From: Geothrix oryzisoli
GTDB lineage: Bacteria > Acidobacteriota > Holophagae > Holophagales > Holophagaceae
DNA length: 64,000 bases
Reading direction: 5' to 3'
NCBI RefSeq assembly: GCF_022808865.1
Contig: NZ_JAKZLB010000004.1
Span: forward strand, 124,001 to 188,000
The notes beneath the pieces are model-generated. The model was not told the origin of the DNA. It was given only the letters and a program-made list of their open reading frames with translations, and did not search any database. Made by a program: the position numbers and the translations under genes. Shown here one piece after another: positions 1 to 64,000 of this stretch. Position 1 is the stretch's first letter. The number at the start of each line of letters is the position of its first letter.

Positions 1-1410
1 CACGGCGGGCACCGCCAGGTTGGGCTCGAAGTTCGGCGTGGGGGCGCGGAACTCCCGGCTCGCCCTCAGACGGCCCTGCCGATCCAGCAGCCTCAGCCGG
101 AGCACGGGCGCCGCGGAGTCCGGAACCGCGGCCAACTCCCCCTGCATCACCAGGTCCGCGCCGGTCCGGACCACCAGACGCCGGACGAGGGCGGCCTCGT
201 TCCCCGCGGCCGCCGCCAGGGGGCGGACCTCCCCGGGCTCCCGATCCTGCACGACCTTCACCTGCGGGAAGCTGCGCAGGACATGCTCCAGCAGGTCCGT
301 GGTGGTGATCTCCGCCTGGGGCGTCAGCCCCGGATCGGGCGTGAAGTTCCGGATCGGCACCACCACCAGCCGGGCCTGATGCGAGGCCGAGAACTCCGGC
401 AGCACCCCCCGGCCGTAGGCCCAGGTGCCAACCCCCGCCAGGGCCAGCGTGACGGCCGCCGTGGCGGCGGCCCACCACACCGGGGAGGCCGGCGCCTGGA
501 GCTGATCCAGCCGCTCGACCACTTCCTGGGCGCCGGGGCGGGCGTCCGGATCCATGGACAGCAGGCGGTCCACCAGCACGCGCAGGGCGTGAGGTCCCGG
601 GGCATGCCCATGGGCATGCTGGCCCTGGCTCGATCGCCACTTGAGTACCCGCCGGGTCCAGGGGATCGGCGTGCGGTCCTTCGCGGGGGGCGGATCGCCT
701 GCCAGCGCCAGGGAGGCGACCACCCCGAGCGCGTACATATCCGTGGCCGCCGTGGCCTTCTCCCCCAGCAGCAGTTCCGGGGCGATGAACCCCCGGGTCC
801 CCATGACCGTGCCGGGCTGGGTGAGCGACCCCCGGGAACCCGGGCTCGTCACGGTGGTGGCCTCGTCCTCGGGCCGTGTGGACCGCGTGACCCAGTTGTC
901 CTCGGGCGCCCCCTCGAAGTCCTTGGCCAAGCCGAAATCCAGGAGCTTGGCCGAGCCCTCGGGCGTGATCAGGATGTTCGACGGCTTCAGATCCCGGTGG
1001 ATGACGCCCTTGGCGTGGGCCGCCGCCAGGGCGAGGGCCACCTCCCGGAGCAGCCGGATCGCCTTCGGCAGCGGCAGGGGGCCCTGCTCCAGCAGCGTCG
1101 AGAGGGGCGTGCCCTCCACCCACTCCATGGCCATGACCAGGGTTCCGTGGTGGTCCAGCCAGTCGTACACGTGGCAGATGCCGCCGTGGTCGAGCTTGGC
1201 CAGGATCTGGGCCTCGCGCTGGAACCGGCTGAGGGCCGCCTGCTGGCTGGCGTGGTCCGTGCGGATGGTCTTCAGCGCGACGCGGCGCTCCAGCGAGCCG
1301 TCCCAGGCCCGGTAGACCCGCCCCATGCCGCCTTCGGCCACAAAAGCCTCCACCCGGTAGCGGCCGACCACATCGCCGGGCTGAAGCGGACTGGCAGTCT
1401 GGAGTGCCAT
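1..1410 (-). CDS. Serine/threonine protein kinase with membrane anchor and TolB-like outer domain (C-terminus beyond window)
   Basis: Partial gene: the start ATG is at 1410 and the frame is open to base 1, giving 470 residues. The N-terminal half is a Hanks-type kinase: a glycine-rich loop (EGGMGRVYRAW, about residues 28-38), the VALK lysine near 45, the catalytic loop GVIHRDLKP near 133 and DFG in KLLDFGLA near 155. A hydrophobic stretch at about 308-330 (GVWWAAATAAVTLALAGVG) should span the inner membrane. The remainder begins RLVVVPIRNF and resembles the TolB-like/FlgO-type domain found after some bacterial kinases. It probably phosphorylates cytoplasmic proteins in response to an envelope signal; the substrate is unknown. 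The gene is divergent from the Ig-repeat gene at 1588. The kinase call is firm; the outer-domain call is tentative. Confidence 0.88.
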   Translation of the reverse strand, partial: MALQTASPLQPGDVVGRYRVEAFVAEGGMGRVYRAWDGSLERRVALKTIRTDHASQQAALSRFQREAQILAKLDHGGICHVYDWLDHHGTLVMAMEWVEGTPLSTLLEQGPLPLPKAIRLLREVALALAAAHAKGVIHRDLKPSNILITPEGSAKLLDFGLAKDFEGAPEDNWVTRSTRPEDEATTVTSPGSRGSLTQPGTVMGTRGFIAPELLLGEKATAATDMYALGVVASLALAGDPPPAKDRTPIPWTRRVLKWRSSQGQHAHGHAPGPHALRVLVDRLLSMDPDARPGAQEVVERLDQLQAPASPVWWAAATAAVTLALAGVGTWAYGRGVLPEFSASHQARLVVVPIRNFTPDPGLTPQAEITTTDLLEHVLRSFPQVKVVQDREPGEVRPLAAAAGNEAALVRRLVVRTGADLVMQGELAAVPDSAAPVLRLRLLDRQGRLRASREFRAPTPNFEPNLAVPAV

Positions 1411-1575
1411 GGGAGGTTGCTGGAACGGGACGCCAGCTGGACTGACCATCCCGCCCGGGCGATGGGCCCATCCTTTCAGGAAGTGGTGATAGTCGCAAAA
1501 AGTCTACAACCCCTGTCCATATTCCATGTTTTCGACATCGGCACAGCTGCTGCCTCGACGCAGGCCTTCCAGCGG

Positions 1576-1587
1576 TACACTCCCTGA
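1576..1587 (+). promoter_or_regulatory. -10-like element immediately upstream of the start (possible leaderless promoter)
   Basis: TACACT at 1576-1581 is followed by 6 nt and then the ATG at 1588. There is no Shine-Dalgarno sequence. This spacing would place transcription initiation at or next to the start codon. No convincing -35 is visible. Similar arrangements precede 38159, 45375, 47235 (minus), 53373 (minus) and 53938. Confidence 0.4.
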
Positions 1588-2796
1588 ATGCATCCCCTCC
1601 TGCCCCTGGTGGCCCTCTACGCCCAGGCTCCGACCCCTGCCGCCCTTGCGGTCGTCACCGCCGAGCCCAGAGAGGTGCGCCCCGGCGAGTCGGTGCTGCT
1701 CGCCTGGACCTGCGCCCAGACGCCCCAGGTGCGGCTGGAACCCGGCGGCATGATCCTGCCGGGGCGCTCCCAGGTGACGGTGCGGCCGGCCTACACGACG
1801 ACCTACCGCGTCTTCGATGCCAGCTCCGGCGGCGCCGAGCTCGGCCACGCGGAGGTGCGCGTCACTCCGGGGCTGCCGCTGGGCGAGGCCGCCCGCATCT
1901 GCGCCTTCGACGCCAGCGCCAAGGCCGTGCTGCCGGGCGATCCGGTGGTGCTCAAGTGGGAGTGCGCCGGCAGCGCCAAGGTGCGCCTGGAGCCCGGCGG
2001 GCTGGAGCTCGACGGCAAGAGCGAAGTGACCGTCACGCCCCTGGAGAGCACCCGCTACACCATCACCGCCAACAACGCCGCCGGCGGCCAGAGCCGCACC
2101 GTGGAGGTGGCCGTGCTGGGCCACCGCGCCCTGGCGGCCACCAAGACCCCCATGGCCAGCGTCTGCACCTTCGAGGCCAGCCGCACCGTGGTGAAGCCCG
2201 GGGAGCAGGTGGACCTGAGGTGGATCTGCCAGGGCGACGCCAAGGTGCGCCTGGAACCCGGCGGCCTGGAACTGGACGGCCAGTCCAGCATCGCCGTGGT
2301 CCCGGACAAGACCACGGTGTACACGCTGAGCGTCAGCAACCTCATGGGCGGCTCCTCCCGCAGCGTCGAGGTCCAGGTGGAGGCCCCGCGCCGGGTCCTC
2401 ACGGAGAAGGACCTCGCCGATCCCGAGGAGGCCGCGAAGCCCCTGGAGCACCTGGACCTGCAGGAGGCCCTGCACCGGGGCGCCGCCCGGCGGGCCGCCG
2501 CGCCCCAGGGTTCCTGGACCCTCCGCCTCGTGGTCTCCGGCCGCGCCGACGGTCTCAAGCAGGTGGCCCGGGCCGCGGGGCCCAAAGCCGCGGATGTCCT
2601 CGTGCTGCCCTATGTGCGCCCGGACGGCTTCCGCTGGTGGCAGGCCTGCTACGGCGCCTACCCCACCCGCGCCGCGGCCCTGAAGGCCTGGAGCCAAGCC
2701 CCCGCGCCGCTGAAGAAGGCCTTCCACGACGCCCTGCCCCTCCGGTTCCAGCACCTGCCCGGCGATCCGCCGAAAGCCAGCCCTAACCCCGGGTGA
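1588..2796 (+). CDS. Exported Ig-like repeat protein with C-terminal SPOR-like domain
   Basis: 402 residues. A short hydrophobic N-terminus (MHPLLPLVALYAQAPTPAAL) looks like a weak signal peptide. Three tandem repeats of about 85-90 residues follow (roughly 20-105, 106-195, 196-275), each with a Cys-containing first strand, a W-x-C strand and the signature VRLEPGG, typical of bacterial Ig-like folds. The two Cys per repeat suggest an intradomain disulfide. The last 100 residues (TLRLVVSGRADGLKQVAR to WQACYGAYPTRAAALKAW) match the pattern of SPOR domains, which bind denuded septal peptidoglycan. A periplasmic, peptidoglycan-associated role is inferred. The 3' end overlaps the convergent gene ending at 2783 by 14 bp. 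Confidence 0.72.
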   Translation: MHPLLPLVALYAQAPTPAALAVVTAEPREVRPGESVLLAWTCAQTPQVRLEPGGMILPGRSQVTVRPAYTTTYRVFDASSGGAELGHAEVRVTPGLPLGEAARICAFDASAKAVLPGDPVVLKWECAGSAKVRLEPGGLELDGKSEVTVTPLESTRYTITANNAAGGQSRTVEVAVLGHRALAATKTPMASVCTFEASRTVVKPGEQVDLRWICQGDAKVRLEPGGLELDGQSSIAVVPDKTTVYTLSVSNLMGGSSRSVEVQVEAPRRVLTEKDLADPEEAAKPLEHLDLQEALHRGAARRAAAPQGSWTLRLVVSGRADGLKQVARAAGPKAADVLVLPYVRPDGFRWWQACYGAYPTRAAALKAWSQAPAPLKKAFHDALPLRFQHLPGDPPKASPNPG

Positions 2797-3298
2797 CCTC
2801 CAGCGTGAAGGGTTCGCCGATCATGTTGGCGTCCAGGGTGTCCACGATGAAGTAGATGGTGCGCGTCTCCTTCGTGGGGTTCTCGTAGGTGGCCTGGGGT
2901 TCGCCGGTGGCGATCCGGTTCTGGAGCAGCCCGGGCTCGTCCCGCCCCCAGGCGTTCACGCCCAGCACCCGGAACCAGGCCTTCCGGCCCTCCACCACGT
3001 GCACCTTCACCTTGCCGCCCGCCGGCACCTCGATGGCGTAGGCCCGCCAGCCGCTGATGTCCGGGACCTTGTCCGTCACCCGGACACTGCCGGCCGGCAG
3101 CTGCAGCGCCGGAATGGACGGCCCCCTCCGGGCGGCCCGGCGGGTCTCCCCCGTGATGCTCGCCTCCGCGGCGACATCCGGGCGATGCGGCACCATGGGC
3201 CCCCGCGGGGCCTTGGGCAGGTCCTTGGCCTCCACCACCGGCAGGGGCGCCGGGGCCTGGAGGACCACCATGGGAAGCAGCAGCAGACCGGGCAGCAT
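2783..3298 (-). CDS. Small exported protein of unknown function
   Basis: 171 residues from the ATG at 3298, which has GGAGGT 4 nt upstream; a longer reading frame upstream lacks such support. The N-terminus MLPGLLLLPMVVLQAPAP is a signal peptide ending near residue 17. The mature part is a small, probably beta-rich domain (VRVTDKVPDISGWRAYAIEV, then VEGRKAWFRVLG and TRTIYFIVDTLD), reminiscent of the pre-peptidase C-terminal type of beta sandwich, but I cannot place it in a named family. It is convergent with the Ig-repeat/SPOR gene and overlaps it slightly. Confidence 0.6.
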   Translation of the reverse strand: MLPGLLLLPMVVLQAPAPLPVVEAKDLPKAPRGPMVPHRPDVAAEASITGETRRAARRGPSIPALQLPAGSVRVTDKVPDISGWRAYAIEVPAGGKVKVHVVEGRKAWFRVLGVNAWGRDEPGLLQNRIATGEPQATYENPTKETRTIYFIVDTLDANMIGEPFTLEVTRG

Positions 3299-3480
3299 GG
3301 GCACCTCCGCACATCCATCTCTTGGATGCTCCAAGCCCGGGATGGGTTTAGAGGTTCTGACAATACCCTACGCCGGGCCGGCAGGCCGGCCTCTGCCGCC
3401 GGCGAACTGCTTGTTGCAACAGGCAAGACGGGGGGCTATCGTCTGACAGCCCGATGCGGGCTTTCTACAAGGAGGAGGCA

Positions 3481-3933
3481 ATGCGGATATCACCTTCAAG
3501 GCTGTTCGTGCTTCCCTCGGCCTTGCTGGCCGGGGCCCTGGCCCTTGCGCCCAGCGCCCACGCCGGCGAAGCGCCCGGCAAGGCCGTCGCCCTCGCCGCC
3601 GACCAGCTTTCCTGGGAGGACCTGGCGGCCAAGGGCGTCGGCGTGATGGTGGCCGATGTCGAGGGCCACCACGCCAAGGGGGCCTGGCACGGCTTCGTCA
3701 AGTTCCCCGTGGCCAGCAAGAGCGGCGTCCACGCCCACTCCAGCGCCCTGAGGCTCGTCGTGGTGTCGGGCACCTTCCGATACGGAAGCGACCCCGACCA
3801 CGAGCAACCCTATGGGCCCGGCTCGTATGTCTTCATCCCGGCGAACCACCCCCACTCCAACAGCCAGCCGGACGGAGCCGTGGTCTACGTCGAGCAGTCG
3901 GGCAAGTACGACAACAAGCCGGCGGGGCACTAG
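3481..3933 (+). CDS. Periplasmic cupin-domain protein
   Basis: 150 residues. The start ATG at 3481 has AAGGAGG 6 nt upstream. The signal peptide ends near AHA-GEA (residue 26). The mature protein is one cupin barrel: motif 1 is GVHAHSSALRLVVVSGTFRYG and motif 2 is PGSYVFIPANHPHSN, giving HxH and HPH metal ligands. It resembles the DUF4437/ChrR-like cupins. Substrate unknown; binding of a metal or small molecule in the periplasm is likely. It stands alone between opposite-strand genes. Confidence 0.75.
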   Translation: MRISPSRLFVLPSALLAGALALAPSAHAGEAPGKAVALAADQLSWEDLAAKGVGVMVADVEGHHAKGAWHGFVKFPVASKSGVHAHSSALRLVVVSGTFRYGSDPDHEQPYGPGSYVFIPANHPHSNSQPDGAVVYVEQSGKYDNKPAGH

Positions 3934-3957
3934 TCCGACCCGCAGCGCGCCACCCGG

Positions 3958-4482
3958 TCAGCGGAGCACCTGGTACTCGCTCTGGACCAGGCCGCTCGGG
4001 AAGGACCGGGTGGCGACGTGATGCAGGCGGAGGTCGTGCGGCAGGGTGCTGAAGAGCGGGATGCCCTCGCCGATCAGCACCGGAACCCGGGTGATGATGA
4101 GGCGGTCCACCAGCCCCGCCCGCAGGAACCGCTGAATGGTGATGCCGCCGTCGACATACAGGTTCGTGGCCCCGCGCACCGCCAGCCGGGCCACGATCTC
4201 CGCCGGCGAGCCCGCCATCTGCTCCACCGCGCTGCCGATGGAGCTCGGCAGCCGGAGCGGCTGGCCGCTCAGCACCACCACCCGCTTGGTACCGTAGGGC
4301 CAGGGTTCGAAGGTCAGGACTTTCTTGAAGGTCCTGCGGCCGATGACCAGGGCATCGATGCCCGCCAGGAACTCCTCGTAGCCATGGGGTTCCCCGCCTC
4401 CCTCCGGCAGCCAGTCGAGGTCGTGGTTCAGGCGCGCGATGAACCCGTCCACGCTCGCCCCCACAAAGACGGACACCGTCAT
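3958..4482 (-). CDS. Dihydrofolate reductase family (RibD C-terminal-like) protein
   Basis: 174 residues. It begins MTVSVFVGASVDGFIAR, the typical opening of the RibD_C/YwjB-like reductase fold, and contains the IGRRTFKKVL and YVDGGITIQRFL segments that form the NADPH site. The length is normal for this family. The start is supported by GGGAGG about 6 nt upstream. The biological substrate of these stand-alone proteins is usually unknown. It lies 77 bp after the lipoprotein gene on the same strand, but no functional link is evident. Confidence 0.85.
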   Translation of the reverse strand: MTVSVFVGASVDGFIARLNHDLDWLPEGGGEPHGYEEFLAGIDALVIGRRTFKKVLTFEPWPYGTKRVVVLSGQPLRLPSSIGSAVEQMAGSPAEIVARLAVRGATNLYVDGGITIQRFLRAGLVDRLIITRVPVLIGEGIPLFSTLPHDLRLHHVATRSFPSGLVQSEYQVLR

Positions 4483-4560
4483 CAGGCCCTCCCACCCTTG
4501 GGTGGCGCGGGGCGGGTGAAAGTGACCGGATTCGGCTCAGCGAAGTCGCGTGAAGGGCCT

Positions 4561-5976
4561 TCAGGGGGTGCCGATGGGGGTCCGGGTGGCGGCTGTCGGC
4601 GTGAGCGTTCCGTTCAAGGCCGGCGTGGAGAGGGCAAGGGAGGTGGGCAGCTTGCCGGTGCTGTAGGCATAGCCGCTGGACACGGCATCGAGCGGAGGGC
4701 AGATGCCGCCTGGCTTGACCTTCAAGAACCAGGCGTCGCTGCTGGCCGACCCGGCTGCGGTCCGGTCCGAGACGAGGTAGGCGGCGCCGGTGGATGGATC
4801 GCTGTGAAGGGCGGCGCCAAAAAAGCCTTCGCTGGCCGTGGTCCCCAGGGTCTTCTGCCATTGCACCGCGCCGCTGGCCATCAGATCGATCAGCCAAAGG
4901 TCATAGCTGCCAGCGCCGAAGGCGCTGGTCGATCCCAGCAACTGGAAATGCCCATTGGGAAGCTCCTGGATATCGAGGGCTGAATTCCAGCCTGACCCGC
5001 CAATCCCGTTCTGCCAGGCCGTCAGGCCGGTTTCACCGATTTTGACGAACCAGGGATCCGTGAACCCGATCGAATCGGGGGACTGGCCCGCCAGGATGAA
5101 GCCGTTGTCGGACGTCGGGCGGATGATGGCGAAGGAAGAGGAGGAGCTGCTCCCGCCGATCCAGTTGCTCCAGGTCACGGTCTTCAAGTCCGGAGCGATC
5201 CGGGCGAACCATCCGCCCCGATGGTAGACGGACAGCATCAGGTCGGCATCTCCAGCCAAGGCGATCCCGCCGTCCGGCGTCTTGCACGCCGAAGCCACCC
5301 TCGTGAACCCTGGGCCGTCGTGTCCATTCCCATTCAATCCGACTTGACCGTTGAGGGAACCGTCCGCATTCAGATCGAGGAGGAGGCCCCGGTCCATGCT
5401 GGTGGTCGACTGGAAGCCCAGCACGCCGATGTGCTGCCCGGTGGGAACCGCGGCTGTGAAGACGGAACTCTGATACCCGCTTTCCGGAGCATGGCGGCGC
5501 TCCCACTGGATGCTCAAGTCGGCGTTGAGTTTCACGACCCATCCTTGAGTCCCGCTCGCGCCGAAGGAGGTGGTGCTCCCCGCCAGGAGGTAGCCGCCGT
5601 CGGGCGTCGCCCGAAGGTCATAGACCTTGTCCTCCCCCGCCCCCCCATAGGCGAACTGGGACACCAGGGCGCCATCGAGACCGGCCTTCACCAGCCAGAC
5701 GTCCGTCCCCCCGGCACCGAAGCTTTGGGTGACGCCGCCCATGAGCAGCTTGCCGTCGGCGGTGGGAATGATCAGGTAGAGCGAATCGGCCTGTGATCCG
5801 CCCAGGGTCTTGGCCCAATACTCCGTGGAGGCAGGAGGCGCGGGATCCGTTCCGGGGGCGGGCGTTCCCGCACTCGACGCGCCGCCACCCCCGCCCCCAC
5901 AGGCGATCAGGGCCGCGAGGCCGAAGGCGCAGAGAAGCCGGGGGGCGGCCTGGGACACAGCTTGGACTGGATTCAC
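4561..5976 (-). CDS. Outer-membrane or periplasmic lipoprotein with delta-60/beta-propeller-like repeats
   Basis: 471 residues from the GTG at 5976, preceded by AAGGA about 6 nt upstream; a longer upstream frame would run through the adjoining repeat element. The N-terminus has a hydrophobic segment and lipobox (AALIAC) followed by a glycine linker. The body holds about seven repeats of roughly 50-60 residues with the pattern TPDGGYLLAGSTTSFGASGTQGWVVK (shortened: GGYLLAGS, then W.VKL), typical of delta-60 or quinoprotein-like propellers that decorate the cell surface. Function unknown. It lies just past the leftmost attC-like element (6000-6121) and could be either flanking chromosome or a former cassette whose attC has been lost. 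Confidence 0.72.
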   Translation of the reverse strand: MNPVQAVSQAAPRLLCAFGLAALIACGGGGGGASSAGTPAPGTDPAPPASTEYWAKTLGGSQADSLYLIIPTADGKLLMGGVTQSFGAGGTDVWLVKAGLDGALVSQFAYGGAGEDKVYDLRATPDGGYLLAGSTTSFGASGTQGWVVKLNADLSIQWERRHAPESGYQSSVFTAAVPTGQHIGVLGFQSTTSMDRGLLLDLNADGSLNGQVGLNGNGHDGPGFTRVASACKTPDGGIALAGDADLMLSVYHRGGWFARIAPDLKTVTWSNWIGGSSSSSSFAIIRPTSDNGFILAGQSPDSIGFTDPWFVKIGETGLTAWQNGIGGSGWNSALDIQELPNGHFQLLGSTSAFGAGSYDLWLIDLMASGAVQWQKTLGTTASEGFFGAALHSDPSTGAAYLVSDRTAAGSASSDAWFLKVKPGGICPPLDAVSSGYAYSTGKLPTSLALSTPALNGTLTPTAATRTPIGTP

Positions 5977-5999
5977 GGGAGTTCCTTGCTTGAAGTGGA

Positions 6000-6121
6000 G
6001 ACCAACGAGGGAAGCGATCCGGCCACACCGGCCTCGAGGCCGAGAACGAGGCCGGGAAAACAAAAGATGGAGAGGGCGGAAGGTGTTTCAGGCGGGGCCC
6101 GAATGGAGCAGAAGGCCAGGC
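6000..6121 (-). repeat. attC-like site D (most degenerate)
   Basis: A 122 bp element aligning with sites B and C across the inner part (GAGGGCGGAAGG, then CAGGCGGGG). On the minus strand its cores are GCCTGGC (6121-6115) and GTTGGTC (6006-6000), each carrying one or two mismatches from GCCTAAC/GTTRRRY. It starts 7 bp past the stop of the gene ending at 6129. Probably no longer recombinogenic. Confidence 0.6.
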
Positions 6122-6128
6122 AGGGCCG

Positions 6129-6623
6129 TTATCTCTGGGCGGTGGATTCCACCATGATTCCAGTTCTGCTGCTGACTTTCATGGCGATGTTCATGGCTCG
6201 CTCGTGGGTGAAAGCGCCAAAGGCGTTTTCACCGAGATATAACTCGAGCCCATCACGGCAAACCAGGGCGATCTGCCAATTGGAGGACCTTCCGTATCTC
6301 CCGACTTTGATGGCTTGAAAGGCCTCCGAAGGCCTTCTCCATTCAACGAGGCCATACAGATTCTTCTTGTGAAATTGAATCACCTTGGGATGGCTGGAAG
6401 CGGTTAACCATTGATCGGCCGTGGCGCTGTAGATGCTCGAATAGACAAGAAGCAGTCCGAACAGCCCGACGACGGCCAGGAGCCAATGGGCAGAATGATT
6501 GGAGAGGTAAAGGTTCCTGACCAACCAGAGCAGGGCGACGCCTGGAAGCAGCGTCGCCACCGCCCAGCGATTTCCTTTGAACCGGAACGTCACGCTTTCG
6601 GGTGTTTCTTCGGAGATCACCAT
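6129..6623 (-). CDS. Cassette gene IV: two-TM membrane protein of unknown function
   Basis: 164 residues from the ATG at 6623 (MVISEETPES). The frame is open further upstream, but that part lies inside attC site A and its flank. A TTG at 6641 preceded by AAAGG is an alternative start. Two adjacent membrane segments (WAVATLLPGVALLWLV and WLLAVVGLFGLLLVY) follow a short N-terminal domain; the C-terminal half is soluble and mixed alpha/beta (NWQIALVCRDGLELYLGENA). The layout resembles small bacterial PH-like membrane proteins, but I do not recognise a family. The GC content is lower than in the neighbours, consistent with transfer. Confidence 0.6.
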   Translation of the reverse strand: MVISEETPESVTFRFKGNRWAVATLLPGVALLWLVRNLYLSNHSAHWLLAVVGLFGLLLVYSSIYSATADQWLTASSHPKVIQFHKKNLYGLVEWRRPSEAFQAIKVGRYGRSSNWQIALVCRDGLELYLGENAFGAFTHERAMNIAMKVSSRTGIMVESTAQR

Positions 6624-6686
6624 GATGGGTGGATTTTCTCTCAATGAGGCACCTTTGATCGTGAAACCCGGAACCTTGGAAAGGCT

Positions 6687-6814
6687 TCCTGACGAATGAA
6701 GCCAAGCGGCCACGCCTGCACCGAGGCGATGAACGGAGCCGAGGAAGCGTGCAGTTGAGAGAGAGCGCGCGAAATGCCGTGCAGGCGGAACCCGGGTTGA
6801 GTGGAGAATTAGGC
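6687..6814 (-). repeat. attC-like site A (decayed)
   Basis: A 128 bp element. On the minus strand the cores are GCCTAAT (6814-6808, one mismatch) and GTCAGGA (6693-6687). The inner arms CGCCTGCA and TGCAGGCG are retained, as is the central GAGCCGAGGAAGCG shared with site C. It begins 2 bp after the stop codon of the TonB-like gene. Confidence 0.75.
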
Positions 6815-6816
6815 GG

Positions 6817-7188
6817 TTACCGGGGCAGCTTAAAGGGGAAAATGATCTGGGTTTTGGTGAATTGTGGTACGCCTTTGATAAGGGTGGGCGCAAATCGCCA
6901 AGTCATGGCATACGATTCGGAGGTTGGAGCCAGTTCTACTGGCCCAGAGAGAGTCGTTGCACGTGATGGGATGCCATCTGGATCAATGATGAGCTCGACG
7001 ACCACCGTTCCCTGAATGTGTGTTGCTTTTGCGCCCTCCGGATATAGAGGCGCCGGAGGTTGGAATCTCACGACTACTTGAGAAAAATGTTTCTCGATTA
7101 CCATTGATCCTCGGGCGGGCGCAGGTTCCGTGTCGGTCTTACTACAACCAATAGCCATAAGGGAGAAGAGAATCATGGTTGTTTTCAT
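6817..7188 (-). CDS. Cassette gene III: lipoprotein carrying only a TonB C-terminal domain
   Basis: 123 residues from the ATG at 7188; the longer open frame to 7347 is read-through of attC site B and is not used. The N-terminus MKTTMILFSLMAIGC ends in a lipobox. The rest matches the TonB C-terminal domain: LYPEGAKATHIQGTVVVELI, then DPDGIPS and a final FPFKL strand. There is no transmembrane anchor and no proline-rich spacer, so this is not a complete TonB. It may act as a periplasmic or outer-membrane-anchored decoy or adaptor. No clear Shine-Dalgarno sequence is present, as is common for cassette genes. Confident domain call, uncertain role. Confidence 0.75.
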   Translation of the reverse strand: MKTTMILFSLMAIGCSKTDTEPAPARGSMVIEKHFSQVVVRFQPPAPLYPEGAKATHIQGTVVVELIIDPDGIPSRATTLSGPVELAPTSESYAMTWRFAPTLIKGVPQFTKTQIIFPFKLPR

Positions 7189-7209
7189 GATGAATCCGAA
7201 AAATGTGGC

Positions 7210-7333
7210 ACCTAACGGACGAAGCGAACCGACCCCGCCTGCACCGAGGCGCTGAGCAGAGCTGAGGAAGCGGGAAGCTGGGAGAGAGCGGAAGGCCATG
7301 CAGGCGGGGTCTGAGTTGAACTCAGGGTTAGGC
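7210..7333 (-). repeat. attC site B (intact cores)
   Basis: 124 bp. On the minus strand it runs from GCCTAAC (7333-7327) to GTTAGGT (7216-7210), both perfect matches to the attC consensus RYYYAAC/GTTRRRY. The inner arms GACCCCGCCTGCA and TGCAGGCGGGGTC are exactly complementary (13 bp), and the centre is variable. It starts 14 bp past the stop of the gene ending at 7348. This is the best-preserved site. Confidence 0.88.
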
Positions 7334-7347
7334 CGATGGGACCGCAC

Positions 7348-7725
7348 TTAGACTTTTGCACCCAGCAGACCGACCTTGAGGCCCTGGCTCTTGAGGTAAG
7401 TGGTGGCCTTCTGATTGAGAATAACAAGGCAAATCAAGTTGATAAGGGGGATGAACATGGCGATGATCCAGAGAACTGGGCCCAATGACAGCGCCTTGCA
7501 GAGTTTGTAGACGCACCAGATGCTGAATACAGCGACTGCCAATGCCACAGGAATGACCAGCAGACCGATCAAGGTGTCTGTCTTCATCAGAATGTTGCCC
7601 ACAAGGCTCGCGAGAATGCTCAGAAGCAACAGTCTCTGGGCCCTGGCGACATCCTGAGTGTTCGTACCCTCGCCTTGGGGATCAGCGACGACGGCGTTTG
7701 GCCCTGCATAGGGGTTCTGGTCCAT
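7348..7725 (-). CDS. Cassette gene II: small three-TM membrane protein
   Basis: 125 residues. The ATG at 7725 has AAGGAGA upstream at good spacing. The N-terminal 30 residues are polar (MDQNPYAGPNAVV). Hydrophobic segments follow at about 32-48, 53-75 and 83-103, and the protein ends in a short basic tail (NQKATTYLKSQGLKVG). Small proteins of this shape are common in cassette arrays and envelope operons; I cannot assign a function. It is bounded by attC-like sites C (upstream) and B (downstream). Confidence 0.7.
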   Translation of the reverse strand: MDQNPYAGPNAVVADPQGEGTNTQDVARAQRLLLLSILASLVGNILMKTDTLIGLLVIPVALAVAVFSIWCVYKLCKALSLGPVLWIIAMFIPLINLICLVILNQKATTYLKSQGLKVGLLGAKV

Positions 7726-7749
7726 GACTTCTCCTTGGGTTGGTGCGGG

Positions 7750-7873
7750 GCCTAAAAAATAAAACTAATCAGCCCCGCCTGCGCCGAGGCGATGAGCGGA
7801 GCCGAGGAAGCGAGGCGACGAGAAAGAGTGGAAGGCATTGCAGGCGGGGTCCGAGTTGAACTGAGGGTTAGGC
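7750..7873 (-). repeat. attC-like site C
   Basis: 124 bp, the same length as site B. The minus-strand core GCCTAAC (7873-7867) is intact. The other core is TTTAGGC (7756-7750), with the G next to the crossover point replaced by T. The inner arms CCCCGCCTGC and GCAGGCGGGG are retained. It starts 14 bp after the stop of the gene ending at 7888. Confidence 0.82.
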
Positions 7874-7887
7874 AAGCTTGTTGGTAA

Positions 7888-8301
7888 TCAATGAGCAGTT
7901 GTAGATGGGACAAGATGGACTCGAATTGTGATGTGAGAATTGGCCGGTAGCTTGAGCCGATGAGACTGAAGTGAATAATTGGTTTTGCCTACACTACCTA
8001 CACTAATTGAGTATTGACCTGGATATAAAGAACCTTCGGAATACCGGGTACTCTCGTAAGTTCTCAAGGAGCGTGGCCAGTCATTTATTGGAGTGATAAT
8101 GATGACCATATCTGGTAGCAATTCACCATTAGGGTCTACCGAGGTAATCTCGAGCGAAGCTAGGCCATCGTTCCTGTTGATAATTTCGGTAGAGATCTCG
8201 AATGCACTAGCTGAATTCACAACGGTGGCTGTTGGTGTGCTGCAGTCCAAGGTACTCAAAAGAAGAATTGCAATGAAGCAGATGGATTTCTTTGCGCTCA
8301 T
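7888..8301 (-). CDS. Cassette gene I: small lipoprotein with an Ig/carboxypeptidase-regulatory-like fold
   Basis: 137 residues. The start ATG at 8301 lies 5 nt after the GTTAGGC boundary core, so there is no room for a normal ribosome-binding site. The signal sequence MSAKKSICFIAILLLSTLDC ends with a lipobox-type Cys at residue 20. The mature domain has alternating strands (LASLEITSVDPNGELLPD, LYPGQYSISVGSVGK, HITIRVHLVP) like the carboxypeptidase regulatory-like beta sandwich. It is the most AT-rich gene in the window (well below 50% GC by eye), with codon use unlike its neighbours, indicating recent acquisition. Role unknown. Confidence 0.68.
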   Translation of the reverse strand: MSAKKSICFIAILLLSTLDCSTPTATVVNSASAFEISTEIINRNDGLASLEITSVDPNGELLPDMVIIITPINDWPRSLRTYESTRYSEGSLYPGQYSISVGSVGKTNYSLQSHRLKLPANSHITIRVHLVPSTTAH

Positions 8302-8522
8302 TGGTTGCCTAACCTTGGATTAGACGACTCAACCCATCACGGAGCCCGTCGCCAGATTATGGATGTAGGAACGATACCCACATTGGTGACCACCGGGTCC
8401 TTTCCCCGCTGAACGGAGGCAAAACCTGGGGCGAACGGGGACTCCCCGCCCCTCGGATGGCGCGGGAACATGGATTACCCTGCTGCGCGGCCGCCATCTT
8501 CAGGGGGTTCAGACTCCGCCGC
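8302..8522. other. Junction between the cassette cluster and lpxB
   Basis: Contains the boundary core GTTAGGC (minus, 8313-8307). To its right, no second attC core and no intI-like coding sequence is visible before lpxB, so the cluster appears to abut the chromosome directly here. A GC-rich hairpin (CGGGG-ACT-CCCCG, 8436-8448) could terminate lpxB transcription, but it lacks a T-run on the minus strand. Confidence 0.5.
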
Positions 8523-9656
8523 TCAGGCCTGGAGCTTCCCCAGCAGGTCCTCGGCCACGCGGCCCGCGGCTCCCGGCTCGCCCAGGTGGCCGCGCACCTC
8601 ACCCAGCTCGGCGCGGACGCGACGGGCGGTGCCGGGGTCCAGCAGGCGGGCCAGCTCCACGCCCAGCCGCTCGGGGTTCACCTCGCCCTGCAGCAGCTCG
8701 GGGGCCACCTCGCGGCGGGCCACCACATTGGCGAGGCCGAAGAGGGGGACCTTCACGATGCGGCGGGCCATCTGGTAGGTGAGGGCGTTCAGCTTGTAGA
8801 CGATGGCGAAGGGGGTGCCCAGCAGGGCGGTCTCCAGGGTGGCGGTGCCGGAGGCCACCAGAGCCGCGTCCGCGTAGGCCCGGGCGGCGTAGGGGCGGTC
8901 CTGCACGAGCGTCACTGGGGCGTCCCCCAGATGGGCGCGCACGAAGGCGGGGTCCAGCGTGGGGGCCACGGGCAGCGCCCACTGCACCTCGGGCCGGGCC
9001 GTGCGCCAGCGCCTGGCCAGCTCCGCCATGGGCGGCAGCAGGCGCTCGATCTCCCCCCTGCGGCTGCCGGGCAGCAGGGCCACCAGGGGCTGCGCGGGAT
9101 CGAGGCCGGTCTCGGCGAAGAAGGCGGCGCGGTCGCACTCGGGCTTCACCACCTCCACCAGGGGATGGCCCACGAAGCGGGCATCCACGGGGTAGCCGCG
9201 GAACAGCTCCGGCTCGAAGTCGAAGAGGCAGTAGAGGGTGTTCAGCACCGTGCCCAGCTCGGGGATGCGCCCCTTCTTCCAGGCCCACACCTGGGGGCAC
9301 ACATACTGGTGCAGCGTCACGGCGGGCAGCTGCTTCCGCAGGGCCTTGGCCAGCCGCAGGTTGAAGCCCGGGTAGTCGATGAGCAGGGCGCCGGCGACCG
9401 CCTCCTCCGCCGCGGCGGCGAGGATGGCCTTGAAGAGCCGGTTCAGGCGCGGCAGGTGCTTGATGACCTCCACGAAGCCCACGACAGCGAGATCCTTCAC
9501 GTCCGCCAGCTTGCGGTCCAGGAAAGGCGTCATGCGCGGGCCGCCGACGCCGATGATCCGCAGGTCGGGACGGCGCGCCTTCAGCTCGCGCAGCAGCTCC
9601 GCGCCATGCAGGTCGCCGGAGTCCTCGCCCGCGATGACGAGCAGGGTCGGGGTCAC
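8523..9656 (-). CDS. lpxB: Lipid-A-disaccharide synthase
   Basis: 377 residues (E. coli LpxB has 382). The GTG start at 9656 overlaps the upstream stop in GTGA and has AAGGGGGG 7 nt before it. It opens TPTLLVIAGEDSGDLHGAEL, the conserved N-terminus. GVGGPRM, HQYVCPQVWAWKKGR and DYPGFNLRLAK are further LpxB signatures, and SGTATLETAL forms the UDP-sugar site. It joins UDP-2,3-diacylglucosamine and lipid X to make the lipid A disaccharide at the inner face of the membrane, so the cell makes lipid A. It is translationally coupled to the upstream gene of unknown function. Confidence 0.95.
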   Translation of the reverse strand: MTPTLLVIAGEDSGDLHGAELLRELKARRPDLRIIGVGGPRMTPFLDRKLADVKDLAVVGFVEVIKHLPRLNRLFKAILAAAAEEAVAGALLIDYPGFNLRLAKALRKQLPAVTLHQYVCPQVWAWKKGRIPELGTVLNTLYCLFDFEPELFRGYPVDARFVGHPLVEVVKPECDRAAFFAETGLDPAQPLVALLPGSRRGEIERLLPPMAELARRWRTARPEVQWALPVAPTLDPAFVRAHLGDAPVTLVQDRPYAARAYADAALVASGTATLETALLGTPFAIVYKLNALTYQMARRIVKVPLFGLANVVARREVAPELLQGEVNPERLGVELARLLDPGTARRVRAELGEVRGHLGEPGAAGRVAEDLLGKLQA

Positions 9657-10339
9657 GCGTGGCCCCCCTTGCGCTCCAGGTGCCGCCCGAACATCACGCT
9701 GTCGTCGGGGACCACGGGGCGGCCCAGGGCCGTGGCGGGCATCTCCGCGGGGAAGAGCACCGGCGGATGGGCGGCCTCCAGCGCCGCGGCCTGGGCGCGG
9801 AAGGTGGCGGGCTCCGCGGCGGGCAGGGCCATGTCCCAGCGGTAGCCGAGCCTCTGGAGGGCGCTCAGGTCCGAGCCCGGCTCGCAGACGCCGCACCAGA
9901 GGCGGTCCGCCAGCAGCTCGGGATCCGTGGTGCCGGGATGCCAGCAGTAGCCCACGGCCTCGGCCCGGGCCTGCCGCAGCAGCTCCACCACTTCGGCCTC
10001 GGCCCCGCCCTCGATCCGCAGGGCCAGCTTCACGCCGCGGCCGCTGGTGGCCTCCAGCAGGGTCTCGAGGTGGCCCAGCAGGCGGAAGCCGCCCTCCCGG
10101 TTCTGCGGGCGGGCCGCGGGCAGGATGAGGAAATCCGGGGCCAGCGCCGCATGGAGCGCCGCCAGGGCCTCTTCCACGGGGGCCTGGCCGGGCAGGTCGA
10201 TGGCGTGGACCGCCAGTCCCCGGCGGACGGCGGCCGGCCAGTCCGGATGCAGCTGGCCCTCCCACCGCAGGGTCACGGGGGCGAAGGGGAACCAGGACCC
10301 GGGATCAAAACTGGATGGAATCTGGGGCACGAACCGCAT
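9653..10339 (-). CDS. Conserved hypothetical protein coupled to lpxB
   Basis: 228 residues from the ATG at 10339 (MRFVPQIPSS). An ATG at 10384 would add 15 residues but would overlap the divergent DUF2203 gene. Neither start has a good Shine-Dalgarno sequence. The sequence alternates helices and strands (FLILPAARPQNREGGFRLLG, VKLALRIEGGAEAEVVELL, AVGYCWHPGTTDPELL), suggestive of a TIM-barrel of the sugar-phosphate isomerase kind, but no catalytic motif is recognised. The 4-bp GTGA overlap with lpxB implies co-expression and perhaps a role in lipid A or envelope synthesis; that is inference from position only. Confidence 0.6.
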   Translation of the reverse strand: MRFVPQIPSSFDPGSWFPFAPVTLRWEGQLHPDWPAAVRRGLAVHAIDLPGQAPVEEALAALHAALAPDFLILPAARPQNREGGFRLLGHLETLLEATSGRGVKLALRIEGGAEAEVVELLRQARAEAVGYCWHPGTTDPELLADRLWCGVCEPGSDLSALQRLGYRWDMALPAAEPATFRAQAAALEAAHPPVLFPAEMPATALGRPVVPDDSVMFGRHLERKGGHA

Positions 10340-10367
10340 CGGCTTATCATGGAGCAATGGAGGCGCC

Positions 10368-10730
10368 ATGGGCCGCATTTTCACCCTCGACGAAGCCCGG
10401 GCCCTGATGCCGCAAGTGAAGGCGGTGACGGAACCTGTCTACACACTGGCCGCGAGTCTCGCCGAAGAGCTCAGCCATGCGGAGGAAGTGCCCGACGATG
10501 TCCGGGCCGAGGAACTCCGCGAACGCCTGCAGACCCTGGTCGAATCCTGGCAGGAGAGCATGCAGGACCTCGAGGCCGACGTGAAGGGCCTGTGGCTCGT
10601 GGATTTCGATTCCGGCGACGGCTACTGGTGCTGGGCCTACCCCGAGGAGACCCTCGACCACTGGCACAGCTACGAAGGCGGCTTCCGTTCCCGCGTGCCC
10701 GCCGACCAGCGGCCGGGCGTGCAGGCCTGA
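10368..10730 (+). CDS. DUF2203 family protein
   Basis: 120 residues. The ATG at 10368 has GGAGG 4 nt upstream. It starts GRIFTLDEARALMPQVKAVT, the conserved opening of DUF2203. A predicted helical region follows, then VKGLWLVDFDSGDGYWCWAYPEE and HWHSYEGGFRSR, the conserved C-terminal segment of that family. Function is unknown in all members I know of. It is followed after 4 bp by the alkyltransferase-like gene, with which it probably forms an operon. Confidence 0.8.
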   Translation: MGRIFTLDEARALMPQVKAVTEPVYTLAASLAEELSHAEEVPDDVRAEELRERLQTLVESWQESMQDLEADVKGLWLVDFDSGDGYWCWAYPEETLDHWHSYEGGFRSRVPADQRPGVQA

Positions 10731-10734
10731 GCGC

Positions 10735-11142
10735 ATGCCCAAGCCCAGACCCGCGAAGCGCATCGAACCCATGGCCCCGCCCCGCGACTTCCGCGCGGCG
10801 GTGCTGGCGGTGGTGGCGCGGATCCCCAAGGGCAGCCTGGCCTCGTACGGCCAGGTGGCCCTGCTGGCGGGGTTCCCCCAGCGCCCGCGCCAGGTGGGCA
10901 TGGTGCTGTCGGGCCTGCCCGAGGGCACCGACCTGCCCTGGCACCGCGTGGTGAACACCCGGGGCTATGTGCCGAGCCGGGGCCGCTGGTGGGGGGCCTT
11001 CGAGCAGATCACCCGCCTCCGCGACGAAGGCATCGAGGTGGACGACCAGGGCAACCTGGACCTGGAGGCCCACCGCTGGGACGGCTTGGACCGGAAGCCG
11101 AAGGCCGCCCCCAGACGCCCCGGGACCCGGAACAAGGCCTGA
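10735..11142 (+). CDS. atl: Alkyltransferase-like (ATL) DNA lesion-binding protein
   Basis: 135 residues. It has the MGMT C-terminal DNA-binding fold: RIPKGSLASYGQVALLAG contains the helix-turn-helix with the arginine-finger region, and the active-site motif PCHRV of true O6-alkylguanine transferases reads PWHRVVN. Trp in place of the acceptor Cys is the hallmark of ATL proteins, which bind alkylated guanine without repairing it and hand it to nucleotide excision repair. The C-terminus (about residues 115-135) is basic and probably disordered. It sits 4 bp after the DUF2203 gene; no other repair gene is adjacent. Confidence 0.85.
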   Translation: MPKPRPAKRIEPMAPPRDFRAAVLAVVARIPKGSLASYGQVALLAGFPQRPRQVGMVLSGLPEGTDLPWHRVVNTRGYVPSRGRWWGAFEQITRLRDEGIEVDDQGNLDLEAHRWDGLDRKPKAAPRRPGTRNKA

Positions 11143-11217
11143 TTCCGCCGCCTTCCGGGGCCGCCCGCCCCGCCGGACCGGGGCCCGCTCAGGTACACTG
11201 GAGGGGCGGAGGGCTCC

Positions 11218-11454
11218 ATGAAGGTGCGCGTGTCGGTACAGTTGAAGCCGGGGATCCTGGATCCCCAGGGCAAGGCGGTGGAGCAGGGTCTGCACGGTTT
11301 CGGCTTCGAGGTGGAGCATGTCCGCATCGGCCGGCTCATCGAGCTGGACATTCCGGGCGCCGATCCGGCCGAGGTGAAGGCCAGGGCCCAGGCCATGTGC
11401 GACAAGCTGCTGGTCAATCCCGTGATGGAGAAGGCCTCCATCGAGGTGCTGTGA
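11218..11454 (+). CDS. purS: Phosphoribosylformylglycinamidine synthase subunit PurS
   Basis: 78 residues, the normal length. MKVRVSVQLKPGILDPQGKAV is the canonical PurS start, and IELDIPGAD is the second conserved strand. PurS bridges PurQ and PurL in the three-part FGAM synthase, step four of purine synthesis. It overlaps purQ by one base in TGATG, so the two are translationally coupled. purL is not adjacent but lies about 5 kb away on the opposite strand. Confidence 0.93.
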   Translation: MKVRVSVQLKPGILDPQGKAVEQGLHGFGFEVEHVRIGRLIELDIPGADPAEVKARAQAMCDKLLVNPVMEKASIEVL

Positions 11455-12152
11455 TGCGGGTGGCGGTGCCGATCTTCCCGGGCTCCAACTGCGACCACGA
11501 CGCCCTCCACGCCTGCGGCACGGTGATGGGCTGGGAGACGATCCCCGTCTGGCACCAGGAGGCGCGGCTGCCGGAAGGCACGGAGCTGGTCTTCGTTCCC
11601 GGCGGCTTCAGCTATGGCGACTACCTGCGCTGCGGCGCCATCGCGGCCCTGGCGCCGATCATGGCGGACGTGAAGCGCCACGCGGACAACGGCGGCCTGG
11701 TGCTGGGCGTGTGCAACGGCTTCCAGATCCTCTGCGAGGCCCAGCTGCTGCCCGGCGCCCTGCTGCGCAACGAATCCCTGCGCTTCATCCACGCGGACGT
11801 CCACCTGCGGGTGGAGCGGGCCGACCTGCCCTTCACCCAGGCCATGAAGGCCGGCGAGGTGTTCCGGGTGCCCATCGCCCACGCCGAGGGCAACTTCACG
11901 CTGGACCCCGCCGACCTGGCGGACTTGGAGGCCCGCGGCGGTGTCGCCTTCCGCTACTGCTCGGCCCAGGGCGAGATCGGCGAGGACCATGTCCCCAACG
12001 GCGCCATGAACGGCATCGCGGGGATCGTGAACCTCCAGGGCAATGTGCTGGGCATGATGCCCCACCCCGAGCGGGCCGTGGATCCCAAGCTGGGCCCCAC
12101 GGGCGGCCTGGGCGTGTTCCGGAGCCTGGCGGCGGCCTTCAGCAAGGTGTGA
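11454..12152 (+). CDS. purQ: Phosphoribosylformylglycinamidine synthase glutaminase subunit PurQ
   Basis: 232 residues, close to the usual 225-230. Class I glutamine amidotransferase: nucleophile Cys87 in LGVCNGFQ, and His204 and Glu206 in MMPHPER complete the triad. The N-terminal FPGSNCDHD and GGFSYGDYLRCGAIA are PurQ signatures. It releases ammonia from glutamine and feeds it to PurL through the PurS-bridged complex. The start overlaps the purS stop by one base. Confidence 0.95.
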   Translation: MRVAVPIFPGSNCDHDALHACGTVMGWETIPVWHQEARLPEGTELVFVPGGFSYGDYLRCGAIAALAPIMADVKRHADNGGLVLGVCNGFQILCEAQLLPGALLRNESLRFIHADVHLRVERADLPFTQAMKAGEVFRVPIAHAEGNFTLDPADLADLEARGGVAFRYCSAQGEIGEDHVPNGAMNGIAGIVNLQGNVLGMMPHPERAVDPKLGPTGGLGVFRSLAAAFSKV

Positions 12153-12278
12153 TGCGGGCCTTCCGGGGATCCTGGAAAAAAAAACAGCCTTGGCTTGTGA
12201 AAATTTCATGCCTTGCAAAAAGATTTCCTGTCATCCTTCCGGATAGCCCCGATGGGCATGCCTGTTTATTCCTGAGCC

Positions 12279-13136
12279 ATGAGCGAACCTGAAGCCAAAA
12301 ACCTCCAAACTTATACCAGCGGCCCCCTCCGCCTGGCTGTCCTCAAGCGGGATCCCGTGCCCGCCAAGCTGCTGCCCGCGCGGGATGCGTGGACCCTGCT
12401 GCAGCCCACCCACGCGGTGCGCGTCTGCACCAGCGAGGACCGCGAGGAGGGCGTCATCCGCTCGGGCGACCTGGCCCTGCTGCTGCCGGGCTTCGGCCAC
12501 ACCCTGAAGCGCCACCACGCGAACGCGCCCTTCGGCTTCACGGCGCTGTTCATGGAGGGGCCCTTCCCGGAGCCGCTGCTGTCCTCGCTGCAGAACCCGC
12601 CGCGGAAGTGGCAGGAGTCCAGCTTCGCCGTGCTGCGCAGCCTCAGCCTCAAGCAGCTGTTCAGCATCTTCACCCAGGAGCTGGCGAATCCCGACGGTGT
12701 GCAGCTCATGACCCGCGAGCTGTTCCTCATCCTGCTGGGCGCCGAGCTGTCGCGCCTGACGGAGAAGGAGGACCGGGGCCGCTTCCCCTACCGCCTGAAC
12801 CGCTCGACCCTGCAGCTGGTGCTGGACCACATGGAGGTCCACATCGGCTCCAAGAACAGCGTGCCCGAGCTGGCCACCATGGCCCGCTGCACGCCGGACC
12901 ACTTCATCCGCCTCTTCCGCGAAGCCACCAGCACCACGCCCCACCAGTACCTCATCGAGCGCCGCCTTCAGCGCGCCGTCACCCTGCTGGCCAACGGCGA
13001 GCGGCCCAGCGACGTGGCGAAGATCCTCGGCTTCTACGACGCCAGCGCCTTCACCCGCGCCTTCAAGCGCCGCTTCGGCGTCCCCCCCAGCGAGTACGCG
13101 CAGGAAGCCTACGACCGGCAGTTCCCCAAGAAGTAG
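12279..13136 (+). CDS. AraC/XylS-family transcriptional regulator
   Basis: 285 residues. The N-terminal 150 residues form a cupin-like sensory region (SGDLALLLPGFGHTLKRHH). The C-terminal 100 residues carry the two helix-turn-helix motifs of the AraC family: VPELATMARCTPDHFIRLF with TPHQYLIERRL, then PSDVAKILGFYDASAFTRAF with FGVPPSEY. There is no Shine-Dalgarno sequence. The upstream 100 bp (12170-12265) is unusually A/T-rich and likely holds the promoter; TTTATT lies 8 nt before the ATG. Its target is unclear, since the gene stands alone between purQ and a convergent gene. Confidence 0.88.
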   Translation: MSEPEAKNLQTYTSGPLRLAVLKRDPVPAKLLPARDAWTLLQPTHAVRVCTSEDREEGVIRSGDLALLLPGFGHTLKRHHANAPFGFTALFMEGPFPEPLLSSLQNPPRKWQESSFAVLRSLSLKQLFSIFTQELANPDGVQLMTRELFLILLGAELSRLTEKEDRGRFPYRLNRSTLQLVLDHMEVHIGSKNSVPELATMARCTPDHFIRLFREATSTTPHQYLIERRLQRAVTLLANGERPSDVAKILGFYDASAFTRAFKRRFGVPPSEYAQEAYDRQFPKK

Positions 13137-13149
13137 GGCGAAGCCCCTG

Positions 13150-13187
13150 CAAAGGAAAAGGGCGCCGGTCGGCGCCCTTTTCCTTTG
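13150..13187. terminator. Bidirectional intrinsic terminator
   Basis: A perfect 17-bp stem (13150-13166 with 13171-13187) and a 4-nt loop. The outer part of each arm is rich in A on one side and T on the other, so it can act in both directions. It sits between the AraC gene and the convergent Lys/Ala-rich gene ending at 13201. Confidence 0.88.
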
Positions 13188-13200
13188 CTTGGACAACAGC

Positions 13201-13557
13201 CTACTTGGTGACCTTCTCGGTCACGGTCTTGGCCTTCTCCGCACCCTTGGTGGTGCCCTTCTTGGACTTGGCCTTGGCCTTGCTGGTCCCGGACTTGGCG
13301 GCGCCTTCACCCTTGGCGGTGGCGGCCTTCACCTTGTCCCCGGCGACGGGAACCGCGCCGGCCTTGGCATCCGCCTTGGCCTTGGCGTCCGCGGCCTTTT
13401 TGTCAGCCTTGGACTTGGCCTCATCCGCCTTGGTGTCCACCTTGGCCTGGCCCTTGTCCACGGCCGCATTCGCGGCGCCCTTCAGATCATCCTTGCTGGG
13501 AACCTGGGCCGCGATCGCCAGCGAAGCACCCAGCATCAAACACAGAACCACTTTCAT
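13201..13557 (-). CDS. Exported Lys/Ala-rich low-complexity protein
   Basis: 118 residues. A signal peptide (MKVVLCLMLGASLAIAAQ) is followed by an almost pure Ala/Lys/Asp helical region (residues 20-70, pattern DAKAKADAKA) and a Lys-rich tail resembling histone H1 or bacterial lysine-rich surface proteins. The start has GGGAGGTTCC upstream. It forms a pair with the next minus-strand gene of similar composition. No catalytic motif. Possibly a periplasmic or cell-wall-associated structural protein; that is inference. Confidence 0.65.
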   Translation of the reverse strand: MKVVLCLMLGASLAIAAQVPSKDDLKGAANAAVDKGQAKVDTKADEAKSKADKKAADAKAKADAKAGAVPVAGDKVKAATAKGEGAAKSGTSKAKAKSKKGTTKGAEKAKTVTEKVTK

Positions 13558-13596
13558 CGGAACCTCCCTTGAGAATTGAGGACTGAAGAGTGCCCG

Positions 13597-14100
13597 CTAG
13601 GGCTTGCACACCTTGCAGGCCTTGTAGCCGGCCTTGTCGGCTTCCGCGGCGGAGGCGAAGGCGACCTTGTTCGACTCCTTCATCTTCCCGGCCAGCTTGC
13701 AGTCGGCGCGGTGGTAGATCTTGGAGTCCTTGTTGGCCACGATGGCCGTGGCCACAGCCGCGGCCTTGGGGGCGGCGGACTTGGCAGCGGCCGCGGCGGC
13801 TGCGGGGGCCGGGGCGGGCTTCGCGGCAGCGGCTGGGGCGGGCGCAGGCGCGGGCTTGGCGGCAGCAGCCGGCGCGGGGGCGGGCGCAGCCTTGGCGGCC
13901 GGAGCGAGAGCCGGCTTCGCGGCGGCGGCCTTGGCCTCGGCGGCCTTCTTCTTCTCATCGGCCTTCTTGGCCTTCTTCTCGGCCTTCTTGTCGGCTTTCA
14001 GCTCAGCGGCGGTCTTGGGCTCGGCGGGCTTGGTCTTGGGTTCCTGGGCCACGGCCACCAGCGAGGCGGCGAGAAGGAGGGCGAACAGGGTGCGGTTCAT
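13597..14100 (-). CDS. Exported Lys/Ala/Pro-rich protein with C-terminal Ada-type zinc-binding domain
   Basis: 167 residues. The ATG at 14100 has AAGGAG 5 nt upstream. A signal peptide (MNRTLFALLLAASLVAVAQ) leads into a Lys/Ala coiled region and then Ala-Pro repeats (APAPAAAAKPAPAP). The last 45 residues form a compact domain, KIYHRADCKLAGKM to AGYKACKVCKP, with the Cys-x-Cys spacing of the Ada metal-binding domain. That domain is also used in secreted or periplasmic proteins as a structural zinc site. Probably surface- or periplasm-located. The low-complexity linker is the kind that varies in length between strains. Confidence 0.75.
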   Translation of the reverse strand: MNRTLFALLLAASLVAVAQEPKTKPAEPKTAAELKADKKAEKKAKKADEKKKAAEAKAAAAKPALAPAAKAAPAPAPAAAAKPAPAPAPAAAAKPAPAPAAAAAAAKSAAPKAAAVATAIVANKDSKIYHRADCKLAGKMKESNKVAFASAAEADKAGYKACKVCKP

Positions 14101-14149
14101 GGGGTCTCCTTGAAATGGAACATCAGGGTGGTCTTCGGTCCCCGCCCTG

Positions 14150-15760
14150 TCAACGCGTGACGCGGCAGGAAGGTGCGAAGCGGGGTGGGCGGCGGGCCCT
14201 GGAGGCCTGCTCGAAGGCATAGGCCAGCTTCAGGAGGGTGCCCTCCTGCCAGGGGGCGGAGACGAAGGAGAGCCCCACGGGCAGCCCCGAGGCGAAACCC
14301 GCGGGCACGGTGATGTGCGGGCAGCCCGCCACGGCGGCGGGGCTCGAGAAGCTGAGGCTGGAGCTGTCGCCGTTGAGGTGGTCGATGAGCCAGGCGGGCC
14401 CACCCGTGGGGGCCACCAGAGCCTGGGCCGCGTGCTTCTCCAGCAGGTCCAGGATGTCCTTCCGGGCCTGGGCGCAGGTCTCCAGGGCCTTCCGGTAGGC
14501 GGGATCCGTCAGCGGCCCCTTGGCCTGGGCCTGCGCGAGGAGCTCCTGGCCGAAGAAAGGCATCTCCCGCGCCTTCTCCCGCTCGTCGAAGGTCATGAGG
14601 CCCGCCAGATCCTTCACCGCGCCACCCCGGCCGCCCAGGTAGGCATTGAGGCCCGCCTTGAACTCGTAGAGCAGCACCTCGAACTCGGCCTCGTCGTAGG
14701 CGGCGGTCTTCAGCTCCACCTCCACGAGCACGGCCCCCTGGGCTTTGAGCAGGTCCAGGGCGGGCTGGATGACGGCGTCCACATGGGCATGCACGCCCAG
14801 GAGGTTCTTCACCACCGCGAGCCGCGCGCCCTTGAGGCCCTCCGCGGCGAGGAACTGGGTGTAGTCCTTCTCCCGGTGGGCGGCGGGGGCGCCGGTGGCG
14901 GCATCCTTCGGATCGGCGCCAGCCAGCGCGTTCAGCAGGAGCGCCGCGTCGCGCACGGTCCGCGCCATGGGCCCGGCCGTGTCCTGGGTGCTGGAGATGG
15001 GGATGATGCCGCTGCGGCTCACCAGCCCCACCGTGGGTTTCAGGCCCACGAGGCCGTTGGCGTTGCCGGGGCTCACGATGGAGCCGTCGGTCTCGGTGCC
15101 CACGGCCACGGCGCAGAGGCTGGCCGCGGTGGCGGCTCCGGAGCCCGAGCTGGAGCCGCTGGGGCTGCGGTCCAGGGCGTAGGGGTTCCGCGTCTGCCCG
15201 CCCCGGCCGCTCCAGCCGCTGCTGCTGCGCGTGGAGCGGAAGTTCGCCCACTCGCTGAGGTTCGTCTTGCCCAGGATCACGGCGCCGGCCTCGCGCAGCC
15301 GCCTGACCACGAAGGCGTCCTCCTTCGGGGCCGGGGCCCCGGCCAGCGCCAGCGACCCGGCCGTGGTCTTCATGGCGTCCGCCGAATCGAGGTTGTCCTT
15401 GATGAGCACGGGGATGCCGTGGAGGGGGCCGCGCACCCGCCCGGCCTTCCGCTCCGCATCAAGGGCCTTCGCGATGGCCAGCGCATCGGGGTTCAGCTCG
15501 ATGACCGAGTTCAGCTTCGGGCCCGCCTGGTCCAGGGCCCGGATGCGCGCCTGGTAGCGCTTCACCAGTTCCACGGCCGTCCAGTGCCCCGCCGCCATGC
15601 CGGCCTGGAGGCCATCCACCGTGGCCTCCTGCAGCACCAGGGCCTTGGCGCCGGAAGCGGCTTTCAGGTCGCCCCCCACCAGCGCCGCGGCGCCCGTGGC
15701 CAAACCCGCGCCCAGGAAGGCGCGGCGATCGAAGGTCAGAGCATCGTCTTGCTGCGGCAT
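14150..15760 (-). CDS. Tat-exported amidase (amidase signature family)
   Basis: 536 residues. The N-terminus DRRAFLGAGLATGAAALVGG is a twin-arginine signal. The Ser-cisSer-Lys triad is visible: Lys121 in VLIKDN, the cis-Ser in GSSSGSG (202-208) and the nucleophile Ser227 in TETDGSIVS. The length suits secreted family members (peptide amidase or GatA-like hydrolases) rather than GatA itself, and no gatB or gatC is nearby. It hydrolyses an amide bond in the periplasm; the substrate is unknown. GGGGAA lies 7 nt before the start. Confidence 0.88.
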   Translation of the reverse strand: MPQQDDALTFDRRAFLGAGLATGAAALVGGDLKAASGAKALVLQEATVDGLQAGMAAGHWTAVELVKRYQARIRALDQAGPKLNSVIELNPDALAIAKALDAERKAGRVRGPLHGIPVLIKDNLDSADAMKTTAGSLALAGAPAPKEDAFVVRRLREAGAVILGKTNLSEWANFRSTRSSSGWSGRGGQTRNPYALDRSPSGSSSGSGAATAASLCAVAVGTETDGSIVSPGNANGLVGLKPTVGLVSRSGIIPISSTQDTAGPMARTVRDAALLLNALAGADPKDAATGAPAAHREKDYTQFLAAEGLKGARLAVVKNLLGVHAHVDAVIQPALDLLKAQGAVLVEVELKTAAYDEAEFEVLLYEFKAGLNAYLGGRGGAVKDLAGLMTFDEREKAREMPFFGQELLAQAQAKGPLTDPAYRKALETCAQARKDILDLLEKHAAQALVAPTGGPAWLIDHLNGDSSSLSFSSPAAVAGCPHITVPAGFASGLPVGLSFVSAPWQEGTLLKLAYAFEQASRARRPPRFAPSCRVTR

Positions 15761-15885
15761 CGTCGTTCCCCGAAGAGGTGTGGAAGGATGTTAACCCTGC
15801 CGGCCGCCGGTCCCCAGCGCCCGTTCGCCGATCCGCCCCGGCGTGGGCGGGGTCGGAGCCCGATCCTGACCCGTCGGAGGCTCCC

Positions 15886-16080
15886 ATGGCCGCGTTCCTG
15901 CTCTGGCTCATCCTGCTGGTGGTCTGCTGGCCCCTGGCCTTCCTGGCCCTGATCCTCTATCCGCTGGTCTGGCTCCTGCTCCTCCCCTTCCGGCTCCTGG
16001 GCTTCGCCGTGGAGGGCGTGTTCGGGCTCGTGAAGGGACTGTTCCTGCTGCCGGCGAGGCTCGTGGGAGGAAGGGGCTAG
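15886..16080 (+). CDS. Small hydrophobic membrane protein
   Basis: 64 residues. The ATG at 15886 has GGAGG 5 nt upstream. Nearly the whole protein is hydrophobic: two membrane spans at about 3-26 and 27-42 (LALILYPLVWLLLLPF), then an amphipathic region ending in RLVGGRG. No known family. It is probably co-transcribed with the 62-residue gene 78 bp downstream. Confidence 0.55.
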   Translation: MAAFLLWLILLVVCWPLAFLALILYPLVWLLLLPFRLLGFAVEGVFGLVKGLFLLPARLVGGRG

Positions 16081-16158
16081 CGCCCGGGCCCCGGGGACCT
16101 GATATTGGCTGCGAACGCGGCCAGCCCGGACCGGTGGCCGCGCGGGCGGGAGGCACCG

Positions 16159-16347
16159 ATGGAACTCTACCTGGACGCCAAGGAAACCGATCTCCTCATG
16201 CGGATCCTCGAGCGCAGCCTCGAGGAGATCCGGCGGGAGATCCATCACACGGACCATGCGGCTTTCAAGGCCACGCTCAAGTCGGACCAGGAGCTGATGC
16301 AGAAGCTCCTCGCCAGGCTCAAGGCCCCGGCCGCCATGGGGATCTGA
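16159..16347 (+). CDS. Small acidic helical protein of unknown function
   Basis: 62 residues. GGGAGG lies about 6 nt before the ATG. It reads as two amphipathic helices (MELYLDAKETDLLMRILERS and ATLKSDQELMQKLLARL) joined by a polar loop with HHTDH. Similar short proteins of this pattern are widespread and uncharacterised. Cytoplasmic by composition. Confidence 0.6.
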   Translation: MELYLDAKETDLLMRILERSLEEIRREIHHTDHAAFKATLKSDQELMQKLLARLKAPAAMGI

Positions 16348-16362
16348 GCGCCCGGAAGGGCG

Positions 16363-16863
16363 CTACTTGGGAACGTCCTCCGGCTCGGGCTTCGGCGCGG
16401 GCTTGGTCTTGGGGGCGGGCTCGGCCTTGGCCGCGGGGGTTTCCTCGGGCTTGGCGGCCGGCCCCACAGGCTTGGCGGGCTTGGTCGGCTTCGCCTTGGC
16501 CCCCTTGAGGCTGGCCACCCGCTGCTGCGCTTCGCGGGCCTTCACGCGGGCCTCGGTGGCCTTGTCGGAGGCCGCCTTCGCCTCGGCCTCCGCGGCCTTG
16601 GCCCGGGCCTCCGAGGCGCGGATCTGAAGGTCCGCCGCACGGGTCTCCGCCTCCTTGGCCTTCGCCGCGGCCACCTTGGCCTGCGCCTCTGCCTTGGCCG
16701 CGCTGGCCTTCAGGCGCTCCGCCGAGGCCTTGGCGCGCTTGGCTTCGGATTCCAGGCGGGCGGCTTCGGCCCCGGCGGCCGAGGGCCGACCCTTCGAAAC
16801 CTTCGGGGGTACTCCGGCGATGACCAGGGAGGAAGCCAGAAGCAGCAGGATGGGCAGACGCAT
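16363..16863 (-). CDS. Exported Ala/Lys-rich coiled-coil protein
   Basis: 166 residues from the ATG at 16863; the frame is open further upstream but only as a shadow of purL. A signal peptide (MRLPILLLLASSLVIAG) is followed by an uninterrupted alanine/lysine/glutamate helix from about 28 to 115 (EAETRAADLQIRASEARAKA), with heptad character like OmpA-type lipoproteins or TolA, and a Pro/Lys-rich tail (PKTKPAPKPEPED). It belongs to the same compositional class as the two genes at 13.2-14.1 kb. Function unknown. Confidence 0.65.
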   Translation of the reverse strand: MRLPILLLLASSLVIAGVPPKVSKGRPSAAGAEAARLESEAKRAKASAERLKASAAKAEAQAKVAAAKAKEAETRAADLQIRASEARAKAAEAEAKAASDKATEARVKAREAQQRVASLKGAKAKPTKPAKPVGPAAKPEETPAAKAEPAPKTKPAPKPEPEDVPK

Positions 16864-16910
16864 GGGGCCCTCTGGGAATGCCCCAGGGTTCCCGGGGCTG
16901 CCGCCCCCTG

Positions 16911-19223
16911 TCAACCCAGGGCGGCCTCCAGGGCCCCGGCGTGCAGACCCTTCAGCTCGGCAGCCTCGGCGTCCAGCAGGGGCTGGCCGTCCACCGCGAG
17001 GGTGAAGCGGGCACCGCCGGTGGCTCCGATCTTCGCAAAGGGCACGCGATGGGTGGCGCAGAGGGTGGCGAGGCTGGATTCGGCCTCGGCGCTGACCGAC
17101 ACCACGATGCGGCCGGCGGTCTCGCCGAAGAGCAGGCTGTCCAGGCGCAGGGCGCCCCTGGTCAGCATCAGCTGGCAGCCCATGCCCTCGCCGTCGTTGG
17201 CGCCAAAGGCGCTCTCCAGCGCGGCGACCACCAGGCCGCCCTCGCTGGTGTCGTGGGCGCTGCGGATGAGGCCCAGGCGGATGCCCTCGCGCACGCAGGC
17301 CTGGAGCCGCAGCTCCTCGTCCAGGCGCAGCTCGGGGCAGGCGCCCTGCACCTTGCCGGTGCGCAGCTTCAGGTACTCGCTGCCGCCCAGCTCGTCGCGG
17401 GTCTCGCCCAGCAGGAAGATGCCGTCGTGGGCGGCCCGGAAGCTGGCTCCGCAGAGCCGGTTGCCCACCTTGGAGAGGGCCGTGGCATCGGGCGCGCCGA
17501 GGACGACCGGGCCTGAGCAGTCCTCGATGAGGCCCACGGCCGCGATCATGGGCGTGGGGAAGATGCTCTGGCCTTCGGTGTCGTTGTAGAGGCTGACGTT
17601 GCCGCTGACGATGGGCACATCGAGGGCCAGGCAGGCCTGGCGGATGCCCAGGCAGCCCTGCTCGAAGGTCCACATGTTCTCGGGCTTCTCGGGGTTGCCG
17701 TAGTTGAGGCAGTCCGTGAGGCCGATGGGCTCGGCGCCCACGCAGGCCAGGTTGCGGCAGGCCTCGGCCACGGCGTGGGCCGCCCCCCAGAAGGGATCCA
17801 GGTAGCAGAAGCGGCTGTTGCAGTCGCTGCTCATGGCCACGGCCTTGCCCGTGTCCTGCCCGGCCTCGTCCTTCACGCGGATGATCCCGGCGTCGCCGCG
17901 GCCCATGCCCAGCAGCGTGTTGCTGCGCACGGTGCCGTCGTACTGCTCGAAGATCCACCGCTTGCTGGCCACCGTGGGCGCCTGGAGGAGCTGACGCAGG
18001 GTGCGCTCCACCTCGGCGGGCTTGAGGTCCGCCGGTAGCGGGGCGGCGGCCACCGCGTCCAGGTAGCCGGGACGCTGGCGGGGCCGGTCGTACTTCGGCG
18101 CGGCGTCCACCAGGGGCTGGATGGGCAGGTTGATGACGGGTTCCCCGTGCCAGCTGCCGATGAAGCGGCCGCTGTCGGTGACCTCGCCCACCACGCAGGC
18201 GTCGAGGCCCCACTTGTGCAGCACGGCGATGATCTTCTCCTCGCAGCCGGGGCGGGCCACCAGCAGCATGCGCTCCTGGCTCTCGCTGAGCATGAGCTCG
18301 AAGGGCGTCATGCCCTCCTCGCGCATGGGCACCTGGTCCAGGCGGATCTCCAGACCCGTGCCCGCGCGGCTGGCCATCTCGAAGCTGCTGGAGGTGAGGC
18401 CCGCGGCGCCCATGTCCTGGATGCCGATGACCCAGTCGGTCTGGAAGATCTCCAGGCAGGCCTCGAGCAGCAGCTTCTCCGTGAAGGGATCGCCCACCTG
18501 CACCGTGGGGCGCTTCTCCTCGCTGCCCTCGCCGAACTCGGCCGAAGCCATGCTGGCGCCGTGGATGCCGTCGCGCCCCGTCTTCGAGCCGATGTACATC
18601 ATCTTGTTGCCGATGCCGGAGGCGAAGCCCTTGAAGATCTTGTCGCTGCGCAGCACACCCAGGGTGAAGGCGTTCACGAGGATGTTGCCGTTGTAGCTGG
18701 CGTCGAAGGCGCAGTCGCCGCCCAGCATGGGGATCCCCATGCAGTTGCCGTAACCGGCGATGCCCGCGGCCACGCCCTTCACCAGCCCCTTCATGCGCGG
18801 GGCATCGATCTCTCCGAAGCGCAGGCTGTTGAGGTTGGCGAGGGGCCGGGCGCCCATGGTGAAGACGTCGCGCAGGATGCCGCCCACGCCGGTGGCCGCG
18901 CCCTGATACGGCTCGATGAAGCTGGGGTGGTTGTGGCTCTCCATCTTGAAGGCCACGGCCCAGCCGTCGCCGATGTCCACCACGCCCGCGTTCTCGCCGG
19001 GGCCCTGGATGACGCGGGGACCCTCGGTGGGCAGGTTCTTCAGGTGGATGCGGCTGGACTTGTAGGAGCAGTGCTCGCTCCACATGGCGCTGAACACGCC
19101 CAGCTCGGGATAGGTGGGCAGGCGACCGTCCAGCAGGCGCAGGAGGACCTGCCACTCATCCTTGGACAGGCCCAGCTCCAGAGCCAGGGGTTCAGTGACG
19201 GCCGGTTCGTGGGCAACGGACAT
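16911..19223 (-). CDS. purL: Phosphoribosylformylglycinamidine synthase subunit PurL (small type)
   Basis: 770 residues, the length of the small PurL used with separate PurS and PurQ. Signatures: [10 protein letters not shown] (48-57), ESHNHPS (95-101), [11 protein letters not shown], and the second half repeat with [11 protein letters not shown] and SGNVSLYN. It catalyses ATP-dependent conversion of FGAR to FGAM using ammonia from PurQ. It is encoded on the opposite strand from purS-purQ, so it is separately transcribed. A weak GGAGCCTCC sequence precedes the ATG. Confidence 0.96.
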
Positions 19224-19351
19224 GGAGGCTCCGGAAGCCTTGATTCTAGCGGTTCCGGACCCTCCAGACGAGGCTTGACATCCGTACTTGGAATGTCCGC
19301 TTCCTTCTGGAATCCCTTTCCGTACACTGGAAAGTCACGCCTTCGGAGCCC

Positions 19352-21007
19352 ATGCCCCCTCCCCGCACCCTGCTCACCTACAGCGCCCCCCGCAGCGGCT
19401 TCGGGGACGAGTGGATGACCTTCCTGCCCATCGGGCTGGGCTACCTCCAGGCCATGCTCAAGGCCCGGGACCTGCCCTGCCGGGTGGCGAACCTGAGCGG
19501 CAAGGGGCGCAAGGAGATCCTGGCCTACCTGAAAGCCCAGAATCCGGCGGTGGTGGGCGTGTCCATGTTCACCTTCAACCGGAAGCGCTCCTACGAGCTG
19601 CTGGCCTGGGCCCGGGAGGCCTGCCCGAGCGCGATCCTCCTGGCGGGCGGGCCGCATCCCACGCACCTGGCCGAGGAGGTCTTCGAGGACTGCCCGGCCC
19701 TGGACGCCATCGTGCAGGGCGAGGGCGAGGCCGTGCTGCTGGGCCTCGCGGAGCGCCTCCAGACCGCGCCCGGATCGGACCTCTGGAAGCGCACGCCGGG
19801 CCTCATCCTCCGCGAGGGCCGCACCCTGCCCCAGCCGCCCCTGGAGGACCTGGACGCCATCGGCATCCCCGCCGAGCACCTGGAGGCTGACTTCCTGAAC
19901 GACGTGGGCCAGCTGGCCTACCTCAGCACCAGCCGGGGCTGCCCGGCCACCTGCAACTTCTGCAACACCCCCGAGTTCTGGGGCACCTCCATCCGCTTCC
20001 GCAGCGCGCCCTCGGTGCTGCGGGAGATGCGGCTGCTGCGCGAGCAGCACGGCCTCACCTACTTCAGCTTCCGAGACGACACCTTCACCGCCAACCGCGA
20101 CCGGGTGCTGACCCTGATGCAGGGCATCCAGGAGAGCGGCCTCCATCCCCTGTGGAACTGCCAGAGCCGCGTGAACCTGGTGGACGAGGACCGCCTGGTG
20201 GCTATGAAGCGGGCCGGCTGCGAGTTCATGCAGTTCGGCGTGGAGCACGGCAGCGAGCGCGTGCTGCAGCTGCTGGACAAGGGCACCAACCTGAGGCATG
20301 CGCGAAGGGCACTGGGCCTGGTGCGCAAGGTCGGCATGAACCTGGGCATCTACCTCATCACGGGCATCCCCGGCGAGACCTGGGCCGATGTGGAGGAGAC
20401 CGCCGCCTTCATCCGCGACACCCGACCCCAGGACTGCCAGATCAGCCCCCTGGCGCTGTATCCCGGCACCCGCATGTTCGACCAGTACCGCGCCGAGGGC
20501 CGCATCCAGAAGGACTTCTACCGGGCCAGCGGCGACGCCGAGATTTTCGCCCGCGTGGACGCGCACACGGAGAAGGCCCTGCGCCACATCGACCGGGTGG
20601 CCCAGCAGGCCAAGGCCAAGTCGCGGTTCACGCCGGCCGAGTTCGCCGAGCAGAAGGCCTGGCTGGGCTTCTGCGCCGTCACCAACCTGCTCTGCGGCGA
20701 GGCGGCCGAGGAGGAGGGCCGCTTTACCGAGGCCGAGGCGGAGTACGCCGAGATCATCTCGAAGGAACCGGCCAATCCCTGGGGCTTCATGAAGCGGGCC
20801 CTGCTGCACGAGAAGACCGGCCGGCTGGACCTGGCCCGCGCCGACCTGGCCGAGGTGCTGGCCCTGGCCCCCGGCAATCCCGAGGCCACGGAGCTGGCGA
20901 CCCTCTGGGGCCTGAAGCAGCACAAGACACGGGCGAAGAAGCCCGCTCACGGGCCCACGGCCGAGATGAAGGGCGCAGAAGCCTACCTCAGCCGGCCGAA
21001 GATGTAG
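19352..21007 (+). CDS. B12-binding-domain radical SAM protein with TPR-like tail
   Basis: 551 residues. The N-terminal 150 residues are a cobalamin-binding Rossmann domain (FLPIGLGYLQAMLKAR, VVGVSMFTFNRKRSYELL, LLAGGPHPTHL), though no DxHxxG histidine is evident. The radical SAM core follows with CPATCNFC (CX3CX2C, around residue 197) for the 4Fe-4S cluster, then a GIPGETWADVEET segment. The final 120 residues hold about two TPR-like repeats (GRFTEAEAEYAEIISKEPAN). Such proteins perform methylations or rearrangements on unknown substrates. GGAG lies 4 nt before the ATG. The 3' end overlaps convergent pnuC by 20 bp. Confidence 0.85.
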   Translation: MPPPRTLLTYSAPRSGFGDEWMTFLPIGLGYLQAMLKARDLPCRVANLSGKGRKEILAYLKAQNPAVVGVSMFTFNRKRSYELLAWAREACPSAILLAGGPHPTHLAEEVFEDCPALDAIVQGEGEAVLLGLAERLQTAPGSDLWKRTPGLILREGRTLPQPPLEDLDAIGIPAEHLEADFLNDVGQLAYLSTSRGCPATCNFCNTPEFWGTSIRFRSAPSVLREMRLLREQHGLTYFSFRDDTFTANRDRVLTLMQGIQESGLHPLWNCQSRVNLVDEDRLVAMKRAGCEFMQFGVEHGSERVLQLLDKGTNLRHARRALGLVRKVGMNLGIYLITGIPGETWADVEETAAFIRDTRPQDCQISPLALYPGTRMFDQYRAEGRIQKDFYRASGDAEIFARVDAHTEKALRHIDRVAQQAKAKSRFTPAEFAEQKAWLGFCAVTNLLCGEAAEEEGRFTEAEAEYAEIISKEPANPWGFMKRALLHEKTGRLDLARADLAEVLALAPGNPEATELATLWGLKQHKTRAKKPAHGPTAEMKGAEAYLSRPKM

Positions 21008-21578
21008 CGACCTGGCGCGACCCGCCCAGCGCCCGCCACCACTCCAGCAGCCCCATCACGCAGAGCGCCTGGTACACGACGTACAGCGCGCTGGCCACAT
21101 AGAGGCCCTTGTAGATCAGCAGGCCCACCGACAGGAAGTTGGCGAGGATCCACACCAGCCAGTTCTCGATCCACTTGCGGGTCATCATGAACTGGGCGAC
21201 GAGGCTGAGGGCGGTGATGAGGGAATCCAGCACCGGCACGGTGCTGTTGGTGTAGCGGCGGAGCAGCCAGGTCAGCAGGCCGGTGGCGGCGGCCACCACC
21301 AGCGCCAGGAGGCCGGCCATGGCGGGCCTCACCCGGCTGACCTCCAGGGCGCCGTGGTCCCGGCCCCCGTGCAGCCAGCTCCACCAGCCGTAGACGGAGA
21401 TGGCGATGTAGAACCCCTGCAGGCCGACGTCGGCGTAGAGGCCCGTCCGGTAGAACAGCACGATGAACACCAGGTTGTTGGCGATGCCGAGCGGCCAGTT
21501 CCAGATGTTCTGGCGCACCAGCAGGCCCACGCAGGCAGCGCCGGTGATGAACCCGAAGACTTCCATGAAAGAGGGCAT
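20988..21578 (-). CDS. pnuC: PnuC-family nicotinamide riboside (or related vitamin) transporter
   Basis: 196 residues with about seven membrane spans. It matches PnuC: MEVFGFITGAACVGLLVRQN, WNWPLGIANNLVFIVLFYRT, LYADVGLQ, and VYGWWSWLHGG. The later part has the second conserved block (KWIENWLVWILANFLSVGLL). PnuC facilitates uptake of nicotinamide riboside for NAD synthesis; close relatives carry thiamine or riboflavin, and the substrate cannot be told apart here. The ATG overlaps the upstream stop by one base in TGATG, coupling it to the membrane-protein gene behind pyrF. Confidence 0.88.
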   Translation of the reverse strand: MPSFMEVFGFITGAACVGLLVRQNIWNWPLGIANNLVFIVLFYRTGLYADVGLQGFYIAISVYGWWSWLHGGRDHGALEVSRVRPAMAGLLALVVAAATGLLTWLLRRYTNSTVPVLDSLITALSLVAQFMMTRKWIENWLVWILANFLSVGLLIYKGLYVASALYVVYQALCVMGLLEWWRALGGSRQVATSSAG

Positions 21579-22120
21579 CAGTCCTCGTGCTTCAGGTTCG
21601 GGCTGCGCTCCAGGACGATGAGCACCAGGCGCTCGAGCTGGTCCACCATGAGGAAGCGGAGGGTCGGATCCTTCGGGCCGGCCTGCTTGGGTTCGGCGCC
21701 CCCCCGCAGCACGAAGAAGGGACCGGACCGTTCCAGCCGGGAGATCTGCTTCCAGGGCAGTCGCCCGGCGCCCAGCTTCCGGGCCAAGGGCGTCGGCAGG
21801 GCGTTGTGCTCCACGGCGAGCCCCAGCTCATCCACCAGCACCTGAGAACCTTCCACCAGGAGCAGGCCGAAGAGGGTGCCCAGGAGGAGCAGGCTCCCCG
21901 CCACCACCGCGCCGATGGCCGCGATCACCGCCACCCAGAAGGACCAAGTGGGTTCGCTGGCGGCCTCGGCCACCTTCAGGGAGGCGCGCAGGACGGGCAG
22001 GCGCTCAAGGATCTGCGCCAGGGCGCGGACCCCCACCAGCCAGGACCCGGCGAAGAGCAGCACGGCCATGGCCCGCTGGGCGAAGGACGGGCGGAAGACC
22101 AGGGGGGAACCGGCACTCAT
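21578..22120 (-). CDS. Two-TM membrane protein in the pyrF-pnuC operon
   Basis: 180 residues from the ATG at 22120, which overlaps the pyrF stop in TGATG; an upstream open frame is a pyrF shadow. Membrane spans lie near 17-38 (AMAVLLFAGSWLVGVRAL) and 61-90 (FWVAVIAAIGAVVAGSLLLL). The C-terminal 80 residues read as a soluble PH-like domain (LGAGRLPWKQISRLERSGPF, LMVDQLERLVLIVLER). No named family recognised. Tight coupling on both sides implies co-expression with orotidylate decarboxylase and PnuC. Confidence 0.65.
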   Translation of the reverse strand: MSAGSPLVFRPSFAQRAMAVLLFAGSWLVGVRALAQILERLPVLRASLKVAEAASEPTWSFWVAVIAAIGAVVAGSLLLLGTLFGLLLVEGSQVLVDELGLAVEHNALPTPLARKLGAGRLPWKQISRLERSGPFFVLRGGAEPKQAGPKDPTLRFLMVDQLERLVLIVLERSPNLKHED

Positions 22121-22821
22121 CAGGCTTCCATCTCCGCCACGATGGCCTCGGCGGCGGCGGGGGGGTCCGCCGCGTGGGTGATGGGCCTGCCCACCACGAG
22201 CCAGGTGGCGCCCTGCTTCAGGGCCTGGGCGGGCGTCATCACCCGGGCCTGGTCCTGGGCGGCAGCCCCGGCGGGGCGGATCCCGGGGGTGAGGCAGTGG
22301 AACCCTGCGCCGCAGGCCTCGTGGATCGCCGCGGCCTCCCAGGCCGAGCACACCACGCCGCCGCAGCCGGCCTGGTGGGCCAGCTTCGCGTAGGCCAGGG
22401 CCAGATCCTCGGGCCGCCCGGCATGGCCCAGGGCCGCCAGGGCCTCCCGGTCCAGGCTGGTGAGCACGGTCACGGCCAGCAGCTCGGTCCGGCCGCCGGC
22501 GGCCTGGTGGGCGCGCACGGCCTCCACGGCCGCCTCCAGCATGGCAGGGCCGCCCTGGGCATGGACATTGACCAGGCGCGGATCCAGCTTCAGGACAGCC
22601 TCCAGGGCCCGGCGCACCGTCGTGGGGATGTCGTGCAGCTTCAGGTCCAGGAAGACCGGCACCTGCTTCTGGAGTTCCCGGACGAACGCGGGCCCCTCGG
22701 CGCAGAACAGCTCCAGGCCCACCTTCAGCATGCCCACGCGGCCCGACAGCCGCTGGGCCATGGCCAGGGCCTCCCCGGCCGTGGGCAGGTCCAGGGCCAC
22801 CACAAGGCGTTCCCGGGGCAT
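22120..22821 (-). CDS. pyrF: Orotidine 5'-phosphate decarboxylase
   Basis: 233 residues from the ATG at 22821 (MPRERLVVALDL), matching family length; an in-frame ATG at 22902 would add an unrelated extension. Signatures: VALDLPTAGEAL, MLKVGLELF, and the catalytic FLDLKLHDIPTTV with the Lys-Asp pair. The C-terminal LTPGIRP and LVVGRPIT bind the phosphate. It converts OMP to UMP, the last step of pyrimidine synthesis. It is first gene of a three-gene overlapping operon. The Shine-Dalgarno sequence is weak. Confidence 0.94.
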   Translation of the reverse strand: MPRERLVVALDLPTAGEALAMAQRLSGRVGMLKVGLELFCAEGPAFVRELQKQVPVFLDLKLHDIPTTVRRALEAVLKLDPRLVNVHAQGGPAMLEAAVEAVRAHQAAGGRTELLAVTVLTSLDREALAALGHAGRPEDLALAYAKLAHQAGCGGVVCSAWEAAAIHEACGAGFHCLTPGIRPAGAAAQDQARVMTPAQALKQGATWLVVGRPITHAADPPAAAEAIVAEMEA

Positions 22822-22895
22822 GAGGGTTGCTGGGGCTGGATTCAAGGACGGCTCCCGTATGATGCGGAGAATCATTCTGCCACCAAGGGGACCCC

Positions 22896-23855
22896 GTGCC
22901 ATTGATCACGCCACCGTCCACGCCACCCGCCGAGGTCCGACCCGCGCCGCCCACGGCCGCCGAGCTGCAGGACCGGCTGCTGGAAGCCTATGACTGGGGC
23001 CGCCCCCTGCCCAAGGCTCCCAAGGGTCCGGGGGCCCTGGCCTACCGGTGGCTCCAGGCGGCGGCCACCTTCGACCCCCAGGCCGCGCCGCCGGCCAATC
23101 CCTTCCCGACCGGGGCCGCCCACCGGGAGGCCGAAGCCCTGCGGGCCCTGCTGAAGGCGCCCAGGGCGCGCCTGGCCGCCCGCCTCGCGGCGCTCCCCCT
23201 CCACCAGGCGGGCACGGCCCTGGCGCTGTGGCGGTGGGGCCAAGTCCAGGTCCGCGAGGGCCACTTCACGCCCGCGATCCGCCGGGCCTGGGAGGATCGG
23301 CTGCTGGCCGGCGGGCCGGGCCTCACGCGCGGCTACGCCCTCCGCCACGCCCTCTGCTGGGCCCTGGCCGAGCAGGACGAGGCGCGGTTCGCCTCGCTCA
23401 AGGGCCGGGCGGACGAGGCGGCCGAGCCCGTGATCTCCCGGTTCCAGCGCCTCTTCGGCCTGCTCGGCGGCCCTTCGCCGATCCTGCGCCTCTGGACCCT
23501 GCCGGACCTGGAGTACCAGGACCTCCGGCTCGATCAGCTGGGCGCGGCCCGCGTCTGGATCCTTCCCGCGGAGGAGGGCCCGCTCCCCGACCTCCCGGCG
23601 GATGTGGCCTGGATCATCCCCAGCCTCGACGCCGGGTTCGATGACCGCAACGCGAGCATCCCCACGGGCCTGCGGATCGAGGCGGAAACCCTGGCCGCGC
23701 GCTTCAGGGCGGCAGGGCGGACCGCCCGCTTCGTCCCCAGCCGGGCCGCCTTCGAAAGCCTCGGCATGGCCTGGTTCCCCATCCTCGTCGACCTGGACGC
23801 CCGGGGGAACATCCAGGCCCTCCGCATGGGAGATGCGGCGCCGCTGAAGCCCTAG
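22896..23855 (+). CDS. Hypothetical protein
   Basis: 319 residues. The GTG at 22896 has AAGGGG 5 nt upstream. There is no signal peptide or membrane span. The N-terminal 200 residues are Ala/Arg-rich and helical (ALRALLKAPRARLAARLAAL). The C-terminal third alternates strands and helices (ARVWILPAEEGPLPDLPAD, IIPSLDAGFDDRNASIPTGL) and ends with FPILVDLDARGNIQALRMG, resembling a thioredoxin-like final strand pair, though no CxxC is present. I do not recognise it. It is divergent from pyrF. Confidence 0.6.
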   Translation: MPLITPPSTPPAEVRPAPPTAAELQDRLLEAYDWGRPLPKAPKGPGALAYRWLQAAATFDPQAAPPANPFPTGAAHREAEALRALLKAPRARLAARLAALPLHQAGTALALWRWGQVQVREGHFTPAIRRAWEDRLLAGGPGLTRGYALRHALCWALAEQDEARFASLKGRADEAAEPVISRFQRLFGLLGGPSPILRLWTLPDLEYQDLRLDQLGAARVWILPAEEGPLPDLPADVAWIIPSLDAGFDDRNASIPTGLRIEAETLAARFRAAGRTARFVPSRAAFESLGMAWFPILVDLDARGNIQALRMGDAAPLKP

Positions 23856-23928
23856 GCTTTCCCGGATTTCAGGGGAAGCGGGAACACGGAGGTCCCAGAG
23901 TCCCCGATTGAACCGGACCTTGGGCGGA

Positions 23929-25875
23929 TCAGCCGATCCCGCACCCCTGCAGCCACCCGGCCACGGCCCCCCAGACCATCTGCGACCAGTAGTAGAAGCC
24001 CCGCTTGATGGGCTTCGGCGTGTAGCTGGCGTGGAGCCGGTCCTTGAGCATCGGGTAGTTCCCGTCGGGATCCAGCACGGCGGCGGCGACCGGGGAATCG
24101 AACTCGTAGGTGATCCAGCGGTCCTGCCCGTCCCACACCAGCCGCTGCTCGTCCTTGTTCTCCAGGCGCACCCAGAGCGTGATCGGCACCTTCAGGCCGC
24201 CCTTCCGCTCCAGGGTGATGGACCCCACCCGGCCGGGCGCCGCGGGCTGCGGAGAGGCGAAGACGGGGTGCTTGTCCGAGAAGAGCCAGCCGCCCTGGGT
24301 GACCTCCCGGGTCTTCACGCCCCGGATGGCGTAGTCGAGCACCTCCGTGCCCTCCACGAAATCCCGCCAGAACCCCGACAGATCGCGGCCCGACGCCCGC
24401 TCGGCGATCCGCTTGAAGTCGTTCCGGGTCGGGTGGTGGAAGGCCATCTCCTGGGCGTAGGCCCGCATCACCTGCTCCATCACGGGCCGGCCCAGCATGG
24501 CCTCCAGCTGATTCAGGACCAGGGTGGGCTTGCCGTAGGCCATGACGAAGTAGCTGTCCATGTTCATCGTCCTGAACCCGAACCGCGTGAGCGGGTCGGC
24601 GGACGGCAGGGACCAGTAGCCGGTCCACTCCTGGAAGTCCGTGGGCACCTGGAACCGCCGGCCGCCCAGCAGGCTGTGGTAGCTGCGCTCCATGGCCTTG
24701 TGGGTGAACCAGGTGGTGAGCCCCTCGTCCAGCCAGGGTTCTTCGAACTCGTTGCTGGCCAGCATGCCGTAGAAGAACTGGTGTCCGTATTCGTGGATGG
24801 CCACCTCCTCCGGTTCGAAGCGCTGCTGCAGCGGATCGAACGCCACCGAGGTGGCGGTGAACAAGGTGGGGTATTCCATGCCATCCGCCCCTTCGGCCTC
24901 CTTGGGCGTATCGATCACCGTGAGCGTGGGATACGGGTACTTGAAGTACCACTCCTCGCTCCAGCGCAGGGCGTTCTCCACGGCCCGCCGCTGCCGCTGG
25001 AAGTTCCCCCGGTTGCGGTCATTGATGTAGTAGAAGACCTGCACCCCGCGGTACTCGATCATGGTCGGGTTCCGCCAGCTCTCCCGCGGCATCACGGCCC
25101 AGGCGAAATCGTGGACGTCCTCCGCGTGCAGCCGCCAGATCGCGTTCAGCGGGCGCTTGGGGTCCGTCTCGACCTCGGTGATGAAGTTCGTCTGCGTTCC
25201 CGTGTGGGCCAGACCCAGCGCATTCGGCAGGGACAGGGATACGTCGTAGACCCCGAAATCCGCGAAGAATTCCGTGTTGGCGTGATAGGCGTGGCAGTTC
25301 CAACGATCGCCCTGGTAGACCCCCACCTTGGGGAACCACTGGCCGGACATGAGGAAGTCGTCTGCCCACCCGCTGCGCGCGAAGACCCTGGGATAGCGGT
25401 TCTCCCAGGCGATCTCCACCTGGATGGTCTCGCCGGGCGCCACCGGCCGCGGGAGCTTGAGCCAATGCACCGTCTCGTCCTCGCCGGCGTGGCCCTGGAG
25501 GTCCCGGCCGTCCATGCGGGCGCTGATCAGGCGGCAGTAGCCCCAGGAGGAGGCGTCCGCCGGCCGGTCCTGCTGATCGCTCCGCAGACGCCCCCCGCTC
25601 TCCTGCACGAAGAGGCTCTGGGGGCCCTTGAAGGCGTTGAGGTAGAGATGCAGCGGGAGCTCCTGCGTGGAAGCCGTGCCCGTGTTCCGCCACGACAGAG
25701 TCTCGGTCGCCTCAAGTGTCTTGTGCTCGTAGTCGAGGACGGCATCGATCCGGTAGTTGGCGATCCGCGGCGATCTCGGCTTGTCGAACCACTTCTCCGG
25801 CGTCCAGGTCCGCGGCGCCGCGCCCAGCCCCATGGCCGCGAACAGCACCAGCGCAGCCACCATGCGGCGTCCCAT
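23929..25875 (-). CDS. Secreted M1-family zinc metallopeptidase
   Basis: 648 residues with a signal peptide (MGRRMVAALVLFAAMGLGAA). The zinc site HEYGH (361-365) plus Glu384 in WLDEGL gives the gluzincin HExxH-18-E pattern. GMEYPT (332-337) occupies the position of the GxMEN exopeptidase motif of classical aminopeptidase N and departs from it, as in the M1-like proteins of Acidobacteriota and Bacteroidota. Probably degrades peptides in the periplasm. GGGAGG lies about 7 nt before the ATG. Confidence 0.88.
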   Translation of the reverse strand: MGRRMVAALVLFAAMGLGAAPRTWTPEKWFDKPRSPRIANYRIDAVLDYEHKTLEATETLSWRNTGTASTQELPLHLYLNAFKGPQSLFVQESGGRLRSDQQDRPADASSWGYCRLISARMDGRDLQGHAGEDETVHWLKLPRPVAPGETIQVEIAWENRYPRVFARSGWADDFLMSGQWFPKVGVYQGDRWNCHAYHANTEFFADFGVYDVSLSLPNALGLAHTGTQTNFITEVETDPKRPLNAIWRLHAEDVHDFAWAVMPRESWRNPTMIEYRGVQVFYYINDRNRGNFQRQRRAVENALRWSEEWYFKYPYPTLTVIDTPKEAEGADGMEYPTLFTATSVAFDPLQQRFEPEEVAIHEYGHQFFYGMLASNEFEEPWLDEGLTTWFTHKAMERSYHSLLGGRRFQVPTDFQEWTGYWSLPSADPLTRFGFRTMNMDSYFVMAYGKPTLVLNQLEAMLGRPVMEQVMRAYAQEMAFHHPTRNDFKRIAERASGRDLSGFWRDFVEGTEVLDYAIRGVKTREVTQGGWLFSDKHPVFASPQPAAPGRVGSITLERKGGLKVPITLWVRLENKDEQRLVWDGQDRWITYEFDSPVAAAVLDPDGNYPMLKDRLHASYTPKPIKRGFYYWSQMVWGAVAGWLQGCGIG

Positions 25876-25929
25876 CGGATCCTCCCAGAGCGTCCGTCGA
25901 GTCTACCAACACTCGCCCAGCCTGCGTCC

Positions 25930-25957
25930 TTGCCTCTTCCCGGATCCCTGCTACACT
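25930..25957 (+). promoter_or_regulatory. Sigma-70-type promoter of the initiator tRNA
   Basis: TTGCCT (25930-25935), a 16-bp spacer and TACACT (25952-25957). The tRNA begins 11 bp after the -10 element, a normal leader for a stand-alone tRNA. Confidence 0.6.
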
Positions 25958-25967
25958 CAAGATCTAC

Positions 25968-26044
<77 letters not shown>

Positions 26045-26054
26045 ACCTGAATGG

Positions 26055-26080
26055 AAACCGGAGCCGAGTGCTCCGGTTTT
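26055..26080 (+). terminator. Intrinsic terminator after tRNA-fMet
   Basis: 9-bp stem AAACCGGAG/CTCCGGTTT with a 7-nt loop, followed by a short T stretch, beginning 10 bp after the tRNA 3' end. Confidence 0.8.
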
Positions 26081-26313
26081 CGCGTACGCCTGGCACCGTC
26101 CGCAGGATCGGGACCTGCGAGTGGGATGTGGAGGGGGCGACTTGATGTCGCGTCCGGAGCAGACCGGGACCGCGCAGCGGGCCCCGTTCAAATCGCGCCT
26201 TCATGGGTCGACGAGACGAAGCGGAGAGCAGAGGGGCCGCGCCTCAACCGAAGTCCGGTGGGAGGCCCTGGCTTCTCCCAATCCAGGGGCCCATCCCGGT
26301 CATCATGAATTCC
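26081..26313. other. Intergenic region without a recognised gene
   Basis: 233 bp between the tRNA terminator and the SRAP gene. Open frames here are short extensions of the SRAP frame or shadows. A copy of the T-loop-like GTTCAAATC occurs at about 26188, but the flanks cannot form a tRNA. No clear promoter is visible. Confidence 0.4.
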
Positions 26314-26976
26314 ATGTGCGGCCGCTACACCTTCCTCTTCACGGTGCAGTCCCTGGTGGAGGCGTTCGGCATCGCCCCTCCCGGCTTCGACATCGTGGAG
26401 GGTTCCGACATCACCCCTGGGCAGCATGTCGTGATCGTGCGGCCCGAGCGGGGGCGGCGCGTGGCCGATGTGGCCTTCTGGGGTCTCATCCCGCACTGGG
26501 TCAAGGACCCGAATGCCTGCTCGAAACCGATCCAGGCCCGGGCGGAGACCGTCGAGGAAAAGCCGACCTTCCGGGGCGCCTTCAGGCGGAAGCGCTGCCT
26601 CGTGCCGGCCTCGGGGTTCTATGAGTGGAAGGCCGAGGGGAAGGTCAAACAGCCGTTCTACATCCACCCCGTGGCGGGCGCAGGCTTCGCCTTTGCGGGA
26701 CTGATGGAGGACTGGCAGGGACCGGATGGCGAGGTGATGGTCAGCACCTGCCTCATCACGACGGAGGCGAACGACCTCCTGGCCGGCATCCACCCGAGGA
26801 TGCCCGTCATCCTCCCCGAATCCGCCTGGGATCTCTGGCTGGATCCCGCCGCGCAGACCCGGGACGTGAAGCCCCTACTCGTTCCCTGCCCGGGGGACCT
26901 CATGGTGGTCCACCCCGTCGGGAGGGCCTCCCGTCAGGTCGAGATGCAGGGGCCGGCCTTGTTCCCGCCGGCGTAG
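26314..26976 (+). CDS. SRAP-domain (YedK/HMCES) abasic-site processing protein
   Basis: 220 residues. The ATG at 26314 is chosen because Cys2 of MCGRY must become the N-terminal residue that crosslinks to abasic DNA; ATGs at 26203 and 26305 would bury it. Family motifs: AFWGLIPHWVKDP, RAETV, CLVPASGFYEWK (catalytic Glu), and GIHPRMPVIL (catalytic His). The residue equivalent to the active-site Asn in the usual NARxET motif is Gln (Q74, in IQARAETV). The protein forms a DNA-protein crosslink at abasic sites in single-stranded DNA. Length is typical. Confidence 0.9.
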   Translation: MCGRYTFLFTVQSLVEAFGIAPPGFDIVEGSDITPGQHVVIVRPERGRRVADVAFWGLIPHWVKDPNACSKPIQARAETVEEKPTFRGAFRRKRCLVPASGFYEWKAEGKVKQPFYIHPVAGAGFAFAGLMEDWQGPDGEVMVSTCLITTEANDLLAGIHPRMPVILPESAWDLWLDPAAQTRDVKPLLVPCPGDLMVVHPVGRASRQVEMQGPALFPPA

Positions 26977-27107
26977 GGCCTGGCAGGTCGGGCAGTGTCC
27001 CCGGCACGCCCAGGAGCAGGTGAGCTGCGAGGGTGCTTCCGCCGGGAGGGCCCCAGGCCTGTCCATCGGCTGGCGCCCTATCGAAGGGGCCGGACCGGCG
27101 GGCCCCA

Positions 27108-28808
27108 TCAGGTCGACTCCGGGAGGGCGCCCGGCGACTGGAACCAGCTGAACCCCCAGGCCAGCCCCATCACCGCCAGGCAGCCGATGAGGTTGTACCA
27201 GAGGAACGAGATGGCCGTGAACTTGAAGCAGAGGAGCACGCCGGCTTCCGCCACGAGGGCCGCGTAGAAGGCCGTGCCGCCGCGCACGCGCTTGAGGTAG
27301 AAGGCCGTGATGAAGATGCCGAGGATCGTGCCGTAGAACAGGGAGCCGAGGATGTTCACGGCCTCGATGAGGGAGCCCAGGCGGGCGGCGTACTCGGCGA
27401 AGGCCATGGCGAAGCAGCCCCAGGCGAAGGTCGCGATGCGGCCCACCCACACCTCGCGCACGCCGCGGCTGCCCCCGATGAGGCGGCGCCAGAGGTCCAC
27501 CACCGTGGTCGCGCCGAGGGCGCTGATCTCCCCGGACATGGAGGACATGGAGCCCGAGAACACCGCGGCCAGCACGAGGCCCACCAGCCCCGCAGGCAGG
27601 CTGCTCAGCACATAGGCCAGGAAGATGTAGTTGACGTCGCTGGGATGGGTGCCGGGGTTGGCCTTCTCGATGATCGCCAGGCCCCGCTGCCGCACCGCTT
27701 CGCTCTCGGCTTGCGCCCGCTGGAGCTCCATCCTGGCGGCGGCGATCGTCGCCGCGTCCCCGCCATGCCGGGCGGTCACGAAGGCCTCGGCCCGCTGGCG
27801 CTGGGCTTCCCGCGCCCGGGCGTAGTCCGCCTCCGTGGCGCGGTAGGCGGGCGCCTCCGGACCCGCCAGGACCTGCTTCACGGGCCCGGGGTTGAAGAAG
27901 AGCGGCGGCGCCTGGAACTGGTAGAAGGCGAAGACGAGCACGCCCAGCAGCAGGATGAGGAACTGCAGGGGCACCTTGACCATGCCGTTCAGCAGGAGGC
28001 CGAGGCGGCCCTGGGTGAGGGAGCTGCCCGCCAGGTAGCGCTGGACCTGGGACTGGTCGGTGCCGAAGTAGGAGAGCATGAGGAAGAAGCCCCCGATGAG
28101 CCCCGACCACAGGTTGTAGCGGTTGTTGAGGTCGAAGCGCAGGTCGATGGCGTTCAGGCGCCCCAGCCCGCCCGCCACGTGGAGGGCGTCGCCGAGGCTC
28201 ACGTGGGGGGGCAGGCGGTGGACGGTCATCACGCCCGCCAGGATCATCCCGAAGGCGATGATCACCATCTGTGAGCTGTGGGCCCAGGCCACGGCCCGGG
28301 TCCCGCCCACCACCGTGTAGGTCATGACCAGGAGGCCCACCAGCAGGATGTTGGCGTGGATGCTCCAGCCCAGGAGCACGGAAAGGACCAGGGCCGGCGC
28401 GAAGATGGTGATGCCGACCGCGAGGCTGCGCTGGATCAGGAAGAGGCAGGCGGCGAGGAGCCGGGTCTTCAGGTCGAAGCGGTCCTCCAGGATCTCGTAG
28501 GCCGTCGACACCTTCAGGCGGTGGTAGAGCGGGAGGGCCGTCATGGACAGCACGATGGCGGCCAGGGGCAGGCCGAAATAGAACTGCACGAACCGCAGGC
28601 CGTCCGTGTAGGCCAGGCCCGGCGTGGAGAGGAAGGTGATGGCGCTGGTCTGGGTCGCGATGATGGACAGGCCGATCAGCCACCAGCGGTGGTCGCGGCC
28701 ACCGCCGATGTAGCCCTCCCCCGTGGTGGCGCCGCGCCCTTTGTAGAGGCCCCAGCAGACGACGAAGAGCAGGGCGGCGCCCAGGACGAACCAGTCGAGC
28801 CGGCTCAC
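27108..28808 (-). CDS. Sodium:solute symporter (SSS family)
   Basis: 566 residues with about 13 membrane spans. It opens LDWFVLGAALLFVVCWGLYKG, has the SSS signature region near FYFGLPLAAIVLSMTALPLY, and the conserved sodium-site helix (SSMSGEISALGATTVVDLW). A soluble, charged insertion of about 80 residues (YARAREAQRQRAEAFVTARH, about residues 315-395) sits between two spans. The GTG start at 28808 overlaps the stop of the 38-residue ORF in GTGA. The deacetylase upstream suggests uptake of a sugar- or amino-sugar-type product, which is inference. Confidence 0.9.
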   Translation of the reverse strand: MSRLDWFVLGAALLFVVCWGLYKGRGATTGEGYIGGGRDHRWWLIGLSIIATQTSAITFLSTPGLAYTDGLRFVQFYFGLPLAAIVLSMTALPLYHRLKVSTAYEILEDRFDLKTRLLAACLFLIQRSLAVGITIFAPALVLSVLLGWSIHANILLVGLLVMTYTVVGGTRAVAWAHSSQMVIIAFGMILAGVMTVHRLPPHVSLGDALHVAGGLGRLNAIDLRFDLNNRYNLWSGLIGGFFLMLSYFGTDQSQVQRYLAGSSLTQGRLGLLLNGMVKVPLQFLILLLGVLVFAFYQFQAPPLFFNPGPVKQVLAGPEAPAYRATEADYARAREAQRQRAEAFVTARHGGDAATIAAARMELQRAQAESEAVRQRGLAIIEKANPGTHPSDVNYIFLAYVLSSLPAGLVGLVLAAVFSGSMSSMSGEISALGATTVVDLWRRLIGGSRGVREVWVGRIATFAWGCFAMAFAEYAARLGSLIEAVNILGSLFYGTILGIFITAFYLKRVRGGTAFYAALVAEAGVLLCFKFTAISFLWYNLIGCLAVMGLAWGFSWFQSPGALPEST

Positions 28809-28921
28809 GAGAAGGCCCAGCCGAGCAGGCGGAACCCCAGGATGCAGAGCAGCAGCTCACCGAGCACGAGCAGGTAGAGACGCTTCCAGGTACCCAGGAG
28901 GGGCGGGGCTTCCTCAGTCAT
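28805..28921 (-). CDS. 38-residue single-span membrane peptide, likely symporter accessory subunit
   Basis: ATG at 28921, stop TGA at 28805. It reads a polar head (MTEEAPPLLGTWKRLY) and one hydrophobic helix (LLVLGELLLCILGFRLLGWA). Its start overlaps the end of the deacetylase gene by 8 bp, and its stop overlaps the symporter start in GTGA, so all three are translationally coupled. Small one-span accessory proteins encoded next to SSS transporters are known in bacteria; assignment to that class rests on position and shape. Confidence 0.75.
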   Translation of the reverse strand: MTEEAPPLLGTWKRLYLLVLGELLLCILGFRLLGWAFS

Positions 28922-31433
28922 GGGCATGCCCCAGGGCCAGCAGGTTGGCGAAGAGGCGGGTGGCGCCGGGCACTCCGTCCGGCAGCTGGCGGAAGAAGGA
29001 GAGCCCCGTGTACACGTAGTGGCCCTTCCCGTGCCGGGCCACGATCAGGGCGCCGCCGTCCTCGGGCTCACCGGGGTCGGCCATGCCGAGCAGGGGGGTG
29101 TAGCGGGCATCCCAGCCTTCGGCGTGGTAGAGGCTCCGCTCCTGCACCCAGCCGTCGAAATCCTGCGCGGTGAGCTCGTTGGGCCAGTGGAAGGCCGGGT
29201 GCCCGGGCTGGAGCAGGTGCACCGGCACCGTCTCCACGGTGACGCGCTTCCGGCCCACCTTGAACGGATAGGGGCCGATGGCCTCCGTGACCATGCCGGC
29301 ATTGATCCCCGGAATGCCTGTATTCACGGTGTAGAGCACCAGCTCGGTGCCGCCCGCGGCCACATAGGCGTGGAGCCGCTCCTTGAGGCTCTGGAGCGCG
29401 GGCCGCGTGTTGAAGGCGCGGATGCCCAGCACGATGGCGTCGAAGCGGGCCAGATCCTCCCGCGCCAGCGCCTCGTCCGACAGCAGCTCCACCTCGTAGC
29501 CGATGCGGCGCAGCGCCTGGGGGATGTCATCGCCGGCGCCCATGACGTAGCCGATGCGGCGGCCGTCGTGCCTCAGTTCGAAGCGCTCCAGACGGACTCT
29601 GGCCGCCGGCAGGAGGGTCTGCAGGGGGATGTGCGGATGGTCCACCCTCACGAGGGCGTGCGCGGGCCTGAAGCCCGTGCCCGTGTCCACCTCGGCGCGC
29701 AGCTCGCCGGAGGCCGTGGTGGCGGGCGGTGTGAGGCGGAAGGTGAATTCCCGCTCCTCCCCCGGGCGGGACAGGGCGAAGGGCTGTTCGGCAGGCTCCA
29801 CCTTCCACGCCTCCGGCGCCTGCAGGCGCACCCTCCCCGCGGCCGCCGCCCCCCCGGCCAGCACCTTGAGGCGCACCTCCTTCGCCGCGGGCCCCTCGAA
29901 GACCTGGACCGGATCGGCGAAGGTCACGAGCGCCGCGGGCACCACCGCCAGAGGCTGGTACCGCTCGCCGAGGACCGGATCCCGGAAGCGGAACTGCACG
30001 GGCACCGTAACTTCGAAGGGGCCCTCCGGGGTCGCCAGGCGGGCCCGGAGGCGGAAGGGCGCGGGGGACTCGGGCAGACCCGCCCAGGCCTCGGCGCCCG
30101 GTCCACCCAGCCAGTGGGGCTGGCTCAGGGGGGTGTCCGCGGCCACCGTGAACGCGAAGCGTTCCTTGCGGGTCGCGTTGTCGGGCAGAGGCTTCCCATC
30201 CCGGCGGGTTTCGAGGACGCGCGTCCCTTCGGGCCCAACCGCCTCAAGGGTGAGGGCGTCCAGCACCACGGGAGCCCCGCCGCGCACCAGCACGGCGGCC
30301 TGCACGGTGAGCCGGTCTCCGGGCGCCAGGCGCTGACGGTCGGCGATGGCTTCCACCCAGAGGCCGGCGGCGGCCCGGATGACCTCCTCCAGCTCCGCGC
30401 GCTTGGCCTGGACGAGCGGCTCGGCCTGCGCCTCCGGAGGCAGGTTGCGAAGGTCGTGCAGGGCCCGCACGAGCTGGGGCAGGATGGCGGCGGGGTGATC
30501 GGGTCGGAACCCCTGACGCGCCTCGCGCAACAGGGCGGCGACGCCCCGAGTGCCCCGGAAGCGGGACCAGGTGAGATCGATCCCGTCGAAGAGGTCCCCC
30601 TTGGCCGGACGGCCGTCCAGCAGCTCGAAGGTCTCCACCCGCCGCCCCCGCTGGGCCAGCACACCGAATCCCTGGCTGCGATGCTGGCTGCGGCTCTCGG
30701 CGGCCAACTCCCCGTAGGAGCGGCCCAGCAGCGGATCGAAGGCCCCCACGTCCAGCGTCAAGCTTCCGGCGGGGGGCGCCGGGGCCTCATCCGTGAAGAG
30801 GTAGTGGTTCCACAGCAGCCGGGTGGCCTGCCAGGGGCGGAGGCCGGCCTTGAGCTGCTCCGGGAAGCGGGTCGGGTCGGCGGCGGCCTTGAAGGCTTCG
30901 ATGGCCAGCAGGGCCGAGGCGGTGTGGTGGCCATGCCCCGCCCGCGCATCCGGCGGGAACCGGGTGAGGATGACATCGGGCCGGAAGGCGCGGATGGTCC
31001 GCACCACCTCGGCCAGGACCCGGTCGTGGCCCCACATGCGGAGGGATTCCTCCGCCGTCTTGGAGAAGCCGAAATCCACCGCCGAGGTGAAGAACTGCTC
31101 TGCCCCGTCGAGGCGCCGCGCGGCCAGCAGCTCCTGGGTCCGGATGGCCGCAAGGCTGTCGCCCAGCTCATGGCCGATGAGGTTCTGGCCGCCGCTACCC
31201 CGGGTGATGGCGAGGTAGGCCGTGCGCAGGTTGCGCCCCTTGGAGAGCGTGGCGAGCACCGCCGTGTTCTCGTCGTCCGGGTGGGCGGCGATATAGAGGA
31301 CGCTGCCCACCGTCTGGAGGCGGTTCAGCTGCTTCTGCAGGTCGGCGGCGTCCCGGACGGGGCCCTGGGCCGGGAGCCTCGGTCCCAGCAGGGCCCCTAG
31401 GACGAGGAGGAGGATCCGGCGCGGGGTTCGCAT
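28914..31433 (-). CDS. Exported PIG-L (LmbE-type) deacetylase with C-terminal beta and amidotransferase-like domains
   Basis: 839 residues with a signal peptide (MRTPRRILLLVLGALLG). The PIG-L zinc site is clear: AHPDDE near residue 50 and GHGHH near 167. The middle (about 330-640) is beta-rich, Ig/NPCBM-like. The last 200 residues (VMGAGDDIPQALRRIGYEV, FDAIVLGIRAFNTRPAL) resemble a class I amidotransferase-like fold without a catalytic Cys. Members remove acetyl groups from N-acetylglucosamine-type conjugates. No Shine-Dalgarno sequence lies before the ATG; an 18-codon frame ending 3 nt upstream may drive initiation. Confidence 0.87.
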   Translation of the reverse strand: MRTPRRILLLVLGALLGPRLPAQGPVRDAADLQKQLNRLQTVGSVLYIAAHPDDENTAVLATLSKGRNLRTAYLAITRGSGGQNLIGHELGDSLAAIRTQELLAARRLDGAEQFFTSAVDFGFSKTAEESLRMWGHDRVLAEVVRTIRAFRPDVILTRFPPDARAGHGHHTASALLAIEAFKAAADPTRFPEQLKAGLRPWQATRLLWNHYLFTDEAPAPPAGSLTLDVGAFDPLLGRSYGELAAESRSQHRSQGFGVLAQRGRRVETFELLDGRPAKGDLFDGIDLTWSRFRGTRGVAALLREARQGFRPDHPAAILPQLVRALHDLRNLPPEAQAEPLVQAKRAELEEVIRAAAGLWVEAIADRQRLAPGDRLTVQAAVLVRGGAPVVLDALTLEAVGPEGTRVLETRRDGKPLPDNATRKERFAFTVAADTPLSQPHWLGGPGAEAWAGLPESPAPFRLRARLATPEGPFEVTVPVQFRFRDPVLGERYQPLAVVPAALVTFADPVQVFEGPAAKEVRLKVLAGGAAAAGRVRLQAPEAWKVEPAEQPFALSRPGEEREFTFRLTPPATTASGELRAEVDTGTGFRPAHALVRVDHPHIPLQTLLPAARVRLERFELRHDGRRIGYVMGAGDDIPQALRRIGYEVELLSDEALAREDLARFDAIVLGIRAFNTRPALQSLKERLHAYVAAGGTELVLYTVNTGIPGINAGMVTEAIGPYPFKVGRKRVTVETVPVHLLQPGHPAFHWPNELTAQDFDGWVQERSLYHAEGWDARYTPLLGMADPGEPEDGGALIVARHGKGHYVYTGLSFFRQLPDGVPGATRLFANLLALGHAHD

Positions 31434-31436
31434 GGG

Positions 31437-31493
31437 CTAGCGCGTGGAAGCGGCGGAATGCGGAAGGAGGTGCATGAAGAGGCCAGGCTGCAT
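31437..31493 (-). CDS. Possible 18-codon leader peptide upstream of the PIG-L gene
   Basis: ATG at 31493 with AAGGGA 5 nt upstream, reading MQPGLFMHLLPHSAASTR and a TAG stop. The stop is in the same frame as the PIG-L start and separated from it by a single codon (CCC). Since the PIG-L start itself lacks a Shine-Dalgarno sequence, termination-reinitiation is plausible. Could also be chance. Confidence 0.35.
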   Translation of the reverse strand: MQPGLFMHLLPHSAASTR

Positions 31494-31574
31494 GGGAGTC
31501 CCTTGGTCGGAATGGCCAGCATAGCGCCGCCCCGGAAGGTCCATGGAAGAGAACCCTGGAGACGGTGTACCGAC

Positions 31575-31586
31575 AGGATATATCCT
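31575..31586. promoter_or_regulatory. 12-bp perfect palindrome in a divergent promoter region
   Basis: AGGATATATCCT lies between the divergent PIG-L operon and the gene at 31656, in an otherwise GC-rich stretch. It could be an operator, and its TATAT core may contribute to a -10 element. Confidence 0.3.
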
Positions 31587-31655
31587 CGACTCGGGCGCCT
31601 CCTGAAAAGCCTTGTTCAGACCCATGGGGAGCCGCCCTGCCCACCCCCCCCGCCC

Positions 31656-32402
31656 ATGTTCATCGCCCTCGGCCGCCTTCCGGACCACCCGGACGCCCTC
31701 GCCCGCGCCTCCCGGATCGCGGGCCTGGCGCCGTCGGATGGCGCGCGCCTGCTTGCGGGCACCTTCCCCCGCATCCTCCTGCGGGCCGCACCCGATCCCG
31801 AGGGCCTTGCCGCCGCCCTCACGGCGGAGGGCTTCCTCGCCTGGATCTCGGACCCGGCCCAGGTGCCCACGGACGCCCGCCGTGCGGTTCTCCGCGGCCT
31901 CGCCTGGACGACAGAGGGCTTTGAGGCCCAGGACGCTCAGGGCGGCACCCATGTGTGCCCCTTCCCGGCGGTGCGCCTCCTCCAGCGCGGCGCGCGCATC
32001 CGCACGACCACCGACCTGGAGACGACGACGACGCGGAAGCTGGACCTGGGGCGGGCGGTGCTCAGCGGCGGCATGATGCTGACGAAGAAGGTGACGCGGA
32101 CGACGGAACACACCACCCACGCGAAGGAGCCCTTCCTCCTGGTGCAGCGGGACGACGGCTTGCCGGATCTGATGATCTACGAACACCGCATGAACTATCA
32201 GTGCCTGGGCCCGGCCATGGGCCCGGCCACCCTGGCGAACCTCCTCCTGCTCACCGCGCGGTTCCAGGCGCTGTGCCCGCAGGCCCCCCTGGACGACCGC
32301 GTGGGCCGCCCCGGCTTCGTGGCGGGCCTGCCGATGCTGGGCGTGGATCCGGTGGACCTGGGGCTGCACCTGGTCTCCGAGGCGCGGCGCCGGGGCTGCT
32401 GA
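31656..32402 (+). CDS. Hypothetical protein
   Basis: 248 residues from the ATG at 31656 (MFIALGRLPDHPDALARASR); no good Shine-Dalgarno sequence, and an upstream in-frame start at 31458 would give an implausible Arg/Pro-rich extension. There is no signal or membrane span. A central threonine-rich segment (RIRTTTDLETTTTRKLDLGR) and KKVTRTTEHTTHAKEPFLLV stand out. The sequence pattern does not match a family I know. Divergent from the PIG-L operon. Confidence 0.55.
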   Translation: MFIALGRLPDHPDALARASRIAGLAPSDGARLLAGTFPRILLRAAPDPEGLAAALTAEGFLAWISDPAQVPTDARRAVLRGLAWTTEGFEAQDAQGGTHVCPFPAVRLLQRGARIRTTTDLETTTTRKLDLGRAVLSGGMMLTKKVTRTTEHTTHAKEPFLLVQRDDGLPDLMIYEHRMNYQCLGPAMGPATLANLLLLTARFQALCPQAPLDDRVGRPGFVAGLPMLGVDPVDLGLHLVSEARRRGC

Positions 32403-32417
32403 AGAAGATCGGGTGCC

Positions 32418-33182
32418 CTACCCCTTCTGGATGAACGGGCGGAACAGCTCGCTCGGCAGCGGGATGAAGCTGGTGGTGTTGTGCTCGCTGGAGATCTCCA
32501 CCATGGTCTGGAGGAACCGCAGCTGGAGCGAGATCGGCTGCTCCGCCATCATGGCGGCGGCCTGCACCATCTTCTCCGCGGCCTGGAATTCGCCCTCGGC
32601 GTTGACGACCTTGGCGCGCCGCTCCCGCTCCGCCTCGGCCTGCTTGGCCATGGCCCGTTTCATGCCGTCGGGCAGCACGACGTCGCGCACCTCCACGGTG
32701 CTCACCTTCACGCCCCAGGGCGCGGTCTGGCGGTCGATGATCTCCTGCAGCTGGACATTGATCTTCTCGCGATGGGCGAGGAGCTCATCCAGCTCCGACT
32801 GGCCCAGCACCTTGCGCAGGGTGGTCTGGGCAATGAGGGAAGACGCCTTGAGGAAGTTCTCCACCTTCACCACCGCGGCTTCCGGATCCACGACGCGGAA
32901 ATAGACCACGGCATCGACGGTCGCCGGAACGTTGTCGCGGGTCATGACCTCCTGCTTCGGCACGTCGATGGTCACCACCCGGAGGTCCATCCGCACCATG
33001 CGGTCGATGAAGGGGATCAGGAAGATCAGGCCCGGCCCCTTGGCGCCCTTGAGCTTGCCCCAGCGGAAGATCACGCCCCGCTCGTATTCGCGCAGGATGC
33101 GGGCGGCCTGGGGCAGGACGATCAGGCCCAGCACCACCAGCACGACCACCCAGGGGCCCAGGTACAGCACGTAGTCGTTCAT
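32418..33182 (-). CDS. Slipin/stomatin-type SPFH membrane protein
   Basis: 254 residues. One N-terminal membrane span (YLGPWVVVLVVLGLIVLP) is followed by the SPFH/Band 7 domain: LREYERGVIFRWGKLKG, PGLIFLIPFIDRMVRMDLR and VTIDVPKQEVMTRDNVPATV are textbook slipin motifs. The C-terminal helix contains KQAEAERERRAKVVNAEGE. It assembles membrane microdomain oligomers. It overlaps nfeD by 4 bp in ATGA; the NfeD-slipin pairing is conserved across bacteria and archaea. Confidence 0.94.
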   Translation of the reverse strand: MNDYVLYLGPWVVVLVVLGLIVLPQAARILREYERGVIFRWGKLKGAKGPGLIFLIPFIDRMVRMDLRVVTIDVPKQEVMTRDNVPATVDAVVYFRVVDPEAAVVKVENFLKASSLIAQTTLRKVLGQSELDELLAHREKINVQLQEIIDRQTAPWGVKVSTVEVRDVVLPDGMKRAMAKQAEAERERRAKVVNAEGEFQAAEKMVQAAAMMAEQPISLQLRFLQTMVEISSEHNTTSFIPLPSELFRPFIQKG

Positions 33183-34540
33183 GGTTCCTCCTCCTTGGAA
33201 GTCCCTGCCGGTTGCACGGTCAAGGTCAAGCCGTTCCGGGCGACGATCTCGACGATCTGGCCCGCCGCGATGGGCACGGCGCTGACGGCATCCCAGTACT
33301 CGCCCTCGATGAACACCTTGCCGCCGGTGGCATGGATCGGCACCACGGCCGGGACGGTCCGGCCCAGCATCGTCTCGGCGCCCGCCCGGGCCGGGAGCCG
33401 CTGGGCGCGGAGGCCCGCGCCCGCCACGAAGATGAAGAACAGGGCCGTCACGATGGTGGCGGGCAGCATCCACAGCAGCGACAGGCGCAGGAAGGGCTCG
33501 CTCCGGTCGAACAGCATGAACAGCCCGAGGAAGAAGGCCACCACGCCGCCTCCCGTGAGCACGCCGTGGGTCGGCGCGAACGCGTCGATGGTGAACAGCA
33601 GGAGCGCCACCGCGATCAGCGCCAGGCCGGTGATGTTCATCGGCAGGACGGAGGCGAGATAGAGCAGGAGGAGGAGCGCGATCACGCCCGCCACGCCCGG
33701 CAGGATGGCCCCGGGGCTGGTCAGCTCCCCGATGATCCCGTACACCACGACCAGCATCAGGATCAGCATCACCTGCGGATGCGCGATGGTCTGGAACGCC
33801 TGCTCCCGCACCGACATCGGGAGCACGACCGTGGTGGCCCCCGCGGTCGCCAGCCGCCGGCCGCCCACCTCCCGGCCGTCGAGCCGCTTCAGCAGGTCCG
33901 GCAGGTCCTCGGCGATCAGGTCGACCACCTTCAGCTCCAGGGCCTTGTCGGCGGGGATGGCGGCGCTCTCGCGCACCGAGGCCCGGGCCCACTCCATGTT
34001 GCGGTGGCGCTTGATGGCGATGGCCTCGAGGTAGCTGGCGGCGAAGTTCTCCAGCTTCTGCTTCATCACCTCGTCCTGCTTCTCGCCCCCGGCGCCGAGC
34101 CCGACTGGATGCGCCGCGCCGATGCTGGTGGAGGGGGCCATCGCCGCCACATCGGCGGCCAGGGTGATGAAGCAGCCCGCGCTGCCGGCCCAGGCGCCCT
34201 GCGGCGACACGAACACGACCGTGGGCACGGGCGAGCGCAGGAAACTCTGGATGATCTCCCGGGTGGAGTCGAGAAGCCCCCCGGGCGTATCCAGCTCGAT
34301 GACGAGGCACTCGGCCTGCCGTCCCGCCGCCTCGCCGAGGGCCCGCGCCAGGTAGCTGGCCGTTGCCGGACCGATGGTCCCCTGCACCCGGGCCACGCAG
34401 ACCCGCCGCTCCCCGACCCCGGCCGGCCCGGCCGGCCAGGCCACCAGGGCCACCAGGACCGCGAGGACGAACTGACGGACCGCGCACCTCAGCTTCGCCC
34501 AAGGCACGACCGGCCGGACCCTTCCGCGACCTGCTCGCAT
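33179..34540 (-). CDS. nfeD: NfeD long form: membrane serine protease (ClpP-like) with OB-fold tail
   Basis: 453 residues from the ATG at 34540, with GAGG 5 nt upstream. A signal/anchor (FVLAVLVALVAWPAG) precedes a ClpP-class periplasmic protease domain: IELDTPGGLLDSTREI, VSPQGAWAGSAGCFITLAAD (catalytic Ser region) and MAPSTSIGAAHPV. Four to five membrane spans follow (about 250-390), then a soluble OB-fold NfeD domain (VFIEGEYWDAVS). It works with the downstream-encoded slipin, probably cleaving slipin or membrane proteins. Confidence 0.93.
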   Translation of the reverse strand: MRAGRGRVRPVVPWAKLRCAVRQFVLAVLVALVAWPAGPAGVGERRVCVARVQGTIGPATASYLARALGEAAGRQAECLVIELDTPGGLLDSTREIIQSFLRSPVPTVVFVSPQGAWAGSAGCFITLAADVAAMAPSTSIGAAHPVGLGAGGEKQDEVMKQKLENFAASYLEAIAIKRHRNMEWARASVRESAAIPADKALELKVVDLIAEDLPDLLKRLDGREVGGRRLATAGATTVVLPMSVREQAFQTIAHPQVMLILMLVVVYGIIGELTSPGAILPGVAGVIALLLLLYLASVLPMNITGLALIAVALLLFTIDAFAPTHGVLTGGGVVAFFLGLFMLFDRSEPFLRLSLLWMLPATIVTALFFIFVAGAGLRAQRLPARAGAETMLGRTVPAVVPIHATGGKVFIEGEYWDAVSAVPIAAGQIVEIVARNGLTLTVQPAGTSKEEEP

Positions 34541-34625
34541 GGAGACCTCGCGGGGACGGCACCATTCTACCAGGGGGGTCCCCTCCCTTTGGCCCCGGCC
34601 CGGCCGGATGCGGGAGAATGCCGTC

Positions 34626-35498
34626 ATGCGCTATGACGAACCCCTCTTCCGCCCGCCCAGCGAGGCGGCTTCCTTCATCCTCCAGGCCACCCTCGGGTGT
34701 TCGTGGAATGCCTGCACCTACTGCGCCATGTACCGGGACAAGCGCTACCGGGTACGGCCTCTCGGGGAGGTCCTGGCCGACATCGCCGAGGCCGGCGTCC
34801 GGTTCGCGGAGCAGGTGCGGCACGTCTTCGTGGCCGACGGAGATCCCCTGGGCATGGACCTCGGGATGTGGGAGCCCATCCTGCTCGCCCTGGCCTCCGC
34901 CTTCCCCCGGCTCCGGCGCGTCAGCACCTACGCCACGGCGCGCAACCTGCTGGAGAAATCGCCCCACGAACTGGAGCGCCTCCGGCGACTGGGGCTCTCG
35001 CTGCTCTACATCGGCCCGGAGTCGGGCGATGATGTGACCCTCCAGCGCCTCGCCAAGGGCGCCACGGCCGCCGAACATGCCGAAGCGGCGCGCAAGGCCC
35101 GGGAGGCCGGCATGGACCAATCGCTGATCTTCCTGCTCGGCGCGGGCGGCCGCGAGCGCAGCGAAGCGCATGCCCGAGCCTCGGGACGCCTGGCCACCGC
35201 CATGGACCCGCGGTTCCTCTCCACGCTGACCCTGACCGTGGTGCCCGGCACCCCCATCGCCACACTGGAGGAGCAGGGCCGCTTCGACCTCCCGGATGTC
35301 CGGGGCCTGCTCACCGAGCTGCGCTGGTTCGTGGAGGAGGCCCACCCCAGCGGCGCCATCTTCCGCTCCAACCATGCTTCGAACTACCTGCCCATCGGCG
35401 GGCGCCTGCCCCGCGACCGGGAGGCCATCCTCGCCGCCATCGACGCCGCCCTGGAAGGCCAGGTCCCGCTCCGGCCCGAGTGGGCGCGGGGACTCTGA
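34626..35498 (+). CDS. Radical SAM protein with CX4CX2C cluster motif
   Basis: 290 residues. The cluster cysteines are Cys25, Cys30 and Cys33 in GCSWNACTYCAMYRDKRYR (CX4CX2C rather than the common CX3CX2C), a spacing seen in the small radical SAM family with the LGCSxNxCxYCxMY signature. GPESGDDVTLQRLAKGA is the SAM-binding region. The substrate is not known. There is no Shine-Dalgarno sequence; GAGAAT ends 6 nt before the ATG. Divergent from nfeD. Confidence 0.85.
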   Translation: MRYDEPLFRPPSEAASFILQATLGCSWNACTYCAMYRDKRYRVRPLGEVLADIAEAGVRFAEQVRHVFVADGDPLGMDLGMWEPILLALASAFPRLRRVSTYATARNLLEKSPHELERLRRLGLSLLYIGPESGDDVTLQRLAKGATAAEHAEAARKAREAGMDQSLIFLLGAGGRERSEAHARASGRLATAMDPRFLSTLTLTVVPGTPIATLEEQGRFDLPDVRGLLTELRWFVEEAHPSGAIFRSNHASNYLPIGGRLPRDREAILAAIDAALEGQVPLRPEWARGL

Positions 35499-35501
35499 TC
35501 C

Positions 35502-35645
35502 CTATTTCCGCCGCGCCGCGGGACAGCCGCCGGAGCTGCAGTGGGAACAGGCGTTCCCCGCCTTCAGGTCCTGGTAGGCGCCCCGCAGGAAGTAGAAGGC
35601 CGACCAGCTGACGGCGGATGCGACGAGGAGGATCTGCAGACTCAT
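35502..35645 (-). CDS. FeoB-associated Cys-rich membrane protein
   Basis: 47 residues from the ATG at 35645 with GAGGTG 4 nt upstream. One membrane span (LQILLVASAVSWSAFYFL) is followed by a short tail with CSHCSSGGCPA. It lies 7 bp after feoB on the same strand. Small Cys-rich partners in this position are known and are thought to help FeoB assembly or sense iron or redox state. Confidence 0.85.
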   Translation of the reverse strand: MSLQILLVASAVSWSAFYFLRGAYQDLKAGNACSHCSSGGCPAARRK

Positions 35646-35652
35646 GGCCACC

Positions 35653-37824
35653 TCACGCGAAACCGAGGGCCCGGCCGGCGACCACGGTGATCCAGGCCAG
35701 GCCCCAGCCCAGGGCCAGGCCATAGGCGATGGTGAAGCCCGCCCAGCCCCAGCTGCCGGCCTCGCGGCGGATCATGGCGATGGTGCCCAGGCAGGGCGTG
35801 TAGATCAGGGTGAAGACCATGAAGGCCAGGGCCGTGAGGGGACTCAGGCCCGAGTTGTCGCGCAGCGCCACCTGGAGGGGACTGAGGCGCTCGCCCACCT
35901 TGGGTTCATCACTGGCCTGGTGGATGACGGCCATGGTGGAGACCACGATCTCCTTGGCGACAAAGCCCGCAGTGAGGGCGATGACATCCTTCCACGCCTC
36001 CGGCCGCTTGTGGTCGGGATCGAGGATGGGCTGGAGGAGCGGCGAGGCCTTCTGCCCCAGCCGCGCGGCCAGGCTCGTGTTCACGATGCGGCTTTCATGC
36101 GCCAGCTCGAGGGCCTTCAGGCGGTCCTCCGTCTCCCCCGCGGAAAGGTTCAGGGCCTGCACGGCCTGGCGCTGGTCCTGGTACTGGGCCGTCCATTCGC
36201 GGTTGGCGATGCCGGGATAGCGCGACAGGAACCAGATCAGCGTGGCGCCCGCGAAGATCGTGGTGCCGGCACGGGTGAGGAAGACCGACCCCTTCTCCCA
36301 CATGTGGATGAGCGTGGCCTTCAGGACCGGCAGCCGATAGGGCGGCAGCTCCATCACAAAGGGAGAGCTGGGCCCGCTGAACAGGGCGCTGCGCAGCATG
36401 CGGCCCATGAGCACGGCCAGGCCCAGGCCCAGGAAATGCATGCCGATGATGGCGAGGGCGGCCTTGAAGGGCGTGAAGAAGGTTCCCGCGATGACGATGA
36501 AGACCTGGAGGCGCGCCGAGCAGCTCACCAGGGGGGTCACCAGGATGGTGATGAGCCGGTCCTGGGGGCTTTCGATGGTGCGGGCGGCCTGGATGGCGGG
36601 CACGTTGCAGCCGCTGCCCATGATGAGGGGGATGAAGCTCTTCCCGTGGAGCCCCATGACGTGCATGAGGCGGTCCATGATGAAGGCCGCCCGGGCCATG
36701 TAGCCCGTGTCCTCCAGGAAGGCGATGCAGCCCATGAGGATCATGATCACGGGCACGAAGACGATCACGGCGCTCACGCCGGGGATCACGCCGTCCACCA
36801 GCAGGCTGGTCAGCTCGCCCGCGGGCAGCCGGGCCCCGGCGAAGTCGGACAGGGCCTTGAACCCCTCGGCGATCCAGTCCTGGGGGATCTTCCCGATGAC
36901 GAAGGACAGCGAGTACACCAGGGCCAGGATGCCCAGGAAGATGGGGATGCCCAGCCACCGGTGCGTGAGCAGGGCGTCGAGGCGGGCCGTGGGCGTCTTC
37001 CGCTCATCCGCCGCCGAGGCCACCTCTTTCACCAGGCCGTGGGCGAAGCCGTAGCGGCGCTCGGCGATGAGGGTCGCGCCATCGGCACCCAGATGCGGTT
37101 CCAGGAAGGCGAAGCTCTTCGCCAGCTGCGCGCTGATGGCCTCGCTGGCATGGCTCTCGGCCACCCGGCGCTTGGCCTCGGCGCTGTTCTCCAGCAGCTG
37201 CAGGGCCAGCCAGCGGGGCGGCATGGCCGCCTCGAGCTTCTCGTCCCGGCAGATCTCCGTCTCGAGTTTGGCCAGTTCGCCTTCGATGTCGTGGCCGTAG
37301 TCCACCGTGATGCGCCGGCAGCGGTTGGACTCGCCCCGGGCCATGGCCGCCAGCAGGGTCTTGAGCTCGGGGATGCCCTGTTCGCGGTTGCCCACGGTGG
37401 GGATGACCGGGCCGCCCAGCAGGGTCTCCAGGGCCGCCACGTCGATGTGGATCCCGCGGTTCTCGGCGTCGTCCACCATGTTGAGGACGAAGGCGACAGG
37501 CTTGCCGAGCTCCAGCAGCTGAGTGCTGAGGTAGAGGTTGCGCTCCAGGTTCGAGGCATCGAGCACGTTCAGGACCAGCTCCACCTCGGGCGAGGCCAGG
37601 AACTGGGCGGCCACGCGTTCATCCGCGCTGCGGGCGGCCAGGGAGTAGGTGCCGGGGAGGTCCACCACTTCCAGGGTCAGGCCGTCCTGCTCGAAGGAGC
37701 CGCTGCGCCGCTCCACCGTGACGCCGGGCCAGTTGCCCACATGGTGGCGGGCCCCGGTGAGGGCATTGAACAGGGTGGTCTTCCCGCAGTTCGGGTTGCC
37801 CGCCAGGGCGATGGTGAGGGACAT
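35653..37824 (-). CDS. feoB: Ferrous iron transporter FeoB
   Basis: 723 residues. The N-terminal G domain has G1 GNPNCGKTT (9-17), G2 around NWPGVTVE, G3 DLPGTYSL and G4-like NMVD. The membrane part carries the two Gate motifs; GSGCNVPAI is clear in the first. It moves Fe(II) across the inner membrane, controlled by GTP. It overlaps feoA by one base, and the Cys-rich partner follows. Slightly shorter than E. coli FeoB (773). Confidence 0.96.
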   Translation of the reverse strand: MSLTIALAGNPNCGKTTLFNALTGARHHVGNWPGVTVERRSGSFEQDGLTLEVVDLPGTYSLAARSADERVAAQFLASPEVELVLNVLDASNLERNLYLSTQLLELGKPVAFVLNMVDDAENRGIHIDVAALETLLGGPVIPTVGNREQGIPELKTLLAAMARGESNRCRRITVDYGHDIEGELAKLETEICRDEKLEAAMPPRWLALQLLENSAEAKRRVAESHASEAISAQLAKSFAFLEPHLGADGATLIAERRYGFAHGLVKEVASAADERKTPTARLDALLTHRWLGIPIFLGILALVYSLSFVIGKIPQDWIAEGFKALSDFAGARLPAGELTSLLVDGVIPGVSAVIVFVPVIMILMGCIAFLEDTGYMARAAFIMDRLMHVMGLHGKSFIPLIMGSGCNVPAIQAARTIESPQDRLITILVTPLVSCSARLQVFIVIAGTFFTPFKAALAIIGMHFLGLGLAVLMGRMLRSALFSGPSSPFVMELPPYRLPVLKATLIHMWEKGSVFLTRAGTTIFAGATLIWFLSRYPGIANREWTAQYQDQRQAVQALNLSAGETEDRLKALELAHESRIVNTSLAARLGQKASPLLQPILDPDHKRPEAWKDVIALTAGFVAKEIVVSTMAVIHQASDEPKVGERLSPLQVALRDNSGLSPLTALAFMVFTLIYTPCLGTIAMIRREAGSWGWAGFTIAYGLALGWGLAWITVVAGRALGFA

Positions 37825-38069
37825 CAGGCCACCCGGTGCACGAGGATGCAGGCGCTCTCGTCCCGCCGCAGCGACAGGTGGTAGCCCTTGATCACGAGTT
37901 CCATGGGATCACCCAGGGGCGCCAGCTTCTCCACCCGCAGGCGCACCCCGCGGATGAAGCCCATCTCCAGCAGACGCTGACGGATGGGCCCCTGCGCCTG
38001 CACCTGGACCACCTCCCCCTGATCCCCCGGCTGGAGGTCGCTCAGAGGAATTGGTAGATTTTGAGTCAT
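37824..38069 (-). CDS. feoA: FeoA, SH3-like cytoplasmic partner of FeoB
   Basis: 81 residues. PIPLSDLQPGDQGEVVQV and QRLLEMGFIRGVRLRVEKLA are the canonical FeoA motifs, and VIKGYHLSLRRDES closes the SH3-like barrel. It is required for FeoB-mediated iron uptake and is translationally coupled to feoB. GGAGTTGAG lies upstream of the ATG. Confidence 0.94.
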   Translation of the reverse strand: MTQNLPIPLSDLQPGDQGEVVQVQAQGPIRQRLLEMGFIRGVRLRVEKLAPLGDPMELVIKGYHLSLRRDESACILVHRVA

Positions 38070-38086
38070 AGTCTCAACTCCGTGAT

Positions 38087-38105
38087 CCAGTCTAGCCCAA
38101 CCTCA
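38087..38105 (-). promoter_or_regulatory. Possible metalloregulator (DtxR/IdeR-like) operator upstream of feoA
   Basis: On the minus strand, TGAGGTTGGGCTAGACTGG fits the DtxR/IdeR consensus (TTAGGTTAGSCTAACCTAA) at about 13 of 19 positions, 18 bp before the feoA start. No Fur-type AT-rich box is visible. Weak evidence. Confidence 0.25.
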
Positions 38106-38145
38106 GGGTGCTACAAGGTCCAAGTCAAAGGATGTGATCTCCGTC

Positions 38146-38158
38146 TAAACTGGACGAA
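38146..38158 (+). promoter_or_regulatory. -10-like element next to the pgsA start (possible leaderless promoter)
   Basis: TAAACT (38146-38151) ends 7 nt before the ATG at 38159, and no Shine-Dalgarno sequence is present. No clear -35. Confidence 0.4.
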
Positions 38159-38731
38159 ATGATCACCACCAGCCCACTGACCCTGCCCAACGCGCTGACC
38201 TTGCTGCGGATCCTCGCGATCCCCTTTTTCGCCATCGCGGTCTGGTACGGGCACCACTGGCAGGCCTTCATCCTGTTCGCCGCCGCCGGGTTCACGGACC
38301 TGCTCGATGGCTTCATCGCCCGCACCTTCAACCAGGGCTCGGCGCTGGGCGCCGTGCTGGATCCGGCGGCGGACAAGCTCCTGATGACCACGGCCTTCGT
38401 CCTCCTGGCCTGGCGCACCCAGGGCATGACGGCCCCCATCCCCGTCTGGGTGGCGATCCTGGCCATCACGCGGGACCTGGTGATCTCCTTCTACGCCTTC
38501 GCCTCGGTGGACCGTCTCAGCGACAGCAAGTTCCATCCGAGCCTCCTGGGCAAGGTGAGCACGGCGGCCCAGCTCGTCGCCGTGTCCCTGGGCCTGATGT
38601 TCAACGGGCTGGGCTACCGGCGCTGGATGGACCCCTTCCTGCCCGAGATGTACTGGGTGGTGGCCGCGCTCGTGCTGGCCTCGGGCATCCACTACTTCGT
38701 CCGGGCGACGCGGGCCCCGGCCGCCTGCTAG
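38159..38731 (+). CDS. pgsA: CDP-alcohol phosphatidyltransferase (PgsA-like)
   Basis: 190 residues, typical of PgsA. The CDP-alcohol signature DG-x2-AR-x8-G-x3-D-x3-D is visible as DLLDGFIARTFNQGSALGAV followed by LDPAADK. About five to six membrane spans. The start LTLPNALTLLRILAIPFFA is characteristic of PgsA, which joins CDP-diacylglycerol and glycerol-3-phosphate in phosphatidylglycerol synthesis. Another headgroup (for instance inositol or a cardiolipin-type product) cannot be excluded. Confidence 0.88.
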   Translation: MITTSPLTLPNALTLLRILAIPFFAIAVWYGHHWQAFILFAAAGFTDLLDGFIARTFNQGSALGAVLDPAADKLLMTTAFVLLAWRTQGMTAPIPVWVAILAITRDLVISFYAFASVDRLSDSKFHPSLLGKVSTAAQLVAVSLGLMFNGLGYRRWMDPFLPEMYWVVAALVLASGIHYFVRATRAPAAC

Positions 38732-38770
38732 ACTGACGGTTCCGCGTCGGGAGACGCCGAAGGAGCCGCC

Positions 38771-39784
38771 ATGAGAAAGCCCGCCCCGAAGGGGCCGCGC
38801 ACTGCGCCCGCCACCCGCAAGCCTGCCGCCGGCCGCCCAGCAGCCGGGACGCCCCGGACCTCGGCGCCAGCCCGTCCGGGCGCAGGTCCGGCCCGGCCAG
38901 CCTCGGCTTCCCGTCCGCCCGCCGCCCGCCCGTCCTCGGGTCCTGCTGCCCGCTCGGCTTCGGGCGCCTCCGCCCGGCGGCCGGCCATCGACAAGTCCCG
39001 CCCCGCGGCCAAGCCGGCGCCGCGCCCGGCCGCGGCACCCCGCTCCGGCGGCGCCCCGCCCCGCCCGCCCCAGGCAGGACAGGACCGCCTCCAGAAGATC
39101 CTCGCCGCCGCGGGCATCGACAGCCGCCGGGCCTGCGAGCAGATCATCCTCGACGGCCGCGTGCAGGTGAACGGGAAGACCGTCACCGAGCTGGGCACCC
39201 GGGCCGACCCGCGCCGGGACGAGATCACCGTGGACCTGATCCCCATCCAGCGGGAGGCGCCGGTCTACATCCTCATGAACAAGCCCAAGGGCTACGTCAC
39301 CACGGTGAAGGACGACCAGGGCCGGCCCACGGTCATGGCCCTGCTCAAGGGCGTGCCGGGCCGCCTCTACCCGGTGGGCCGCCTCGACTTCAACTCCGAG
39401 GGCCTGCTGCTCATGACCAATGACGGCGCCCTGGCCCAGGTGCTGATGGGCCCCGAGCACGAGATCCCCAAGGTCTATCTGGTGAAGGTCCACCGCAATC
39501 CGCGTCCCGAGCTGCTGAAGGAATTCCAGGAGGGCTTCCTCCTCAGCGGGCGCCGCCTGAAGCCCTGCCACATCGAGGTCGCCGAGAAGGGTGACAACCC
39601 CTGGCTGAAGGTGACGCTCACCGAAGGCAAGAACCAGCAGATCCGCCGCATGTTCGCGGCCGTGGGCCACCCCGTGAGCAAGCTGCGCCGCGTGCAGTTC
39701 GGGCCCCTGTCGGACCCGCTGCTGAAGCCCGGCGCCTGGCGCTTCCTGCACCCGCAGGAGATCGCGGCGATCAAGAGCCTGTAG
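38771..39784 (+). CDS. rRNA pseudouridine synthase (RsuA/RluB/RluF type) with long basic N-terminal tail
   Basis: 337 residues. The first 100 residues are a low-complexity Pro/Ala/Arg/Lys tail, probably disordered and RNA-binding. An S4 domain follows (RLQKILAAAGIDSRRACEQI), then the catalytic domain with the conserved Asp in GRLDFNSEGLLLMTNDG and KNQQIRRMFAAVGHPV. It isomerises a uridine in rRNA; RluB (23S) is the closest match in length without the tail, but RsuA or RluE are possible. GGAG lies about 6 nt before the ATG. 39 bp downstream of pgsA. Confidence 0.9.
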   Translation: MRKPAPKGPRTAPATRKPAAGRPAAGTPRTSAPARPGAGPARPASASRPPAARPSSGPAARSASGASARRPAIDKSRPAAKPAPRPAAAPRSGGAPPRPPQAGQDRLQKILAAAGIDSRRACEQIILDGRVQVNGKTVTELGTRADPRRDEITVDLIPIQREAPVYILMNKPKGYVTTVKDDQGRPTVMALLKGVPGRLYPVGRLDFNSEGLLLMTNDGALAQVLMGPEHEIPKVYLVKVHRNPRPELLKEFQEGFLLSGRRLKPCHIEVAEKGDNPWLKVTLTEGKNQQIRRMFAAVGHPVSKLRRVQFGPLSDPLLKPGAWRFLHPQEIAAIKSL

Positions 39785-39791
39785 GTCTCCG

Positions 39792-40583
39792 CTACAGCAG
39801 CGACGAGATCGCCCCGCCATCCACCGCCAGGGTGCTGCCGGTGATGTAGGAGGCCCCGGGGCTCGCGAGGAAGGCCACCACTTCGCCGAACTCCCGGGGC
39901 TCGCCGTACCGGCCCACGGGGATGCGGGTGCCCTGCTCGGCGAGGATGTCCTCCGCGGAGCGGCCGCTGGCCTTGGCGGCCTCGCCATCCAGGAACCGCA
40001 CCCGGTCCGTGTAGATGCGTCCCGGCGCCACGCAGTTGACGGTGATGCCGTCCTTGGCCACCTGCCCCGCGAGGGTCTTGGCCATGGCCGTCACCGCGGC
40101 CCGCAGCGAGTTGGACAGCACCAGCGCCGGGATGGGCTGCTTGACGGCGCTGGAGGTGACGAAGAGGATCCGGCCCCAGCTCCGCTCCCGCATGCCGGGC
40201 ACCACGGACCGCGCCAGGCGGACCGCGGGCATGAGCAGGCTGTCGAAGGCCCCCTGCCAGGCGGCATCATCGAAAGCCATGAAGGGCCCCGGCTGGGGCC
40301 CGCCGGTGTTGGAGACCAGCACGTCCACGCGGTTGTAGGCGGCCAGGGTGGCCTCCACCAGCCGTTGGATGTCCTCGGCGCGGCCCAGGTCGGCGGCGAT
40401 CGGCAGGACGGCGCGGCCGGTGGCCCGGCGGATCTCCTCCGCCGCCTTCTCCACTGCGGCCTGGTCCCGGCTGCAGATGGCGAGGTCGCAGCCCGCCCGC
40501 GCCAGAGCCTCGGCCGACGCACGGCCCAGCCCCCGGCTGGCCGCGGTCACGAGCGCCACCTTGCCTTCCAGTTCCTGAGCCAT
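39792..40583 (-). CDS. SDR-family oxidoreductase lacking the catalytic Tyr/Lys
   Basis: 263 residues from the ATG at 40583, with AGGAGG 6 nt upstream. A clear Rossmann fold: TAASRGLGRASAEALA binds the dinucleotide, and NTGGPQPG replaces the usual NNAG. The catalytic Ser is present in VTSSAVKQ, but the YxxxK motif reads SNSLR (Ser and Arg in place of Tyr and Lys). The C-terminal YITGSTLAVDGG is typical. The substrate is unknown. Such atypical members may have altered chemistry or act as binding proteins. Confidence 0.85.
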   Translation of the reverse strand: MAQELEGKVALVTAASRGLGRASAEALARAGCDLAICSRDQAAVEKAAEEIRRATGRAVLPIAADLGRAEDIQRLVEATLAAYNRVDVLVSNTGGPQPGPFMAFDDAAWQGAFDSLLMPAVRLARSVVPGMRERSWGRILFVTSSAVKQPIPALVLSNSLRAAVTAMAKTLAGQVAKDGITVNCVAPGRIYTDRVRFLDGEAAKASGRSAEDILAEQGTRIPVGRYGEPREFGEVVAFLASPGASYITGSTLAVDGGAISSLL

Positions 40584-40676
40584 GGGCATCCTCCTGCTGG
40601 GCATTGTGGCACCAAGGGCGCCGGCCGGAACGCCACACCCCCGTGCGGGGGGTGAAGCCAGGCGGAGGCCCGGGGC

Positions 40677-41120
40677 TCAGGCCAGGTGCAGGCTCCGCAC
40701 GGCCAGCAGGATCTCCCGGAGGAAGGACACCAGCGCCGCCACGAAGGCCGCCATGGCCAGGATGAACAGGGAGGCGACCACCCCGGCCACATTGGCCTTC
40801 AGCACCGCGCCCAGGAACACCGTGGCGATGCTGACGCAGACCAGCAGCGCCGCGATGGTGCCGGTCGTGATGGCGAGGTTGATGAACTGCCGCCGGCGGG
40901 CCAGCGTGTGCATCTCGTCATGGATGGCCGGGATCCGGGCTTCCGTCGCGCCTTCCAGCAGGTCCTTCAGGGCCCTGGCACGGTCCACGATCCGCGCCAG
41001 GCGGTTGGACAGCACGCCCAGGATGGTCCCGATGGAGGTGAGCAGGAAGACCGGCGCCACCGAGAGCTGGATGACATGCGAGATGTCATAGATGGTCTGG
41101 TCGGAGACAGGTGCGGGCAT
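40677..41120 (-). CDS. DUF2721 family membrane protein
   Basis: 147 residues. The sequence HVIQLSVAPVFLLTSIGTIL followed by GVLSNRLARIVDRARAL is the signature of DUF2721. Three membrane spans: about 16-36, 85-105 and 112-135. A conserved Arg-rich cytoplasmic loop lies between the first two. Function unknown. A palindromic repeat (41129-41217) fills the gap to ribA upstream. Confidence 0.82.
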   Translation of the reverse strand: MPAPVSDQTIYDISHVIQLSVAPVFLLTSIGTILGVLSNRLARIVDRARALKDLLEGATEARIPAIHDEMHTLARRRQFINLAITTGTIAALLVCVSIATVFLGAVLKANVAGVVASLFILAMAAFVAALVSFLREILLAVRSLHLA

Positions 41121-41128
41121 GGCTCTAT

Positions 41129-41217
41129 AGCTATCAGCTATCAGCTCTCCGCTGTCAGCTAAAAAATGCGGCCGGGCCCTTCTTGAGCCGAAAGCTGACA
41201 GCCGATGGCTGACAGCT
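41129..41217. repeat. REP-like palindromic repeat, copy 1
   Basis: About 89 bp. Left arm AGCTATCAGCTATCAGCTC and GCTGTCAGC, right arm GCTGACAGCCGATGGCTGAC (inverted complement), separated by an unrelated GC-rich centre ending in CTTGAGCC. It begins 1 bp past the ribA stop codon. Shares both arms and CTTGAGCCG with copy 2 at 44104. Confidence 0.75.
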
Positions 41218-41218
41218 T

Positions 41219-41878
41219 CTACAGCGCCTCTTCCTCGAAATCCAGCATGTGGCCGCTCTTGCGGGCCTTGGTCTTGAGGTAGCGCAGATTGTGGGGATTG
41301 GAGGCCAGCTGGTGGCGCTCCCGCTCGACCTCGATGCCGGCGGATTCCAGGGCCCCGATCTTGCGGGGATTGTTGGTGAGCAGCTTGACCTTGGTGATGC
41401 CGAAGAACTTGAGCATCTCGACCGCGCAGTCGTAGGTGCGCAGGTCGTCGGGGAAGCCCAGCGAATGGTTGGCCTCCACGGTGTCGAGCCCCTGCTCCTG
41501 GAGGGCATAGGCCTTGAGCTTGTTCAGGAGGCCGATGCCGCGGCCCTCCTGGCGGAGGTAGAGGACCATGCCGCCGTGCTCGGCGACGTGGCGCAGACCC
41601 TCCTCCAGCTGCTGGCGGCAGTCGCACCGGAGGCTGCCCAGCACGTCGCCCGTCCAGCACTCGGAATGGATGCGCACCGGGATACGCTGCCGGGCATCGA
41701 TCTCGCCGGACACGATGGCCAGATGCTCCTTGCCCGTCGCGTGCTCCAGGAACCCGTAGACGACGAACTTCCCGAAGATCGACGGCACGTTGGCCTTGGC
41801 GATGAAGGGGACCTTCTCCGCCTGCAGCTTGCAGAACAGCTCAAGTTTCGGGGCACTGCTGGGTTCTTTGGGGGACAT
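41219..41878 (-). CDS. ribA: GTP cyclohydrolase II
   Basis: 219 residues, the length of stand-alone RibA. Zinc ligands Cys74, Cys85 and Cys87 in SECWTGDVLGSLRCDCRQ, the catalytic LRQEGRGIGL (about 108-117) and HSLGFPDDLRTY are all present. It opens GTP to the diaminopyrimidine that starts riboflavin synthesis. No ribB domain or other rib gene is adjacent, so riboflavin genes are scattered here. A long 3' palindromic repeat directly follows the stop. Confidence 0.95.
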   Translation of the reverse strand: MSPKEPSSAPKLELFCKLQAEKVPFIAKANVPSIFGKFVVYGFLEHATGKEHLAIVSGEIDARQRIPVRIHSECWTGDVLGSLRCDCRQQLEEGLRHVAEHGGMVLYLRQEGRGIGLLNKLKAYALQEQGLDTVEANHSLGFPDDLRTYDCAVEMLKFFGITKVKLLTNNPRKIGALESAGIEVERERHQLASNPHNLRYLKTKARKSGHMLDFEEEAL

Positions 41879-41985
41879 GGGGTTCCCGGGAAAGGGTGCG
41901 GCTCATCGGTTGGATGCCGCTCGGGGGGAAAATGAAGTCTGGGGCCAGTTTTTTTTCAGGGCAACCCAGGCTCATCGAAGCTTAC

Positions 41986-42981
41986 CTAGACCATATCGCG
42001 TTCCATCTGGGCGGCGACCGCGGTCTCCACCTCGGCGATGAAGACCTCCAACGGCTGGGCGGACTTGGCCCCCGAGGCCAGCCGGTGGCCGCCGCCACCG
42101 AACAGACGGCAGACCGCGTTCACATCCACCCGCTCGCGGGAGCGGAGGCTCACCTTGGCCCGGCCGTCCGCGGCTTCGGAGAACAGGGCCGCGACCTCCA
42201 CGCCCTTCAGCTTGCGGGGCTCCTCCACCAGCTCGTCCAGATCTTCGTGGGTGGCGCCGCAGGCGGCCAGATCGGCCTTGGTCACGGCCACATAGGCGAA
42301 GCGGCCACCGTCCCTCATCTGGAGCCCGCCCATGGCGCGGCCGAAGAGCTTGAGCTTGGCAGGCGTGGCGGTCTGGTAGAGCGCGTTGTAGGTCCGGGAA
42401 GGGTGGACCCCCTGGGCGATGAGATCGGCCGCGGCATGGTGGATCTTGGGCGTGCTGTTGGAATGCCTGAAGTTGCCCGTGTCGCTCACCAGGCCCGCAT
42501 AGAGGGCCTGGGCCATCACGGGCGGCAGGTCCCCCCCGAGGCGGGGCCGCACCAGGTCGTAGACCAGCTCCGCGCTGGCGCTGGCCGTGGGATCCGTGAA
42601 CTCATCATCGAACCCCTTGGGTTCGTCCTTCATGTGGTGGTCGAGGCAGGCCCGCTCGGCCCTGGTCCCCTCGAAGGCCGCGAAGAGCGGGCCCATCCGA
42701 TGGGGCTCGGAAGCGTCGATGAGCAGCCAGGCATCCGGCCAGGCGGCCAGGTCACCGTGGGCCCCGCCGGCATCGTAGGCCTCGATCCAACCCTCGGGAT
42801 CCAGGAACCGCAGGTTCTCAGGCAGAGCCGGCGTCACGACGATGCGGGCCTCCTTGCCCAGGCCCTTCAGGTGGGCCGCCAGGGCCACGGCAGCACCCAC
42901 CCCGTCCCCGTCCGGGTTCTCGTGGGTGGTGAGAAGGACCTTGGCGTGGGCCTCGAGAAAGTCGGCAAAGCGATCCAGCAT
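41986..42981 (-). CDS. DHH/DHHA1 phosphoesterase (NrnA-like)
   Basis: 331 residues. Motifs: TTHENPDGDGVGAAVAL (metal site), LLIDAS, the DHH in CLDHHMKDEP, and the DHHA1 tail GGGGHRLASG. This is the pattern of NrnA-type nanoRNases/pAp phosphatases, which remove 2-5 nt RNA fragments and 3',5'-bisphosphate adenosine; c-di-AMP hydrolases have similar sequence. Orn is not seen in the window. Length is normal. 26 bp downstream of add on the same strand. Confidence 0.87.
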   Translation of the reverse strand: MLDRFADFLEAHAKVLLTTHENPDGDGVGAAVALAAHLKGLGKEARIVVTPALPENLRFLDPEGWIEAYDAGGAHGDLAAWPDAWLLIDASEPHRMGPLFAAFEGTRAERACLDHHMKDEPKGFDDEFTDPTASASAELVYDLVRPRLGGDLPPVMAQALYAGLVSDTGNFRHSNSTPKIHHAAADLIAQGVHPSRTYNALYQTATPAKLKLFGRAMGGLQMRDGGRFAYVAVTKADLAACGATHEDLDELVEEPRKLKGVEVAALFSEAADGRAKVSLRSRERVDVNAVCRLFGGGGHRLASGAKSAQPLEVFIAEVETAVAAQMERDMV

Positions 42982-43007
42982 GAATCCTGACCTCGACAGT
43001 CAGGATA

Positions 43008-44075
43008 TCAGAGGTGTTCCTTTTTACTCTCCAGGCTGCCGGGCTTGAAGGCCTTCAGCTCGTGGACGACCTCGGCCAGCAGGGCGCGCTTGAGGGCGTA
43101 GGGCAGGAAGGCGCTCTTGAAGCCCATGATGATGAGCTCCTTGATCTCCTCGAGGTTGAAGCCGAGCTCCTCGTGGATGACCTGGAACTCGCGGCTCACC
43201 GTGGTGTTCGTGACCATGCGGTTGTCCGTGTTCACCGTGACCCGCAGGCCCAGGTCGTAGAAGAGGCGGATGGGATGATCGGCCATCTTCTTCACGGCCT
43301 TGGTCTGCACGTTGCTCGACGGGCAGCACTCCAGCGGGATGCGGTGGTCGTTCACATAGTTGAGCAGGTCGCCGTCCTCGATGAGCCGCACGCCGTGGCC
43401 GATGCGGTGCGCCCCGCAGAGGTGGATGGCCTGGTGGATGCTCTCGGGCCCGTAGGCCTCGCCTGCATGCAAGGTGCAGTTGATGTTGTTCTGCAACACG
43501 CGGCCGAAGGCGTCCTTGTGCCGCTTGGCGGGGAAGTTCTCCTCGGCCCCCGCCAGGTCGAAACCCACCACGCCCTTGTTCTTGAAGGCCACGGTGAGGT
43601 CCGCCAGGCGCAGCGAGATGTCCGGCGAGATGTGGCGCATGCCGCAGAGGATGACACCGGTCTTGATGTTGTACTGGCGTTCGGCCTGGGCCAGCCCTTC
43701 GAGCACGGCCTGCACGATGGCGTGCAGCGTGAGGCCCTTCTGCTGGTGGAGGATGGGGCTGTAGCGCACCTCCATGTAGCGGACGTTCTCCTTGGCCGCG
43801 TCCTCCGCCAGCTCGAAGGAGGTTCGCACCAGGCTGTCATAGGTCTGCATCACGGACAGCGTCACGTCGAAGGCGCGGAGGTACTCCACCAGCGACTTGC
43901 AGTCATCCCCCACCTCCACGAAGGGCCGCAGGCCTTCGGGCGTGTCCGCGGGCAGCTTCACCTTCTGCTGCTCGGCCAGATCGAGGATGGTGGGGATGCG
44001 GAGGCTGCCGTCGAGGTGGACGTGCAGGTCCGTCTTGGGAAGGCGCTGGAGATCCTGGAGGCTGAGTTTCGACAT
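43008..44075 (-). CDS. add: Adenosine deaminase
   Basis: 355 residues. Metal-binding TDLHVHLDGSL (16-26), HAGEA, GHGVRL and the segment VTVNTDNRMVTNTTVSREF are those of adenosine deaminases; the TDNR form, rather than TDDP, is common in bacterial ADD proteins. It converts adenosine to inosine in purine salvage. Codon 1 is ATG at 44075. A REP-like repeat lies just upstream, between this gene and the Fur-family gene. Confidence 0.92.
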   Translation of the reverse strand: MSKLSLQDLQRLPKTDLHVHLDGSLRIPTILDLAEQQKVKLPADTPEGLRPFVEVGDDCKSLVEYLRAFDVTLSVMQTYDSLVRTSFELAEDAAKENVRYMEVRYSPILHQQKGLTLHAIVQAVLEGLAQAERQYNIKTGVILCGMRHISPDISLRLADLTVAFKNKGVVGFDLAGAEENFPAKRHKDAFGRVLQNNINCTLHAGEAYGPESIHQAIHLCGAHRIGHGVRLIEDGDLLNYVNDHRIPLECCPSSNVQTKAVKKMADHPIRLFYDLGLRVTVNTDNRMVTNTTVSREFQVIHEELGFNLEEIKELIIMGFKSAFLPYALKRALLAEVVHELKAFKPGSLESKKEHL

Positions 44076-44103
44076 GACCCAGCCTAGCGCTTTGCGCGGC
44101 TCT

Positions 44104-44183
44104 CAGCTATCAGCTGTCGGCTGTCAGCCAAAGCAGGTCCGGGCCGGCTTGAGCCGATGGCTGACAGCTGATGGCCGACAGCT
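44104..44183. repeat. REP-like palindromic repeat, copy 2
   Basis: 80 bp. Left arm CAGCTATCAGCTGTCGGCTG plus TCAGCC and right arm GGCTGACAGCTGATGGCCGA plus CAGCT are inverted complements with few mismatches. The centre includes GGGCCGGCTTGAGCC. The right arm overlaps the TAG stop of the Fur-family gene (44182-44184). Related to copy 1 at 41129. Confidence 0.78.
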
Positions 44184-44682
44184 ACACGTTCAGCTGGCTC
44201 ATCCGATGGGCCAGCGTGGCCCCATCCGTCTCCTGGTCCTGGCAGGCCTTGCACAGCCCGAAGATCTGGTGGCTGTGGTGCATGGGCCGGAAGCCGTACT
44301 CGTGGCAGATGGCTTCCTGAAGGGCCTCCAGGTCCGGACGGAAGAACTCGATGATGGCGTCGCAGTTGAGGCAGATCAGGTGGTCGTGGTGCTCGTTGCT
44401 CCGCACGGCCTCGTAGTGCGCGTGCTGATCGCCGAAGCTGCTCTTCCGCACCAGGCCGCACTGCACCAGCAGGTCGAGCGTGCGGTACACCGTCGCCCGG
44501 CTGATGGCCTTGCCCTTCTGCTTCAGGGCCATGTGCAGCTGGTCTGCGTCGAAGTGGTGGACCTGGCCGAACACCTCCTCCACCAGCTCGAGCCGCTCTC
44601 CCGTCAGTTTCAACTGACGCGATCGCAGGAAGGTTTCGAAGCGCTGCTGTTCTTCGGGGCGTTCGATCTTGGGTTTGCGCAT
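44182..44682 (-). CDS. Fur-family metalloregulator
   Basis: 166 residues. The winged-helix part has KLTGERLELVEEVF and ISRATVYRTLDLLVQCGLV. The metal/dimer part has HYEAVRSNEHHDHLICLNC and a final CKAC pair, so both structural zinc Cys pairs are present. The sequence fits Fur itself but PerR or Zur cannot be excluded. GAGGAC lies about 5 nt before the ATG. Its distance from feoAB (6 kb) gives no direct link. Confidence 0.9.
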   Translation of the reverse strand: MRKPKIERPEEQQRFETFLRSRQLKLTGERLELVEEVFGQVHHFDADQLHMALKQKGKAISRATVYRTLDLLVQCGLVRKSSFGDQHAHYEAVRSNEHHDHLICLNCDAIIEFFRPDLEALQEAICHEYGFRPMHHSHQIFGLCKACQDQETDGATLAHRMSQLNV

Positions 44683-44728
44683 GGCGTCCTCGGTGGGAAG
44701 TCTATCCGGTCCACTCGGCAGATCGTAT

Positions 44729-44757
44729 TTTACAGATGAAAAACAAAAGCGTATTAT
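44729..44757 (+). promoter_or_regulatory. Strong sigma-70 promoter
   Basis: TTTACA (44729-44734), a 17-bp spacer and TATTAT (44752-44757), in an AT-rich patch that contrasts with the GC-rich flanks. Transcription would start near 44764, about 23 nt before the ATG at 44787, which has GGAG at good spacing. Confidence 0.75.
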
Positions 44758-44786
44758 GAATTCACCGTATACATAGTGGAGTCGTC

Positions 44787-45338
44787 ATGGCCATCGTCAT
44801 TATTCAATCGCCCAGTTTCTCGGCAGACCAGAAATCCCGCATTGGGGAGCGCATCATCACCGCCCTCCAGCAGGAAGGCCTCGGCCCTGGGTCGGTGGTG
44901 GTCCTCTTCCGCCCCGAGCGCGGCGACATCTACCTCGACGGCATGCTGGTGCAGGCCCAGGCCCCCACCGCCGCGCCGGCCCCCGCGCCGGTCACGCCGA
45001 AGCCCGCCGCACCGGCGCCGCCGGCCGCTCCGCCCGCCTTCAAGACCAAGGCCCGCCGCTCGAAGCCGGAACTCGAGGACCTGAAGAGGGATTTGATGTT
45101 CGCCCTCCAGGACAAGGGTTCCCTCAGCAGCTTCGAAGCGCAGGTCGCCCTCGACCTCAAGGACTGCGACTGGGCCCCGGCCACCCTGCGCCGGCTCTTC
45201 ACGGAGCTGGAAGAGGGCAAGCTGATCTCCAAGAGCGGCCAGAAGCGCGGCACCCGCTATGTCTGGAAGGGCATCGTCAACACCCCCCAGTCCACGCCCA
45301 TCGTGAAGCTGGTGAAGGCGGACTCCGACCAGGAGTAG
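44787..45338 (+). CDS. Two-domain protein: tautomerase-like N-terminus plus winged-helix C-terminus
   Basis: 183 residues. Residues 1-52 (AIVIIQSPSFSADQKSRIGE, then VVVLFRPERGDIYLDG) follow the beta-alpha-beta pattern of 4-oxalocrotonate tautomerases, but the obligatory catalytic Pro1 is absent (the sequence starts Met-Ala-Ile). A Pro/Ala linker (53-85) leads to a basic region and a helical domain (DLMFALQDKGSLSSFEAQVA, WAPATLRRLFTELEEGKL) ending in a wing-like KRGTRYVWKG, resembling winged-helix DNA-binding domains. No named family recognised. It has the best promoter in the window, so it may be highly expressed. Confidence 0.62.
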   Translation: MAIVIIQSPSFSADQKSRIGERIITALQQEGLGPGSVVVLFRPERGDIYLDGMLVQAQAPTAAPAPAPVTPKPAAPAPPAAPPAFKTKARRSKPELEDLKRDLMFALQDKGSLSSFEAQVALDLKDCDWAPATLRRLFTELEEGKLISKSGQKRGTRYVWKGIVNTPQSTPIVKLVKADSDQE

Positions 45339-45362
45339 GGCGCCGCAAGGGCCCGGGCCTGC

Positions 45363-45374
45363 CACACTCGGCTC
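45363..45374 (+). promoter_or_regulatory. -10-like element next to the start codon
   Basis: CACACT (45363-45368) ends 6 nt before the ATG at 45375; no Shine-Dalgarno sequence is present. Same arrangement as at 1576, 38146 and 53926. Confidence 0.3.
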
Positions 45375-46091
45375 ATGGATTGGTTCGCCTGGGACTTTGA
45401 CCACCCCGCCTATTTCCAGATCTACGCGGACAAGGCCGCGGACGCCGCCACCGAAGGGTCGGCGCTCGCGGCCTTGCTGCACCTGCCGCCGGGAAGCCGG
45501 GTCCTCGACCTGCCCTGCGGCTGGGGGCGCTTGCATCCCCACCTGAAGGCCCAGGGACTGGAGATCCTGGGAGGCGACCTCAGCCGCATGAACCTGGCGC
45601 GCCACCGGGAGGAACACCCCGCGCCCCTGGCCCGCCTCGACTTCCGCGCCCTGCCCTTCCGGGCGGCCTGTGCCGACGGCGTCTTCTGCGCCTACACGAG
45701 CTGGGGCTACTTCACCAGGCGGGAGGAGAACCTCCGGCAGCTCGCGGAATTCGCGCGCGTGCTCCGCCCCGGCGGCGCCCTGCTCCTGGACCTGGCGGGG
45801 CGGAACTTCCTGAGGGACGCCGTGGCGGAAGCCGAGGGCCAGTGGCTGGACTTCCCCGACGAGGGCTACCGGGAACGGGTCACCTGGAGCGCCGACGGCC
45901 GCCGCATCCGCACGGAACGGCGCTGCCAGGGCGCGACCTTCCGCCACGACATCTGGATTCCCACCGATACCGAGGTCCGCGCCTGTCTTGCGGAAGCGGG
46001 CTTCGGCGCCATCACGGCCTGCGGCGGGTTGGACGGGCGGCCCTGGACGGCGGCGGCGGAACGCTGGATTTACCGGGCGGTCAGGCGCTGA
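45375..46091 (+). CDS. Class I SAM-dependent methyltransferase
   Basis: 238 residues. Motif I VLDLPCGWGRLHPHL, post-I LEILGGDLSRMNLAR, and motif III VLRPGGALLLDLAGR define a Rossmann methyltransferase of the UbiE/Methyltransf_11 type. The substrate is unknown. No membrane or export signal. The 3' end overlaps the convergent MFS gene by 11 bp. Confidence 0.87.
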   Translation: MDWFAWDFDHPAYFQIYADKAADAATEGSALAALLHLPPGSRVLDLPCGWGRLHPHLKAQGLEILGGDLSRMNLARHREEHPAPLARLDFRALPFRAACADGVFCAYTSWGYFTRREENLRQLAEFARVLRPGGALLLDLAGRNFLRDAVAEAEGQWLDFPDEGYRERVTWSADGRRIRTERRCQGATFRHDIWIPTDTEVRACLAEAGFGAITACGGLDGRPWTAAAERWIYRAVRR

Positions 46092-47235
46092 TGCCCCGGG
46101 TGGCCAGCAGGTAGGCGCCGAAGCCCAGCCCCGAAAGGCCCATGGCCACGGGCAGGCCCAGCCCCTGCACGAGGGCGCCGCCCACCAGCGGGCCCACCAT
46201 CAGGCCCACGGAGTAGGCCAGGTTCAGGATGGAGAAGGCCGAAGCGAAGCTCTGGCTGCCCAGACGCTCCACCTGATCGGCCACCGCCGGGCTGCTGGGA
46301 CTCATGATGAAGCTGGCCGTGCTGCCGAGCCCCATCATGGCCACCACCACCATCCAGGGCCGGGGCAGCAGCACCGGCAACGGGATCAGGAACAGGGCCA
46401 GCACCAGCCCCATGCGCAGCACCCGCACCCGCCCGATGCGATCCGAGAGGGCGCCCATCAGCGGCGAGGTGAAGGTATGGGCCAGGGCCGCCGCCGCGAA
46501 GCAGAGGCCAATCTGAGTCGGGGACTGGCCCAAGCGCCGGTCCAGGTCCAGGGGCAGGGTCGATTCCAGCAGGGCCCACAGGCAGGAACCCAGCGCCATG
46601 GCCCCGGCGAAGATCCGGATGGTCGGATTGGCCAGCAGCTGTCGAAAAGGTACCTTCAGGCCCTGGTTCGGCTCGGTCCCCGGCAGCAGGAAGGCCCGGC
46701 CCGCCGCGTCCAGCGCCACCAGCGCCGCCCCCAGCAGAAAGGGCGCCGTGGGGCCCGCATGCTGATCGAGGAAGCCCGACAGGGGCGGCCCGATGAGCAC
46801 CCCGAGGTTCGCCGCCGCGAACGCCGTGCCCATGGCCCTGCCCCTGGACTCGCTGGGGAAGAGGTCCGCCAGCAGCGCCATGCCCGGCAGCCAGGTGGCC
46901 GCTCCCGCCACCCCCTGGAGGAACCGGGCCAGCACCAGCAGCCAGTACTGTCTCGACACCGCGAAGACCAGGGTCGTGATCCCCAGCCCCGCCAGGCCCC
47001 AGAGCATGGGCGCCCGCCGGCCGAAGCGGTCGGTGAGGATCGCCACGGGGAAGGTGGCCAGCAGCAGGGCCACGGCATAGCTGCCGAAGAGGATCCCCAC
47101 CTCCATCTGGTTCAGGTGCAGGTCCCGCGCGTACCGCGGCAGCAGCGGCACCAGCAGGTAGTAGAGGAGCATGTCCACGTGGAAGGCCAGGGCCGTCACG
47201 AGGAGCGCGGCAGTGGGGGGTGCGGGTCGGCGCAT
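46081..47235 (-). CDS. MFS transporter
   Basis: 384 residues with 12 predicted spans. The A-motif TDRFGRRAPMLWGLAGLG lies between spans 2 and 3 and is repeated in LSDRIGRVRVLRMG. The pattern suits drug/sugar exporters of the DHA1 type. Substrate unknown. No Shine-Dalgarno sequence; a -10-like GATAGT (minus 47246-47241) ends 5 nt before the ATG. Downstream of the GNAT gene by 14 bp. Confidence 0.87.
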   Translation of the reverse strand: MRRPAPPTAALLVTALAFHVDMLLYYLLVPLLPRYARDLHLNQMEVGILFGSYAVALLLATFPVAILTDRFGRRAPMLWGLAGLGITTLVFAVSRQYWLLVLARFLQGVAGAATWLPGMALLADLFPSESRGRAMGTAFAAANLGVLIGPPLSGFLDQHAGPTAPFLLGAALVALDAAGRAFLLPGTEPNQGLKVPFRQLLANPTIRIFAGAMALGSCLWALLESTLPLDLDRRLGQSPTQIGLCFAAAALAHTFTSPLMGALSDRIGRVRVLRMGLVLALFLIPLPVLLPRPWMVVVAMMGLGSTASFIMSPSSPAVADQVERLGSQSFASAFSILNLAYSVGLMVGPLVGGALVQGLGLPVAMGLSGLGFGAYLLATRGISA

Positions 47236-47249
47236 CCCCCACTATCGCG

Positions 47250-48008
47250 TCAGTCCCGCGCCATCTCCACCTTCGGATAGGCGGCGCGGAAGCCGGAGGC
47301 CTCGTAGGATCGCTGGCTGGCTGTGCCCGGAGCCGTGGACGCGCAGGCCAGATCGCAGCCGCGTTCCCGCGCATGGGCAAGGCGGGCGCGGATGAGGGCC
47401 TTCTGCAAACCACGTCCCCGGAAGCGGGGAAGCACGGCATCACCCGACAGGAGGGCCACGCCGTCCACGATCCCCAGCATGCCGCCGCCGGCGGGCTCCT
47501 CATCCACGAAGGCCAGGAAGCCCCAGACGTCCAGCGCCTCGAGCGGAACCTCGAACGGCGGTTCCAGGTCGCGCCAGGCATCGCGCTCCAGGAACCCAGC
47601 GCAGACCACCCGGTTGTAGAGGAATGCCTCACCGGCCCTGGCGATCCGGACGGCCGGGGGCGATGGCGGCACCGTCGCCTCGGCCAGGGGTTTCAGCCAC
47701 AGCTGCTGGAACTGGTGCAGGCGGTACCCCCGGCGCGCCAACAGCGGCCACAGCGACGGGTCAGCGCCAGGGCTCAATTCCAGCACCGTGGGCGCGCCGA
47801 GGAAGGCCTCGACGCCCTCCAGTTCCGGTTCGGTGATCGGCTCGAGCAGGCCCAGCGCCTGGTTGAGGGGATGGGCCTCGCCGCGAAAGTGCGCGAAACC
47901 GCCGCCCACCGGCCTGCTGCGGCCGCCGGCGGCCTGGTTCAAGCGCTCGTTCTGAAGGGCCTGGGCGCGCTCGAGGCGACGGGCCAGGCAGGTCAAGTCA
48001 TGGAACAT
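47250..48008 (-). CDS. GNAT-family acetyltransferase
   Basis: 252 residues from the ATG at 48008 with GGAG 6 nt upstream. The C-terminal 140 residues form the GNAT fold; the acetyl-CoA motif A is LLSGDAVLPRFRGRGLQKAL and motif B is STAPGTASQRSYEASGFRAA. The N-terminal 110 residues look like a degenerate first GNAT-like domain (FLGAPTVLELSPGADPSLW). Substrate unknown. Transcribed toward the MFS gene, with which it may form an operon. Confidence 0.83.
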   Translation of the reverse strand: MFHDLTCLARRLERAQALQNERLNQAAGGRSRPVGGGFAHFRGEAHPLNQALGLLEPITEPELEGVEAFLGAPTVLELSPGADPSLWPLLARRGYRLHQFQQLWLKPLAEATVPPSPPAVRIARAGEAFLYNRVVCAGFLERDAWRDLEPPFEVPLEALDVWGFLAFVDEEPAGGGMLGIVDGVALLSGDAVLPRFRGRGLQKALIRARLAHARERGCDLACASTAPGTASQRSYEASGFRAAYPKVEMARD

Positions 48009-48263
48009 GGCATCTCCGGAAATGGGTTCAGCGGGCCGCCTTGGGGGCGTCCCTGCGTCCTGTGGCGCCCTTGGATCAGCCGAGGCGCACGGCTCCGACG
48101 CCAAGTCCAGGCGTGCCGAAGGGGCGGTGGAAGATGCAGGTCAGAGGCCTATCCCGAGAGACCTCCAGCCTAGCGGATATCCCTGCCGAAAAGCGAAGCC
48201 CAGCCATGCCGGTTGAGCGCGGGGGTGTGCAGGCAGGGCAGGACACCCGGGAAGACATAAACG

Positions 48264-48283
48264 CGGCCCCCTTTCGGGGGCCG
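48264..48283 (-). terminator. Intrinsic terminator of rnpB
   Basis: 8-bp GC-only stem CGGCCCCC/GGGGGCCG with a GAAA tetraloop on the minus strand, followed by a short GCGTTT run. It directly abuts the RNase P RNA 3' end. Confidence 0.75.
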
Positions 48284-48641
48284 TGGTGGATCGGTAAGCC
48301 GGGTTCTGTCGTGGGACGTCATTCCTCTGGGATGGATGTCGCCATCCAACTCAAGCGACCTACCCGCCGGCTCGGTCGGGTCAACCCTCGCCGCTTGCGC
48401 GGTGCGCCGGCCTATTTGGTCTTGCTCCCTGGGGGGTTTACCGTGCCCGTCCTGTTGCCAGTCCGGCGGTGGGCTCTTACCCCACCGTTTCACCCTTGCC
48501 TGTGATCCGAGGATCCATCGGCGGTCTGTTCTCTGTTGCACTTTCCGTCGGGTCGCCCCGCCCTGGCGTTACCAGGCCCAGTACCCTGTGGAGCCCGGAC
48601 TTTCCTCTGCCCTTGCGAGCAGCGACGCCCTGATCCACAGG
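48282..48641 (-). ncRNA. rnpB: RNase P RNA, bacterial class A
   Basis: About 360 nt. On the minus strand, the universally conserved GAGGAAAGTCCGGGCTCC (P3/P4 region) occurs near the 5' end, and ACAGAACCCGGCTTAC near the 3' end; AGGGTGAAACGGTGGGGTAA is the CR-II/III core. GTGGATC near the 5' end pairs with GATCCAC at the 3' end to form P1. Boundaries are set from P1 and may be off by several nucleotides. RNase P matures the 5' ends of tRNAs. Confidence 0.95.
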
Positions 48642-48658
48642 GTTGAGGCTAGCACGGT

Positions 48659-49027
48659 CTAGATCTTCTCCGGCGTGGCGACCAGGGCGGGCACCGCCTC
48701 CGGCCGGGCGGCCTTGAGGGCATCCAGGACCCCGGTCGCCCGGTGCAGCGGCAGGGAGGGATGAACCCGCAGGACCACCTTCCCCGTCGTTGGGCGCAAC
48801 CGTCCGGGCAGCTCCGCCAGGGTGATGGGCGTCCCATCCAGGTCCAGGGAACCATCGGCAGCCAGCGTCAGGCGCAGGAGCGGCCCGGGGGGCCCCGCGC
48901 CGCCCGGGAGGGCGGCGTCGAGGGCCCGGGGCAGCACCGGCACCAGGACGATGAAGACGATCAGGAGGACGAGCACGATGTCCACCAGGGGCGTGATGTT
49001 GATGTCGCGTCGAAGCTCCGTGGCCAT
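48659..49027 (-). CDS. exbD: ExbD/TolR-type biopolymer transport protein
   Basis: 122 residues. RRDINITPLVDIVLVLLIVF is the ExbD/TolR signature, with the essential Asp in the single membrane span (PLVDIVLVLLIVFIVLV). The periplasmic domain is short (GSLDLDGTPITLAELPGRL). It channels proton-motive force with ExbB/TolQ, which is not in this window. It lies 7 bp after the TonB gene and so forms an operon with it, with rnpB just downstream. Confidence 0.9.
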   Translation of the reverse strand: MATELRRDINITPLVDIVLVLLIVFIVLVPVLPRALDAALPGGAGPPGPLLRLTLAADGSLDLDGTPITLAELPGRLRPTTGKVVLRVHPSLPLHRATGVLDALKAARPEAVPALVATPEKI

Positions 49028-49034
49028 GGCACCC

Positions 49035-49787
49035 TCACCGCAGGCGGAAGTTCAGGGTGAGTCGGAAGCTGGCGGCGACCACCCGCCCATCCATGCGGGC
49101 CGGCTCGAAGCGCCACTGGCGGGCTGCGTGGAGGGCGGCCTCCTGGAGGGCCGGATGGCCGTCCAGCACCCGCACCTGCATGGGCAGGCCCGACTCGTCC
49201 ACGACCATCAGCAGCACCACGGTGCCCTGGACGTGGGCCCGGCGGGCCAGATCCGGATAGATGGGATCCACCCGGCGGAGGATCGCCGGAGCCGTGGCCG
49301 AGAAGTCGTGGATCACCGGGCCGGAAGCAGGTCCCGCGGTACCGGAAGCCGGGGCGACAGGCCCTGGAAGCGCGGGCCCGCCGGCAGGGACCTCCGAGAA
49401 GCGGTCGGCCGTGGGGAGGCCCGCCGCGGCCTCCTCCGGATCCGCCCTCGCGGGCGCGCCGGAGGGGGCGGCGATGGTCCCGCTTCCGGCGCCCCCTGCG
49501 ACCGTGGAGAGCACCCGTTCGCTGGGACGCAGCCGTGGGGGTCCGTCCAGTTCCACCGGCCGCCACGGAGGGGCGGACGGGAGAACCGGCACCAGGACGG
49601 CCTTCGGCCCGAAGGAGGCGATGATCACCGCGCCGCCGGCGAGCAGGAAGTAGGTCAGGGCGGACAGCGCAGCCGCACGGAGCGTGTCTGAAGGCGGCGC
49701 GGAAGCGAGCACGGCATGGGGCTGGAGGGTGGGCGGCAGGTCCGGGAACGCAGGCCCCCGGCCGCGCCGGAGCGCGAGGTTGGACAT
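49035..49787 (-). CDS. tonB: TonB-family energy transducer
   Basis: 250 residues from the ATG at 49787 with AGGAG about 6 nt upstream. A cytoplasmic tail is followed by one membrane span (ALSALTYFLLAGGAVIIASF, about 42-62), a Pro/Ala/Gly-rich periplasmic spacer, and a TonB C-terminal domain (VDPIYPDLARRAHVQGTVVL, DGHPALQEAALHAARQWRFE). It couples inner-membrane energy to outer-membrane receptors. No receptor gene is adjacent. Confidence 0.9.
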   Translation of the reverse strand: MSNLALRRGRGPAFPDLPPTLQPHAVLASAPPSDTLRAAALSALTYFLLAGGAVIIASFGPKAVLVPVLPSAPPWRPVELDGPPRLRPSERVLSTVAGGAGSGTIAAPSGAPARADPEEAAAGLPTADRFSEVPAGGPALPGPVAPASGTAGPASGPVIHDFSATAPAILRRVDPIYPDLARRAHVQGTVVLLMVVDESGLPMQVRVLDGHPALQEAALHAARQWRFEPARMDGRVVAASFRLTLNFRLR

Positions 49788-49982
49788 GGGATCTCCTGTG
49801 GTTGGCGCCTGTGGCCTCCCGCAGATCCCACGCGCGCCGCAAGCGGCGCACATCGGTTGGTGGCAATCCCGGGCCCTGGATCACACACCGTCTGGAGGAG
49901 GTCCAAAGATCGCTTGCATCAGGTATCGGCGGCAGATCACGGCTGTCAAGGGACCTACCCAGGTTAGGAGCGCCTCAGGTCC

Positions 49983-52547
49983 TCACAGCGAGGGCAAGGG
50001 CATGGTCCAGCCCTTCCGCTGGAGGTCCTCGAGCAGGGCCCAGGCCGCCCGATAGGGATCGCCCTCGCTTCCACCCAGCACAGCCGCCTGGAGACGGGTG
50101 CGGAAGGCCGCCAGCTCGGGATGCGGGGTATCCGCCAGGCCGGCGCCCGACTGGAAGAGCCTCAGCAGCAGGGCCTCGGGATGGGCATATCCGAGTCCGA
50201 TGGCGCCGAGGACGGCGCCGCCCTCGCCCTCCTCGGCCCCGGCCTGGAGCAGCCGGTCCCGCAGCGGCTGGAGGCCGGTGATATCCGCATCGAGGCCCAC
50301 ACAACGGACCTTGGGGCATCCGTCGAGGCGGTCCACCTGCTCATGGTCCGCCACCAGAGGGCAAGGGGGGCGGCGCCCCTCGTAGGGCAGTCCGGTCAGG
50401 AACGCCTCATGCTGCGGATCATCGCGCACCCAGGCATGCACCAGGCGCAGGACGCCCGCCCTCTGCGCGGGATCCATGTCCGGCCCGCACCAGATGAACT
50501 GCTGCACGGGGATGGTCCTGGGTGCCGCCTGGCGGAGCGGCCTGTCCCAGGCCCCGGCGTCCACGGACAACGCCAGCCCGAGCCCCGCCAGGAAGAGGGG
50601 GAGCCCGGGATAGGGGAAGGCCAGCCGGAGCTCGGCGCCTTCAGGCACGACCCTCACATCGGTACCGGGCAGGCAGGCTTCCAGAGGACTTTCCCGCAGG
50701 GTCTCCTGGAGGGCAAGGCGGTGGCCTTCGGTCCGCAGGCGCTCGATCAATTCCAGGCGCCACACCTGGCCCGAGGGATCGCAGGACCAGGCCTGCAGCG
50801 CCGAGGGCTCGGGACGGCCAAGGGCATCCGGAGCCATCAGGAGCAGTCGCAGCCCTCCCACCGCGTCGGAGTAGCTGAGCGGCGGCCGCAAGGGTCCCGC
50901 CTCCAGCAGGCGCGGCCGCCGCTGGGCCCGGGCCCACGTGGCGCGGTCCCAGGTGGGCGCGGTGCTCTGGCCCAGCCCCAGCAGGTGCGACAGACCGCCC
51001 GATGCGATCTCGCGATAAGCCTCGCTCTGGCGGAGGTCCTGGTGGCCCCGGAGGATCCCCCAGATGTCCTCGACATTCTTTTCGCTGATCCGGGAGAGCT
51101 CGCCGCCCACTTCAGCGAGGTGCTTCCCGGCCCGGGACAGCTGGCCCACTTCGACCGCGGCCTTGGCCTCCACGCCCCATTGCCGGACCAGCGCGGACTG
51201 GAGGGCCGACGAGCATTCCCCCACCTCGTACAGGGACCGCTCGGCCCGCTCCGACGTCTGCCGGACCTGCTCCACCAGACCTGCATGAGCCTCCAGCACC
51301 CGCTCCAGATCCTGCCCCTGGCGATCGAGGTGGCCCGCCACATGGAGGAGCTCCTGGATGCCGGCCTTCAGGTGCTGGGTCACCTCCTGGAGGTCCCACA
51401 ACCCGGCGCTCTCCCGCTCCAGGCCCCGCTGGTGCTCATCCAGGGCACGGCCCAGATCCGCCGCCCCCTGGGAGGTCTGGTCGGCCAACCCGCGGAGGCG
51501 TCCTCCGATGGCCTGCAGGCCCTCCCCGCCCCCGCCCTGCTGGGCGAGAATGGCGGCGTTCACGGCCAGCAGGCCGGTCTGCTGGGCCGCCTGATCGATG
51601 ATCTGGATCGCTCCCTGCGCGCCTCCGAACGACGTGATGCGACGCTGCGATTCGGCCCGGAAGGCCTCGATGCGCCGGGCGAGGGCCTCTGCCTGATCCC
51701 TCACCCCGTCGGCGGCGGTGCGGAAGCGGCGGAGCTGCTCCGCCCGGGCCTTCGTCTCTTCCTGCAGCCCCGGGGCATGAGCCACCAGGCCCTTGACCAC
51801 CAGCTCCAGACGCGCGGCCTGCCGCACCCCGGTATCGGCGAGACGGCCCAGCGCATCTTCCTCCTTCTGCATCTGCGGGAAGGCGTCCTGGAACTCCCTC
51901 AGCAGAGCCTCGACGTGCGTCAGCCGCGCCTGCGTCCGTTCCAGGGCGGTCGCGAACGCCTGCCCCTGGAGGCGATGCTGATCCGCGCGGAGCCGCTGCT
52001 CCAGTTCGATCTGATCGAACTGGAGGGAGCCCTCCAGAGTCTTCCGGAGGTCCTGGCCGTAGGCCGCGAGCCGCTCTGCGGCAGCCACCCTGGCGGTCCG
52101 GTCCTCGACCGATTGCTCCTGGATCTGCGCCAGCAGGCCATCCAGTTCCACCCACTCCCGGACCACGGCCTGATGCAGGGAATCCAGGTGGGTTTCGACC
52201 TGGCGGCTTTCCCCAAGGAGCGCATTGATCGCCGCCGCCACCTGGCGACCCTCCTCCCGCAGCCCGGCCGGGGGCACCAGCGGAGTGCGGTCGCCGCGGA
52301 GAATCCGCCCCGCCCGATCGGACAGGAAGCGCTCCGGGTCGAGATCCCGCTGCCAGGCGAACCATCGGCGCCCCAGCAGGGCCAGTCCACCGACCGCCAT
52401 CATCAGGATCGCCGCCTCCCCCGCCCCCAGCGAGGCGGAGGCCCTGAACAGGAGATAGGCGGCGCCCCCCAGGAAGGGGAGCACGGCCAGGTCCGCCAGC
52501 CAGCGGCGCACCCCGCGGTGTTGCATGAAGGAACCGCCCAGAACCAT
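49983..52547 (-). CDS. Large chemoreceptor-like membrane protein
   Basis: 854 residues. The ATG at 52547 has GAGGT about 5 nt upstream; ATGs at 52574 and 52526 are alternatives. Two N-terminal membrane spans (LAVLPFLGGAAYLLFR and AILMMAVGGLALLG). A long coiled-coil follows to about residue 520. Within it AAQQTGLLAVNAAILAQQGG plus GEGLQAIGGRLRGLADQTSQ closely match the MCP signalling hairpin tip (QTNLLALNAAIEAARAGE). The 330-residue C-terminal part is globular with several Cys and Trp and matches nothing I know. No periplasmic sensor domain is present. Confidence 0.75.
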   Translation of the reverse strand: MVLGGSFMQHRGVRRWLADLAVLPFLGGAAYLLFRASASLGAGEAAILMMAVGGLALLGRRWFAWQRDLDPERFLSDRAGRILRGDRTPLVPPAGLREEGRQVAAAINALLGESRQVETHLDSLHQAVVREWVELDGLLAQIQEQSVEDRTARVAAAERLAAYGQDLRKTLEGSLQFDQIELEQRLRADQHRLQGQAFATALERTQARLTHVEALLREFQDAFPQMQKEEDALGRLADTGVRQAARLELVVKGLVAHAPGLQEETKARAEQLRRFRTAADGVRDQAEALARRIEAFRAESQRRITSFGGAQGAIQIIDQAAQQTGLLAVNAAILAQQGGGGEGLQAIGGRLRGLADQTSQGAADLGRALDEHQRGLERESAGLWDLQEVTQHLKAGIQELLHVAGHLDRQGQDLERVLEAHAGLVEQVRQTSERAERSLYEVGECSSALQSALVRQWGVEAKAAVEVGQLSRAGKHLAEVGGELSRISEKNVEDIWGILRGHQDLRQSEAYREIASGGLSHLLGLGQSTAPTWDRATWARAQRRPRLLEAGPLRPPLSYSDAVGGLRLLLMAPDALGRPEPSALQAWSCDPSGQVWRLELIERLRTEGHRLALQETLRESPLEACLPGTDVRVVPEGAELRLAFPYPGLPLFLAGLGLALSVDAGAWDRPLRQAAPRTIPVQQFIWCGPDMDPAQRAGVLRLVHAWVRDDPQHEAFLTGLPYEGRRPPCPLVADHEQVDRLDGCPKVRCVGLDADITGLQPLRDRLLQAGAEEGEGGAVLGAIGLGYAHPEALLLRLFQSGAGLADTPHPELAAFRTRLQAAVLGGSEGDPYRAAWALLEDLQRKGWTMPLPSL

Positions 52548-52635
52548 GCCCGACCTCAAGCCATGCCACCCCATCGGCCAAGAGGAGCTTCAGGCCAAGT
52601 TTAGGGTGCCCGGCAAGGCGCGATGCTGCCGCGGT

Positions 52636-53373
52636 TTAGAGCGTCCGCCACAACACCTCGTAGCTCCGCAGGCCGCCTCCCAGCTCCTGGAGCAGGCGGG
52701 CGCGAAGGAGGGCGGTGATGGCCGCCTGGGCCTCGTCGGACGGGTCCGGACGGGGTGCGGTCTCCGCCCCCCCGGTCCGCAATCGCCGCAGGTAGTCCCG
52801 GGCGCCGGGCGGCAGGGTCTCCGAGGGATCCACCGGCGTGCAGGCCTGGCAGCACCAGCCATGGTCGGGGCTGAGCAGGGCCAGGGGCGCCGAGTCGTTC
52901 CCGCAGCGCCCGCAGGTCCGCGGATGGGGCAGCAGTCCCAGGCAGTGGAGCAGCCAGTGTTCGGCGTAGGCCAGGATCCCCAGGGCATTGTCCGGGTCGG
53001 CCTTGAGGGCCCGCCCGCAGGCACTGAGCAGCCGGTAGAGGCGGTCGTCCTCCACGCCCTCCTTGGCCACGCGGTCGAAGAGATCCGCCAGACAGGCCAT
53101 GACGAGGCTGCATTCCAGGTGGCCCAGGGTGAGGGGGCTGAAGGCCAGCTCGCAGCGGGTGACGCGCTTCAGCTCGGTCTGCTCCTTGCCGAAGAAGCTC
53201 ACCCGCACCATGCCCAGGGGTTCGAAGGCCGCCACCCACTTGGCCGTGGGCTTCTTCACCCCCTTGGCCAGCCCGGACAGCCGCTCGCCATGCTCGGAGA
53301 GGAACGACACCACGGCCCCGCCCTCGGCGAAGGGCACGGCCTTGAGCACGATGGCGGCGAGGGTCCGGATCAC
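52636..53373 (-). CDS. recO: DNA repair protein RecO
   Basis: 245 residues from the GTG at 53373. The N-terminal OB fold (TLAAIVLKAVPFAEGGAVVS, then GERLSGLAKGVKKPTAKW) and the zinc module (RTCGRCGN, WCCQACTP) are those of RecO, which helps RecA load at gaps with RecR. Length is normal. There is no Shine-Dalgarno sequence at proper spacing; CAGACT ends 6 nt before the GTG, suggesting a leaderless start. An upstream ATG at 53421 would add 16 unrelated residues. Confidence 0.9.
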   Translation of the reverse strand: MIRTLAAIVLKAVPFAEGGAVVSFLSEHGERLSGLAKGVKKPTAKWVAAFEPLGMVRVSFFGKEQTELKRVTRCELAFSPLTLGHLECSLVMACLADLFDRVAKEGVEDDRLYRLLSACGRALKADPDNALGILAYAEHWLLHCLGLLPHPRTCGRCGNDSAPLALLSPDHGWCCQACTPVDPSETLPPGARDYLRRLRTGGAETAPRPDPSDEAQAAITALLRARLLQELGGGLRSYEVLWRTL

Positions 53374-53459
53374 CTTTCCAGTCTGCCCGGAATCAACCGA
53401 AGGCTCGGGGCCGTGTCTCACCTGGCGAGGCTTTCGACTGCGCCCGTCTGGAGATGGTC

Positions 53460-53906
53460 ATGAACAACCTGGTCCGATCCTTCGCCATCCTCGCCCTCGC
53501 CGCCCTGCCCATGCTGGCCCAGCCGGGGCCAGGCGCCCATGATGGCCGCCACCTGGCCCGGGCCCTGAACCTCACCGAGGCCCAGCGGACCAGCATCCAG
53601 GCCATCCGGGAGAAGCACCGGCCGGATCTGCTGGCCCACCGGGAGGCGATGCGGCAGGCCCGGGCCGCCCTCCGCACGGCTCTCCAGGATCCCGCCACCC
53701 CCGAGGCCCGGCTCCGCACCCTCCACGACCAGGCCTCCTCGGCCCGGTTCGACCTGCTGCTGGCAGCCCGGGCCGCCCGGCAGGAAGTCCAGTCCGTGCT
53801 CACCCCGGAACAGCGGGCCAGGGCCGCCGAGATGCGGGCCACCGCCCAGGTCCGCCGCCGTGAACGCATGCGCCACCTCCGCCTGGCCATGGGGATGCCG
53901 GGCTGA
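53460..53906 (+). CDS. Spy/CpxP-like periplasmic protein
   Basis: 148 residues from the ATG at 53460 with GGAGA 7 nt upstream. A signal peptide (MNNLVRSFAILALAALPMLAQ) precedes an all-helical, Arg/Ala-rich domain with the LTxxQ motif twice: ALNLTEAQRTSIQ and SVLTPEQRARAAE. This is the LTXXQ family of periplasmic chaperone-like or metal-stress proteins. 31 bp upstream of the transglutaminase gene. Confidence 0.85.
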   Translation: MNNLVRSFAILALAALPMLAQPGPGAHDGRHLARALNLTEAQRTSIQAIREKHRPDLLAHREAMRQARAALRTALQDPATPEARLRTLHDQASSARFDLLLAARAARQEVQSVLTPEQRARAAEMRATAQVRRRERMRHLRLAMGMPG

Positions 53907-53925
53907 TCCGACCTCCGCGGACCGG

Positions 53926-53937
53926 TAGACTGGGGGG
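53926..53937 (+). promoter_or_regulatory. -10-like element next to the transglutaminase start
   Basis: TAGACT (53926-53931), then six G residues, then the ATG at 53938. The G run could also serve as a crude Shine-Dalgarno sequence, but its distance of zero from the ATG argues against that. Confidence 0.35.
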
Positions 53938-55722
53938 ATGCGTGCATCCCCCCTTTTCGCGGCGGTCCTTGGCGGGATCCTCCTCCTCACCCCGGGGGCC
54001 CCGGTTCTGGCCCAGGCAGCCCCGGGCCGGACCTTCCGGCAGTGGGTGGGCGGCCAGGAGGTGGGAGGCGCCTCCCAGGAGGCCAAGAACCAGGACGGAA
54101 TCCGCGAAGTGCGGAACCGCGAGTGGATGGCCCTCTCCCGCCTCGGCCAGGAGATCCGCCAGGAAGTGGACCAGACCGCCCGGCGCGCGGCGGACGGGTC
54201 GATGACCTTCACCTGGCGGCTGCAGCTGTCCAGGGAACCCTTTGAAGGCCGCGCCGAATGGACGCCGGCGGACCCCGGCACCTTGAGCCTCCACCCCCTG
54301 AACGGGGCCCCCCAGCGCACCCCGGTGCCTGCCGGGGCCCTGCTCTGGCCCGAGGATCTCGACGCCCGGCTCATGGAGGCCGCCCGCCTGCGGCGCGCCG
54401 TGAAGGCGATCACCTTCTCCTTCCCCGTCCAGCAGTGGAACACCCTCACCCTCGAACCCGCCGGGCCGGACCCGCTGCCGGGCTTTCCAGACGCGGTGCG
54501 GTTCACCGGCCAGGAGACCCAGGGCGATGCCGCGATGTCCGTGGAAGCCTGGATCTCCCCCAGCGCCGGCGAGCTGCGCCAGCGGTCCGAGCTCGGCGGG
54601 CTCGCCATCCTGATGCAGCGCGCCGAGCTCCCCCCGCCCAGGGCCCGGGCCGGCGAAGCCGAGGGATTCTTCGAGCGCACCCTCCAGCGGCTGCCGCCGC
54701 ACCCCTTCCAACCCTGGCTGCGGGACCTGACGCTGCGGGGTGAAGGCGCCGTGCCGGAGCTGCCCGAGGATGCCCAGCAGATCCGGCTTGGCGGTGGACG
54801 CTGGCGCCTGGTGCGGGCGGCCCTGCCCAGCGCCGCCGAGGCGGCCCAGCCACCGGTGGCAGGCCCCCCCGCGCCCGGGGAGGCCAGGTTCCTGGCGCCC
54901 AGTCCGCTGGTGCCCTTCCAGGATCCCGCCTTCGACGGCCTCCTCCGGCGCCTGGCCCTCCCCCCGGGGCTGTCGCGCTGGGAGCTGGCCCGGCGGGTGA
55001 CCACCTTCGTCTTCGACTGGATCACCGAGAAGGACTACACGGTGGGCTTCGCCTCGGCCCTCGAGGTCTGCCGCACCCCCCGGGGCGACTGCACCGAGCA
55101 CGGCGTGCTGGCGGTGGCGCTGCTGCGGCGCCTGGGCGTGCCCGCCCGTGGCGTCACCGGCTGGGTGGGCCTGGGCGACACCCTGGGCCTGCACTTCTGG
55201 GTGGAAGTGAAACTCGGAGAACGCTGGGTACCGGTGGATCCCACCTTCGACCAGGCGCCCGCCTCGGCCTTCCGCATCAAGCTCGGCGACACGGATCTGT
55301 CCGACCTCGGGAGCGTCGGCTGGGAGAGCGCGGCCCTGGCCTTCTCGGGCGTCCGCTGGATTCCGGAGCGCGAGGCCACGGCGCCCTGGGGCGCGGGCAC
55401 CCGCATCGAAGGCGACCTGGTGACGGCGTCCGATGGCAGCCGCCTGCGCCTTCCGGGCGGACACTGGAAGCTGGACCGGGGCACCTTGACCTTGAACCGG
55501 ACCTGGACCGTGGCGGCCGCGGCCCGCCCCGGCCAGGCGCAGCTCAAGGGCAACCGCCGGCTGGCGGGACCGCACACCCTCCGGGAGGGCTGGTGGGACC
55601 CCGCCGCCCGCCGCCTGTGGCTGGATCTGGGCCAGGGCCGCTGGCTGAGCCTGGACGGGGTTTCAGAAAATGCCGCCTACCAGCTGCTGGATCAGCTGAT
55701 GGCCCCCACCAGCTCCTCCTGA
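53938..55722 (+). CDS. Exported transglutaminase-like cysteine protein
   Basis: 594 residues with a signal peptide (MRASPLFAAVLGGILLL). The C-terminal third contains the transglutaminase-like core: RTPRGDCTEHGVLAVALLRR (catalytic Cys about residue 385), then the His of LHFWVEVKL and the Asp of WVPVDPTFDQ. The first 330 residues are a beta-rich domain (FTWRLQLSREPFEGRAEW). Proteins of this layout are periplasmic and may act as peptidases or crosslinkers. The 3' end overlaps the convergent MarR gene by 31 bp. Confidence 0.85.
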   Translation: MRASPLFAAVLGGILLLTPGAPVLAQAAPGRTFRQWVGGQEVGGASQEAKNQDGIREVRNREWMALSRLGQEIRQEVDQTARRAADGSMTFTWRLQLSREPFEGRAEWTPADPGTLSLHPLNGAPQRTPVPAGALLWPEDLDARLMEAARLRRAVKAITFSFPVQQWNTLTLEPAGPDPLPGFPDAVRFTGQETQGDAAMSVEAWISPSAGELRQRSELGGLAILMQRAELPPPRARAGEAEGFFERTLQRLPPHPFQPWLRDLTLRGEGAVPELPEDAQQIRLGGGRWRLVRAALPSAAEAAQPPVAGPPAPGEARFLAPSPLVPFQDPAFDGLLRRLALPPGLSRWELARRVTTFVFDWITEKDYTVGFASALEVCRTPRGDCTEHGVLAVALLRRLGVPARGVTGWVGLGDTLGLHFWVEVKLGERWVPVDPTFDQAPASAFRIKLGDTDLSDLGSVGWESAALAFSGVRWIPEREATAPWGAGTRIEGDLVTASDGSRLRLPGGHWKLDRGTLTLNRTWTVAAAARPGQAQLKGNRRLAGPHTLREGWWDPAARRLWLDLGQGRWLSLDGVSENAAYQLLDQLMAPTSSS

Positions 55723-56195
55723 GCCCCCTCCTGCTGGGTGCAGTGCTCCCGCAGGCGCTCCAGCCAGTTCGAGATGCTCAGGCACTCCTGCTCGTCGCAG
55801 CAGCTGGTGAGTTGCGCCGCCATGACCCGCACGGGCTCGTCGAGGCGCTCCATGAGGCGGCGCCCCTTGGGGGTGATGACCACCCGGCTGACCCGGCGGT
55901 CCTTGGGATCGGCCACCCGCTTGAGCAGGCCCTGCGTCTCGAGGCGGTCCACCAGTCGCGTCACGTTGGCGAAGCGGTAGATCATCCGCCGCTCGATCTC
56001 GTAGATCGGGTGGCCCTTGACCGGTCCGCCGCGGGCGATGCGCAGCACGTTGTACTGCTGGATGGTCAGCCCGTGGGCTTCGAAGAGACGCTCCTGGACG
56101 CGGACGACGGCTTCCCGCGTCAGCATCAGCTGGAGCATCAACTGGACTCCCGGAGCGGGGAGCTTCGACATCTGAAGTTCTTCCTGAAGGGACAT
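55692..56195 (-). CDS. MarR-family transcriptional regulator
   Basis: 167 residues. Winged helix: LTIQQYNVLRIARGG, the recognition helix IYEIERRMIYRFANVTRLVD, and the wing DPKDRRVSRVVITPKGRRLM. Two adjacent Cys (SCCDEQEC) in the dimer helix could make it redox-sensitive, though that is speculative. AGGAAG-type sequence is absent; GTGAGGCCGGC lies upstream. Divergent from the ABC-F gene, which may be a target. Confidence 0.87.
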   Translation of the reverse strand: MSLQEELQMSKLPAPGVQLMLQLMLTREAVVRVQERLFEAHGLTIQQYNVLRIARGGPVKGHPIYEIERRMIYRFANVTRLVDRLETQGLLKRVADPKDRRVSRVVITPKGRRLMERLDEPVRVMAAQLTSCCDEQECLSISNWLERLREHCTQQEGAQEELVGAIS

Positions 56196-56268
56196 GCCGG
56201 CCTCACGGATACTTTGCGGGCAAGCATCACGCTATCCGTGGGATTCTGGAAGGTCGTAGGAGCCCTTC

Positions 56269-58197
56269 TTGCCCGCCATCGCCCTTAGTTTGATCAATGT
56301 CACGAAACGATATGGCGCGACAGCCATTCTGGACGGACTGAGCCTCGGTCTCTTTCAGGGTGAGAAGGTCGGCCTCATCGGCCGCAACGGCGCGGGCAAG
56401 AGCACCCTGTTCCGGCTCCTGACCGGCGACGAGACCCCCGATTCCGGGGAGGTCATCATCACCCAGGGCCTGCGCGTGGCCCGCCTGAGCCAGGAACCGC
56501 ACTTCGCCCCGGGGGCGAGCATCCGGCAGGCCCTGGAGGCCTCGCTGGCCGATCACGCCGCCCTGCTGGCCCGCCATCAGCGGATCCACGAGACCCTCCA
56601 TGGCGCCACCGGCCAGGAGGAGGCCCGGCTGCTTGACGAACTGCAAAGCGTGGAGCACCAGATCGAGCGGTGGGGCTGGGATCTCGAGCCGCGCCTCAAG
56701 GCAGCGGCCACCACCTGGGGCCTGACCGACCTCGAAGTCGAGGTGGAGGCCCTCTCCGGCGGCTGGCGCAAGCGCGTGGCCCTGGCCCAGGCGTGGCTCA
56801 AGGAGCCCGATGTCCTGGTGCTGGACGAGCCCACCAACCACCTGGATCCCGATCAGGTGGAGAAGCTCGAGGCCTGGCTGCAGGCCTATGGCGGCGCCCT
56901 CCTGCTCATCACCCACGATCGCCACCTGCTGGACGCCGTCGTGACCCGCATGCTCGAGCTGGATGAGGGCGCCCTCCGCAGCTACGAGGGCGGCTACAGC
57001 GACTACCTGCTGGAAAAGTCCGATCGCGAGTTCCGGGAGGCCCGCCTCACGGAGCACATGCAGAACCGCCTGCGCCGCGAGATGGCCTGGCTGCGTCGCG
57101 GCGCCAAGGCCCGCACCCGCAAGTCCAAGCTGCGCATCCAGGAGGTGCTGGACCTCAAGGACGACGTCGAGGACCGCACCCGCCTGGAAGCGCGCCAGGG
57201 CCTGTCCTTCGCCGCCGGCGGCAATCGCAGCGACGCCCTGATCCGCGCGGAGCGGGTGCGCTTCGCCTATCCCGGCGGCGGGGAGCTGCTGGACGGCATC
57301 GATCTCAGCCTCCAGCGCGGCATGCGCGTGGCCCTGCTCGGGCCCAACGGCTGCGGAAAGTCCACCCTGCTCAAGGTGCTCCTGGGGGACCTGGAGCCCA
57401 CCGCCGGCGAGGTGGTCCGCCACCCGAAGCTGGCCACCACCACCATCTCCCAGGGGCGCGGCGAGCTGGACGGGGCCCGCAGCATCCTCGACAACCTCGC
57501 CGAGCGGGCCTCGGTGGTGGACACGGGGAACGGCACCCTGCTGGCCCACGTCTACCTCACCCGCTTCGGCTTCCCGGTGGACCAGCAGGCCCGCCCGGCC
57601 GCCACGCTCAGCGGCGGCGAGCGCAACCGCCTCCTGCTGGCCAAGGCCATGCTCAGCCCGGCGGACCTGCTGGTGCTGGACGAGCCCACCAATGACCTGG
57701 ACATCCCCACCCTCCAGAATCTGGAGGAGGCCCTCCTGGACTTCGGGGGGACCCTGCTGCTGGTCAGCCACGACCGGTTCTTCCTCGACCAGGTGGCCAC
57801 CCACACCCTGGCCTGGAATGGGAACGGCACCCCGCGCTGGGAGCTGTACGAAGGCGCCCCCTCGACCGTCCGCAGCCTGCGGGAGGCCCGGGCCGCGGCC
57901 CAGGAGCCGCCCAGGGCCGAGGCAGCCCGCGCCATCGCCAGGGTGGAGCCTCCCCGCGCCCGGAAGCCGGGACTGTCCCAGAAGGAGCAGCGGCGCCTCG
58001 CCGAGGTGGAAGCGGAAATGGAGGCCCTCCACACCCGGCTGGCCGAGCTGGATGGCCTGCTGGCAGATTCCTCGGCCTTCCTCCGGGCGGACAGCCCCGG
58101 CCACCAGGCCCTCCGGGACCGGGATGGGGTAAAGGCGGCGCTGGAGGTCCTGGAAGAGGCCTGGCTCGAACTCGAGGAAAAACGCGGCGGCGGCTGA
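56269..58197 (+). CDS. uup: ABC-F ATPase (Uup-like)
   Basis: 642 residues. The TTG start at 56269 has AGGAG 6 nt upstream. Two ABC domains: Walker A GRNGAGKST (38-46) and GPNGCGKST (about 358-366), signatures LSGGWRKRVALAQ and LSGGERNRLLLAK, and Walker B VLDEPTNHLD and VLDEPTNDLD. A linker of 80 residues lies between, and the C-terminal 110 residues form a coiled coil, typical of Uup. No membrane domain. ABC-F proteins act on the ribosome or in replication-related processes. Confidence 0.92.
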   Translation: MPAIALSLINVTKRYGATAILDGLSLGLFQGEKVGLIGRNGAGKSTLFRLLTGDETPDSGEVIITQGLRVARLSQEPHFAPGASIRQALEASLADHAALLARHQRIHETLHGATGQEEARLLDELQSVEHQIERWGWDLEPRLKAAATTWGLTDLEVEVEALSGGWRKRVALAQAWLKEPDVLVLDEPTNHLDPDQVEKLEAWLQAYGGALLLITHDRHLLDAVVTRMLELDEGALRSYEGGYSDYLLEKSDREFREARLTEHMQNRLRREMAWLRRGAKARTRKSKLRIQEVLDLKDDVEDRTRLEARQGLSFAAGGNRSDALIRAERVRFAYPGGGELLDGIDLSLQRGMRVALLGPNGCGKSTLLKVLLGDLEPTAGEVVRHPKLATTTISQGRGELDGARSILDNLAERASVVDTGNGTLLAHVYLTRFGFPVDQQARPAATLSGGERNRLLLAKAMLSPADLLVLDEPTNDLDIPTLQNLEEALLDFGGTLLLVSHDRFFLDQVATHTLAWNGNGTPRWELYEGAPSTVRSLREARAAAQEPPRAEAARAIARVEPPRARKPGLSQKEQRRLAEVEAEMEALHTRLAELDGLLADSSAFLRADSPGHQALRDRDGVKAALEVLEEAWLELEEKRGGG

Positions 58198-58277
58198 CCC
58201 CATCACAATTTGCCCTTGGGGCGGACAGTCTCGGGGCCTTTTCGCTACCCTGGATCCTGGACTTTTGTGGAGTGCCC

Positions 58278-59282
58278 ATGCGCCCGATGCCCTTCCTCCT
58301 CTTCTCCGCGGTGGCGCTGGTGGCCCAGGCCCCCGCGAACCTCGACCTGACCCAGCGGTTCAATGCCGAACTTCCGGGCATCAACCAGATGCTCAAGAGC
58401 TTCCAGGCCCAGGCAGCCATGGCGAAGGTCGAGGGCATGATCCCCGCCGAGCGCCCGACCTTCAACGGCACGAACCTCCAGACCATCGGCCAGAGCATGG
58501 ACAACGCCCAGGGCCTCCTGTCCTTCTATCGCCTCTGGGCCAATGCCGCTTCCGAGGCCGGCCAGTGGGAGAAGGCCGTCGAGATCCAGCAGAAGCGGTT
58601 CAAGACCGCCCAGGCGATCAAGGCGGACCTGGACAGGGCCCAGGCCCCCATCGCCGCCCAGTGGGAGAAGGCCTCCAAGGATTCCCAGGACTACATCACC
58701 CAGAACGAGGCGAGGAAGAAGGAGCTGGAGCCCCTCGTCACCGCCTTCAAGGCCGAGTACGAAGAACTCAAGGCCGGGAAGAAGAAGCTGACCAAGAAGG
58801 AGGCCGACGACTTCAACGCCCGGGGCACCAAGATTGCCCAGGACGAACAGGAACTGGCCCAGATCAACGCCGCCCTCCCCGTCCACAAGCAGAACCTGCT
58901 CAACGCCCCCAAGGTGGCCAAGGTGCTCGCGGACAACCGGAAGGAGGCCGACGGCATGGTGAAGGCCGCCGAGACCGCCGCCACCAAGGCCAAGGAAGTG
59001 CTGGCCAGCCAGAATGACGAGATCACCAAGTTCAACACCGAGCAGGTGATGAAGAAGGTGAAGATCGTCGGGAAGAAGAACTGGGTGGATGCGGTCCTCC
59101 GCAACCACGAGAACCTCACCAAGCTGGGCACGGTCCAGAACCAGGCGGCCTTCCTCGCCCGCCTGCTGGTGCTGGATCCCGGCAATGCTGGCGCGACCAA
59201 GGCCCTGGAGAACCTGAAGCAGGGCAAGGAGCCCTTCGTCAAGGAAGCCAAGCCCGCGAAGAAGGCCGGCAAGAAGAAGTGA
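58278..59282 (+). CDS. Exported coiled-coil protein with Lys-rich tail (tandem paralogue 1)
   Basis: 334 residues from the ATG at 58278, GGAG 5 nt upstream. Signal peptide MRPMPFLLFSAVALVAQA. The mature protein is helical, with EKAVEIQQKRFKTAQAIKAD and KKELEPLVTAFKAEYEELKA, a TPR-like ending (ARLLVLDPGNAGATKALENL) and a KKAGKKK tail. No known family. The downstream gene has the same layout. Confidence 0.65.
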   Translation: MRPMPFLLFSAVALVAQAPANLDLTQRFNAELPGINQMLKSFQAQAAMAKVEGMIPAERPTFNGTNLQTIGQSMDNAQGLLSFYRLWANAASEAGQWEKAVEIQQKRFKTAQAIKADLDRAQAPIAAQWEKASKDSQDYITQNEARKKELEPLVTAFKAEYEELKAGKKKLTKKEADDFNARGTKIAQDEQELAQINAALPVHKQNLLNAPKVAKVLADNRKEADGMVKAAETAATKAKEVLASQNDEITKFNTEQVMKKVKIVGKKNWVDAVLRNHENLTKLGTVQNQAAFLARLLVLDPGNAGATKALENLKQGKEPFVKEAKPAKKAGKKK

Positions 59283-59313
59283 CCTTGCCGAACCCATCCT
59301 GGAAGGAGCGACC

Positions 59314-60168
59314 ATGAGCCGCCTCGGATTCCTGCTTGCCTGCGTTCTGGCCACCAGCCTGGGCGCCCAGAGCCTCACCGACCGCTTCAAGGAGGTCCGG
59401 GGCCCCTGGGAACTCCAGCTGGAGCGGGGCGAAGCCGCCACGGTCCGGCGCGGCGTGGAGGCCCTCCTGGGCCGCGAGGGGCTCACGGTCAATCCCTCCG
59501 ACTACAACGACATGCACGCCCTGACCGCGCTCCGCAGTCTGGCGGCCCGTGCCTGCGTGGCCGAAGGCAGCTGGGAGGAGGCCGTCGCCCACCTGCAGAA
59601 GGCCCAGTCCGCCGCGGAGGAGAACCTGGCCACGGCGGAGCCCCTGCTGGCCAAGACCCGGGCCGAGCACGAACTCAAGCTCCGCGAGTTCCGGGACGCG
59701 ATGGACAAGCAGGCCCCCAGGCTCAGGGAACTGGATGAAGCCCCCGGCCTGAACCAGGACCAGATGAAGCTCCGCCAGCAGCTCCGGATCTTCATGGATG
59801 AACAGAAGGCCGCCATCGCCCACAGCGAGCGCGCCCTGAAGGACATCGACGGCATCCTGGAGCGCCTGCGGCAGACCAAGGACAGCACGACCAAGGCCGC
59901 GGCGGACTGGAAGGCGTTCCTCGCCCGGGAGAAGGCCGAGATCACCGAAGCGGGCGGCACCGCCAGCTTCGTGGCCGGCAAGGTCGAGCAGGTGAAGGCC
60001 GACGATGCGCGGCCCCAGCAGGAGCGCCTGGCCTATGCCCGGCGCCTCCAGAAGCTCGACCCCGCCAACAAGGATGTCGCCCGCCTCCTGAACGGCCTCC
60101 TCGGCAAGGAAGAGGAAGCGGCCCCGGTCAAGTCCAAGGCCAAGAAGAAGAAGGCGGCCAAGAAGTAG
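59314..60168 (+). CDS. Exported coiled-coil protein with Lys-rich tail (tandem paralogue 2)
   Basis: 284 residues. GGAAGGAG lies 5 nt before the ATG. Signal peptide MSRLGFLLACVLATSLGAQ. The layout matches the preceding gene: TPR-like start (GSWEEAVAHLQKAQSAAEEN), long helices, a near-identical ending pattern (ARRLQKLDPANKDVARLLNG) and a KKKKAAKK tail. It is therefore likely a diverged duplicate; the two are 31 bp apart and co-transcribed. Function unknown, probably periplasmic. Confidence 0.68.
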   Translation: MSRLGFLLACVLATSLGAQSLTDRFKEVRGPWELQLERGEAATVRRGVEALLGREGLTVNPSDYNDMHALTALRSLAARACVAEGSWEEAVAHLQKAQSAAEENLATAEPLLAKTRAEHELKLREFRDAMDKQAPRLRELDEAPGLNQDQMKLRQQLRIFMDEQKAAIAHSERALKDIDGILERLRQTKDSTTKAAADWKAFLAREKAEITEAGGTASFVAGKVEQVKADDARPQQERLAYARRLQKLDPANKDVARLLNGLLGKEEEAAPVKSKAKKKKAAKK

Positions 60169-60184
60169 GCCCTCCCACCCTAAA

Positions 60185-60212
60185 GAGAAGCGGCCCGCGA
60201 GGGCCGCTTCTC
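60185..60212. terminator. Hairpin between convergent genes
   Basis: 12-bp perfect stem GAGAAGCGGCCC/GGGCCGCTTCTC with a GCGA loop, 16 bp after the coiled-coil gene and 17 bp before the convergent barrel gene ends. No long T-run, so termination may be partly factor-dependent. Confidence 0.7.
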
Positions 60213-60229
60213 CGTATGAACGGGATGGA

Positions 60230-60883
60230 TCAGAACACGAACCCGAAGGCGACCTTCACGAAATCCGTGCTGGGGGGATCACCCGCCTGCATGTCGTGGC
60301 TGGTCAGGGAGGTGTGGTAGGTGGCTTCCAGCGTGAACCGGACCCCGGCGTCATAGCCGAAGCTGTGCCCGATGCCCAGCGAGCCGCCCATCCGGCTCTT
60401 GCGGGTGGTGTCGACGGGGGCGTAGCTGTAGTAGGAGTTGATGTCCCCATAGCTGCGGTCGAACTGCTCAAAGTCCGCCGAGAGGCCACCCACGAAGTAG
60501 AGGCCCCGGTGCCGAAAGGCCGTCCCGTTCGGGAAGATCTGGATGTCGCCGCCCAGGCTGAACATGGAGTGCCGCAGGTTGATGTCGCTGTAGCCCGCGG
60601 CGCGGTCCGTGCCGTTCTCGGCCGAGCCGCTGAGGTTGAGCCGGATGGCCAGGGCGCGGTCCACGGGGAAGCTCACGGTGAAGCTGCCGCCGAGGCCCAG
60701 GTCATAGGTCATCTTCCCATCGTAAGGCTGCCCGAGGCTGTCGATGCTCGTGTAGCGCTTGCTGGCAAAGTCGCCGGTGGGGTTGATGAGATTCAGGCTG
60801 AAGCCCATGTGCGGGCTCTGGGCGCGGAGCGCGACGCCCGAGACGAGCAGCAGGGGCAGGAGGAGCAATGTGGTTCGGCGCAT
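60230..60883 (-). CDS. Outer-membrane beta-barrel protein
   Basis: 217 residues. GGAGG lies 4 nt before the ATG. Signal peptide MRRTTLLLLPLLLVSGVALR, then about eight amphipathic strands with aromatic girdles (GMSLNLINPTGDF-like start, LALIRLNLSG-type strands) and a C-terminal FVKVAFGFVF ending in Phe, recognised by the BAM machinery. Resembles small OmpA-like/OmpW-like barrels. Function unknown. Confidence 0.8.
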   Translation of the reverse strand: MRRTTLLLLPLLLVSGVALRAQSPHMGFSLNLINPTGDFASKRYTSIDSLGQPYDGKMTYDLGLGGSFTVSFPVDRALAIRLNLSGSAENGTDRAAGYSDINLRHSMFSLGGDIQIFPNGTAFRHRGLYFVGGLSADFEQFDRSYGDINSYYSYAPVDTTRKSRMGGSLGIGHSFGYDAGVRFTLEATYHTSLTSHDMQAGDPPSTDFVKVAFGFVF

Positions 60884-61094
60884 GGGGCCTCCAGGAGGTG
60901 TGGCATGAGAACTTACGGAGCGAAGGGCGTGCCAGCTTACGACAAGCGGCGTCAATCCTTGGATCCAGCGCAGCATACTCCGGTTGAGGGCCCGCCACGA
61001 CCGCGGCGTTTTGCCTCGGCGGAGTGCGGGATTGCAACAGCAGGCTTTGGGTCGGGCCCGCGATGGCCTACTCTGGTCATGACGAGGATGGTTC

Positions 61095-61874
61095 ATGGCG
61101 TGGAAGCAGGATCTGGCGAAGTTGAAGCAGCAGTTGGGACCGGAGCCGGCCCTTCCTGCGCCCAAGGCCTTGCCCAAGCCCGTCCCCAAACCCCAGGGAC
61201 CCGCCAGCATGGATGACGAGGACGCCGTCTTCCTCTCGGCCATGGGCCTGAAATCGGCGGCACCCCGGCCACCCCAGACCGCGGCCGCCCCGTCGCCCGC
61301 TCCTTCCGCAGCCCCGGCCCAGCCGCTTCCTCCGCCTCCCCCGCCCGAGACATTCGAAGAAGCCCTCAAGGACCTGAAGGGACTGAAACCTCTGGCCCGG
61401 GGGCCCAAGGCCACCTCCGCCCCGGCCACGACGCCCCCTCCCCGCCCGGCCCCCGCGCCCCCGGCGGCCCCGCTTCCCGAGGCCGCCCCGCCGCCGCCCG
61501 AGGCTTCCGTGCCCGAAGCGGTGCCCCTGAGTCCGCCCCCGCCTGGTCCACCCGTGGCGCCCGTCAGCGCGCCGCTCCGGTTCCAGCTGGCGGCGGGCAT
61601 GGCCATTGACGTGGACGGTGTGCTGGACCTGCGGGGCCACACGCTGCAGGACGCGGTGGAGCGTCTCAAGGACCGCCTGGGAGACGGCCAAGTGCTGGGC
61701 TGGCGCAGCCTCCAGGTCATCCTGGGCCCGGACCCCCTGCTCCACGAGGGGCTCATGGCACTGCTGGCCTCCGGGGAGACGCCCATGGTGGCGCGCTACG
61801 CCCAGGCCCCGGTGCCCATGGGCGGCAGCCAGGCCTGGCTGCTCTATTTCGTCCCCTCCCAACCCCAGTCCTGA
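61095..61874 (+). CDS. Smr-like domain protein with long Pro/Ala-rich linker
   Basis: 259 residues. The start region (WKQDLAKLKQQLGPEPALP) is helical; residues 20-170 are a Pro/Ala-rich disordered linker, with a short conserved FEEALKDLKGLKPLARG. The last 85 residues follow the Smr fold: VLDLRGHTLQDAVERLKDRL, then a strand/turn LQVILGPDPLLHEGL where the usual HGKG nuclease motif is missing. If it is an Smr domain, it has probably lost nuclease activity. Cytoplasmic. Confidence 0.7.
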   Translation: MAWKQDLAKLKQQLGPEPALPAPKALPKPVPKPQGPASMDDEDAVFLSAMGLKSAAPRPPQTAAAPSPAPSAAPAQPLPPPPPPETFEEALKDLKGLKPLARGPKATSAPATTPPPRPAPAPPAAPLPEAAPPPPEASVPEAVPLSPPPPGPPVAPVSAPLRFQLAAGMAIDVDGVLDLRGHTLQDAVERLKDRLGDGQVLGWRSLQVILGPDPLLHEGLMALLASGETPMVARYAQAPVPMGGSQAWLLYFVPSQPQS

Positions 61875-61911
61875 TCTGCGCACCTGATTCGAGCGATAGG
61901 GAGTACCACCG

Positions 61912-62823
61912 ATGAGTCTGCTGGTCGTTGGCAGTGTGGCCTTTGATGATCTGGAAACCCCCTTCGGGCGCCGCGAGCGCGTCCTGGGCGGCTCCGCGAC
62001 CTATTTCTCCCTGAGCGCCAGCCGCTTCCACCCGGTCCGGATCGTGGCCGTGGTGGGCGAGGACTTCGGCCCGGACCAGATGCGCGTCTTCGAGGGCCGC
62101 CCCATCGACCTGGCCGGTCTGTCGAAGGTCAAGGGCCTCAGCTTCCACTGGAAGGGGGCCTACGGCTACGACCTGAACGAGGCCAAGACCCTGGCCACGG
62201 ACCTGAACGTCTTCGCCGACTTCAAGCCCGACCTGCCCGCCCACTACCGCGAGTGCCAGTACCTGTTCCTGGGGAACATCGATCCGGTCCTGCAGCTGGA
62301 TGTGGTGCGCCAGATGACCAAGCGGCCCACCTGGATCGCCCTGGACACCATGAACTACTGGATCCGCGGGGCTCGCCCGGCCCTGGAGGCGATCCTGAAG
62401 GAAGTCGACATTCTCCTGGTGAACGATGCCGAGGTGCGGGAACTCACCGGGGAATATAGCCTCATCAAGGCCTACAAGAAAGTCCGGGCCCTCGGCCCCA
62501 GCATCCTCGTGGTCAAGCGCGGGGAATACGGCGTGGCCCTCTTCACGCCCGAGGGGATCTTCGCCGCCCCGGCCTACCCGCTGGAGAACGTCTTCGACCC
62601 CACCGGCGCCGGGGACACCTTCGCCGGCGGCTTCCTGGGCTACCTGGCCTGGATTGAGCGGATGGACGTCACCGCCCTCAAGCACGCCACCCTCGTGGGG
62701 TCGGTCATGGCCAGTTTCACCGTGGAGCAGTTCTCCACGGAACGACTCGAGCAGATATCGCAGGATGAAGTTCGCAACCGCTTGGCATTATTTTCAGATA
62801 TGATCCGCGTCGAAGACCTATAA
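61912..62823 (+). CDS. PfkB-family sugar/nucleoside kinase
   Basis: 303 residues. Begins LLVVGSVAFDDLETPFGRRE, with substrate-binding GGSATYFSLSASRF, and ends with the PfkB signature DPTGAGDTFAGGFLGYL (about 229-245) containing the catalytic Asp. The close match GSVAFDDLETP is typical of the adenosine/ribokinase-like proteins found in many bacteria as single genes. It phosphorylates a sugar or nucleoside; the substrate cannot be determined. GGGAG lies about 8 nt before the ATG. Confidence 0.88.
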   Translation: MSLLVVGSVAFDDLETPFGRRERVLGGSATYFSLSASRFHPVRIVAVVGEDFGPDQMRVFEGRPIDLAGLSKVKGLSFHWKGAYGYDLNEAKTLATDLNVFADFKPDLPAHYRECQYLFLGNIDPVLQLDVVRQMTKRPTWIALDTMNYWIRGARPALEAILKEVDILLVNDAEVRELTGEYSLIKAYKKVRALGPSILVVKRGEYGVALFTPEGIFAAPAYPLENVFDPTGAGDTFAGGFLGYLAWIERMDVTALKHATLVGSVMASFTVEQFSTERLEQISQDEVRNRLALFSDMIRVEDL

Positions 62824-62854
62824 TCAGCACCACCTAATCCCCTGGGGGTCCCTG

Positions 62855-64000
62855 ATGCACCAGTCCAATCGTCTGTCTGTCGGTCGGCGGCGCGCCCTCG
62901 CGATGGCGCCCGGTCTCGCCATGGCCCTGGCACTCGCGGTTCCGAGCCTTGAGGGGCAGGAAGCGGCTGGCACGATCAAGGTCGAGACCCACAGCTCGAA
63001 ATGGGATTATCCCAAGGAACTCAAGGTTCCAGAAGGCTCCCGCACCCATATCGTCGAGAAGGGCGACACGCTCTGGGACCTGGCCGGGAAGTACCTGGGC
63101 AATCCTTACGCATGGCCCCAGATCTGGGAGCTGAACCAGTGGATCAAGGATCCGCACTGGATCTACCCCGGGGACCCCCTGATCATCGACCTGACCCGGG
63201 CCGTGGCCACGGCCGGCTCCGTCCCCGAGTCCGTTTCGGGCCTCCAGCCCGACCGGCGCCGCGCGGACCCCAGCGCCCTCCGGCGGCCCGAGTTGGGCTT
63301 CGCCTTCCAGGACTTCATCCAGCTCCCCTTCTTCGCGTCGGAAGGCGCCGAAGCCCACTACAAGAACCAGGGCGCCTTCACCCTGACCGCGAACCGCCGC
63401 GAGGATCGCCGCCTCCTGGGCGAGGGCGAGACCATCTACATGAATGGCGGCAGCGACCAGGGCGTCAAGGCCGGTGACCGCTTCCTCGTCCTCAAGACCG
63501 TGGCCCGCAACATCAAGCACCCCGCCAGCAAGCACAAGCTGGGTGACGTGGTGCAGCAGGTGGGCGTCATCCGGGTGGTGACGCCCCAGCCCAAGGGCTC
63601 GGTCGCCATCGTCGAGCGCTGCCTGGACGGGGTGGAGATGGGCGATCATCTGGTGCGGTTCACGGAGCCCGCCAACCTGCCCCTCCAGCTCCGGACCGAC
63701 ACCACCGATCCCGTGAAGGTGGCCCCGAACTCAGCCGTGGTGGTCTTCGCCCGCGATGATCACCAGCACACCGCCATCGGCGACATGGTCATCGTGGACA
63801 AGGGCACCAACGATGGCCTGAAGGTGGGCGATGTCCTGCTGGCCGTCCGCACCAGGACCTTCCCCGTGGGGCCCGACAGCGACCCGAAGAGCGCGAAGGA
63901 GACGACCACCCACTACGTGGGACAGGCCCTGGTGGTCCGCACCGACGCCCAGACGGCGACCTGCCGCCTGCTCCGCACCACGGAAGAGATCCGCATCGGC
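62855..64000 (+). CDS. Exported LysM-domain protein (C-terminus beyond window)
   Basis: 382 residues to the window edge. N-terminus MHQSNRLSVGRRRALAMAPG with a signal peptide through about residue 35. A LysM domain lies at about 61-112 (THIVEKGDTLWDLAGKYLGN, PYAWPQIWELNQWIKDPHWI, YPGDPLII). It is followed by repeated GxxxGDRFLVL-type segments (DQGVKAGDRFLVLKTVARNI, NDGLKVGDVLLAVRT), a pattern of peptidoglycan-associated proteins with several small barrel-like domains. It likely binds cell-wall glycans. Confidence 0.82.
   Translation, partial: MHQSNRLSVGRRRALAMAPGLAMALALAVPSLEGQEAAGTIKVETHSSKWDYPKELKVPEGSRTHIVEKGDTLWDLAGKYLGNPYAWPQIWELNQWIKDPHWIYPGDPLIIDLTRAVATAGSVPESVSGLQPDRRRADPSALRRPELGFAFQDFIQLPFFASEGAEAHYKNQGAFTLTANRREDRRLLGEGETIYMNGGSDQGVKAGDRFLVLKTVARNIKHPASKHKLGDVVQQVGVIRVVTPQPKGSVAIVERCLDGVEMGDHLVRFTEPANLPLQLRTDTTDPVKVAPNSAVVVFARDDHQHTAIGDMVIVDKGTNDGLKVGDVLLAVRTRTFPVGPDSDPKSAKETTTHYVGQALVVRTDAQTATCRLLRTTEEIRIG

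Follow-up and report, generated by a model that had tools for sequence, protein, structure and literature searches.

Acidobacteriota are already on record as carriers of integrons (PMC8618304), and there is also a phylum-specific model for attC (PMC8352920). Genome surveys find CALINs about as commonly as complete integrons (PMC9024848), and off-target insertion, loss of intI and rearrangement have been proposed as their origins (PMC8618304). Conserved CALIN loci are described from Xanthomonas and contrasted there with the broad use of attG sites in E. coli (PMC12444791). Our literature search returned no description of an integron from Geothrix or Holophaga and, with the primary attG paper outside its coverage, no account of orphan attI platforms or of attI-headed arrays without intI that are served in trans.

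We characterized a cassette cluster from a member of the genus Geothrix (Acidobacteriota, Holophagae), using 47 Geothrix genomes for comparison. The window, by which we mean the whole stretch of 64 kb that was analysed (G000:C4:124001-188000), belongs to a genome of 3.23 Mb in seven contigs. A preliminary description had recognized in it an integron-type cassette cluster of an acidobacterial chromosome, with four minus-strand genes each followed by a repeated element. The coordinates bear this out, as all four genes end 2–14 bp before an element that matches an attC model. The features of the region, in window positions, are as follows.

3958-4482, minus strand: DHFR/RibD-C-like gene; conserved downstream flank, outside the array
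4561-5997, minus strand: gene for a lipoprotein-like, beta-propeller-type protein; accessory, without an attC after it
6001-6122, minus strand: attC of cassette 4; 42 bits, E = 2e-9; strongly degraded, R'' GCCTGGC
6129-6623, minus strand: cassette 4 gene; membrane protein of about 164 aa
6688-6815, minus strand: attC of cassette 3; 95 bits, E = 6e-24; both cores damaged (GCCTAAT, GTCAGGA)
6817-7188, minus strand: cassette 3 gene; 123 aa, lipoprotein-like start, TonB C-terminal domain (Pfam TonB_C, E = 3e-10)
7211-7334, minus strand: attC of cassette 2; 125 bits, E = 4e-32; both cores intact, good bottom-strand fold
7348-7725, minus strand: cassette 2 gene; membrane protein of 125 aa, no family
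7751-7874, minus strand: attC of cassette 1; 121 bits, E = 4e-31; R'' GCCTAAC intact, R' damaged (TTTAGGC)
7888-8301, minus strand: cassette 1 gene; 137 aa, secreted or lipoprotein-like, no family
8307-8326, minus strand: attI-like core, CGTCTAATCCAAG followed by GTTAGGC; marks the 5' border of the cassettes and presumably the point where IntI inserts
8327-8450, minus strand: left flank of the core site; conserved sequence that also follows lpxB in other Geothrix species
8523-9665, minus strand: lpxB, lipid-A-disaccharide synthase (Pfam LpxB, E = 1e-89); conserved upstream flank, outside the array

The cassettes are AT-richer than their surroundings, as had been noted, with a GC content of 48–56% within the cassette region and 64–76% on either flank. 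They had also been said to encode small envelope proteins. Signal-peptide-like and membrane segments agree with that view and are what the assignment is read from, since TonB_C is the one family match among the four proteins. The gene at 4561-5997, whose product shows weak similarity to delta-60 repeats, was absent from the 40 relatives' lpxB loci checked; we regard it as accessory too, because homology of the flank resumes at 4528-4537, beyond that gene.

An Rfam scan of 5800-8500 gave no relevant match, and an attC covariance model, R1, was therefore built with 30 attC as the seed, all taken from the genome's own intI-linked array, and with the window left out. Scanning the 64-kb window with R1 produced exactly four matches, one at each of the four sites, and the next-best hit had an E value of 0.4. 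The four elements lie within 1.9 kb, 388 kb from the nearest intI, and are 60–81% identical to one another. Their common attC design, as claimed earlier, is thus upheld by the model at all four sites; the two consensus cores (R'' RYYYAAC and R' GTTRRRY) are present together in one of them, 7211-7334, compared with 22 of 31 main-array attC under the same strict rule. Folding of the bottom strand, the check suggested with that claim, gave the same picture: 7211-7334 reached z scores of −2.7 to −3.2 against shuffled sequences and was alone among the four in clearly outdoing them in both of the folding windows tried. The missing cores and weak folding read as the decay of what seem to be true attC sites. 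With two mismatches in its core and three of its four attC lacking a consensus core, the window array is, to judge from these features, decaying, and this copy is probably mostly immobile now, one attC having retained both cores.

The cluster had been described as lacking intI. This is true of the window, where neither intI nor a remnant was found at 1-12000, but not of the genome: the genome-wide search that had been proposed yielded 47 attC matches and one intact intI at C4:518770-519714, 388 kb from the window cluster, which matches the TIGR02249 profile with 466 bits (cut-off 265). The main array of about 32 attC adjoins this gene, and its attI core lies at C4:519978. Thus, a complete integron, comprising intI, attI and an attC array, exists in the genome at a locus other than that of the window, and the window cluster, 388 kb away from it, is a CALIN of a genome that also has an integron. 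The main array is cut by the end of contig C4, and the rest of it most likely lies at the end of contig C2, which also bears attC; as the assembly breaks inside the main array, with attC at both contig ends, its number of cassettes is a lower bound. Six groups of attC are dispersed elsewhere.

Window: 4 attC
C1, 1022 kb: 3 attC
C4, 372 kb: 2 attC
C3, 84 kb: 2 attC
C1, 563 kb: 2 attC
C3, 181 kb: 1 attC

Among named genomes that bear intI, the nearest relatives are Geothrix species, and full-length sense IntI can be read from their loci.

The GTTAGGC previously seen just upstream of the first gene is indeed there, at 8307-8313, and it forms the right part of a longer likeness to attI. The window border reads GTCTAATCCAAG followed by GTTAGGC and the attI of the genome GTCCAATTCAAA followed by GTTAGGC, with two mismatches between them; the attI of the main integron is CGTCCAATTCAAA followed by GTTAGGC (L018:279). 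L and R boxes, with the crossover between G and TT, can be discerned at the head of the array as GTCTAAT-N5-GTTAGGC. When the 12 bases to the left of GTTAGG were compared with attI at up to four mismatches, the window border was the only one to match among 58 such sites in the window and a piece of the main array. Genome-wide (3.23 Mb), the 17-base core GTCYAATTCAAAGTTAG occurred at five places with up to three mismatches and a control pattern at one. One of the five is attI itself and the others form the 5' borders of four of the six dispersed clusters; the remaining two clusters carry looser cores, TCGTCTAATTCTAGTTAGG and CATCTAAGGGTAGTTAGGC, in which TCTAA is followed by a spacer of 5–6 bases and then GTTAGG. 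The likeness of the window site to attI spans only about 20 bp: beyond the core, no similarity to attI was found in the lpxB left flank, and the attI element TTAGGCGAAC, which would lie about 30 nt upstream, could not be told from background either in the window or at the lpxB site of other genomes. The lpxB site belongs to a core-only class of satellite sites. Its left flank (8327-8450), which is 71–84% identical in nucleotide sequence between the window and relatives, is possibly regulatory.

We read the stretches downstream of lpxB in 40 relatives. Homology to the window stops at the core and restarts at window 4528-4537. In seven relatives (G006, G007, G008, G014, G017, G025 and G041) a similar core at the lpxB site precedes genes that carry attC of the same family; G024 has a degraded version of the core, and in G042 genes and degraded attC follow it. 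At least eight other Geothrix genomes have a similar core but other cassettes downstream of lpxB. The cassette genes of the window were not found at the lpxB locus of relatives, save for a homologue of the TonB_C gene with 45% identity in G017, and these differences hold even against relatives whose LpxB is 92–94% identical. Homologues of cassette 4, with 72% and 68% identity, occur in a different satellite array in G025 and G041 (L233 and L224). In G040, lpxB adjoins the DHFR-like gene without cassettes between them, and the 130-bp left flank is missing as well; a cleanly empty site that retains the left flank was not found among the 40 stretches. Since relatives carry a similar core with different cassettes, the lpxB locus is not a fixed block.

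Sites of this kind recur across the genus. An intI above the cut-off was present in 29 of the 47 Geothrix genomes and core matches in 40, and we examined 60 stretches around core matches. All 42 core sites that lie away from intI and have enough downstream sequence are followed within 3.5 kb by an attC in the right orientation, the weakest being that of L214 (E = 0.004). Several satellite sites form orthologous families with conserved upstream sequence, and about 20 sites carry, in addition to the core, the upstream attI element TTAGGCGAAC at a distance of about 30 nt. A conserved module about 125 bp long, GTCCGCCCATTTCCGGTCTGCC..TATTCA..TCAACACTTAC..GATTAGGCGAAC, precedes many orphan cores, about 125 nt upstream, and is common to L228, L231, L235, L236, L242, L244, L245, L247 and L267; it was not seen at the main attI and may be a promoter or a variant of attI. 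The number and state of intI vary as well: G011, G012 and G019 have two intI genes, and that of G040, a genome with only 14 attC, is split in two and interrupted by a stop. G004 has an attI core that heads cassettes and, 146 nt upstream of it, a piece of the N-terminal part of intI (L264, 390-557; 64% over 56 aa), which likely reflects loss of intI leaving an orphan attI.

Two genomes assembled as one contig, each with one intI, allow the arrays to be viewed whole. In G032 the main array comprises 33 attC, and a second array of 35 attC, with the head GTCCAATTTAAAGTTAG, lies 0.95 Mb away; G044 has a main array of 21 attC and satellites of 19, 27 and 8. The ten arrays of G032, G002 and G044 that were compared contain 431 GTTAGG sites, of which ten come within three mismatches of the left half of attI. 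These ten are distributed one per array and always stand at its head, and all others differ by at least five mismatches. The attI of G044 is a variant, GTCCAATTACTAG (spacer TTACTAG), and the ACTAG variant also heads its three large satellites, while its smaller ectopic sites retain CAAAG. Cassettes 93–98% identical are present in different arrays of one genome, in different order. In G044, satellite B and the main array have four cassettes in common, each spanning attC to attC; satellite C and the main array have one, as do satellites A and C. The main and second arrays of G032 have two in common. By comparison, the orthologous second arrays of G032 and G002 have little in common, at about 88% identity.

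From these comparisons, the window very probably carries a small satellite array (CALIN) that belongs to a multi-locus chromosomal integron and received its cassettes from IntI acting in trans. The attC identity of the elements, the intact intI, the attI core at the border, the turnover at one locus and, in other Geothrix genomes, the sharing of near-identical cassettes between arrays are established at the level of sequence. IntI, produced from the single intI 388 kb away, would recombine attC cassettes into the attI-like core downstream of lpxB. This site and similar ones would then serve as extra entry points, where cassettes are gained, lost and exchanged in trans with the main array. IntI is probably the cause of these patterns, and the sites are presumably still used in some species. 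Homologous recombination could also provide a route for cassette exchange between main and satellite arrays.

Other explanations of the cluster have to be weighed against this one. Plain off-target insertion, whereby a chance attG site merely resembles attI, is an unlikely but serious alternative: IntI-mediated insertion at attG sites is experimentally known (Loot et al. 2024, as cited in PMC12444791 and PMC12901181), and the attI likeness of the window site extends over only about 20 bp. Chance pre-existing targets nevertheless explain the whole set of sites poorly, because exact left halves, TCGTCYAATTCAAAG, of which there are 15 cases in the 47 genomes, occur only at attI or cassette sites. 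Such an AT-rich 15-mer is hardly to be expected by chance in GC-rich genomes. Moreover, many satellite sites carry the upstream attI element or the common module, and the sites of G044 track its own attI variant. We consider it improbable that a second complete integron once stood at lpxB and has since lost its intI. The genomes with two intI and the remnant of G004 provide precedents, yet no intI remnant was detected near the window site or most of the satellite sites tested, the gap between lpxB and the core is just about 200 bp, and the same locus is occupied in about nine species.

Rearrangement is among the proposed routes to CALINs (PMC8618304), and the attC family of the window is that of the main array; that a piece of the main array became detached in this way is nonetheless highly improbable, as the flanks are the conserved lpxB neighbourhood of many species, the break falls exactly at the attI-like core, and the main array retains its own attI. 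Harder still to credit is a fixed, vertically inherited block of genes and repeats without mobility. The position of the site is conserved across species, but no window cassette is found at the locus in relatives whose LpxB is 92–94% identical, the single 45% homologue excepted.

The satellite reading of the window leaves several routes by which the cores could have come about: an attI module may have been copied, extra integrons may have lost their intI, to which the G004 remnant points, or the sites may have converged on the preference of the resident integrase. In Geothrix, one recombinase gene typically coexists with several arrays whose first site is a copy of attI or resembles it, so that the integrase-less clusters look like outposts of a single dispersed system. 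We lean, with some reserve, towards a distributed Geothrix integron with one integrase and several attI-headed arrays at conserved addresses, to which the core or module would have been copied and where it would be kept matched to the integrase; many CALINs would then be live platforms rather than debris. If orphan attI sites of this kind are real, several cassettes per genome stand first in line near different promoters, and the view of cassette expression in chromosomal integrons would be altered. Geothrix offers a natural comparison for the origin of CALINs, having the same site with different cassettes, borders that point to IntI and sharing between arrays. As a simple addition, integron finders could check CALIN borders for likeness to the resident attI.

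Among described systems, the window array resembles CALINs in having several attC-flanked genes with no intI nearby (PMC8618304); it differs in its attI-like start, its intI-bearing genome and a locus that serves again, with other cassettes, in at least eight further species. The sedentary chromosomal integrons of Vibrio and Xanthomonas likewise have intI, an adjacent attI and a long homogeneous attC array, whereas Geothrix has several arrays per genome, each with an attI-like head, and one intI. The CALINs of Xanthomonas also occupy recurrent chromosomal loci across species, with intI at one locus; an attI-like border is not described for them in the accessible text (PMC12444791), while the Geothrix genomes document a border core, cassette turnover and cassettes common to several arrays. 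Insertion at attG (Loot et al. 2024, as cited in PMC12444791 and PMC12901181) is similar in that IntI places cassettes outside the integron in trans. Its use in E. coli is, however, broad and genome-wide according to PMC12444791, in contrast to the few attI-core sites that Geothrix has kept over species divergence. The delta-attI-type cassettes of mobile integrons, too, have attI fragments out of place, and PMC12901181 presents these as functional in recombination. There, attI replaces attC at the end of a cassette, whereas the attI-like core of Geothrix heads an array. Taken together, the cluster is of a kind already known as a CALIN, and the combination of one intI with several attI-headed arrays looks like a new variant.
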